A stretch of DNA of 32,631 bases from an uncultured Flavonifractor sp. GTDB lineage: Bacteria > Bacillota > Clostridia > Oscillospirales > Oscillospiraceae. Positions 1 through 32,631 of the stretch are shown piece after piece. The notes beneath the pieces were generated by a model. The model did no database searches. It was not told the DNA's origin and was given only the letters and a program-made list of their open reading frames with translations. The stretch is from NCBI RefSeq assembly GCF_944387675.1, contig NZ_CALXFV010000012.1:1-32631 (forward strand). The letters run 5' to 3'. The number at the start of each line of letters is the position of its first letter. The first letter of the stretch is position 1. Position numbers and translations under genes: made by a program.

Positions 1-1550
1 TTGTACACCGCGTTTTTCACAATGGAGATGGAAAGCCCGGCGGAGATGTCCTCCACGCTGGCTCCGTCCTTCTGGGCCTGCTTTACGCTGGAGTTCATAA
101 ACACGGTACACCGGGAGCCCAGATTCACCGGGTGCCGGGCGAACAGGCCCAGCTTGGCGAAGTCGGCGATGGAGTAGCCCAGGGCCTTGGCAAAGGTCTC
201 GATAAAGGAGCCGCAGCCGGAGGAGCAGGCCTCGTTGAGCAGGATGGAGTCCACCGCGCCGTTGCGGATCTTGAAGCACTTCATGTCCTGGCCGCCGATG
301 TCAATGATGAAATCCACGTCGGGGTTGAAGTGGGCGGCGGCCTTGTAGTGGGCCACCGTCTCCACCAGGCCGGCGTCGCAGTTAAAGGCGTTTTTGATCA
401 GATCCTCCCCGTAGCCGGTGACTGCCGCGCCCTTGATGGTGATCCGCCCCTCGCACAGGGGGTAGAGTTCCCGCAGCTGCTCCAGGACAATGGCCACCGG
501 ATTGCCCTGATTGGAGTGGTAGTAGGTGTACAGCAGGCCCCCGTCCGCGGTGATGAGGGCCATTTTGGTGGTGGTGGAGCCGGCGTCAATGCCCAGCCAG
601 GCGTCGCCCCGGTAGGTATGAATGTCGGCCTGGGGGGGCTGCATGGCGTTGTGCCGGGCGGTAAAGGCCTCATAGTCCGCCTTGTCGGCAAAGAGGGGGG
701 GCATGGTGTCCACCAGGCCCACATTGTCCACACTGCGCTCCAGCCGGTCCAGCACGTCGTCAAACAGCTGCTCCCCATAGTCGGAGGCGCACAGAGCGGC
801 GCCGATCCCGGCAAAGCAGTCCCCGTCCTCGGGGAAGATGGCGTGGTCGCTGTCCAGCTTCAGAGTTTCGATAAACCGCTGCCGCAGGCCCATGAGGAAG
901 TGGAGGGGTCCTCCCAGAAAGACGATTTTCCCCTTCAGCTCCCGGCCCTGGGTCAGGCCGGCCACCGTCTGGTCCACCACCGCCTGGAAGATGGAGGCGG
1001 CCACGTCCTCCTTCCGCCCCCCCTGGTTGAGGATGGGCTGGATGTCGCTCTTGGCGAACACACCGCAGCGGGAGGCGATGGGGTAGATCTTCTCGTGGTG
1101 CAGGCTCAGCTCGTCCAGCTCGTTTACCGTCACGTTCATCAGGGTGGCCATCTGGTCGATGAAGGCGCCGGTGCCGCCGGCGCAGGAGCCGTTCATCCGC
1201 TCCTCCAGGGCGCCGCCGAAGAAGATGATCTTGGCATCCTCGCCTCCCAGTTCGATCACCGCGTCGGTATCCGGTATGTACTGGTTGACGGCGGCGGCGG
1301 TGGCGTACACCTCCTGCACAAAGTCGATGTCCGCCGCCTTGGCCACCCCCAGGCCCGCCGAGCCGGTGATGACCATGCGCACCTGCTGGCCGGCCAGCCT
1401 GCCCTGAATGGAGCGCAGGGTCTCCGCCGCCCGCTCCCGGGCCTTGGAGTAGTGCCGCTCATAGGAGCGGAACAGCAGCTTGTTCTGTTCGTCCAGCACC
1501 ACGACCTTGACGGTGGTGGAGCCGATATCAATTCCAATCCGAAGGCTCAT
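1..1550 (-). CDS. Large acyl-CoA dehydratase activase (BadF/BadG/BcrA/BcrD ATPase family), C-terminus outside window
   Basis: Activases of this family use ATP to push one electron from a [4Fe-4S] cluster into 2-hydroxyacyl-CoA or benzoyl-CoA type dehydratases/reductases. About 516 residues are visible, and the gene runs off the left edge with the frame open. There are two tandem ASKHA ATPase modules. The first starts at residue 1 with the phosphate loop [11 protein letters not shown], then has ELGGEDAKI, a cluster cysteine in [10 protein letters not shown] and a second in [11 protein letters not shown]. The second starts near residue 317 with [10 protein letters not shown], then has [19 protein letters not shown] and [11 protein letters not shown]. 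Small activases (HgdC type) have one module of about 260 residues, so this is the large two-module form, usually well over 1,000 residues. The start is the ATG at 1548-1550, preceded by a GGGTGA-like ribosome site. It has its own promoter behind the malQ terminator. The dehydratase partner is not in view, so the substrate is unknown. Confidence 0.9.
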
Positions 1551-1593
1551 ACATTCACCCGTTTACCTTTTTAATAAGAATTTCGTATTCACC

Positions 1594-1622
1594 ATAATAT
1601 AACAAAGTTCTGCAATTTACAA
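1594..1622 (-). promoter_or_regulatory. Candidate promoter for the activase gene
   Basis: On the minus strand, TTGTAA (1622-1617) is followed after 17 bp by TATTAT (1599-1594), in an AT-rich stretch between the malQ terminator and the activase start. Read by eye as a sigma-A type promoter. Confidence 0.5.
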
Positions 1623-1656
1623 GTGCCAAGGCTTAATATGCAGGAAATTCCACCGG

Positions 1657-1690
1657 AAAAGGGGAGATACAGCATTTGCCGTATCTCCCC
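1657..1690 (-). terminator. Intrinsic terminator of malQ
   Basis: On the minus strand, GGGGAGATACGGCA pairs with TGCTGTATCTCCCC across a 2-nt loop, with one G-U pair, and is followed by TTTT. It begins 28 bp after the malQ stop codon. Confidence 0.8.
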
Positions 1691-1717
1691 GGGGACGCTT
1701 TTTGTGATATTTGACGG

Positions 1718-3196
1718 TTACCGGCGGTAGGTGCGGGTGATCTTGGCCAGCTTGCCGGACACGGAGGGGTTGAGGGCCTCGGCCCGTACCCGCCAGGACC
1801 AGTTGTGGGGTCCCATGGTGCCGGGGGTGTTGATCCGGGCGTCGCCCCCCAGGCCCAGCAGGTCCTGGAGGGGGGCGATGGCCAGGCGGCAGGGGGACAT
1901 CCAGGCCCCGCATACCGCGCCCCAGCCGAACCCCTCCTCCTCCCGCAGGCGCAGATAGTCGAAGGCGTAATCCCGCTCGGCGGGGCTGGCTTCGCTGAAC
2001 AGCCACTGGACAAAGGTGGGGGTGTCGTGGGTGCCGGTATAGATAACCGCCTCCTGGGGGCAGTTGTGGGGCAGGTAGGAGCTCTCCCCCACCGGGTCAA
2101 AGGCGTATACCAGCACCTTCATCCCCGGCAGGCCGCTCTGGGCGATGAACTCCAGCGCGTCGGCCTCCAGCGCCCCCAGATCCTCGGCGATGAGGGCGAG
2201 GCCGGACACGTTTTTCAGCGCGTCCAGCAGGCCGAAGCCCGGCCCCTCCTCCCAGTGGCCGGAGCGGGCGTCGGGCGCCCCCTTGGGAATGGACCAATAG
2301 GTGTGGAAAGCCCGGAAGTGGTCGATGCGCACCACGTCGTACAGCCGGGCCATGTGACTGCCCCGCCGCTTCCACCAGGCAAAGTCGGTCTTTTTGTGGT
2401 AGTCCCAGTCGTAGAGGGGGTTGCCCCAGTGCTGCCCCAGGTCGGTGAAGGCATCCGGGGGGACACCGGCCACGGCGGAGGGGGTCATATCCTCCTCCAG
2501 CTGGAACAGCTCCGGCTCGCTCCACACCTCGGCGCTGTCGGGGGAGACGTAGATGGGCAGGTCCCCGATGATGGAGATGCCCTTGGAGTTGGCGTAGGCC
2601 TTGACGGCGGTCCACTGCCGGAAAAAGAGCAGCTGCAAAAAGGCCTGGAACCGGCACTCCTCTGCCAGCTCGGTCCGATAGCGGGCCATGGCCTCCGGCT
2701 TGCGCAGCCGGGCCTCGTCGGGCCAGTCGGCCAGGGCCTTGCCGCCGAAGTGAGCGCGCAGGGCCAGGAACAGGGCGTAGTCGGGCAGCCAGTCCGCCTC
2801 GTCCGCCAGGAACTGGTCCAGCAAACCGTCATACCGCTGCCGCCCCCGCTCCCAGGCTCTGCGGAACAGGGGCATACGGCCCTGGTGGAGCCAGCCGTAG
2901 TCCACCCGGTCGGGGTTGTTCCACCGGGCGGAGTCCAGCTCCTCCCGGGTGAGCAGCCCCTCCTCCTGGAGCAGCTCCAGGTCCAGCAGCAGGGGATTAC
3001 CCGCGAAGGAAGAGGCGGACATGTAGGGGGAATCCCCGCCCCCCGGCGGCACCAGGGGAAGAATCTGCCAGAACTTCTGCTTTCCGTCGGACAGGAAATT
3101 GATGAATTGCCGGGCGGATTTGCCCAGGGTTCCAATCCCGTAGGGTCCGGGCAGGGAGAAGACGGGAAGGAGGATACCACTGGCTCTCGCTTGCAT
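1718..3196 (-). CDS. malQ: 4-alpha-glucanotransferase (amylomaltase), GH77
   Basis: This cytoplasmic enzyme moves maltosyl and longer glucan segments between 1,4-alpha-glucans, releasing glucose, in maltodextrin and glycogen metabolism. At 492 residues it matches the usual length of bacterial MalQ. The N-terminus has the family signature RASGILLPVFSLPGPYGIGTLG. The GH77 active-site blocks follow: VRIDHFRAFHTYWSIP with the nucleophile Asp, IAEDLGALEADA with the acid/base Glu-Asp region, and TGTHDTPTF with the third acidic residue. The start ATG at 3194-3196 has GGGAGG about 8 nt upstream. It lies downstream of clpC on the same strand but has its own promoter with a perfect TATAAT, and a terminator follows, so it is probably transcribed alone. 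No glycogen or maltose genes adjoin it in this window. Confidence 0.95.
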   Translation of the reverse strand: MQARASGILLPVFSLPGPYGIGTLGKSARQFINFLSDGKQKFWQILPLVPPGGGDSPYMSASSFAGNPLLLDLELLQEEGLLTREELDSARWNNPDRVDYGWLHQGRMPLFRRAWERGRQRYDGLLDQFLADEADWLPDYALFLALRAHFGGKALADWPDEARLRKPEAMARYRTELAEECRFQAFLQLLFFRQWTAVKAYANSKGISIIGDLPIYVSPDSAEVWSEPELFQLEEDMTPSAVAGVPPDAFTDLGQHWGNPLYDWDYHKKTDFAWWKRRGSHMARLYDVVRIDHFRAFHTYWSIPKGAPDARSGHWEEGPGFGLLDALKNVSGLALIAEDLGALEADALEFIAQSGLPGMKVLVYAFDPVGESSYLPHNCPQEAVIYTGTHDTPTFVQWLFSEASPAERDYAFDYLRLREEEGFGWGAVCGAWMSPCRLAIAPLQDLLGLGGDARINTPGTMGPHNWSWRVRAEALNPSVSGKLAKITRTYRR

Positions 3197-3233
3197 AAAC
3201 AGGCCTCCCAGATAAAGGATAAAGAACCCTTAC

Positions 3234-3262
3234 ATTATACCCCATTTTTCGCCCCGCCGCAA
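3234..3262 (-). promoter_or_regulatory. Candidate malQ promoter
   Basis: On the minus strand, TTGCGG (3262-3257) and TATAAT (3239-3234) are separated by 17 bp, within the 80-bp gap between clpC and malQ. The -10 box is a consensus match. A GC hairpin (CCCGCC/GGCGGG, about 3252-3269) without a following T-run overlaps the -35 side and may attenuate transcription from clpC. Confidence 0.6.
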
Positions 3263-3276
3263 GGGCGGGAAGGGGA

Positions 3277-5763
3277 CTACCCCACTTCCTCCCGCTCCGG
3301 GGCAGCCGGACCGGGCTGGAACCGGAGGCGCAGCCCGCCCTCCTCCAGGCAGACCAGGGCGGTGTCCCCCCGCCCCAGTCCGCCGCTGAGCAGGCCCTCT
3401 GCGGCGGGGTCCTCCACCCCGGCGCGGATGGTACGGCGGAGGGGGCGGGCACCGTAGCTGGGGTCAAAGCCCTGCCGGGCCAGCAGATCCAGAGCCTCCT
3501 CCGTCCAGGCGAGGGTGACCCCCAGGGCGGCCAGGCGGCTGCCCACCTGCTCCAGCATCCGCCGGGCGATGGCGCGGATCTCCGTGTGGCCCAGCTGGGT
3601 GAAGACGATGGTCTCGTCCAGCCGGTTGAGAAATTCCGGCCGGAAGACCTGCTTCAGATCCCGGGTGACGGCCTCCCGCAGCTCCTCCGGGGAGCGGGTC
3701 TGCCCGTCGGTCTGCCGGGCGGCGGAAAAGCCCAGCTGCCCGCCCCTGGTGGTGATGCGCTGGGCGCCCACGTTGGAGGTGAGGACCACGATGGCGTTTT
3801 TAAAGTCGGCCCTCCGGCCCTGGGCGTCGGTCACCACCCCGTCCTCCATCATTTGCAGCAGAATGCCCCAGATGTCCGGATGGGCCTTTTCGATCTCGTC
3901 AAAGAGCACCACGCAGTAGGGGCGGCGGCGTACCCGCTCGGTGAGCTGCCCGCCCTCCTCGTAACCCACATACCCCGGCGGGGAGCCGATGAGCCGGGAG
4001 ACGGCATGCTTTTCCATGTACTCAGACATGTCGAAGCGCAGCAGGGCCTCCTCACTGCCGAACAGGGCGTGGGCCAGGGCCTTGCACAGTTCGGTCTTGC
4101 CCACGCCGGTGGGACCCAGAAAGAGGAAGCAGCCGGTGGGCCGGCCCGGCTCCTTCAACCCCACCCGGCCCCGGCGCACCGCCCGGGCCACCGCCCGTAC
4201 CGCGTCCTGCTGGCCCACCACCCGACGGTGGAGGTCCTCCTCCAGCTGGAGCAGCCGCTGGCTCTCCGCCTGGGTGAGGGTGGTCACCGGAATGCCCGTC
4301 CAGCCGGATACCACTTCCGCCACGTCCTCCGCCTCCACCGAGCCGGTGTTCTGCCCCGAGCGCCACCTGGCCCGCTGCTGCTCCAGTTCCCGGCTGAAGT
4401 CCTCCTCCGCGTCCCGGAGCATGGCGGCTTTCTCAAAGTCCTGGTCCCGGATGGCCTCCTCCTTCTCCCGGCGGGTGCGGGCAGTGCGCTCCTCCAGGGC
4501 CTGGAGGTCGGGGGGCGCAGCCAGCCGCTGAATGCGTACCCGGGAGGCGGCCTCGTCCACCAGATCGATGGCCTTGTCCGGCAGCCGCCGGTCCCCGATA
4601 TAGCGCTGAGACAGGGAGATGGCGGCGTCGATGGCCTCATCGGTGATGGTGAGGCGGTGATGGGCCTCGTACCGGTCCCGCAGCCCCAGCAGAATGGCCC
4701 GGGCGGTGCTGCTGTCCGGCTCGCCCACCACCACCGGCTGGAACCGCCGCTCCAGGGCGGCGTCCTTTTCAATATATTTCCGGTACTCGTCGGTGGTGGT
4801 GGCCCCGATCACCTGCAGCTCCCCCCGGCCCAGGGCGGGCTTGATGATGTTGGCCGCGTCGATGGCACCCTCGGCGGAGCCGGCCCCCACGATGGTGTGC
4901 AGCTCGTCAATAAAGAGGATGATGCCCCCGGCCCGGCGCACCTCCGCCAGGATGCTCTTCACCCGCTCCTCAAATTCTCCCCGGTATTTGGTACCTGCCA
5001 CCATGGAGGACAGGTCCAGGGAGAGCAGCCGCTTGCCCTGCAAATCCTCCGGCACCTGCCCGGTGGCGATCCGCCAGGCCAGACCCTCAGCCACGGCGGT
5101 CTTGCCCACCCCCGGCTCGCCGATGAGGGCGGGGTTGTTTTTCTGCCGGCGGGCCAGGATCTGGATGGTGCGCCCGATTTCCCGGTCCCGCCCGATCACC
5201 GGGTCCAGCACCCCGCCGGCGGCCAGCCGGGTCAGGTCCCGGCAGAACTGGTCCAGCAGCTTGGTGTCTCCCCCGTACTCCCGCTCTCTGGGCCGTCCGG
5301 CCCCCCGGAAGGGGGAGGAGGAGGGGTCGCCCCCCATGGCGGCGGTGACGTCGGCCCGCAGCCGGCGGGGCTCGACCCCCATGCTGGCCAGCACCCGTAC
5401 CGCCACCCCGTCCCCCTCCCGCAGGATGCCCAGCAGCAGGTGCTCGGTTCCCACGTAGGGGTGGCCCAGCCGGGCGGCCTCGGTGAGGGAGAGCTCGATG
5501 ATCTTTTTGCATCTGGGGGAGAGCCCCTGGGAGGGGGCGGTACCGCCGTCGCCCGTCCCAACCAGGGCGGCGATGGCGTTTTTCAGGGCCTCCGGTTCCA
5601 GGCCCGCGGCCAGCAGCACCTTGGCTGCCACGCCGCTGCCCTCCCGGCTCAGTCCCAGCAGCAGGTGTTCGCTGCCCACGTAGCCGTGACCCAGCTCGGC
5701 GGAGCACTGCTGGGCCAGCCGCAGGGCGGTCTGCGCCCGCTGGGTGAATCGAGTGTCATTCAT
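3277..5763 (-). CDS. clpC: ClpC-type AAA+ protease ATPase
   Basis: ClpC hexamers unfold proteins and feed them to ClpP; in Firmicutes they also need adaptors such as McsB or MecA. The chosen start gives 828 residues, close to B. subtilis ClpC. Order: Clp N-domain with two repeats, each with a GSEHLLLGL/GTEHLLLGI block (about 1-150); AAA1 with GEPGVGKT near residue 213 and FIDELHTIVGAG; a UVR-type middle motif (KEEAIRDQDFEKAAMLRD, near 435); AAA2 with GPTGVGKT near 550 and LFDEIEKAHPDI; then the ClpB-type D2 small domain. The UVR motif separates it from ClpA, ClpB and ClpE. The ATG at 5761-5763 is preferred over an in-frame ATG 75 nt upstream because GGGAG sits just before it and homology begins there. 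Unlike the classic ctsR-mcsA-mcsB-clpC operon, no such partners adjoin it. Confidence 0.95.
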   Translation of the reverse strand: MNDTRFTQRAQTALRLAQQCSAELGHGYVGSEHLLLGLSREGSGVAAKVLLAAGLEPEALKNAIAALVGTGDGGTAPSQGLSPRCKKIIELSLTEAARLGHPYVGTEHLLLGILREGDGVAVRVLASMGVEPRRLRADVTAAMGGDPSSSPFRGAGRPREREYGGDTKLLDQFCRDLTRLAAGGVLDPVIGRDREIGRTIQILARRQKNNPALIGEPGVGKTAVAEGLAWRIATGQVPEDLQGKRLLSLDLSSMVAGTKYRGEFEERVKSILAEVRRAGGIILFIDELHTIVGAGSAEGAIDAANIIKPALGRGELQVIGATTTDEYRKYIEKDAALERRFQPVVVGEPDSSTARAILLGLRDRYEAHHRLTITDEAIDAAISLSQRYIGDRRLPDKAIDLVDEAASRVRIQRLAAPPDLQALEERTARTRREKEEAIRDQDFEKAAMLRDAEEDFSRELEQQRARWRSGQNTGSVEAEDVAEVVSGWTGIPVTTLTQAESQRLLQLEEDLHRRVVGQQDAVRAVARAVRRGRVGLKEPGRPTGCFLFLGPTGVGKTELCKALAHALFGSEEALLRFDMSEYMEKHAVSRLIGSPPGYVGYEEGGQLTERVRRRPYCVVLFDEIEKAHPDIWGILLQMMEDGVVTDAQGRRADFKNAIVVLTSNVGAQRITTRGGQLGFSAARQTDGQTRSPEELREAVTRDLKQVFRPEFLNRLDETIVFTQLGHTEIRAIARRMLEQVGSRLAALGVTLAWTEEALDLLARQGFDPSYGARPLRRTIRAGVEDPAAEGLLSGGLGRGDTALVCLEEGGLRLRFQPGPAAPEREEVG

Positions 5764-5947
5764 GGCCGTCTCCCGCCTGTTTTTCCCCCAAAACAGGGGC
5801 TTCTTCTGCCGCTTGACAGGTTTCATGCGCTGTTGCACGCCCTTTCGCTTTGGTTCTCTCCTGGTGCGCGCCGCTGCACGGCGCCCCCTCCAGTTCCGGG
5901 GTCAGGCTCCCGGCGGCCTGCATATGAAACGGAGATGGATGGTCCAT
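5756..5947 (-). CDS. Possible 63-residue small protein or leader peptide overlapping the clpC start
   Basis: This short open frame lies inside the clpC leader. Its ATG (5947-5945) follows a perfect AAAGGAGG (5966-5959) at 11 nt, a stronger ribosome site than clpC's own. Its stop TGA (5758-5756) overlaps the first codons of clpC by 8 nt, as in translational coupling. The product is hydrophilic, rich in Ala, Gly, Glu, Lys and His, with two cysteines and no recognisable domain or membrane segment. An ATG 81 nt further upstream also opens the frame but sits on the suspected promoter. It could be a real small protein, a coupling leader, or chance in GC-rich DNA. Confidence 0.35.
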   Translation of the reverse strand: MDHPSPFHMQAAGSLTPELEGAPCSGAHQERTKAKGRATAHETCQAAEEAPVLGEKQAGDGHE

Positions 5948-6018
5948 GGATGCCCGCGCCTCCTTTGGAGTGTCTTCTAGTTTTTCCCGCTGAGAAAAAA
6001 TATACCCACCTCCGGCGC

Positions 6019-6027
6019 ATTTTAGCA
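6019..6027 (-). promoter_or_regulatory. Candidate extended -10 promoter for the clpC transcript
   Basis: The minus strand reads TGCTAAAAT, an extended -10 element with no convincing -35. Transcription would begin near 6012, leaving a leader of about 250 nt before clpC that contains the small frame at 5756-5947. It overlaps the divergent promoter for the ferredoxin gene. Confidence 0.35.
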
Positions 6028-6055
6028 TTGCATTTTCAAAAAGTTATGATACAAT
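6028..6055 (+). promoter_or_regulatory. Candidate ferredoxin promoter
   Basis: TTGCAT (6028-6033) and TACAAT (6050-6055) with a 16-bp spacer, about 34 bp before the ferredoxin start. Confidence 0.5.
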
Positions 6056-6088
6056 AGCGTTAGCTTTAGAGTTTGGAGGTGTATTCCA

Positions 6089-6259
6089 ATGGCCTATGTC
6101 ATCAGCGACTCCTGCGTGAGCTGCGGTGCTTGCGAGGGCGCTTGCCCCGTGGGCGCTATCTCCCAGGGCGACGATCACTACGTCATCGACGCCGGCTCCT
6201 GCATCGATTGCGGCAGCTGCGCCGACACCTGCCCCACGGGTGCGATTTCCCAGGGCTAA
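6089..6259 (+). CDS. 2[4Fe-4S] clostridial-type ferredoxin
   Basis: A 56-residue soluble low-potential electron carrier. Two CxxCxxCxxxCP motifs, CVSCGACEGACP and CIDCGSCADTCP, supply the eight cysteines for two [4Fe-4S] clusters with the pseudo-twofold symmetry typical of clostridial ferredoxins. The length equals the classic 55-56 residue form. The ATG has GGAGGT at 6075-6080, 8 nt upstream, and a promoter in front. A strong terminator follows, so it is a single-gene unit. Clostridial ferredoxins serve pyruvate:ferredoxin oxidoreductase, hydrogenase and Rnf. They could also supply dehydratase activases like the one at the left edge, but no specific partner can be assigned. Confidence 0.95.
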   Translation: MAYVISDSCVSCGACEGACPVGAISQGDDHYVIDAGSCIDCGSCADTCPTGAISQG

Positions 6260-6275
6260 TTTGGTGCATACAGTG

Positions 6276-6313
6276 AAAAACAGCGGCACACCGCAAGGGG
6301 TGCCGCTGTTTTT
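6276..6313 (+). terminator. Terminator after the ferredoxin gene
   Basis: AAAAACAGCGGCAC pairs perfectly with GTGCCGCTGTTTTT around a 10-nt loop. The A-run and T-run on either side would let it work in both directions. It ends 23 bp before the brnQ start. Confidence 0.9.
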
Positions 6314-6336
6314 AATCGGAATCAGGAGGTGGCGAG

Positions 6337-7629
6337 ATGCAGCTGCGGGGCAAGAACCTGCTGTTGGTGGGCTTTACTCTGTTCTCCATGTTTTTCGGGG
6401 CCGGCAACCTGATCTTTCCCCCCGGCATTGCGGCCAAGGCCGGCGTCATGACCTGGCCGGCGGTGGCTGGCCTGGCGGTGAGCGCGGTGGGGCTGCCGGT
6501 GCTGGGCGTGGTGGCGGTGGCCCGCTCCGGCGGGCTGGATACCCTGGGCGGGCGGGTCCATCCCCTGTTTGCCCGGGCCTTCACCATCGCCGCCTATCTG
6601 GCCATCGGCCCCTGCCTGGCCATTCCCCGTACTGCCACCACCTCCTTTGAGATGGCGGTGCCGCCCTTTGTGGGGGCGGAGGCGCCCATCTCCCTCTTCC
6701 GGCTGGTCTACTCCCTGGTGTTCTTTGCCGCCGCACTGTGGATCGCCCTGCGGCCGGAGAAGCTCACCGACCGGCTGGGCAAGGTGCTCTGCCCCATTCT
6801 GGTGGCCCTCATCGTTTTTACCTTTGCCGGCTGCCTGCTCAACCCGCTGGAGGGGTACGGTCCGGCCTCGGGCAGCTACGTGACCCATCCGGTGATTCAG
6901 GGCTTTGTGGAGGGGTATCAGACCATGGACACCATCGCCGCGCTGGCCTTCGGCATAGTCATTGCCGTGAACATCCGGGCCAGGGGCGTGGAGGAGCAGG
7001 GCGCCGTGGTAAGGGGTACCATCCGCGCCGGGGTGATCGCCGGCGGAATGCTGCTGATCGTCTACTGCATGCTGGCCCACATCGGCGCTTTGTCCGCCGG
7101 GGCGGTGCCTGACCCCACCGACGGCGCCCAGGCGCTGACCAATGTGGTGGGGCTGCTTTTCGGCACCTGGGGCAGCGTGCTGCTGGCGGGCATCTTCGTC
7201 ATCGCCTGCTTCAACGTGTGCGTGGGGCTGATCAGCTCCTGCGGGGAGTATTTTTGCTCCATCTGTCCCAGACTGAGCTACCGCAGCTGGGCGGTGCTGT
7301 TTGCGGTGGTGAGCATGGTGATCTCCAACGCGGGCCTGACCCAGATCATCTCGGTATCCGCCCCGGTGCTGGGTATCCTGTACCCCATGGCTATTGTCCT
7401 CATCGCCCTGTCCTTCTTCCAGCGCTGGCTGGCGGGGAAGCGGTGGGTCTATCCCCTGGGGGTGCTGTTTGCCGGCGTGTTCAGCGTGCTGGACGCCTTG
7501 AAGGCCGTTGTCCCGCCTCTGGGCGTGCTGGACGCCCTCCCCCTGACCCAGGCTGGGCTGGGCTGGCTGCTGCCGGCGGGCGCCGGTGTGGTGCTGGGCC
7601 TGCTGCTGCCCGGGAGAACGCAGCCCTGA
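6337..7629 (+). CDS. brnQ: Branched-chain amino-acid carrier, LIVCS family
   Basis: An integral membrane symporter that takes up leucine, isoleucine and valine with Na+ or H+. The 430 residues match the family (about 430-450). The N-terminus shows the hallmark GFTLFSMFFGAGNLIFPP, followed by about twelve hydrophobic segments and the conserved AIPRTATTSFE. The ATG follows AGGAGGT at a good distance. The gene lies between two terminators, and no amino-acid biosynthesis genes adjoin it. No separate promoter or T-box leader was seen in the 23-bp gap after the ferredoxin terminator, so expression may rely on read-through. Confidence 0.93.
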   Translation: MQLRGKNLLLVGFTLFSMFFGAGNLIFPPGIAAKAGVMTWPAVAGLAVSAVGLPVLGVVAVARSGGLDTLGGRVHPLFARAFTIAAYLAIGPCLAIPRTATTSFEMAVPPFVGAEAPISLFRLVYSLVFFAAALWIALRPEKLTDRLGKVLCPILVALIVFTFAGCLLNPLEGYGPASGSYVTHPVIQGFVEGYQTMDTIAALAFGIVIAVNIRARGVEEQGAVVRGTIRAGVIAGGMLLIVYCMLAHIGALSAGAVPDPTDGAQALTNVVGLLFGTWGSVLLAGIFVIACFNVCVGLISSCGEYFCSICPRLSYRSWAVLFAVVSMVISNAGLTQIISVSAPVLGILYPMAIVLIALSFFQRWLAGKRWVYPLGVLFAGVFSVLDALKAVVPPLGVLDALPLTQAGLGWLLPAGAGVVLGLLLPGRTQP

Positions 7630-7640
7630 CCTGAAACCTG

Positions 7641-7677
7641 TCCGCGGACCGGCTCTGCCGGTCCGCGGAATTTTTTT
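7641..7677 (+). terminator. brnQ terminator
   Basis: A perfect 12-bp stem, CCGCGGACCGGC with GCCGGTCCGCGG and a 3-nt loop, followed by AA and seven T. Confidence 0.95.
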
Positions 7678-7702
7678 GCCTGCCGGGCGGGGAAGATAAT
7701 GT

Positions 7703-7731
7703 TTGTGGGTAAGGGAATGATCTGGTATAAT
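7703..7731 (+). promoter_or_regulatory. Promoter of the galactose-sensor operon
   Basis: TTGTGG (7703-7708), a 17-bp spacer, and TATAAT (7726-7731) preceded by TGG, giving an extended consensus -10. It lies just after the brnQ terminator. Its start point near 7738 falls after the upstream in-frame ATG at 7699, which supports translation starting at 7786. Confidence 0.75.
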
Positions 7732-7785
7732 GGGGAAAAAACGGTGCGGCCCCACCGGGCGGGGCAGGGAAAGGACGGTGCCGCG

Positions 7786-9069
7786 ATGACCCACAAGACG
7801 CTGTATACCGTGGTTGTGGCGGATGACGAGGACGAGCTGAGAGAGGCGGTATGCACCATGATCCCCTGGCAGGACTACGGCTTTTGCCTGGTGGGGAGCG
7901 CCGGAAACGGGCTGGACGCCCTCCAGCTGGTGGAGCAGCACGAGCCGGATCTGCTGCTCACCGACATCCGCATGCCCTTCATCTCCGGCATTGAACTGGC
8001 CCGGCAGGTGCGGGAGGTGCGCCCGGCCACCAACATCGCCTTTCTCAGCGGCTATGACGACTTTGAATATGCCAAGCAGGCCATTCAGTACAACATCATC
8101 AGCTACATGCTCAAGCCCCTGACCATGGAGGGGCTTGGCGCGGAGCTGCGCATCATCCGCCAGAAGATCGACGCCCAGTTTGCCCAATTCCGGCAGACGG
8201 CCCCCCGGACCGGCGGGCCGGACCTGCGGGCGGCCATGCTGATGCCCCTGGTGCTGGACGATTACGCCGAGCCGGAGGGGGAGGCCCAGGCGGAGGCGTA
8301 CGCCCGCCAGTGCGGCCTGCTGCGGGACCTGGAGGAAAGGCCCCGGTACACCGTAATGGTATCCATCCTGCTGAGCGGGGAGGGGGCCAACTGCACCGCG
8401 CCCCCCTTTGTGGAGTCGGTGGACCGGCTGGCGTCCAAATACCTGCGCAGCGTCAGCTTTTTTGCCGCGGGCAAGGTGATCTCGGTGCTGCTGGGCAACC
8501 CGTCGGACTTTGAGGAGTACCTGCACATTCTGGCCGATGAAATTCCCCAGATGGCGGAGCGGGTGCTGGGCAAGCGCTGCCGGATCGGCGTCAGCGGGGA
8601 GGTGCGGACCATCGGCGGCCTGCACGACGGCTACCGCCAGGCCATGGAGGCCCTGCGCCAGGGGGACCGGACGGAGGGCGGCGCCCAGTTTATCAGCGAC
8701 CTGGCCCCGGCGGGGAAGGGGGGCAGCCTGCTGTGCAGGCGGGCGCTGGAGGCCCTGGACCAGCACTATATGGATACCGGCCTCTCCCTGGTCTCCCTCA
8801 GCGGGATGCTGGATGTCAGCCCCAACCACCTGAGCGCCTGCATCAAGAAGTATACCGGGGAGACCTTCATCAACATTCTGATCCGCAAGCGGATGGAGGC
8901 GGCCCGGGAGCTGGTGGCCTCCTCCCAGCTGAAAATCCAGGAGGTCTCCCAGCGCTGCGGCTATACCGATCAGCACTATTTCAGCTACTGCTTCAAGAAA
9001 TACTGCGGGGAATCCCCCAACGCCATGCGCCGCAGGCTGGGACTGGAGAAGGGGAGTGAGGGAGGTTGA
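7786..9069 (+). CDS. YesN-type response regulator (REC + AraC HTH)
   Basis: A cytoplasmic two-component regulator of 427 residues. The receiver domain (about 1-125) has the acidic pair in ADDEDE, the phospho-acceptor Asp60 in LLLTDIRMP, and the conserved Lys in YMLKPLT. A variable middle region (about 140-310) follows, then a C-terminal AraC domain with two helix-turn-helix units (SLVSLSGMLDVSPNHLSACIKK and, ending the domain, VSQRCGYTDQHYFSYCFKK). The ATG at 7786 was chosen because the promoter's start site lies after the only earlier ATG. It overlaps the kinase gene by 4 nt (TTGA). With the kinase and the sugar-binding lipoprotein it forms a three-component sugar sensor. The likely target is the mglB control region at 11801-11862; this is inferred from position. 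Confidence 0.9.
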   Translation: MTHKTLYTVVVADDEDELREAVCTMIPWQDYGFCLVGSAGNGLDALQLVEQHEPDLLLTDIRMPFISGIELARQVREVRPATNIAFLSGYDDFEYAKQAIQYNIISYMLKPLTMEGLGAELRIIRQKIDAQFAQFRQTAPRTGGPDLRAAMLMPLVLDDYAEPEGEAQAEAYARQCGLLRDLEERPRYTVMVSILLSGEGANCTAPPFVESVDRLASKYLRSVSFFAAGKVISVLLGNPSDFEEYLHILADEIPQMAERVLGKRCRIGVSGEVRTIGGLHDGYRQAMEALRQGDRTEGGAQFISDLAPAGKGGSLLCRRALEALDQHYMDTGLSLVSLSGMLDVSPNHLSACIKKYTGETFINILIRKRMEAARELVASSQLKIQEVSQRCGYTDQHYFSYCFKKYCGESPNAMRRRLGLEKGSEGG

Positions 9070-10784
9070 GACGGAGCGTTTCCCCCACGGGCCTGCGCAT
9101 CACCACCATCCTGGTAACCATGGTGGTGGGGGTGGTGTCGGTGATTTTGTGCTGCTGCATCCTGCTCTTTCTCAACCGCTACCGCAGCGCCATGGTGCAG
9201 AATGCCCGCACCACCAGCGCCCAGGCGGTGGCCCAGGCCTCCAACACCGTGGGCAACTACCTGCGGGATATGAGCCAGGCCATGGATCTGGTAAAACAGT
9301 CCATGTCGGAGAGTGTGGACAACCAGGACCGGCTGCTGACGGTGTTCCTGACCTTCCGCCCGGACGTGGTGGCGGTGACCAGCTACTCCGCCGGCGGAGC
9401 GCTGCTGGACTGCTGGTCCCTGGACCGGGAGCCCAGAGAGCAGATCTTCCACAACCTCTCCTTCGACCTGGACCTGGCCCGGAGCGCGGAGGGGTCCTAC
9501 ATGACCGCCCCCCATGTGGAGAGTATTTTTGAGGGGTACTACCCCTGGGTGGTGACCATGACCGCCCCGCTGGAGCAGGGCGGGGAAGCGGCCTGGGTCT
9601 CCCTGGACCTGAGCTTTTCCAGCATCTCCAGCTACATCAGCAATGTGAGCATCGGCCAGCGGGGCTACTGCTTTCTGATGGACGGGGAGGGCAACATTGT
9701 CTACCACCCCCAGCAGCAGCTGATCTACGCCGGGCTGAAAGCGGAAAACACCGCCGCCCTGGCGGCCCTGAAGGACGACGCCTATGCCGACGACACCGTG
9801 ATTTACAGCATCACCAGCGTGGCGGGCAGCGACTGGCGGGTGGTGGGCGTCAGCTACGTGGACGAGCTGGTGAACCGCAACGTGGGCGAGATGATCCGCC
9901 TGTCCATGCTGCTGGCGGTGGTGGTGCTGGCGGCGGCGGTGCTCACCAGCTGGCTGCTCTCCTTCCTGCTCAGCCGCCCACTGCGGGGTCTGGCGGCCGC
10001 CATGGAGCGCTTTGAAACCGACGCCGACCATTTCACCTACCGGCCCGTGGGCGGCACCCGGGAGGTGCAGGAGCTCTCCGATTCCTTCGGACATATGGTG
10101 CTGCGGATTCAGCAGCTGATGACCACCGTGCGGGAAGAGGAGGTCAACCTGCGCAAGACCGAGCTGAAGGCCCTCCAGGCCCAGATCAACCCCCATTTTT
10201 TGTACAACACCCTGGACTCCATCGCCTGGATGTGCGAACAGGGCCGCAACGCCGAGGCGGTGAACATGGTGCATGCCCTGGCCCGGCTGTTCCGCATCAG
10301 CATCAGCCGGGGCCACGAGCTCATCCCCATTGCCAAAGAGATTGAGCACGCCGAGAGCTACCTGCAAATCCAGAAATACCGGTATAAAAATCAGTTTACC
10401 TATGAATTTGACGTGGACCCGGCCTGCCTGAATTTTTACTGCAACAAAATCACCCTGCAGCCCATCATCGAAAACGCCATCAACCACGGCCTGGATCTGC
10501 TGGTGGAGGAAGGCCGCATCACCGTGCAGGTGCGGCAGGCGGGGGAGGATATCGTGTTCTACGTCCGGGACAACGGGGTGGGCATGAGCGAGGGGCAGAT
10601 CCGCTCCATCATGCAGCACGGTCCCACGGACCGCACCGGCATCGGCATCAAAAACGTCAACGACCGGCTGAAGATCTATTTCGGCCGGCAGTACGGCCTG
10701 CGCATTACCAGTGAGCCGGACGTGGGGACCTGTGTGGAGATCCGCATGCCCAGGATACAGGAGGGGGAGTATGAGGCGAAATAG
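9066..10784 (+). CDS. YesM/LytS-type sensor histidine kinase
   Basis: A 572-residue membrane kinase. It has an N-terminal membrane segment (about 12-36), a large extracellular dCache-like sensor (about 40-275), a second membrane segment (about 283-307), a HAMP linker, and the His_kinase domain with His377 in QAQINPHFLYNTLD. A HATPase domain follows, with the N box IIENAINHG and the G box DNGVGM. The start is a TTG at 9066-9068 that overlaps the regulator's stop codon, with GGGGAG 9 nt upstream; no ATG fits. The gene overlaps the downstream binding-protein gene by 14 nt. The extracellular domain probably reads the sugar-loaded binding protein rather than free sugar, by analogy with the XylFII-LytS-YesN xylose sensor of Clostridium beijerinckii. 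Confidence 0.9.
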   Translation: MRRSVSPTGLRITTILVTMVVGVVSVILCCCILLFLNRYRSAMVQNARTTSAQAVAQASNTVGNYLRDMSQAMDLVKQSMSESVDNQDRLLTVFLTFRPDVVAVTSYSAGGALLDCWSLDREPREQIFHNLSFDLDLARSAEGSYMTAPHVESIFEGYYPWVVTMTAPLEQGGEAAWVSLDLSFSSISSYISNVSIGQRGYCFLMDGEGNIVYHPQQQLIYAGLKAENTAALAALKDDAYADDTVIYSITSVAGSDWRVVGVSYVDELVNRNVGEMIRLSMLLAVVVLAAAVLTSWLLSFLLSRPLRGLAAAMERFETDADHFTYRPVGGTREVQELSDSFGHMVLRIQQLMTTVREEEVNLRKTELKALQAQINPHFLYNTLDSIAWMCEQGRNAEAVNMVHALARLFRISISRGHELIPIAKEIEHAESYLQIQKYRYKNQFTYEFDVDPACLNFYCNKITLQPIIENAINHGLDLLVEEGRITVQVRQAGEDIVFYVRDNGVGMSEGQIRSIMQHGPTDRTGIGIKNVNDRLKIYFGRQYGLRITSEPDVGTCVEIRMPRIQEGEYEAK

Positions 10785-11736
10785 ACGGACCGTACTGCTG
10801 TGGGCGCTGCTGTGGACGCTGCTGTGCGGGTGTGGGAACGACGCCGCCTCCTCCCGGCAGCATACGGTGACCCTGGTGGCCAAGTCCACCGAAACCGAGT
10901 TCTGGCTGTCGGTGTTTGCCGGCGCCGAGGCCGCCGCCACGGAGTACAACCTGGAGCTGGACATCATCGGACCGGAGACGGAGGAGGATTACGAGGCCCA
11001 GAACCGGATGATTGCCGATGCGGTGCAGGGCGGGGCGGAGGCCCTGGTTTTTTCCGCCATCGACTATGAAAACAACGCCGCCGCCGTCAATGAGGCCGCC
11101 CGGGCGGGTGTGAAGATCGTGGCCATTGACAGCAGCGTGGCTTCCCAGATGGTGAGCACCTATATCGGAACGGACAACTACGCCGCCGGGCGGATGGCGG
11201 CCCAGGCCGCCCTGGACCGGGTGGAGGGGACGCTGAAGGTGGGCCTGGTCAATTACGATGTCAGCAGCGCCAACGGCCAGGAGCGGGAGCGGGGGGCGGT
11301 GGACGCCTTTGCCGAGAGCGGCCGGGCGGAGATCGTGTCGGTGGTGAACACCCTGGCGGAGGCGGAGCAGGCCAAGCAGGACACCACCGCGCTTCTCAGC
11401 GCCTTTCCCGAGATCAACGTGCTGCTGGCCTTCAACGAACCCACCAGCGTGGGCGCAGGTAGGGCGGTTGAAGCGCTGGGCTGCGGCGAGACGGTATTTC
11501 TGGTGGGCTTTGACTCCAACGTAGTTACCATTGACGGCCTGCAGGAGGGCTGGGTGGACGCGCTGGTGGTGCAAAACCCTTACGCTATGGGTTACCTGGG
11601 GGTGGAGAGTGCCTACCAGCTGCTCAGCGGCCAGGACGGGGGCATGGAGCGGACCGTGGACACCTCCACTCAGATTGTGGACCGGGAGAATCTCTTTACC
11701 ATGGACAGCCAGAAGGCTCTGTTTGCCTTTGAGTAG
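10771..11736 (+). CDS. Periplasmic-type sugar-binding lipoprotein, probable sensor subunit
   Basis: A 321-residue protein of the ribose/galactose-binding fold (Peripla_BP_4 type). The N-terminus is basic then hydrophobic and ends at LLCGCG, a lipobox-like site, so it is probably membrane-anchored. The body opens with VTLVAKSTETEFWLSVFAGAE and includes QGGAEALVFSAIDYENNAAAVN, KIVAIDSSV, TYIGTDNYAAGRMAAQ and the late block VFLVGFDSN, all in family order. The ATG at 10771 follows GGAGGGGGAG and overlaps the kinase stop by 14 nt; the frame is open 60 nt further upstream but lies inside the kinase gene. Because it is co-transcribed with a kinase and regulator, while the importer has its own binding protein (mglB), it most likely presents sugar to the kinase. 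The ligand is inferred to be galactose or a galactoside. Confidence 0.85.
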   Translation: MRRNRRTVLLWALLWTLLCGCGNDAASSRQHTVTLVAKSTETEFWLSVFAGAEAAATEYNLELDIIGPETEEDYEAQNRMIADAVQGGAEALVFSAIDYENNAAAVNEAARAGVKIVAIDSSVASQMVSTYIGTDNYAAGRMAAQAALDRVEGTLKVGLVNYDVSSANGQERERGAVDAFAESGRAEIVSVVNTLAEAEQAKQDTTALLSAFPEINVLLAFNEPTSVGAGRAVEALGCGETVFLVGFDSNVVTIDGLQEGWVDALVVQNPYAMGYLGVESAYQLLSGQDGGMERTVDTSTQIVDRENLFTMDSQKALFAFE

Positions 11737-11800
11737 GGGACCCTTTGGCAAAGTGCACAGTTTTGACCGGCGAAATTTTTGTATATTATTTTATGTGGAT

Positions 11801-11839
11801 AAAATTTTACCCTTCTTTCGGTGAATTTTCACCTTGTTT
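11801..11839 (+). promoter_or_regulatory. Candidate operator of the mgl promoter: two related dyad elements 21 bp apart
   Basis: The stretches 11801-11818 and 11822-11839 agree at 13 of 18 positions. Each centres on a dyad: TAAAATTTTA (11800-11809) in the first, GGTGAATTTTCACC (11820-11833) in the second. The 21-bp offset is two helix turns, and the second copy runs through the -35 box. Tandem sites next to the -35 box are the usual layout for AraC-type activators, so the YesN-type regulator upstream is the first candidate. Confidence 0.5.
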
Positions 11840-11862
11840 TTCCAATTCATATCCACTAGAAT
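11834..11862 (+). promoter_or_regulatory. mglB promoter
   Basis: TTGTTT (11834-11839) and TAGAAT (11857-11862) with a 17-bp spacer, in a strongly AT-rich 195-bp gap. The leader before mglB is about 62 nt. The weak -35 fits an activated promoter. Confidence 0.65.
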
Positions 11863-11931
11863 AAGTCTAGACCGGGCGGTATCCAAACAGGAGGGATGCT
11901 GTCCGAATTCTAAGGAAAAAGGAGAATTGCT

Positions 11932-13233
11932 ATGAAAAAGAAGGTACTTGCGTTACTTCTCTCCGGCGCGATGGTGTTCTCTCTGGCCGCCTGCTCCGGC
12001 GGAACCGAGACCAGTGAGACCCCGTCCGGCGGCCAGGAGACCGGCAGCGGCGATCCCGCTCAGGTTACCGAGGTTGCCAACAAGGATAAGCCCCTGGTGT
12101 GGTTCAACCGTCAGCCCTCCAACAGCTCCACCGGCGAGCTGGACATGAACGCCCTGAGCTTCAACGAGGACACCTACTACGTGGGCTTTGACGCCAACCA
12201 GGGCGCCGAGCTCCAGGGTACCATGATCCTGGATTACATCACCGCTCACATTGACGAGATTGACCGCAACGGCGACGGCGTCATCGGCTACGTGCTGGCC
12301 ATCGGCGACATCGGCCACAACGACTCCATCGCCCGTACCCGCGGCGTCCGCGCCGCTCTGGGTACTGCGGTTGATGTTGACGGCGCCATCGACAGCACGC
12401 CCGTCGGCACCAACATCGACGGTACCTCCACCTACGTGAAGGACGGCACCCTGGAGATCAACGGCCAGACCTACACCGTGCGTGAGCTGGCCTCTCAGGA
12501 GATGAAGAACTCCGCCGGCGCCACCTGGGATGCCGCCACCGCCGGCAACGCCATCGGCACCTGGGCCTCCTCCTTCGGCGATCAGATCGACATCGTGGCC
12601 TCCAACAACGACGGCATGGGCATGTCCATGTTCAACGCCTGGTCCAAGGCCAATGGGGTTCCCACCTTCGGTTATGACGCCAACTCCGACGCCGTTGCCG
12701 CCATCGCGGAGGGCTACGGCGGGACCATCAGCCAGCACGCCGACGTGCAGGCCTACCTGACCCTGCGTGTGCTGCGCAACGCGCTGGACGGCGTGGACAT
12801 CGACACCGGCATCGGCACCCCCGACGACGCGGGCAACGTGCTGACCGACGATGTGTTCTATTACAATGAGGAGCAGCGCTCCTACTACGCTCTGAACGTG
12901 GCTGTCACCGCAGAGAACTACGAGGAGTTCCTGGACTCCACCGTTCCCTACGCCCCCGTTGCCAACCAGCTGGACGCCACCGCCCACCCCGAGAAGAGCG
13001 TATGGCTGAACATCTACAACGCCGCGGACAACTTCCTCAGCGCCACCTATCAGCCCCTGCTGCAGAACTATGACGATCTGCTGAACCTGAAGGTGGAGTA
13101 CATCGGCGGCGACGGCCAGACCGAGTCCAACATCACCAACCGTCTGGGCAACCCCAGCGCCTATGACGCTTTCGCCATCAACATGGTGAAGACCGACAAC
13201 GCCGCTTCCTACACCGGCCTGCTGAGCCAGTAA
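11932..13233 (+). CDS. mglB: Galactose/methyl-galactoside ABC importer, substrate-binding lipoprotein
   Basis: This surface lipoprotein captures galactose, glucose or methyl-galactosides for the importer encoded next. The 433-residue precursor has a signal peptide with lipobox LAAC at Cys21, then a Gly/Ser/Thr-rich linker. The mature part has the split periplasmic-binding fold. DRNGDGVIG (Asp111-Gly119) resembles the calcium loop of E. coli MglB, and GYVLAIGDIGHNDSIARTRG, DIVASNNDGMGMSM and PTFGYDANSDA follow family order. It is about 100 residues longer than E. coli MglB; insertions such as residues 160-185 explain part of this. The ATG follows AAAGGAG. The promoter with dyad elements lies upstream, and a hairpin plus a terminator follow, so this gene is probably expressed above the rest. 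Confidence 0.92.
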   Translation: MKKKVLALLLSGAMVFSLAACSGGTETSETPSGGQETGSGDPAQVTEVANKDKPLVWFNRQPSNSSTGELDMNALSFNEDTYYVGFDANQGAELQGTMILDYITAHIDEIDRNGDGVIGYVLAIGDIGHNDSIARTRGVRAALGTAVDVDGAIDSTPVGTNIDGTSTYVKDGTLEINGQTYTVRELASQEMKNSAGATWDAATAGNAIGTWASSFGDQIDIVASNNDGMGMSMFNAWSKANGVPTFGYDANSDAVAAIAEGYGGTISQHADVQAYLTLRVLRNALDGVDIDTGIGTPDDAGNVLTDDVFYYNEEQRSYYALNVAVTAENYEEFLDSTVPYAPVANQLDATAHPEKSVWLNIYNAADNFLSATYQPLLQNYDDLLNLKVEYIGGDGQTESNITNRLGNPSAYDAFAINMVKTDNAASYTGLLSQ

Positions 13234-13243
13234 GAAAACCCTG

Positions 13244-13274
13244 CCGGGCCGGCGGCGTACCGCCGCCGGCCCGG
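13244..13274 (+). other. Perfect 14-bp hairpin after mglB, no T-run
   Basis: CCGGGCCGGCGGCG pairs perfectly with CGCCGCCGGCCCGG around the 3-nt loop TAC, starting 10 bp after the mglB stop. With no T-run it is more likely a 3' RNA-protecting structure than a terminator. Confidence 0.75.
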
Positions 13275-13285
13275 AACTGAATCGC

Positions 13286-13325
13286 ACGCTGAAAGGGAGA
13301 AGGGATTCTCCCTCTCGGCGTTTTT
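13286..13325 (+). terminator. Terminator (probably partial) between mglB and mglA
   Basis: ACGCTGAAAGGGAGAA pairs with TTCTCCCTCTCGGCGT around GGGA, with one wobble and one mismatch, and the T-run is at 13321-13325. It lies 65 bp before mglA, and no clear new promoter was seen after it. Partial read-through would give more MglB than MglA/MglC. Confidence 0.75.
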
Positions 13326-13390
13326 GAAGCAAGGCCCGGCGCGTGATCCTCTGCCGGGTTCTGGAATATGCAATAACGGGAGTAACGAGA

Positions 13391-14899
13391 ATGGCAGATG
13401 CAAGAGATGATATTGTCCTGTCCATCCGCGGCATGTGCAAATCCTTCGGCCGAAACCGGGTGCTGGACCACATCAACCTGGATGTGAAGCGGGGCACGGT
13501 CATGGGGCTGATGGGGGAGAACGGCGCGGGCAAGTCCACCATGATGAAGTGCCTGTTCGGCACCTATCAGAAGGACGAGGGCAAAATTTTCCTCAATGGC
13601 AAGGAAATCAGCTTTTCCGGCCCCAAGGACGCGCTGGAAAACGGAATCGCCATGGTGCACCAGGAGCTGAACCAGTGCCTGGAGCGCAATGTGATTGACA
13701 ATCTGTTCCTGGGCCGCTACCCCACCAATGCTGTTGGAGTGGTGGACGAGGGCCGGATGAAGAAAAAAGCGGCGGAGCTGTTCCGCAAGCTGGGCATGAC
13801 GGTGAATCTGACCCAGCCTATGCGGAATATGTCCGTCTCCCAGCGGCAGATGTGTGAGATTGCCAAGGCAATCTCCTACAATTCCCAGGTTATCGTGCTG
13901 GACGAGCCCACCTCCTCCCTGACGGTACAGGAGGTAGATAAGCTCTTTGAGATGATGCGGATGCTCAAATCCCAGGGTATTTCCCTGATCTACATCTCCC
14001 ACAAGATGGATGAGATCTTTGAGATCTGCGATGAGATCTCGGTGCTCCGGGACGGCAATCTGGTGATGACCAAGCCCTCCAAAGAGACCAATATGAACGA
14101 GCTGATCGCCGCCATGGTGGGCCGCTCTCTGGAGAGCCGCTTCCCGCCGGTGAACAACACCCCCGGCGACACCATCCTCTCCGTGCAGCACCTGTCCACC
14201 AAGTACGCCCCCTACCTGCAGGATGTGTCCTTTGACGTGAAGGAGGGCGAGATCTTCGGCCTGTACGGCCTGGTGGGCGCCGGGCGCACCGAGCTGATGG
14301 AGACCATCTTCGGGGTGCGTACCCGTGCGGCGGGCCGGGTCTATTTCAAAAACCGGCTGATGAATTTCGGCAGCGCCAAGGAGGCCATTGAGCACGGTTT
14401 TGCCATGATCACGGAGGAACGCAAGGCCAACGGCCTGTTCCTCAAGTGCGACCTCACCTTCAATACCACCATCGCCAATCTGGAGCAGTACAAGGCCGGT
14501 CTGGCCCTGTCCGACGCCAAGATGGTGAAGGCCACCAACAAGGAGATCAAGGTCATGCACACCAAGTGCATGGGTCCTGACGATATGATTACCAGCCTGT
14601 CCGGCGGCAATCAGCAAAAGGTCATCTTCGGCAAATGGCTGGAGCGGGAACCCCAGGTCTTTATGATGGACGAACCCACCCGCGGCATTGACGTGGGCGC
14701 CAAGTATGAGATCTATGAGCTGATCATCAACATGGCCAAGCAGGGCAAGACCATCATCGTGGTCTCCTCCGAGATGCCGGAGATTCTGGGCATCACCAAC
14801 CGCATCGGGGTCATGTCCAACGGACATCTCTCCGGCATCGTGAACACGAAAGAGACGGATCAGGAAGAGCTTTTGCGCCTGAGCGCAAAATATCTGTAG
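13391..14899 (+). CDS. mglA: Galactose/methyl-galactoside ABC importer, double ATPase
   Basis: The cytoplasmic ATPase of the importer: 502 residues with two fused ABC domains, as in E. coli MglA/RbsA. Domain 1 has Walker A GENGAGKST (near residue 43), a signature region MSVSQRQMCEIAKA and Walker B VIVLDEPTSSL. Domain 2 has the degenerate Walker A LVGAGRTEL (near 293), signature SGGNQQKV and Walker B MMDEPTRGID. The degenerate second site is normal in carbohydrate-uptake family 2 importers. The ATG at 13391 has GGGAG about 8 nt upstream and is where homology begins; a frame extension 48 nt upstream lacks support. The permease gene starts 13 bp after its stop. Confidence 0.95.
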   Translation: MADARDDIVLSIRGMCKSFGRNRVLDHINLDVKRGTVMGLMGENGAGKSTMMKCLFGTYQKDEGKIFLNGKEISFSGPKDALENGIAMVHQELNQCLERNVIDNLFLGRYPTNAVGVVDEGRMKKKAAELFRKLGMTVNLTQPMRNMSVSQRQMCEIAKAISYNSQVIVLDEPTSSLTVQEVDKLFEMMRMLKSQGISLIYISHKMDEIFEICDEISVLRDGNLVMTKPSKETNMNELIAAMVGRSLESRFPPVNNTPGDTILSVQHLSTKYAPYLQDVSFDVKEGEIFGLYGLVGAGRTELMETIFGVRTRAAGRVYFKNRLMNFGSAKEAIEHGFAMITEERKANGLFLKCDLTFNTTIANLEQYKAGLALSDAKMVKATNKEIKVMHTKCMGPDDMITSLSGGNQQKVIFGKWLEREPQVFMMDEPTRGIDVGAKYEIYELIINMAKQGKTIIVVSSEMPEILGITNRIGVMSNGHLSGIVNTKETDQEELLRLSAKYL

Positions 14900-14912
14900 T
14901 AGGAGATAAGCT

Positions 14913-16565
14913 ATGGTTGCAGAGAATACGAAGATATTGACGGCGGAGCAGGAGGCCAAGCTCCTCCAGCCCATTGACGAAGCCGTAGGCGCCATTCAGG
15001 CCAAGATCAACGAGCTGCGGGCGGATGGCACCGACAAGGTGGTGGAGATCCAGAGCATCCTGGACAACCTGAAGCGGGACAAGATATACACCGCCCAGGA
15101 GAAGGCAGCCCGCACCCAGGAGCTCCAGGCTCAGCTGGCCAAGGCCAAAGAGGTGGAGGCCAAGAACAAGGACGAGGTGTCCAAGCTCATCGCCCAGGCG
15201 GAGAGCTATCTGAAGGCCAACTACCAGGGCTATTACCAGGCGGTGACGGAGAGCTGCAAGGCCGAGAAGGTCCAGGCGGAGGAGAACTACAAGGCCGCCG
15301 TGGCCGCCCTGGAGCAGGAGCATCAGGCCACCGTGTCCAAGCTCACCGACGCCGGCGAGGTGAAGGACGAGAAGTACGTCCACAAAAACCGCCTCTTTGA
15401 CGCCAAGATGAAGCGGGCCAAGGACCTGCAGGAGATCAAGGACCGGCAGCACGCCGCCTTTGACCACCGGTATCACCTCATTGACCTGCTGCGCATGTCC
15501 AAGTTTACCTTCGGCGAGACCATGGCCCAGAAGTGGGAGAGCTACAAATACACCTTCAACCGCCGGGACTTCCTGCTGAAGAACGGCCTTTACATTGCCA
15601 TCATCATCATCTTCATCGCCCTTTGTATCATCACCCCCGTGGTGAAGAACATGCCTCTGTTGACGGTGAACAACGTGCTGAACATCCTGCAGCAGGCCTC
15701 CCCCAGAATGTTCCTGGCTCTGGGCGTGGCGGGTCTGATCCTGCTGGCCGGCACCGACCTGTCCATCGGCCGTATGGTGGGCATGGGCATGACGGCGGCC
15801 ACCATCGTGATGCATCAGGGCATCAACACCGGCTCGGTGTTCGGACACATCTTTGACTTCACCGGCGTGCCGGTCATCGGCCGGGTCTTCCTGGCCCTGG
15901 TGGTGTGCGTTGTGCTGTGTACCATCTTCACCACCATCGCCGGCTTCTTTACCGCCAAGTTCAAGATGCACCCCTTCATTTCCACCATGGCCAACATGCT
16001 GGTGATCTTCGGCCTGGTGACCTACTCCACCAAGGGCGTGTCCTTCGGCGCCATTGACACCACCATCCCCAGCATGATCATTCCCCGCTTCGGCAGCTTC
16101 CCCACCATCATTCTGTGGGCCGTGGCTGCGGTGATTGTGGTGTGGTTCATCTGGAACAAGACCACCTTCGGCAAGAACCTCTACGCCGTGGGCGGCAACC
16201 CGGAAGCCGCCGCCGTGTCCGGTATCTCGGTGTTCTGGGTTACCGTGGGCGCCTTCATCATGGCCGGCGTCCTCTACGGGTTCGGCGCCTGGCTGGAGTG
16301 CCTGCGTATGACCGGTTCCGGCTCCGCGGCCTATGGCCAGGGCTGGGAGATGGATGCCATCGCGGCCTGCGTGGTGGGCGGCATCTCCTTCACCGGCGGT
16401 ATCGGCAAGATCTCCGGGTGCGTGGTGGGCGTGTTTATCTTCACCGCCCTGACCTACTCCCTCACCACCCTGGGTATTGACACCAACCTCCAGTTTGTGT
16501 TCTCCGGCATCATCATTCTGGTGGCCGTCATGCTGGACTGCCTGAAGTACGTCCAGAAGAAGTAA
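14913..16565 (+). CDS. mglC: Galactose/methyl-galactoside ABC importer permease with coiled-coil N-terminal extension
   Basis: The 550-residue membrane subunit of the importer. Residues about 225-550 form the usual BPD_transp_2 permease: first membrane segment near 225-245, then the conserved GVAGLILLAGTDLSIGRMVG, NLYAVGGNPEAAAVSGI, and GGISFTGGIGKISGCVVG blocks. E. coli MglC is about 336 residues; the extra ~220 N-terminal residues are charged, rich in Ala, Glu, Lys and Gln with heptad-like runs (KAARTQELQAQLAKAKEVEA), and have no signal or membrane segment, so they should lie in the cytoplasm near MglA. The ATG at 14913 has AGGAGA about 6 nt upstream, and the frame is open throughout, so the extension belongs to the gene. 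Confidence 0.92.
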   Translation: MVAENTKILTAEQEAKLLQPIDEAVGAIQAKINELRADGTDKVVEIQSILDNLKRDKIYTAQEKAARTQELQAQLAKAKEVEAKNKDEVSKLIAQAESYLKANYQGYYQAVTESCKAEKVQAEENYKAAVAALEQEHQATVSKLTDAGEVKDEKYVHKNRLFDAKMKRAKDLQEIKDRQHAAFDHRYHLIDLLRMSKFTFGETMAQKWESYKYTFNRRDFLLKNGLYIAIIIIFIALCIITPVVKNMPLLTVNNVLNILQQASPRMFLALGVAGLILLAGTDLSIGRMVGMGMTAATIVMHQGINTGSVFGHIFDFTGVPVIGRVFLALVVCVVLCTIFTTIAGFFTAKFKMHPFISTMANMLVIFGLVTYSTKGVSFGAIDTTIPSMIIPRFGSFPTIILWAVAAVIVVWFIWNKTTFGKNLYAVGGNPEAAAVSGISVFWVTVGAFIMAGVLYGFGAWLECLRMTGSGSAAYGQGWEMDAIAACVVGGISFTGGIGKISGCVVGVFIFTALTYSLTTLGIDTNLQFVFSGIIILVAVMLDCLKYVQKK

Positions 16566-16584
16566 GCCTTATCTCAGAAGCGGG

Positions 16585-16636
16585 AAGCCGCTGCAAGGCA
16601 AACGCGGGAAACCCGCCTGCTTTGCAGCGGCTTTCT
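16585..16636 (+). terminator. Terminator-like long hairpin between mglC and galK
   Basis: AAGCCGCTGCAAGGCA pairs with TGCTTTGCAGCGGCTT (one G-U pair). The 17-nt loop holds an inner GCGGG/CCCGC stem, and the T-run after it is short and broken. It starts 19 bp after the mglC stop and probably limits read-through into galK. Confidence 0.65.
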
Positions 16637-16664
16637 TGACGGAGACGGGAAAAGCGTGTATGCT
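16636..16664 (+). promoter_or_regulatory. Candidate galK operon promoter
   Basis: TTGACG (16636-16641) and TATGCT (16659-16664) with a 17-bp spacer, directly after the terminator-like hairpin. An 8-bp GCCCCGGC/GCCGGGGC hairpin (16680-16698) sits between it and the galK ribosome site. Confidence 0.45.
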
Positions 16665-16717
16665 GTGCATTGAAGAACGGCCCCGGCGGCGCCGGGGCGG
16701 AAAGGGAGAGGATAACC

Positions 16718-18004
16718 ATGCAAAAACTGGGCGATGTGCGCCGTGCGCTGGCGGCCGGGGCGCTGGACAAGCCCATGGCCGGCCTGCTGTACGGCGATCT
16801 GGCCGCCGCCCGGCGCCGGGTGTCGGACTTGCTGGACGGCTTCCAGCATAGCTTTGGAGCGGGGGAGGACACTCCTGTGGCCCTGTGCTCCGCCCCCGGC
16901 CGGACGGAGCTCTGCGGCAACCACACCGACCATCAGCACGGCCGGGTGCTGGCCGGTGCGGTGGATCTGGATTTTCTGGCCTGCGCCGCCCCCAACGGCA
17001 CCCGTGTGATCCGTTTCCAGTCCCAGGGCTGGCCCATGGTGGAAGTGATGCTGGACACCCTGGAGCCGGTGGAGGAGGAGAAGGAGAGCACCGCTTCCCT
17101 GGTGAGAGGCATGGCGGCCCAGGCGGCCGGGAAGGGCTATCCGGTGTCTGGCTTCGACGTGTTCGCCATGTCGGAGGTATTGCCCGGCTCCGGCCTGTCC
17201 TCCTCGGCGGCCTGCGAGGTGCTGCTGGGCGTGATTGAAAATCACCTGTTCTGCCGGGATGAGCTGGACGCGGTGACCATCGCCCAGATGGGGCAGCGGG
17301 CGGAGAATGACTTTTTCGGCAAGCCCAGCGGCCTGATGGACCAGACCGCCTCCTCCGTGGGGGGTGCGGTGGCCATTGATTTTGCCGATCCCGCCGCTCC
17401 GGTGGTGCGGTCGGTGGCGGTGGACCTGGACAGCCTGGGCTATGCCCTGTGCATCATCGACTCGGGAGCCAGCCACGCCGACCTGACGGATGAATACGCC
17501 GCGGTCCCCCGGGAGATGGGGGCGGTGGCGGCCTTCTTCGGAAAGCGGGTACTGCGTGAGGTGGAGGAGTCTCAGGTGCTCCAGAACCTGCCCCGGCTGC
17601 GGCAGGCGGTGGGGGACCGGGCGGTGCTCCGGGCGCTGCACTTCTATGCCGACGACAGGCGGGTGGCGGCGGAGGCCGACGCCCTGGCCGCCGGAGACAT
17701 GGCGGCCTTCCTGGCCCTGGTGAACCAGTCCGGCCGCTCCTCCTGGGAGCTGCTTCAGAACATCACCCCTGCCGGAGCGGTGGCCGAGCAGGCCATGGCG
17801 GTGGCTCTGACGGTGGCGGAGCGGGCGCTGGAAGGCCGGGGCGCCTGCCGGGTTCACGGCGGCGGATTTGCCGGCACCATCCAGGCTTTTGTGCCGCTGG
17901 AGCTGCTGCCCCGGTTCCGGGCGCAGGTGGAGGCGGCCCTGGGCGCGGGCAGCTGCCATGTGTTGCGGGTCCGGCCGGTGGGCGGCGCCGTTCTCTGGTC
18001 CTGA
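16718..18004 (+). CDS. galK: Galactokinase, clostridial variant (GHMP kinase)
   Basis: Phosphorylates galactose at C1 with ATP, the entry step of the Leloir pathway. At 428 residues it is a little longer than E. coli GalK (382), with about 50 extra residues at the N-terminus. GHMP motifs: APGRTELCGNHTDH near residues 59-72 (canonical form GRVNLIGEHTDY), the ATP loop LPGSGLSSSAACEV (canonical GAGLSSSASLEV), and GGGFAGTIQAFVP near the C-terminus. The Glu of GEHTDY is Asn here and the Tyr is His; from memory, similar variants recur in clostridial galactokinases next to galE and galT. The ATG at 16718 follows AAAGGGAGAGG. First gene of galKETM. Confidence 0.87.
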   Translation: MQKLGDVRRALAAGALDKPMAGLLYGDLAAARRRVSDLLDGFQHSFGAGEDTPVALCSAPGRTELCGNHTDHQHGRVLAGAVDLDFLACAAPNGTRVIRFQSQGWPMVEVMLDTLEPVEEEKESTASLVRGMAAQAAGKGYPVSGFDVFAMSEVLPGSGLSSSAACEVLLGVIENHLFCRDELDAVTIAQMGQRAENDFFGKPSGLMDQTASSVGGAVAIDFADPAAPVVRSVAVDLDSLGYALCIIDSGASHADLTDEYAAVPREMGAVAAFFGKRVLREVEESQVLQNLPRLRQAVGDRAVLRALHFYADDRRVAAEADALAAGDMAAFLALVNQSGRSSWELLQNITPAGAVAEQAMAVALTVAERALEGRGACRVHGGGFAGTIQAFVPLELLPRFRAQVEAALGAGSCHVLRVRPVGGAVLWS

Positions 18005-18042
18005 ATGATCTGACTGTTTAATGTGAAAGGAGCGCACCTGAA

Positions 18043-19035
18043 ATGGCGATTTTGGTGTTAGGCGGGGCCGGCTACATCGGCTCCCATACGGTGTATGAGC
18101 TGATTGACGCGGGCCGGGAGGTAGTGGTGGCCGACAATTTGCAGACCGGCTTCAAGGCCGCCGTCCACCCCAAGGCGAAGTTTTACCAGCTGGATATCCG
18201 GGACCGGGGGGCGCTGGACACCCTGTTCCAGGCCGAGCACATTGAGGGGGTCATTCACTTTGCCGCCTCCTCCCAGGTGGGGGAGTCCATGTCCAACCCC
18301 TTGAAGTACTATGACAACAACCTCTACGGCACCATGGTGCTCCTCCAGTCCATGGTGGCCCACGGGGTGGATAAGATTGTGTTTTCCTCCACCGCCGCCA
18401 CCTATGGCGAGCCGGAGCGGGTTCCCATTCTGGAGAGCGACCCCACCGTACCCACCAACTGCTACGGCCAGACCAAGCTGGCCATGGAGCACATGATGGG
18501 CTGGGTCTCCCGGGCGCACGGATTGAAATACGTGGCGCTGCGGTACTTCAACGCCTGCGGCGCCCACGTTTCCGGCCGGATCGGGGAGGCCCACAACCCG
18601 GAGACCCACCTCATCCCCATCATCCTCCAGGTCCCCCTGGGCCAGCGGGCGGCGGTGAGCGTCTTCGGGGACGACTATCCCACCAAGGACGGCACCTGCA
18701 TCCGGGACTACATCCACGTCACCGACCTGGCCCAGGCCCATATCCTGGCCCTGGACTATCTGATGAAGGGCGGGGACAACAACGTGTTCAACCTGGGCAA
18801 CGGGGTGGGCTTTACCGTAAACGAGGTTATCGAGGTGGCCCGGGCGGTGACCGGCCATCCCATCCCGGCCAATATGGCCCCTCGCCGGGCTGGAGATCCC
18901 GCCCAGCTCATCGCCTCCTCGGCCAAGGCGGTGGAGGTGCTGGGCTGGCAGCCCAAGTACAACGATCTGTCCACCATTGTGGCCACCGCCTGGGCCTGGC
19001 ACAAGGACCACCCCAACGGATTTGAGGAGGGCTGA
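18043..19035 (+). CDS. galE: UDP-glucose 4-epimerase
   Basis: Interconverts UDP-galactose and UDP-glucose using bound NAD, regenerating UDP-glucose for GalT. The 330 residues are typical. The NAD loop GGAGYIGSH lies at residues 6-14, followed by HFAASSQVGES, the catalytic SSTAATYGEP and Tyr141-xxx-Lys145 in NCYGQTKLAMEH, then RYFNACGAH and TKDGTCIRDYIHVTDLA. It is an extended-SDR family member with every key residue present. The ATG follows AAAGGAG. It lies 38 bp after galK and 2 bp before galT. Confidence 0.97.
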   Translation: MAILVLGGAGYIGSHTVYELIDAGREVVVADNLQTGFKAAVHPKAKFYQLDIRDRGALDTLFQAEHIEGVIHFAASSQVGESMSNPLKYYDNNLYGTMVLLQSMVAHGVDKIVFSSTAATYGEPERVPILESDPTVPTNCYGQTKLAMEHMMGWVSRAHGLKYVALRYFNACGAHVSGRIGEAHNPETHLIPIILQVPLGQRAAVSVFGDDYPTKDGTCIRDYIHVTDLAQAHILALDYLMKGGDNNVFNLGNGVGFTVNEVIEVARAVTGHPIPANMAPRRAGDPAQLIASSAKAVEVLGWQPKYNDLSTIVATAWAWHKDHPNGFEEG

Positions 19036-19037
19036 GC

Positions 19038-20537
19038 ATGGAGCGTGACCAGGCCATTGCCAAGCTGCTGTCCTATGCCCTGGAGCGGGAGCTGATTACG
19101 CCGGCGGATACCCTCTGGGCGGCCAACACCCTGCTGGAGGCGCTGGAGCTGGACGGCTGCGCCCTGCCGCACCCTCTGCCCCCCATGGGGGAGGGAGAGC
19201 TGCCTGCCGTGCTGGACGTCCTGCTGGACGACGCGGCGGAGCGGGGCGTACTGGAGGAAAACACCATCACCTACCGGGATCTGCTGGATACCAGGCTGAT
19301 GGGCGCCCTCACCCCCCGGCCCGCCCAGGTGATCGGGCGCTTCCAGGAGCTGTACCGGGAGAGTCCCCAGGCGGCCACCGACTGGTACTACAAATTTAGC
19401 CAGGACACCAACTACATCCGCCGGGACCGGATCGCCAAGGACGTGCAGTGGAAGACGGAGACCGGCTACGGGGAGCTGGATATCACCATCAACCTCTCCA
19501 AGCCGGAAAAGGACCCCAAGGCCATTGCCGCCGCACGGAACCTGCCCGCCGCCGCCTATCCCCGGTGCCAGCTGTGTGCCGAGAACGAGGGGTATGCCGG
19601 CCGGGTGAACCATCCCGCCCGGCAAAACCACCGCATCGTCCCCATCACCATCAACGGCTCTCCCTGGTTTTTGCAGTACTCCCCCTATGTGTACTACAAC
19701 GAGCACTGCATCTGCCTGAACCGGGAGCACACCCCCATGAAGATTGACCGGGCCTGCTTTGCCAAGCTGCTGGACTTTGTGGGGCAGTTCCCCCACTATT
19801 TTGTGGGCTCCAACGCGGACCTGCCCATTGTGGGCGGCTCCATTCTGGCCCACGACCATTTCCAGGGGGGGCGGTATACCTTCGCCATGGAGAAAGCGCC
19901 GGTGGAGCTGCCCTTCACCTTCCCCGGTTATGAGGACGTACAGGCGGGAATCGTCAAGTGGCCCATGGCGGTGGTGCGCCTGACCTGCCCGGATGCGGAG
20001 CGGCTGGTGGAGCTGGCTGACCGCATTCTGCTGAGCTGGCGGGGCTACACCGACGAGGCAGCCATGATTCTGGCCGAGACCGACGGGGAGCCCCACAACA
20101 CCATCACCCCCATCGCCCGGCGGCGGGGGAACGACTATGAGCTGGACCTGGTGCTGCGCAACAATCTGACCACGCCGGAGCACCCGCTGGGGCTGTACCA
20201 CCCCCACGCCCAGCTCCACCACATCAAGAAGGAGAACATCGGCCTGATCGAAGTGATGGGCCTGGCGGTTCTGCCCGCCCGCCTGAAGGCCGAGCTGGCC
20301 GCCGTGGCGGACAAGCTGGTAACGGGGGCGGACCTGCGGGCCGATCCCCTGACCGCCTCCCATGCCGACTGGGCGGAGGGCTTCCGGGACAAGTACACCC
20401 TGACGGCGGACAACGCCCTGGAGGCGGTGTATCACGAGACCGGCCTGGTCTTTGCCCAGGTGCTGGAGCACGCCGGGGTATACGCCCGCACGCCGGCGGG
20501 CCAGGAGGCGTTCCTCCGCTTCCTGCGGCAGGTGTAA
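19038..20537 (+). CDS. galT: UDP-glucose--hexose-1-phosphate uridylyltransferase, Firmicutes type (GalT2)
   Basis: Transfers UMP from UDP-glucose to galactose-1-phosphate through a uridylyl-histidine intermediate. At 499 residues it fits the long Firmicutes class (about 490-500) rather than the 350-residue E. coli class. The central block SILAHDHFQGGRYTFAMEKA carries His272-Asp-His274-Phe-Gln276, which matches the HPHxQ site of class I enzymes, so His274 is the inferred nucleophile. A second His-rich block, LGLYHPHAQLHHIKKENIG, lies further on. It starts 2 bp after galE, with its ribosome site inside galE, and ends 3 bp before galM, so translation is probably coupled. Confidence 0.95.
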   Translation: MERDQAIAKLLSYALERELITPADTLWAANTLLEALELDGCALPHPLPPMGEGELPAVLDVLLDDAAERGVLEENTITYRDLLDTRLMGALTPRPAQVIGRFQELYRESPQAATDWYYKFSQDTNYIRRDRIAKDVQWKTETGYGELDITINLSKPEKDPKAIAAARNLPAAAYPRCQLCAENEGYAGRVNHPARQNHRIVPITINGSPWFLQYSPYVYYNEHCICLNREHTPMKIDRACFAKLLDFVGQFPHYFVGSNADLPIVGGSILAHDHFQGGRYTFAMEKAPVELPFTFPGYEDVQAGIVKWPMAVVRLTCPDAERLVELADRILLSWRGYTDEAAMILAETDGEPHNTITPIARRRGNDYELDLVLRNNLTTPEHPLGLYHPHAQLHHIKKENIGLIEVMGLAVLPARLKAELAAVADKLVTGADLRADPLTASHADWAEGFRDKYTLTADNALEAVYHETGLVFAQVLEHAGVYARTPAGQEAFLRFLRQV

Positions 20538-20540
20538 GCC

Positions 20541-21578
20541 ATGGCGGAGCTGACTTGGCAGCCTTTTGGGCTTACCCGGGACCGCCGGCAGGTGGAGCTG
20601 TGGACCCTCCGGGCCGGCCGCTACGCCGCCCAGGTGCTCACCTACGGCGGCATTCTCCGGGCCTTTACCGTCCCGGCCGAGGAGGGGGAGCGGGACATTG
20701 TCCTGGGGTGCGAGACCCTGGCGGACTATGAGCGCCAGGACAAGTACCTGGGCGCCCTGGTGGGCCGGGTGGCCAACCGCATCGGCGGCGCCGCCTTTGC
20801 GCTGAACGGGACGACCTATCAGCTGGCGGCCAACAACGGCCCCAACTGCCTCCATGGCGGCCTTCACGGCTTCCATCAGGCGGTGTGGAAGGCCAGGGAG
20901 GAGCACGGCGCCCTGGTGCTTACCCACGTCAGCCCCGACGGGGAAGAGGGATTTCCCGGCGCCCTTTGGGTGCAGGTGACCTATACCCTAACCGCCGATG
21001 GAGTGCTTACCCTGGACTACCGGGGGGAGAGCACCGCCGACACCCTCTGTAATCTCACCAACCACAGTTATTTCAATCTGCTGGGCCACGCCTCCGGTTC
21101 CCTGGCGGGCCAGCAGATCCAGGTGTGGGCGGACGCCATTACCCAGACCGACGCCACCAGCGTCCCCACCGGCGTTCTGCTGCCGGTAGAGGGTACGCCC
21201 TTTGACCTGCGCCGCCCGGTGGACTTTCTCCAGGGGCTGGCCATGACCCATCCCCAGCTCACCCTGGGCAATGGCTACGACCACAATTTTGTCCTGAGCC
21301 GTCAGCCCCGCGCCCCCATGGGACTGGCCGCCCGGGTCACCGGCGGCGGACTGTGCCTGGCGTGCTATACCACCCAGCCCGGCCTCCAGCTCTACACCGC
21401 CAATTACCTGGACGGTACCCCCGGCAAGGGGGGTGTGTCCTACGGACCACGGTCGGCCTTCTGCCTGGAGACCCAGGCCTGGCCGGACGCCATCCATCAC
21501 CCGGACTTTCCCACCGTGGTGCTCCGGGCGGGGGAGAGCTACCGCCACACCACCGCCTATCGGGTGACGGCGGTATAA
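20541..21578 (+). CDS. galM: Aldose 1-epimerase (mutarotase)
   Basis: Converts beta-D-galactose to the alpha anomer that GalK uses. The 345 residues match GalM. Family blocks: YGGILRAFTVP, LGALVGRVANRIGGAAF, NNGPNCLHGGLHGF with the first active-site His, NLTNHSYFNLLGH with the catalytic His, GYDHNFVL, and ETQAWPDAIHHPDF with the base Glu. Four genes of one pathway run with gaps of 38, 2 and 3 bp, and a strong terminator follows, closing the galactose module. Confidence 0.96.
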   Translation: MAELTWQPFGLTRDRRQVELWTLRAGRYAAQVLTYGGILRAFTVPAEEGERDIVLGCETLADYERQDKYLGALVGRVANRIGGAAFALNGTTYQLAANNGPNCLHGGLHGFHQAVWKAREEHGALVLTHVSPDGEEGFPGALWVQVTYTLTADGVLTLDYRGESTADTLCNLTNHSYFNLLGHASGSLAGQQIQVWADAITQTDATSVPTGVLLPVEGTPFDLRRPVDFLQGLAMTHPQLTLGNGYDHNFVLSRQPRAPMGLAARVTGGGLCLACYTTQPGLQLYTANYLDGTPGKGGVSYGPRSAFCLETQAWPDAIHHPDFPTVVLRAGESYRHTTAYRVTAV

Positions 21579-21587
21579 GGAAATCAG

Positions 21588-21628
21588 ACAGGCGGGTGTC
21601 CCCAAACCCGGGGACACCCGCCTGTTTT
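21588..21628 (+). terminator. Terminator of the gal operon, probably bidirectional
   Basis: A perfect 16-bp stem, ACAGGCGGGTGTCCCC with GGGGACACCCGCCTGT and a 6-nt loop, followed by TTT. It lies between the converging galM and minus-strand genes and can serve both. Confidence 0.93.
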
Positions 21629-21641
21629 GTGCGCTCTGCCG

Positions 21642-22034
21642 TTATTTTTCCTGGGAAAAGCGCCATGCCTCCCCCAGCCACTCCAGCAGCTGGCCGTCTA
21701 TCTGCTCCGGCCGGTCCACCACCACGTGGTGGGTCCAGCGGTTGGGGTAGGGCTCCACCGCCACGGCAACGCGGGGGTGGTCCAACCGGCGGCCCAGGCC
21801 GAAGGTGACCAGCAGGCAGTGTTCCGGCCACCCCTTTTTCCGGCGGAAGGGCAGGGAGGCGGCGGCGAAGAGATGGCGGCCATAAAAGCTGATCTGGCTT
21901 TTCTGCACCTTCACCTGCCCCTCCGGAAAGGCGGCGCTCATGGCCTGGAACAGGGCCTCGTAGAGGGCAAGCTCCCGGTCGTGGCCGGAGAAGTAGACCT
22001 GTAAATCGGACAGGTAGTAGGGAGAGCACTCCAT
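21642..22034 (-). CDS. Small soluble protein, DUF5655-like
   Basis: A 130-residue protein with no signal peptide or membrane segment. The N-terminal YYLSDLQVYFSGHDRELALYEALFQAM is followed by KVQKSQISFYGRHLFAAASLPF, a conserved-looking LLVTFGLGRRLDHPRVA and RWTHHVVVDRPEQID. The pattern (short helical start, then a strand-rich core with KSQISFYGRHLFA) recalls DUF5655-type domains, but the family match is by eye and weak. Its start overlaps the upstream lipoprotein stop by 1 nt (TGATG), so translation is probably coupled and the two products may work together. Function unknown. Confidence 0.75.
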   Translation of the reverse strand: MECSPYYLSDLQVYFSGHDRELALYEALFQAMSAAFPEGQVKVQKSQISFYGRHLFAAASLPFRRKKGWPEHCLLVTFGLGRRLDHPRVAVAVEPYPNRWTHHVVVDRPEQIDGQLLEWLGEAWRFSQEK

Positions 22035-24124
22035 CAGCCAGCCTCCGCTGCCTGCCTGGCCAGCACTACCGCAAAGCGTCCCTCATATTTCGCCTCCTGC
22101 TGGTCGGCCTGCGACCCGTCGGAAATGGAGAAGCGGATCTCATAAATTTGCTCCGGCGCCAGACGGGCGCCGGCCTCCAGAACCTGCCCGCCGTCGGCGC
22201 ACAGGCTCCACGGCTCGCTCATTTCCCTCAGCGCCCCCGCGGCATCCTGGAAGAACAGGGTGTAGCGTGCGGGACTGCCCTCCAGGCCGTTTACCCGCAG
22301 GGCCAGGGTCTGTGTTTCCCGCAGATTCTCCACCGTTACGCTGGTCAGATATCCGGCGGGCTGGAAGTCCGCACCCAGGGCGTCATCCGCCAGGCGGACC
22401 CGGCCGGTGTCCGCCGGAGGGATCTCCTTGGCGGGGCTGTCCGGCAGGTAGGCCAGCACGTCCTGCCAGCACACCATTTCCATGGCGCCGGTGGGACAGT
22501 AGAGGGCGTTTCCGCCGGGGTCGGGGATGACGCCCACAGCCAGGTTGTTGTAGCCCGACGCCTGGGAGACGTCCATCCGCAGCAGGGTCTCTCCGGAGTC
22601 AAAGTCCAGCACCTCGTATACCCACATGCCGCTCTCCAGGTCCTGCCAATAGCCGTACAGGTAGCCGGTGGCGGTGCTCAGCTTGATCATGGTGGTTTCG
22701 TGAATGTCCGCCCGGGACCACACCTTCTCCGCGGTATAGCCGCCGTCGGTTTTGACAAAGTCCACCCGCTCCACCCCGGGGGCGATATAGACGTTGCCCT
22801 GGCTCATCCAGTTGGCGTCGTAGATGTTGTCGTAGGACTGGATGGAGGAGTCGGCGTCGGGGTCGGCCAGGCCGGAATTGCCTGCGCCGAACCAGTTGCA
22901 CACGATGACCGAGGCCGAGCCATCCCCCGGGTCGTACACCAGAATGGAGTTCTCCACCGACACGGGGACATCTTCACCCAGCTGGTCCAGTACCGGGATC
23001 TGCGCTACAATCTCCCCCGTCCGGGAGGAGAGGGCGATGAGCTGGATGGGGTCCTGGTTGTCGGTGAAGATCACCAAATCCCGGGTGAGGGTGGGGCTGG
23101 TGCCGCTGCCCCAGGCCAGGCCGCCCCCGGTGTAGCCGGAGCCTTCCTGGGCGTCGTTGGCGCCGCTGCTCTCATAGGAGGTGCGCCAGGAGACCGAGAC
23201 CCCGTCCTCCGCCGTCAGCATGTAGCAGGCCAGGTTGGTGAGGATCACCGCCCCATCCTCATTGGCGGCAATGCCGTTTTCCGCCCCTTCCCCCGGCTCC
23301 AGGGGATAGAAGAAGATGTTGTCCTCCAGCGACACCTGCTGGCCCGTTTGCAGCTGCTGCATGTACGAGCGGGAGATGTACCCCAAAAATCCCTGGGACT
23401 GCCGGTCGGGATAGATCCGGAAGCCGCCGGTGGTGAACCACAGGTTGCCCTCGTAGTCGTACACGATGCTCAGCAGATTCTGGTCAAACCCCTCGCCCAG
23501 ATGGGCCGCGGCCTGCTCCATCACGTTGATGTCCAGCAGCGGCTCAAACACCGGCAGGATCTCCCCCTGTTCATCCATGGTCTGAAGTACCAGGATGTGT
23601 CCGTGGGAGGTGGGCGCCACCACATGGTCGCTGCTGTCCACAAAGGAGTAGGAGATCTGCAGGGCGTAGCCGCCCTCGCTGTCCCGGGCGGGGACGAAGG
23701 AGCCGGCCCGCTGAATGGTGTCCCCAGTCAGGTCCGTGATGGAGATACCCCCCAGGAAGGGTGTGATGGCATTGCCCTTGCTGTCGTAAAAGGCGGCGGA
23801 AGGGGCATGGATGTTCTGGGTCTCCGTGGAGGTGGTCACCCTGGAGTAGATGCCCAGGGGCGCCACCGCGTCGGTGACGTCGGTGGCATAGACGTCGTTA
23901 TGAATGGAATTGTCGCTTGCGGCCATGTAGGGGTTTGGGGTCACGGCCTTGGCCGGAAGGGGGTGGGGGACCAGCGCCGTCCGGCCCTCCGGCCCGGCCG
24001 CGGGGCTGGATACCGGACTGTCGGCCGGGCTGTTCTCCGGTCCGGTGGGCTGCCCGGCGCAGCCCTGACAGGCCAGCAGCAGGGCCAGCGCCGCTGCACA
24101 CAGGGGGAAAAGGCGTTTTTTCAT
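22034..24124 (-). CDS. Large secreted lipoprotein of unknown function, beta-propeller-like
   Basis: 696 residues with a signal peptide and lipobox LLAC (Cys19; a second Cys at 22 is possible), then a Pro/Ser/Gly-rich linker to about residue 47, so it is a surface lipoprotein. The rest is strand-rich with recurrent segments such as NLWFTTGGFRI, GAVILTNLACYMLTAEDG, TRDLVIFTDNQDPIQLIALSS and TMIKLSTATGYLYGYWQD. These look like blades of a quinoprotein/WD-type propeller, giving a possible interaction platform. The C-terminal ~110 residues may form a separate beta-sandwich. No catalytic motif was recognised. The ATG has GGAGGA 7 nt upstream, and an extended -10 promoter lies at 24167-24195. It diverges from the DISM-type kinase operon and shares its control region. 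Confidence 0.85.
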   Translation of the reverse strand: MKKRLFPLCAAALALLLACQGCAGQPTGPENSPADSPVSSPAAGPEGRTALVPHPLPAKAVTPNPYMAASDNSIHNDVYATDVTDAVAPLGIYSRVTTSTETQNIHAPSAAFYDSKGNAITPFLGGISITDLTGDTIQRAGSFVPARDSEGGYALQISYSFVDSSDHVVAPTSHGHILVLQTMDEQGEILPVFEPLLDINVMEQAAAHLGEGFDQNLLSIVYDYEGNLWFTTGGFRIYPDRQSQGFLGYISRSYMQQLQTGQQVSLEDNIFFYPLEPGEGAENGIAANEDGAVILTNLACYMLTAEDGVSVSWRTSYESSGANDAQEGSGYTGGGLAWGSGTSPTLTRDLVIFTDNQDPIQLIALSSRTGEIVAQIPVLDQLGEDVPVSVENSILVYDPGDGSASVIVCNWFGAGNSGLADPDADSSIQSYDNIYDANWMSQGNVYIAPGVERVDFVKTDGGYTAEKVWSRADIHETTMIKLSTATGYLYGYWQDLESGMWVYEVLDFDSGETLLRMDVSQASGYNNLAVGVIPDPGGNALYCPTGAMEMVCWQDVLAYLPDSPAKEIPPADTGRVRLADDALGADFQPAGYLTSVTVENLRETQTLALRVNGLEGSPARYTLFFQDAAGALREMSEPWSLCADGGQVLEAGARLAPEQIYEIRFSISDGSQADQQEAKYEGRFAVVLARQAAEAG

Positions 24125-24166
24125 GGGACTTCCTCCATAGCAGATGAGTGGTTGTTGGTCAGATGA

Positions 24167-24195
24167 TGTCTACCATGTTTTTCTTTTCTTGTCAA
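24167..24195 (-). promoter_or_regulatory. Promoter of the lipoprotein operon
   Basis: On the minus strand, TTGACA (24195-24190) and TAGACA (24172-24167) are separated by 17 bp, with TGG before the -10 box (extended -10). Confidence 0.7.
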
Positions 24196-24226
24196 GGACT
24201 TTCTCAGCCGGATGCCGGAAAGCAAC

Positions 24227-24245
24227 TTGACAATTTTGTAAGGTT
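24227..24245 (+). promoter_or_regulatory. Candidate operator, copy 1 (between divergent promoters)
   Basis: Contains ACAATTTTGTAAGGTT (24230-24245), identical to 26939-26954 upstream of the surface-protein gene. It lies just upstream of the kinase promoter's -35 region and about 32 bp behind the -35 of the divergent lipoprotein promoter. The OmpR-type regulator at 26251 is the likely binder (inferred). Confidence 0.55.
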
Positions 24246-24247
24246 CT

Positions 24248-24275
24248 TTGCTTTTGAAGCGTTTGATGGTACACT
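24248..24275 (+). promoter_or_regulatory. Candidate promoter of the DISM kinase operon
   Basis: TTGCTT (24248-24253) and TACACT (24270-24275) with a 16-bp spacer. The -10 begins exactly 40 bp after the start of the shared 16-bp motif. Confidence 0.5.
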
Positions 24276-24310
24276 AGATCCAGAGAAACGGCAGGGGAGG
24301 TGAAGGCAGG

Positions 24311-26254
24311 TTGCGTGCTGGCGGAGCGGCCCGGCTGAGCGGGCTGAGATGGCTGGGACCCGTGGCTGTGGTGGTGCTGGCGCTGCTGATCGTCCAGCTG
24401 TTCAGCAGCCGGCGGCAGACGGAGTTTCAGGAGCTTGTCCCTGTGGACGGGGTGCTGGACATCACGGAAGCGGATCTGGACAGCCGGGTTTTCAACATCA
24501 GCAACCAAAATTGGGAATTCTATCCCAACCGGCTCTACACCTCCCAGGATTTTGCTGCCGGCGTAGCCCGGGACGGCGGGGAGGGGGACCAGGCCCGGTA
24601 CGGTACGTACCGCCTGGTGATCCGGGCCAGGCCCGGACAGTACTATACCCTGTGCAGCTACTCCATTGACTACAGCACCGCTGTATTCGTCAACGGCCGG
24701 CAGATCCTCTCCTTCGGGAAGGTGGCGGACAACGCCGAAGAGAGCGAACCCGGCATCGGCTACATGACCGTGCCGCTGTATACCGGCACGTCGGGGGAGA
24801 TTGAGCTTATCTACCACTATGCCAACTTTGTCCACCGGGACGGCGGCTTCATCCAGCCCACCTATCTCTCCGCGCCCAAGAATATGGAGGCGTACAAGGC
24901 GGGCAACGACCTGGTCTCCGTGGGACTGAGCGGCGGCATGGTGATTTTGTGCCTCTACTTTCTGCTGTGCGGCGCGGTGCAGCGGCGGGTGGCCTTCTGC
25001 CTGCTGTCCGCCTGCTGCCTGCTGATCGCCCTGCGGGACCAGAACTTCCTGCTGCTCCACCTGATGCCCTCCGGCACCTCCTGGTATCTGACCTACCGGA
25101 TTTTTATCGGGGTGTCCGCCCTGCTGCCCGGGCTGCTGCTGGTGCTGCTCAACAGCATCTATGCCGGCGCGGTAAAGCGGTGGGTGATGCTCCTGTACGG
25201 GGCGGCCATGGGGGGCGCCGTGGCGCTCATCGCCCTGCTGCCCACCGTCTATCTGGTGCTGGTGTGCAGCGCCGTGTGGGTGCTGGGGATCCCCGTCCTG
25301 CTCCTGCTGATCCTGGGAGCGGTGCGCGGCCAGCTGCGGAAGCGGAGCTTTGACGCGGCGGACGCGCTGACGGCCAGCGGCTCGCTGGTGCTGGTGGCCT
25401 CCATTGTGCTGGAAGGGCTTCTGGTCAGCAGCAGCTCGGCCGTCAGCCGCTACGGCGTCACGCCCAGCGGCATGCTGGTGTTTATCCTGCTGGTGGCGGT
25501 CTCCGTGGGCCTGCGCTCCCAGGGACAGGAGGCGGCCCTGGCGGAGAGCAGGAGCCGCAGTCAGCTGCTGGAGCAGATGAACGCCATGAATCTGGACTTT
25601 CTCCACCAGGTGGCCCACGAGCTGAAGACGCCCCTGACGGTTATCTCCGGCTATGCCCAGCTCACCGGCCTTCAGCTTGCCGCCAACCACATCACCGGAG
25701 AGACCCGGGAGAATCTGAAAACCATCCAGGGGGAGGCGCTGCGCCTGGCGGACATGGTGACCAAGCTGATGGAATACTCCCACGGCCAGCGCAGCGAGGT
25801 GCAGTTCGGAACGGTGGAGGTGGCGCCGCTGCTGGAGAGCGTCCAGGCCGTCTGCACCCCTATGTGCCTGAAGAACAACAACCGCATGGTGGTGCAGGGC
25901 ATGGACTGCGCGGATGTGTACGGCAACCGGACCATGCTGCTGCAAATCTTCATCAACCTGGTGGTCAACGCCAACCGGCACACGAAGGACGGGACGATTA
26001 CCATCAGCGCCTCGGACTGGGAGCACCGGGAGTACGTGGTGTTCCGGACGGCGGACACGGGGGACGGCATTGACCAGGAGCATCTGCCCCACTTGTTTGA
26101 AAAGGGATACAGCGGGGACGGCGGCAGCGGCCTAGGTCTGGCCATCTGCCGGGAGGCGGCGGAGGCCCACGGCGGGATGCTGGAGGTGGAGCGCACCGGC
26201 CCGGACGGGACGGTATTTGTCTTTACAGTACTGAGAAGGGAGCTGGGGCAATGA
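24311..26254 (+). CDS. Sensor histidine kinase with 7TM-DISM-like sensor
   Basis: A 647-residue membrane kinase. It has an N-terminal membrane segment (about 12-32), an extracellular domain of about 160 residues with strand-rich segments such as YRLVIRARPGQYYTLCSYSIDYSTA and YMTVPLYTGTSGEIELIYHYANF that resemble DISM jelly-roll domains, then a cluster of about seven hydrophobic segments (about 200-400). The kinase core follows: HisKA with His436 in HQVAHELKTPLTVISGYAQL, HATPase N box INLVVNANRHTK, G1 ADTGDGI and G2 GGSGLGLAICREA. The start is a TTG at 24311 with GGGGAGGTG 8 nt upstream; no suitable ATG exists. It overlaps the regulator gene by 4 nt (ATGA). The signal is unknown; DISM domains often bind carbohydrate-like ligands, which would suit an envelope or glycan sensor. 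Confidence 0.88.
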   Translation: MRAGGAARLSGLRWLGPVAVVVLALLIVQLFSSRRQTEFQELVPVDGVLDITEADLDSRVFNISNQNWEFYPNRLYTSQDFAAGVARDGGEGDQARYGTYRLVIRARPGQYYTLCSYSIDYSTAVFVNGRQILSFGKVADNAEESEPGIGYMTVPLYTGTSGEIELIYHYANFVHRDGGFIQPTYLSAPKNMEAYKAGNDLVSVGLSGGMVILCLYFLLCGAVQRRVAFCLLSACCLLIALRDQNFLLLHLMPSGTSWYLTYRIFIGVSALLPGLLLVLLNSIYAGAVKRWVMLLYGAAMGGAVALIALLPTVYLVLVCSAVWVLGIPVLLLLILGAVRGQLRKRSFDAADALTASGSLVLVASIVLEGLLVSSSSAVSRYGVTPSGMLVFILLVAVSVGLRSQGQEAALAESRSRSQLLEQMNAMNLDFLHQVAHELKTPLTVISGYAQLTGLQLAANHITGETRENLKTIQGEALRLADMVTKLMEYSHGQRSEVQFGTVEVAPLLESVQAVCTPMCLKNNNRMVVQGMDCADVYGNRTMLLQIFINLVVNANRHTKDGTITISASDWEHREYVVFRTADTGDGIDQEHLPHLFEKGYSGDGGSGLGLAICREAAEAHGGMLEVERTGPDGTVFVFTVLRRELGQ

Positions 26255-26919
26255 GCACGCTGCTGCTGGTGGAGGACAACCCCCACATTATGAAGATCAA
26301 CGCCGAGGCGCTGGGTATGTACGGATATGAAATTTTGAAGGCCGCCACTGCGGCGGAATGCCGCCAGGCCCTGCGGTGGCATCCGGTGGACCTGGTGGTG
26401 CTGGACATCATGCTGCCCGACGGCAACGGAGTGGAGCTGTGCCGGGAGATCAAGGAGCAGTACCACATCCCCATCCTGTTTCTCAGTGCGCTGGGGGAGA
26501 GCAAGGACGTGGTGGAGGGACTGCGGGCCGGGGGCGACGACTATCTGTCCAAGCCCTATGACCTGGAGGTGCTGGCCGCCCGGATCGAGGCCCGGCTGCG
26601 TCAGGAAGGGGAGCGGAGCCGGTATGTGTGCTACGGCGGGCTGAGGCTGGACGTGCTCTCCGGCAGCGGCTGTCTGAACGGCCAGGATCTTCCCCTGACG
26701 CAGAAGGAGTTTGCGCTGCTGCTGCTGCTGGCCCGCAACGGGGGAGAAACGGTGTCCAAGGGGACGGTGCTCCGCCAGGTGTGGAACGCGGACAGCGAGG
26801 ACGACAACCGGATGCTCTGGACTCTGATTTCCCGCCTACGCCGGAAGCTGGACAGCCGCAACTCCCGGCTGGAGATCTCCTCCAGGCGGGGGGACGGATA
26901 TGTGCTGGAGCAGATTTAA
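26251..26919 (+). CDS. OmpR/PhoB-family response regulator
   Basis: 222 residues. The receiver domain (about 1-115) has VEDN, phospho-acceptor Asp52 in VVLDIMLPDG, Ser/Thr in LFLSALG and Lys in DDYLSKPYD. The winged-helix DNA-binding domain (about 130-222) has LTQKEFALLLLLARNGGETVSKG and ends RRGDGYVLEQI. The ATG overlaps the kinase stop as ATGA. Its inferred targets are the two copies of ACAATTTTGTAAGGTT upstream of its own operon and of the following surface-protein gene. There is no terminator in the short gap downstream. Confidence 0.94.
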   Translation: MSTLLLVEDNPHIMKINAEALGMYGYEILKAATAAECRQALRWHPVDLVVLDIMLPDGNGVELCREIKEQYHIPILFLSALGESKDVVEGLRAGGDDYLSKPYDLEVLAARIEARLRQEGERSRYVCYGGLRLDVLSGSGCLNGQDLPLTQKEFALLLLLARNGGETVSKGTVLRQVWNADSEDDNRMLWTLISRLRRKLDSRNSRLEISSRRGDGYVLEQI

Positions 26920-26936
26920 CCGGTGGAAGAGTTACT

Positions 26937-26954
26937 TTACAATTTTGTAAGGTT
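26937..26954 (+). promoter_or_regulatory. Candidate operator, copy 2 (surface-protein gene)
   Basis: TTACAATTTTGTAAGG contains an inverted repeat (TTACAA/TTGTAA, 2-nt centre) and the 16-bp motif shared with 24230-24245. It begins 17 bp after the regulator stop codon. Confidence 0.55.
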
Positions 26955-26956
26955 TC

Positions 26957-26984
26957 TCTTGAAGGAGGATTGAGATGGTAAAAT
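26957..26984 (+). promoter_or_regulatory. Candidate promoter of the surface-protein gene
   Basis: TCTTGA (26957-26962) and TAAAAT (26979-26984) with a 16-bp spacer and TGG in front of the -10 box (extended -10). The -10 starts 40 bp after the shared motif start, as in the kinase promoter. Confidence 0.55.
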
Positions 26985-27032
26985 GGTGACGGAACGTTCA
27001 ACGGTATGATCAAGGAAAAGGAGGACGAACAC

Positions 27033-30000
27033 GTGAAGAAGCGAATGCTAGCCCTGCTGGTGTGCCTGGGTATGCTGCTGTGTATCCCGCTGGCAGTTGC
27101 CGGCGCCCAGGGAACGGCCCAGACTTACCTGGCTCTGGGCGACAGTATCACCACCGGAGAAGGCCTGGGGGAGGACGAGCTGTCCTTTGCCCAGATGGTG
27201 GCGGAGGGCCATTCCTACATTCTGGACGACACCCTGGCCAAAAACGGGGCGACCACGCTGGACGTGCTGAATAGTTTGGCCGAGCCGGCCAACGCCGCCA
27301 AGCTGGCCCAGGCGGACGTGATCACCCTCACCGTGGGCGGAAACGACCTGATGGGTGCGCTGTACAGCTATCTGACGGCTCAGTACAACGCCCAGCCCGG
27401 GGTGGAGACGGAGCTCTCCGTGGAAGAGATGCAGGAAAAGCTGATGAATGCGGATCTTATGACGCTGGCCTTTGCCCTGGGCGTGCTGCCGGACTTCGCC
27501 CAATCGGCGGAGGCGGCGGAGGCTTTGCAGAGCTTTAGTACCCAATTCGGGCAGATCGTCGCCGGGGTGAAGGCAGCCAATCCAGACGTGGTGCTGATTG
27601 TGGCTAACCAGTATAACCCCTACAGCCATACCGGCGCGGGGCTGACAGGGCAGCAGGCCGTGTGGGCCGGCATCCTCTCCTCCTCCTTTGAGGCGGGAGT
27701 GACCGCCCTCAACGCCGCGATCCAGCTGGTGAGCACCCAGACGGGGTGTCTGGTGGCCGACGCCTACTCTGTCTTTGCGGCTGCCGGGGAGAATCCGTGC
27801 AACGCCACCTTTGCCACCTCTCCCATCAATCTGGACTTCCATCCCAACGCATACGGCCACACCCTGCTGGCGGAAGCGGTGGAGACCGTCCTGCCCATGG
27901 AGCAGCCGGAGCAGACGGAGGGCGTCAATGTGGGCGGCCTGGCCCTGATTTCCGACGGTGTCCCTGTCTATGCGGTGACCAGCAGCCTGGGCAAGGTGAC
28001 CGCCGCCACGGAAGGGGACAGCTGGAACGTGAAGTATGACGGCCAGACTCTCACCCTGAAGGATGCCACCGTTCTGGGCGGCAACTACGGGGTCCGCTCC
28101 TATGGCGGCCTGACTCTGGAGTTGGTCGGCGACAACAAGGTTGGCACCCTGGGCGGCGGGGAGCTCGTCTACGGCGTCTACGTGGACGGGAACTTGACCA
28201 TCCAGGGCAGCGGCAGCCTGTCAGCGGCGGCGGCCAAAGTCTCATGGGAGGATGGTTCCAGCTACGGCATGTATACTGTGGGTGACCTCACTGTTACGGG
28301 CGGCAGCATTTCCGTCCTGGGCGGTGCAGGCGATTACAGCTTCGGCATCTACACAGGCGGCAGCCTTACCGTGGAAGCGCCCGCTCAGGTGTCCGCTGTG
28401 GGCGGCGCCTCCGTATTGGACAGCATAGGTATATGTGCGAAAGACGGCACGCTTACCATCTCCGGCGGCACGGTGAACGCTGCCGGCGGCTCATGCATCG
28501 GCGAATATTGGGGTATCAGCAGCGGATTGTATACCATTCATGGGGATACCGTCATCAGCGGCGGTACGGTGGTTGCCACAGGCGAGGTGGCTGACTACTG
28601 GTCCACCGGCATCAGAAGCGGCGCCAAGCTGGTCGTGACCGGCGGCAGCATCACCGCTTCCGCTGTGGGGACCGACGATTCTTCGTCATCCAATTTTGGC
28701 ATTTACAGCTACAATCAGGTGGAAATTACCGGAACCCCCACGATCTATGCCTCTTGCGACGACGAGAATCAGGTGGGCATTTACGTTTACGACGGGGATA
28801 TCACGCTGAACGGGGAAAAGCAGATCCTGGATTCAGGCGTCCTGAACATCCAGGAGGGAAAGGTCATCAGCGGCATCCGGACGAACCGGATACTGGTCGT
28901 AAACGGGGTGGATGTCCTTACCGCTGAAAACTATACGGTTGCCTGCGGCGACGGCGCCGCCGTCTACGATCCGGAGAGCGGCGTGCTCACCTTGACCGAT
29001 GCGGTCATCGACACGCCCTTCCGAGAGCCTGACTCCAGGTGGGCCAACTACGCGGGCATCTACTCCGACCTGGAGACGCCCGTCATCATTGCCCTTCGTG
29101 GCCAGAACAGCATCGTCACCAGCGGGCTGTACCACGGAGTCCGCACCATGGGAGATCTGATCATCCGGGGCGACGGCGCCTTGGAGATTTTTGAACAGAA
29201 TGACCCTATGGTCGCCATTAATACCGGCGGCAACCTGACGCTGGAGGGCGGCGAGCTGGCGCTGGATGTTACATACTACGGCGTGTATGTGGAAGGGAGG
29301 CTGAACATCACCGGCGGTAAGCTGGACATCAACTGCGGGGGCGACTCATACACCGACAGGTGCCTGTACATATGCAATGGCATGAGCATGAGCGGCGGCG
29401 TTGTAACCCTCCAGTACGGCGTGTCTTCGGCAATTTACATGGAAAAAGGAGGACTGGAGATCAGCGGCGGTGAGCTGCGGGGGCTCAGCGAGGAAGTGGA
29501 CCCCAGCGGCATCTCGATGATGCGCGACGGCTGCTCGATTACCGGCGGCATCGTGGATTTCGCAGGCTCGTTCAGCATATACAATATAGACGAATGTGAG
29601 ACGGCGCTTTCCGTAACCGGAGGCGAGCTGAAGGTTACCGCCCGCCGACTCGGACTGAATATTTTCTATGGCACGCTGTCCATCGGCGGGGACGCCAACG
29701 TTACCGCTGTGACCGTTGAGGAAGGCGGCCTCTCAGGCTACGCGCCCGAAATTCAGGTAAACGGTGTTTCGGGCTATTTGGCGGACAGCGCTTTGCTGGA
29801 GGTGAAGGACGGCCAGATTGTCAGCGGGCTTCACCTCAGCACGGTGTTTGTCAACGGTACGGACCTGCTCCTTGCGGAGAATCACACCGTTGCCTGCGGC
29901 GGAGGTACCGCGGTTTATGATCCGGAGGCCGGGGTGCTTACGCTGAAGGACGCGGAAATCACGACCGGATACACCTTTAACAATACCAAATTCAAAACCG

Positions 30001-32018
30001 TTTCCGGCGGCATTGTCAGCGATGGGAATCTGACCCTTGTGCTGGAGGGCAGCAGCACCATCAGCGGAGGGTTGTACTACGGCGTGTACAGCAAAAACGC
30101 CCTGACCGTCCAGGGTGACGGTGCGCTCACCGTCACGGCCGACGGCTACGGCATCGCGGCCAACCGTGATTTGAATCTTGCGGGCGGCACTCTGATCGTC
30201 CGTGCCGACGGCGGATTGAGAAATGACCCGGAGGATTGGCTTTACGAGGAATATTTTGCCGCGCTGGCGTCCACCGGCGGGACTGTCAAAATTACCGGGG
30301 GCAGCATTGGGGCCGACGCCGTTGGCGGGGAGTACAGGAGCGTCTTTGCCTATTATAACGTGAGCATTACCGGCGGCACCCTCAACGCCTCCCTCACCCT
30401 TCCCGCCGACCAGGAGAGCACGAGGTGCGCTGCGCTGACGGCCTACAACGGCAACCTCAGCATTCAGGGCGGCACGGTGACCATCACGGCGCAGGGGGAA
30501 TCCCTTTTTGGCATAAAGGGCGGCAATACGAACATCACGGGCGGCACGGTTACCGTGACGGCGGAAGGCGCGAACAGCGCCGGAATTTACCTCTGGAGTA
30601 ATAACCTGCTTACGATCAGCGGTGCAAAGACGGTGGTCAGCGTGTCCGGAACCAGCGTGGGTATGGAAGGAAATCTGACGCTCAACGGCGGTACGGCGAC
30701 CGTAACCGCCACCGACGGCGTCGCCCTGAACCTGTACACCGGCGGCCTGGAGCTGAAGACCGACGCCAAGCTCACCCTGTCCGGACCGGTCGCCATCTGC
30801 CTGATGGACGGCGAACACAACGTGGCGGTGGAGGAAGTGCTGCGGCTGCCCAAGGGAAGCCTGCCCGACGGGTACGAGCTGAGCAAGCTGACTGCGGCCA
30901 ATGAGAGCGGAGAGGATGTGTACATCTATACCGTGAGCAAGACTGGGGAAGAGCCGAGCTATGACGCCGCCACCGGCAGTCTTACCGGCGCCGCCACCGA
31001 GCTGACCATCTATGTCGCCGGTGGCAGCTCCTCCGGCGGTTCCTACGGCGGCTCCGGGAACAAGACCGAGACCACCACCAATCCCGACGGCTCCACCACT
31101 ACCACGGTGACCAAGCCTGACGGCACGGTGACCGAGACCACCAACTGTCCTGACGGCAGCAGCTCCTCTACCGTTACGGCCGGGGAGACCAGCGCTTCGG
31201 AGACCCAGGTTTCCCTGTCTCAGGAGCGGCTGGACAGCACCCAGAGCAACACGGTCTCCCTGCCCATGTCCGCAGTCACTGCCGCCGCCGAGTCGGAGAA
31301 GGCACCCACCGTTACGGTGAAGCTGCCCTCCAGCGAAGCCGCTCAGGTGGAGATCCCTGTGGCCGGCGTGACCGCCGGCACCGTGGCGGTTCTGGTCAAG
31401 GAAGACGGAAGCGAGACGGTAATACAGACCTCGCTACCCACCGCTCAGGGTGTGGTGCTCACCGCCCACGACGGCGATACCTTTAAGATTGTGGACAACA
31501 GCAAAACGTTTACAGACGTTGAGGCGACCCATTGGGGCGCGGACGACGTGGCCTTTGTCAGCAGCCGGGAGCTGTTTTCCGGCACCAGTGAGAGCACCTT
31601 CTCTCCCGAGCTGACCATGAGCCGGGGCATGGCCCTTACGCTCCTGGCCCGGTTTGACGGCGTGGACACCTCCGGCGGAGACACCTGGTATGAGGTGGGC
31701 CGTCAGTGGGCCATGGAGGAGGGCATCTCCGACGGCACCAATATGGACGCCGATCTCACCCGGGAACAGCTGGCCACCATGCTCTGCCGCTACGCCCAGT
31801 ATAAGGGCTATGATGTGGAAGCCGGGGAGAGCGCCGATCTCCAGAACTTCCCGGACGGCGGCGAGACCAGCGACTTTGCCGTATCCGCCCTCCAGTGGGC
31901 CTGCGGCGCAGGTATCATCAACGGCAAGGGCGATGGTACGCTGGCGCCCGCCGGCACCGCCACCCGGGTGGAGGCGGCGGCCATGTTCATGCGTTTCTGC
32001 CAGTGGATCGCTGGCTGA
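27033..32018 (+). CDS. Surface-anchored SGNH/GDSL hydrolase with beta-helix repeats and three SLH domains
   Basis: A 1,661-residue exported protein. The GTG at 27033 was chosen because AAGGAGG lies 8 nt upstream and a signal peptide follows at once; the ATG at 27006 has no ribosome site. Residues 1 to about 26 are the signal peptide. About 28-290 is an SGNH hydrolase: Ser38 in LALGDSITTGEG, block III TVGGNDLMG near 103-111, and HPNAYGH with catalytic His near 270. About 295-1330 is strand-rich, with many GGTVTVTA/GGSLTISGG-type rungs of a beta-helix (carbohydrate-binding Cthe_2159-like), split into modules by two similar headers (VNGVDVLTAENYTVACGDG near 620; VNGTDLLLAENHTVACGGG near 940). 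A Ser/Thr/Gly-rich linker (TTTTVTKPDGTVTETT) leads to three SLH domains (about 1490-1660) that bind wall secondary polymers. It probably acts as a wall-bound esterase or deacetylase on glycans; substrate unknown. Confidence 0.9.
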   Translation: MKKRMLALLVCLGMLLCIPLAVAGAQGTAQTYLALGDSITTGEGLGEDELSFAQMVAEGHSYILDDTLAKNGATTLDVLNSLAEPANAAKLAQADVITLTVGGNDLMGALYSYLTAQYNAQPGVETELSVEEMQEKLMNADLMTLAFALGVLPDFAQSAEAAEALQSFSTQFGQIVAGVKAANPDVVLIVANQYNPYSHTGAGLTGQQAVWAGILSSSFEAGVTALNAAIQLVSTQTGCLVADAYSVFAAAGENPCNATFATSPINLDFHPNAYGHTLLAEAVETVLPMEQPEQTEGVNVGGLALISDGVPVYAVTSSLGKVTAATEGDSWNVKYDGQTLTLKDATVLGGNYGVRSYGGLTLELVGDNKVGTLGGGELVYGVYVDGNLTIQGSGSLSAAAAKVSWEDGSSYGMYTVGDLTVTGGSISVLGGAGDYSFGIYTGGSLTVEAPAQVSAVGGASVLDSIGICAKDGTLTISGGTVNAAGGSCIGEYWGISSGLYTIHGDTVISGGTVVATGEVADYWSTGIRSGAKLVVTGGSITASAVGTDDSSSSNFGIYSYNQVEITGTPTIYASCDDENQVGIYVYDGDITLNGEKQILDSGVLNIQEGKVISGIRTNRILVVNGVDVLTAENYTVACGDGAAVYDPESGVLTLTDAVIDTPFREPDSRWANYAGIYSDLETPVIIALRGQNSIVTSGLYHGVRTMGDLIIRGDGALEIFEQNDPMVAINTGGNLTLEGGELALDVTYYGVYVEGRLNITGGKLDINCGGDSYTDRCLYICNGMSMSGGVVTLQYGVSSAIYMEKGGLEISGGELRGLSEEVDPSGISMMRDGCSITGGIVDFAGSFSIYNIDECETALSVTGGELKVTARRLGLNIFYGTLSIGGDANVTAVTVEEGGLSGYAPEIQVNGVSGYLADSALLEVKDGQIVSGLHLSTVFVNGTDLLLAENHTVACGGGTAVYDPEAGVLTLKDAEITTGYTFNNTKFKTVSGGIVSDGNLTLVLEGSSTISGGLYYGVYSKNALTVQGDGALTVTADGYGIAANRDLNLAGGTLIVRADGGLRNDPEDWLYEEYFAALASTGGTVKITGGSIGADAVGGEYRSVFAYYNVSITGGTLNASLTLPADQESTRCAALTAYNGNLSIQGGTVTITAQGESLFGIKGGNTNITGGTVTVTAEGANSAGIYLWSNNLLTISGAKTVVSVSGTSVGMEGNLTLNGGTATVTATDGVALNLYTGGLELKTDAKLTLSGPVAICLMDGEHNVAVEEVLRLPKGSLPDGYELSKLTAANESGEDVYIYTVSKTGEEPSYDAATGSLTGAATELTIYVAGGSSSGGSYGGSGNKTETTTNPDGSTTTTVTKPDGTVTETTNCPDGSSSSTVTAGETSASETQVSLSQERLDSTQSNTVSLPMSAVTAAAESEKAPTVTVKLPSSEAAQVEIPVAGVTAGTVAVLVKEDGSETVIQTSLPTAQGVVLTAHDGDTFKIVDNSKTFTDVEATHWGADDVAFVSSRELFSGTSESTFSPELTMSRGMALTLLARFDGVDTSGGDTWYEVGRQWAMEEGISDGTNMDADLTREQLATMLCRYAQYKGYDVEAGESADLQNFPDGGETSDFAVSALQWACGAGIINGKGDGTLAPAGTATRVEAAAMFMRFCQWIAG

Positions 32019-32125
32019 GAGCCTTCGACAGGGTCTTAACTTCATGACGGATGGGGTCCGGCTTTTTGGAAAATTGTCACCCTATCCGCCGTAAGAAGTG
32101 TCCTTCCTGCGGGAGGCGTTTCAAC

Positions 32126-32164
32126 AGACTGCGGCGGGCGGCAAAATGCCGCCCGCCGCAGTCT
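32126..32164. repeat. Perfect 18-bp inverted repeat (GC-rich hairpin)
   Basis: AGACTGCGGCGGGCGGCA and its exact reverse complement flank AAA, about 107 bp after the surface-protein stop. There is no T-run, so it may protect the mRNA 3' end or be part of the intergenic repeat block that follows. No gene was seen in 32019-32437. Confidence 0.8.
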
Positions 32165-32180
32165 CAGCTTTGGTACCACC

Positions 32181-32224
32181 AACCCAAAAAGAAAGACACG
32201 CTGGAAAGCGTGCCTTTCTTTTTG
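32181..32224. terminator. Bidirectional terminator hairpin, copy 1 of a 44-bp direct repeat
   Basis: AAAAAGAAAGACACGCT pairs with AGCGTGCCTTTCTTTTT around GGAA with one A-C mismatch (stem 32186-32223). A- and T-runs on both sides suit both directions. The 44 bp are identical to 32396-32439. For the plus strand it is the likely terminator of the surface-protein gene. Confidence 0.85.
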
Positions 32225-32262
32225 TCTTGTCCGTAAAGTATAGATGCCCGCCAAACTCGGGA

Positions 32263-32397
32263 CCCCACACAGTGGGGCGGCGCCTTTGCGCCGCACAAGC
32301 GTTTTGCCGCAGGCAAAACCTTGGCGCAGGGGCAATTCATTTGCCCCGAGCATGTCAAATTTCCGGAGGGTGGAGGCGGCCTCTATGGCCGCCGGAA
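32263..32397. repeat. Ladder of five consecutive short hairpins
   Basis: Five perfect stems follow one another: CCCCAC/GTGGGG (32263-32277), GCGGCGC/GCGCCGC (32277-32294), GTTTTGCC/GGCAAAAC (32301-32319), GGGGCAA/TTGCCCC (32329-32347) and GGCGGCC/GGCCGCC (32375-32393), the last inside an outer TTCCGG/CCGGAA (32361-32397). Loops are 3-5 nt. It has no coding potential I would trust. It resembles dispersed intergenic hairpin repeats of gut Clostridia, but a structured RNA is possible. Confidence 0.65.
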
Positions 32398-32439
32398 CCC
32401 AAAAAGAAAGACACGCTGGAAAGCGTGCCTTTCTTTTTG
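32396..32439. terminator. Bidirectional terminator hairpin, copy 2; tRNA operon terminator
   Basis: Identical over 44 bp to 32181-32224, including the same A-C mismatch in the stem (32401-32438). On the minus strand it starts directly at the CCA end of tRNA-Cys, so it terminates the tRNA-Gly/tRNA-Cys transcript. Confidence 0.85.
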
Positions 32440-32511
32440 GAGGCGACACCCAGACTCGAACTGGGGGTGGAGCTTTTGCAGAGCTCTGCCTTACCACTTG
32501 GCTATGTCGCC
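32438..32511 (-). tRNA. tRNA-Cys (anticodon GCA)
   Basis: 74 nt with encoded CCA. Acceptor arm GGCGACA/TGTCGCC (perfect), D arm GCC..GGC with loop AGTGGTAA, anticodon arm GAGCT-CTGCAAA-AGCTC giving anticodon GCA, 4-nt variable loop, T arm CCCAG-TTCGAGT-CTGGG, discriminator U. It is second in a minus-strand tRNA operon after tRNA-Gly. Confidence 0.95.
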
Positions 32512-32516
32512 ATATG

Positions 32517-32548
32517 GATAACAGAAGCAATTTCTTGCTTCTGTTATC
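32517..32548. other. Perfect 14-bp hairpin between the two tRNA genes
   Basis: GATAACAGAAGCAA and TTGCTTCTGTTATC pair perfectly around TTTC (plus-strand reading). It fills nearly the whole 43-bp spacer between tRNA-Gly and tRNA-Cys. No T-run follows on the minus strand, so an RNA-processing role is more likely than termination. Confidence 0.75.
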
Positions 32549-32554
32549 GTTTGC

Positions 32555-32630
32555 TGGAGCAGGTGACGAGGCTCGAACTCGCTACCTCCACCTTGGCAAG
32601 GTGGCGCTCTACCAGATGAGCTACACCTGC
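32555..32630 (-). tRNA. tRNA-Gly (anticodon GCC)
   Basis: 76 nt with encoded CCA. Acceptor arm GCAGGTG/CACCTGC (perfect), D arm GCTC..GAGC, anticodon loop TTGCCAA giving anticodon GCC between CACC and GGTG stems, T arm with loop TTCGAGC, discriminator U. Its promoter lies beyond the right edge. Confidence 0.96.
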
Positions 32631-32631
32631 A

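Follow-up and report, generated by a model that had tools for sequence, protein, structure and literature searches.

The question raised by this locus is why an operon encoding a sensor kinase and a response regulator, and the gene for a giant surface protein behind it, are preceded by the same short sequence, and which protein acts there. The window, meaning the whole stretch of 32,631 nucleotides that was analysed, contains the following features.

22034-24124, minus strand: divergent predicted lipoprotein, 696 aa, without a Pfam or NCBIfam match; its listing does not imply regulon membership.
24227-24245, plus strand: box 1, TTGACAATTTTGTAAGGTT, proposed operator 5' of the kinase-regulator operon; its position is kept in relatives.
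24267-24275, plus strand: extended -10 TGG TACACT of the kinase-regulator operon, with the hexamer TACACT at 24270-24275.
24311-26254, plus strand: sensor histidine kinase with a TM helix, an extracellular beta-sandwich, seven TM helices of the 7TMR-DISM type, HisKA and HATPase_c.
26251-26919, plus strand: OmpR/PhoB-type response regulator, 222 aa, Response_reg and Trans_reg_C; the proposed activator.
26927-26960, plus strand: imperfect inverted repeat around box 2, with 16-nt arms that are 81% complementary.
26936-26954, plus strand: box 2, TTTACAATTTTGTAAGGTT, proposed operator 5' of the giant surface protein gene.
26976-26984, plus strand: extended -10 TGG TAAAAT of the surface protein gene, with the hexamer TAAAAT at 26979-26984.
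27033-32018, plus strand: giant predicted secreted surface protein, 1661 aa when counted from GTG, with a signal-like N-terminus.

By eye, the likely start codons are the TTG at 24311 for the kinase and the GTG at 27033 for the surface protein, each behind a GGAGG-like sequence. The surface protein carries a GDSL/SGNH hydrolase, a Cthe_2159 carbohydrate-binding domain and SLH domains. The kinase has 647 aa. Its 7TMR-DISM_7TM match reaches an E value of 0.00082, yet stays under the curated cut-off (19.8 vs 29 bits); 31 of 42 aligned kinases, namely 41 of the 53 near-full-length relatives plus the window protein, match this family at E 0.01. Its extracellular N-terminal domain (residues 34-190), where 7TMR-DISM sensors have a DISMED beta domain, has no Pfam match and was confidently modelled, from alignments of these 42 sequences, as a beta-sandwich (pLDDT 90) with weak CBM35/CBM6 likeness (TM about 0.4-0.45); a fold search with the whole kinase gave kinase domains among the 50 matches listed. 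The lipoprotein gene seems, by eye, to have a promoter of its own on the minus strand (TTGACA 24195-24190, 17 bp, TAGACA 24172-24167), which is absent from the output of the consensus scan, a scan that demands a final T. No homology was found between this lipoprotein and the ABC protein behind the box in locus L020.

The first-pass annotation reported one 16-bp motif at 24230 and 26939, and both copies proved exact. ACAATTTTGTAAGGTT was found exactly twice, at 24230-24245 and 26939-26954, on the plus strand in both cases. With up to 3 mismatches these remain the sole matches in the window (shuffle expectation 0.04), and with up to 2 mismatches the sole matches in the genome, searched as a 2.23-Mb draft of 168 contigs and 85.6% completeness; the reversed pattern gave 0. 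ACAATTTTGTAAGGTT forms one side of the palindrome CTTACAATTTTGTAAG, which reads TTGACAATTTTGTAAGG at site 1 and TTTACAATTTTGTAAGG at site 2, and the palindrome TTACA-N4-TGTAA followed by GG is the better description of the motif. TNACANNNNTGTAAGG has only two exact matches in the genome, at the two box sites, and its reversed pattern has 0. Judged from these matches, the regulon within the assembled part of the genome would consist of the two box sites only.

The arrangement of the two promoters is equally regular. As had been noted, each -10 hexamer lies exactly 40 bp past the start of a motif copy, both at TACACT and at TAAAAT, and each has GATGG directly 5'. The GATGG holds at both window sites, whereas in the relatives only its TG survives in the consensus; this TG at extended -10 spacing is the recurring part and occurs in 50 of 71 correctly spaced sites. 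A -10 was found at offset 42 or 43 of the 16-mer (39 or 40 bp counted from the start of ACAATTTTGTAAGGTT) in 71 of 78 non-redundant sites, with about 1/78 at most other offsets. At offsets 41-44, the reverse-strand control gave 13/100 against 82/100 for the forward strand (best -10). These site counts exclude 4-mismatch sites, as well as 3-mismatch sites away from the two-component system. The TTGACA at 24227 was considered as a -35 and rejected, because its spacing to the -10 is 37 bp.

Relatives were gathered with the kinase alignment, which gave 100, of which the best 80 were kept, representing 78 distinct loci; a scan of named genomes with the single kinase sequence found no relatives. Eight of the 78 (L090-L097, kinase-domain hits) were left out of the locus set, and L086-L089 were left out of the per-locus counts and the 0.999-Mb scan, with one L089 site staying in the site counts. 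Among the resulting 67 kinase loci (66 relatives and the window), 61 have a box (3 mismatches at most) in the set windows next to the kinase or regulator gene: 25 on both sides, 18 upstream only and 18 downstream only. The 999,135 bases contain 86 matches with up to 2 mismatches, and 79 of them adjoin a kinase or regulator gene; shuffled palindromes (200 draws over the same bases) gave a mean of 0.19 matches and a maximum of 6. A common and randomly placed motif, which the first-pass annotation had named as a refutation, is thus not what the scan shows. A chance repeat is ruled out by the uniqueness of the pair in window and genome together with this clustering. The set windows of the other six loci contain no box. 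In L020, L021, L024 and L026 it lies kilobases away, in L085 it precedes the kinase match used by about 560 bp, and L082 has no close box. The clear same-genus orthologue G013 (the same as L012/L027) has no box upstream of the kinase, and L014, L015 and L016 have none before the giant gene; therefore, neither position is universal.

The genes behind the boxes in relatives also include other secreted or surface proteins. Of 54 genes that follow a box located elsewhere than at the kinase start, 46 have a signal-like hydrophobic N-terminus; Pfam searches covered 12 of the 54 and 3 genes in Anaeromassilibacillus An172. In the latter genome, four boxes with 0-1 mismatch lie outside the kinase locus, and at offset 43 each of them has an exact TATAAT. 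Behind three of these boxes are dockerin proteins of 1662, 375 and at least 2109 aa, all with a signal-like N-terminus; the fourth meets a contig end. Weaker boxes in An172 (3 mismatches) lack a shared spacing where scored; that of L120 has its -10 at 46.

In the 67 loci, analysed as mechanical ORFs with families seeded from 10 loci, no gene outside the kinase and regulator families recurs in more than 16, and no other constant transcription-factor gene was found beside the box. One apparent extra recurrent gene, L040 7195-9801 (50 loci), was discarded: it is a hybrid kinase, and what it matches is a kinase or regulator gene in 49 loci, with matches elsewhere in 3. The regulator has the OmpR/PhoB make-up of a receiver and a winged-helix Trans_reg_C domain, with the recognition helix LWTLISRLRRKL. 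Sites of regulators with an RLR helix have G directly after GTAAG in 37 of 37 cases, and those of RLN regulators have A or T there in 38 of 42, a correlation whose p value of 2.8e-18 ignores kinship and rests essentially on one two-clade split. The first-pass annotation had proposed one activator for both promoters, most simply the OmpR-type regulator encoded between them. The box and spacing kept in most relatives, the lack of another recurrent gene and the clade-wise flanking base support this proposal. Since the box arrangement recurs in many relatives, the sequence comparisons indicate that TTACA-N4-TGTAAGG is very probably the operator of the regulator at 26251, through which it would activate its own gene pair and surface-protein genes.

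Another regulator could bind the box, because 15 places in the same genome carry such a DNA-binding domain. The improbable first rival is a regulator of the Bce/GraR type, which would respond to antimicrobial peptides and place the surface protein in an envelope-stress regulon. The box fits the operator consensus TNACA-N4-TGTAA given for Bce-type systems in part of PMC9020739, and resembles the ACAAA-TTTGT of GraR in a passage of PMC3128592. Within the same bacterial family, the 19-mer, with 1 mismatch allowed, directly precedes an ABC ATPase and permease pair in 15 of 15 other genomes having it; FtsX was confirmed by Pfam in all 6 of these loci with a scanned permease, L169 among them being MacB-like. 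A BceAB-type ATPase and FtsX permease was absent from the 8 window ORFs scanned, and in the window genome only the two box sites match the Bce-type consensus. The promoters differ as well: a second half-site occurs in 10 of 15 Bce-type promoters vs 1 of 87 sites of the DISM-kinase system, and a -10-like hexamer lies at offset 59 or 68-69, not 42-43, in 14 of the 15, although they are weak hexamers and several of the loci are closely related. The An172 boxes, with surface-type proteins at spacing 43, likewise disagree with this assignment. A 39-row tree (15 of 59 DISM-kinase regulators, hand-chosen; 11 of the 15 Bce-type loci; 13 of 14 other own-genome regulators) places the DISM regulators in one group (100/98) and the Bce-type regulators in another (100/97). 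The backbone between them is weak (67/73), so that the two may be distant sister groups. The residue before RLR is S in 15 of 15 DISM-kinase regulators and T, N or A in 10 of 11 Bce-type rows; a small residue is not exclusive to them, as the own-genome L137 has A. PDB 5dcm, which we take to be NsrR, ranks 17 for the whole regulator profile and is absent among 51 matches of the DNA-binding domain.

Slightly less credible still is that the box behind the regulator serves only to terminate the kinase-regulator operon and that its resemblance to the upstream box is secondary. The equivalent of the box 2 repeat is a terminator-like hairpin in many relatives. Behind the regulator, the palindrome is longer (median half-length 15 vs 10, p 1.3e-5) and more stable (median -18.4 vs -8.05 kcal/mol, p 2.5e-7), and a long arm with a T-rich tail occurs in 20 of 36 vs 6 of 42 cases; L035 has a perfect terminator-like hairpin there. 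Boxes in the two positions, however, share the core and the -10 spacing (33 of 36 upstream of the kinase, 24 of 27 behind the regulator), as do unlinked sites, and scoring did not call the window repeat a terminator. The least probable rival, repression at the box, has in its favour that promoter-adjacent binding alone does not distinguish it from activation, but the 16-bp box stops 27 bp short of the -10, leaving it uncovered, and a -35-like hexamer is present at 4 of 71 correctly spaced sites and missing from the other 67, a lack typical of activator-dependent promoters; activation is inferred from box position only.

Under the preferred reading, in which the adjacent OmpR-type regulator activates at both boxes, the membrane kinase, with its beta-sandwich and seven TM helices, would sense a ligand outside the cell, which may be a sugar or glycan, and, as in its family, would phosphorylate the regulator. 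A regulator dimer would bind the palindrome, centred near -47.5, and may recruit RNA polymerase to extended -10 promoters that usually lack a -35. The output of the kinase-regulator operon would rise by positive feedback, and that of the adjacent giant surface protein would rise as well. Since the box behind the regulator gene often forms the core of a terminator-like hairpin, a single sequence may terminate the regulator operon and also switch on the surface gene.

A wider proposal is put forward only tentatively: a widespread, undescribed module of Clostridia may combine a seven-TM glycan-sensing kinase with an OmpR-type regulator whose BceR-like palindromic operator was adopted independently of the BceR lineage, with different promoter geometry, and be dedicated to giant adhesin, dockerin and S-layer proteins; one element would serve as terminator and operator, and binding could alter read-through. 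The locus offers a testable handle on the timing of very large surface proteins in little-studied Clostridia. Two regulator lineages with nearly the same operator and two promoter geometries form a natural comparison, which bears on how OmpR-family regulators keep targets apart, and operator and terminator-like hairpin overlap in a compact arrangement.

Several known systems resemble this one in part. The kinase resembles RetS, LadS, SagS and RgsP in its layout, with seven TM helices of the DISM module behind an extracellular beta domain at the N-terminus; those are proteobacterial, whereas the present clostridial protein is a plain kinase with an OmpR-type regulator as its partner. The regulator shares the domain make-up of OmpR/PhoB response regulators, a family described in part of PMC3128592 as binding short direct repeats, but is associated with an inverted repeat, like GraR, VirR and BceR. 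XydS/XydR of Clostridium cellulolyticum is also a clostridial two-component system: it switches on dockerin and CBM6 proteins encoded next to it, with XydR binding seen by EMSA, but XydR has an AraC-type DNA-binding domain, and the passages of PMC3572039 concerned give no palindrome-like consensus.

The closest likeness is to the Bce-type systems (BceR, PsdR/ApsR, GraR, VirR). Their kinases are small and intramembrane-sensing, without an extracellular domain, and BceR promoters are bipartite, with a downstream second half-site. The operator consensus is common to both, with both window sites fitting; the box often closes the two-component operon and directly precedes the target gene, and a small residue precedes RLR in the recognition helix, as here. 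The differences are the extracellular domain and seven TM helices of the present kinase, set against the intramembrane-sensing family named in part of PMC3023708; the ABC ATPase and FtsX permease of all 15 comparison loci; a single box with its -10 at 42-43 instead of a box and second half-site with the -10 at 59 or 68-69; targets that are mainly surface-type proteins; and the position of the window regulator outside the Bce-type clade, in a different supported group.

Two exact copies of ACAATTTTGTAAGGTT are present in the window, and at both the -10 hexamer starts 40 bp from the first base of the motif and is preceded by GATGG, just as the first-pass annotation had described.

24230-24245: box copy 1, ACAATTTTGTAAGGTT, followed by TACACT; the gene behind it is the histidine kinase
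24311-26254: histidine kinase, behind site 1
26251-26919: OmpR-type regulator, behind site 1, after the kinase
26939-26954: box copy 2, ACAATTTTGTAAGGTT, followed by TAAAAT; the gene behind it encodes a 1661-aa predicted secreted protein

No further match with up to 3 mismatches was found in the window (0.04 expected). The proposed genome scan (2,230,112 bases, 168 contigs, 85.6% complete) returned these two copies as the sole matches with up to 2 mismatches; TNACANNNNTGTAAGG also matched at these two sites only, and its reversed control gave 0. When the match is extended leftward a palindrome emerges, TTTACAATTTTGTAAGG at site 2 and TTGACAATTTTGTAAGG at site 1.

The kinase is patchily distributed. 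Elsewhere in the genus (19 further genomes), a clear orthologue (60%) turned up in one genome and a weak partial match in another; in 400 family genomes, 7 have a match at E 1e-20, the window's own genome counted. An alignment-based scan of named genomes (best 80 of 100 relatives) gave 78 loci, including Oscillibacter valericigenes An411, Pseudoflavonifractor An85, Gemmiger An87, and Anaeromassilibacillus An172; after 8 matches to the kinase domain only were left out, 70 loci and the window were inspected. In two Gemmiger genomes, a hybrid histidine kinase (L040 7195-9801; L085 8570-11173) lies directly upstream of the DISM kinase region; Pfam, run on L040, found a Cache sensor and a receiver domain.

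A motif that was common and randomly placed would have refuted the first-pass reading; its distribution shows otherwise. With up to 2 mismatches, CTTACAATTTTGTAAG matched 86 times in 999,135 bases (67 loci), and 79 of these matches adjoin a kinase or regulator gene, in stretches comprising about 3.7% of the bases; palindromes shuffled in 200 draws matched 0.19 times on average and 6 times at most. With up to 3 mismatches, 25 loci carry a box on each side, ahead of the kinase and behind the operon; 18 have the upstream one alone, 18 the one behind alone, and 6 neither. Of these six, L020, L024, and L026 carry a box some 2.9 kb ahead of the kinase, L021 far downstream, and L085 about 560 bp ahead of the kinase match that was used; L082 has no close box. 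L023 also carries a box upstream of the kinase, at nearly the same 2.9 kb distance. No box precedes the kinase in the clear same-genus orthologue, or the giant gene in L014, L015, and L016; both absences count against the operator reading. Five loci (L055, L058, L064, L075, L084) have the regulator before the kinase and a box between them, and L055, L064, and L084 have a second box directly behind the kinase.

Counted from the start of the 16-mer, the best -10 falls at offset 41-44 in 82 of 100 sites, and in 13 of 100 in the reverse-strand control. Once sites that resemble each other over the 44 downstream bases were dropped, 71 of 78 had a -10 at offset 42 or 43 (equal to 39 or 40 in the first-pass counting); most other offsets were occupied in about 1. 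Offsets 38 and 48 reached 16 and 11 of 78; the hexamers there share a T with that at 43. Of the 71 correctly spaced sites, 50 carry a TG at extended -10 spacing and 4 have a hexamer resembling a -35. From the centre of the palindrome to the -10 is 35 bp, which would place the centre near -47.5 given the usual start site. Judged from sequence, this geometry is an activator's.

Among gene families seeded from 10 of the 67 loci, none besides kinases and regulators exceeds 16 loci. Where the recognition helix of the regulator reads RLR, all 37 sites have G after GTAAG; where it reads RLN, 38 of 42 sites have A or T there. This correlation is suggestive of regulator binding and not independent proof, because it essentially reflects a single split between two clades. 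The window's genome has 15 places with the DISM regulator's type of DNA-binding domain.

Behind the regulator gene, the palindrome has a median half-length of 15 and a stability of -18.4 kcal/mol, versus 10 and -8.05 kcal/mol before the kinase; a long arm and a T-rich tail occur jointly in 20 of 36 and 6 of 42 sites, respectively. L035 has a perfect hairpin with the box at its core and seven T's after it. At window site 2 the arms are imperfect and no terminator was scored. We read this as one element with two jobs in many relatives, putative operator and predicted terminator.

The protein behind site 2 combines a GDSL/SGNH hydrolase, a Cthe_2159 carbohydrate-binding domain, and SLH domains. 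Across 54 script-chosen first genes behind a box, a signal-like hydrophobic N-terminus was found in 31 of 35 that follow the regulator, 5 of 6 that follow the kinase, and 10 of 13 at other places. Pfam, run on 12 of the 54, gave SLH with GDSL and Cthe_2159, BspA-type LRR, Listeria-Bacteroides repeats, dockerin, collagen repeats, fn3, and Ig-like domains; it also gave a TPR protein for L041, a solute-binding lipoprotein for L024, and fused ABC proteins for both L020 and L024. The latter are 893-aa single polypeptides (L020 18750-21428; L024 18947-21625; Pfam on these two) with family-3 solute-binding, permease, and ABC ATPase domains, which look like an unusual fusion and also occur in L021 and L025. 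The upstream box of L024 precedes SBP_bac_3 lipoprotein, permease, and ABC ATPase genes that run on to the kinase, a gene order that makes a link of the DISM module to solute uptake possible. An172 has four more boxes (0-1 mismatch) outside the kinase locus, each followed at offset 43 by TATAAT, and three stand before dockerin proteins (1662, 375, and at least 2109 aa); these indicate that the box there marks a putative regulon, beyond a local signature.

The predicted structure of the kinase consists of a TM helix, an extracellular all-beta domain, seven TM helices, and the kinase core; 31 of 42 aligned kinases match 7TMR-DISM_7TM. The extracellular fold is confidently predicted (pLDDT 90). 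CBM35 and CBM6 carbohydrate-binding modules are among its best matches to solved structures, weakly (TM about 0.4-0.45) and amid unrelated jelly-roll proteins, so that a sugar or glycan signal would be only a guess.

Elsewhere in the window, a divergent gene (22034-24124, minus strand) encodes a predicted lipoprotein of 696 aa that matches nothing in Pfam or NCBIfam; its apparent own promoter, TTGACA-17-TAGACA, lies about 30 bp from box 1. Upstream of it are galT and galM of the Leloir pathway (19038-21578). A 44-nt perfect direct repeat (32181-32224 and 32396-32439, 215 bp start to start), each copy a terminator-like hairpin, adjoins tRNA-Cys (32438-32511, minus strand) and tRNA-Gly (32555-32630, minus strand).

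Searches of the open-licence literature listed no clostridial 7TMR-DISM two-component system of this kind, no recognised operator/terminator overlap like this one, and no two-component control of S-layer or Oscillospiraceae proteins recognised as this, which is weak evidence of absence. XydS/XydR is a functional parallel through dockerin proteins; XydR, however, is an AraC-type regulator, whereas the window's is OmpR-type.

The box fits the published operator of Bce-type regulators, TNACA-N4-TGTAA (PMC9020739; for the PsdR/ApsR consensus, PMC10858260), and the GraR operator, ACAAA-TTTGT (PMC3128592), is close to the box. With up to 1 mismatch, the 19-mer is present in 17 of 400 family genomes and its reversed pattern in 0. 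A DISM kinase is present in 2 of the 17; the remaining 15 all have the box directly before ABC ATPase and permease genes, and 11 of these have it immediately behind a regulator-kinase pair (in one further locus, L168, the kinase before the box is cut by the contig start). Bce-type loci differ in having a second TGTAAG half-site (10 of 15, against 1 of 87 DISM-type sites) and in placing a -10-like hexamer at offset 59 or 68-69 (14 of 15) instead of 42-43. In a 39-row tree the DISM and Bce-type regulators form separate groups (100/98 and 100/97); the backbone is weak, and the tree thus fits a shared or a separate origin of the operator. The window system would act like a Bce-type promoter switch, and differs from Bce-type members in four of five tests of membership.
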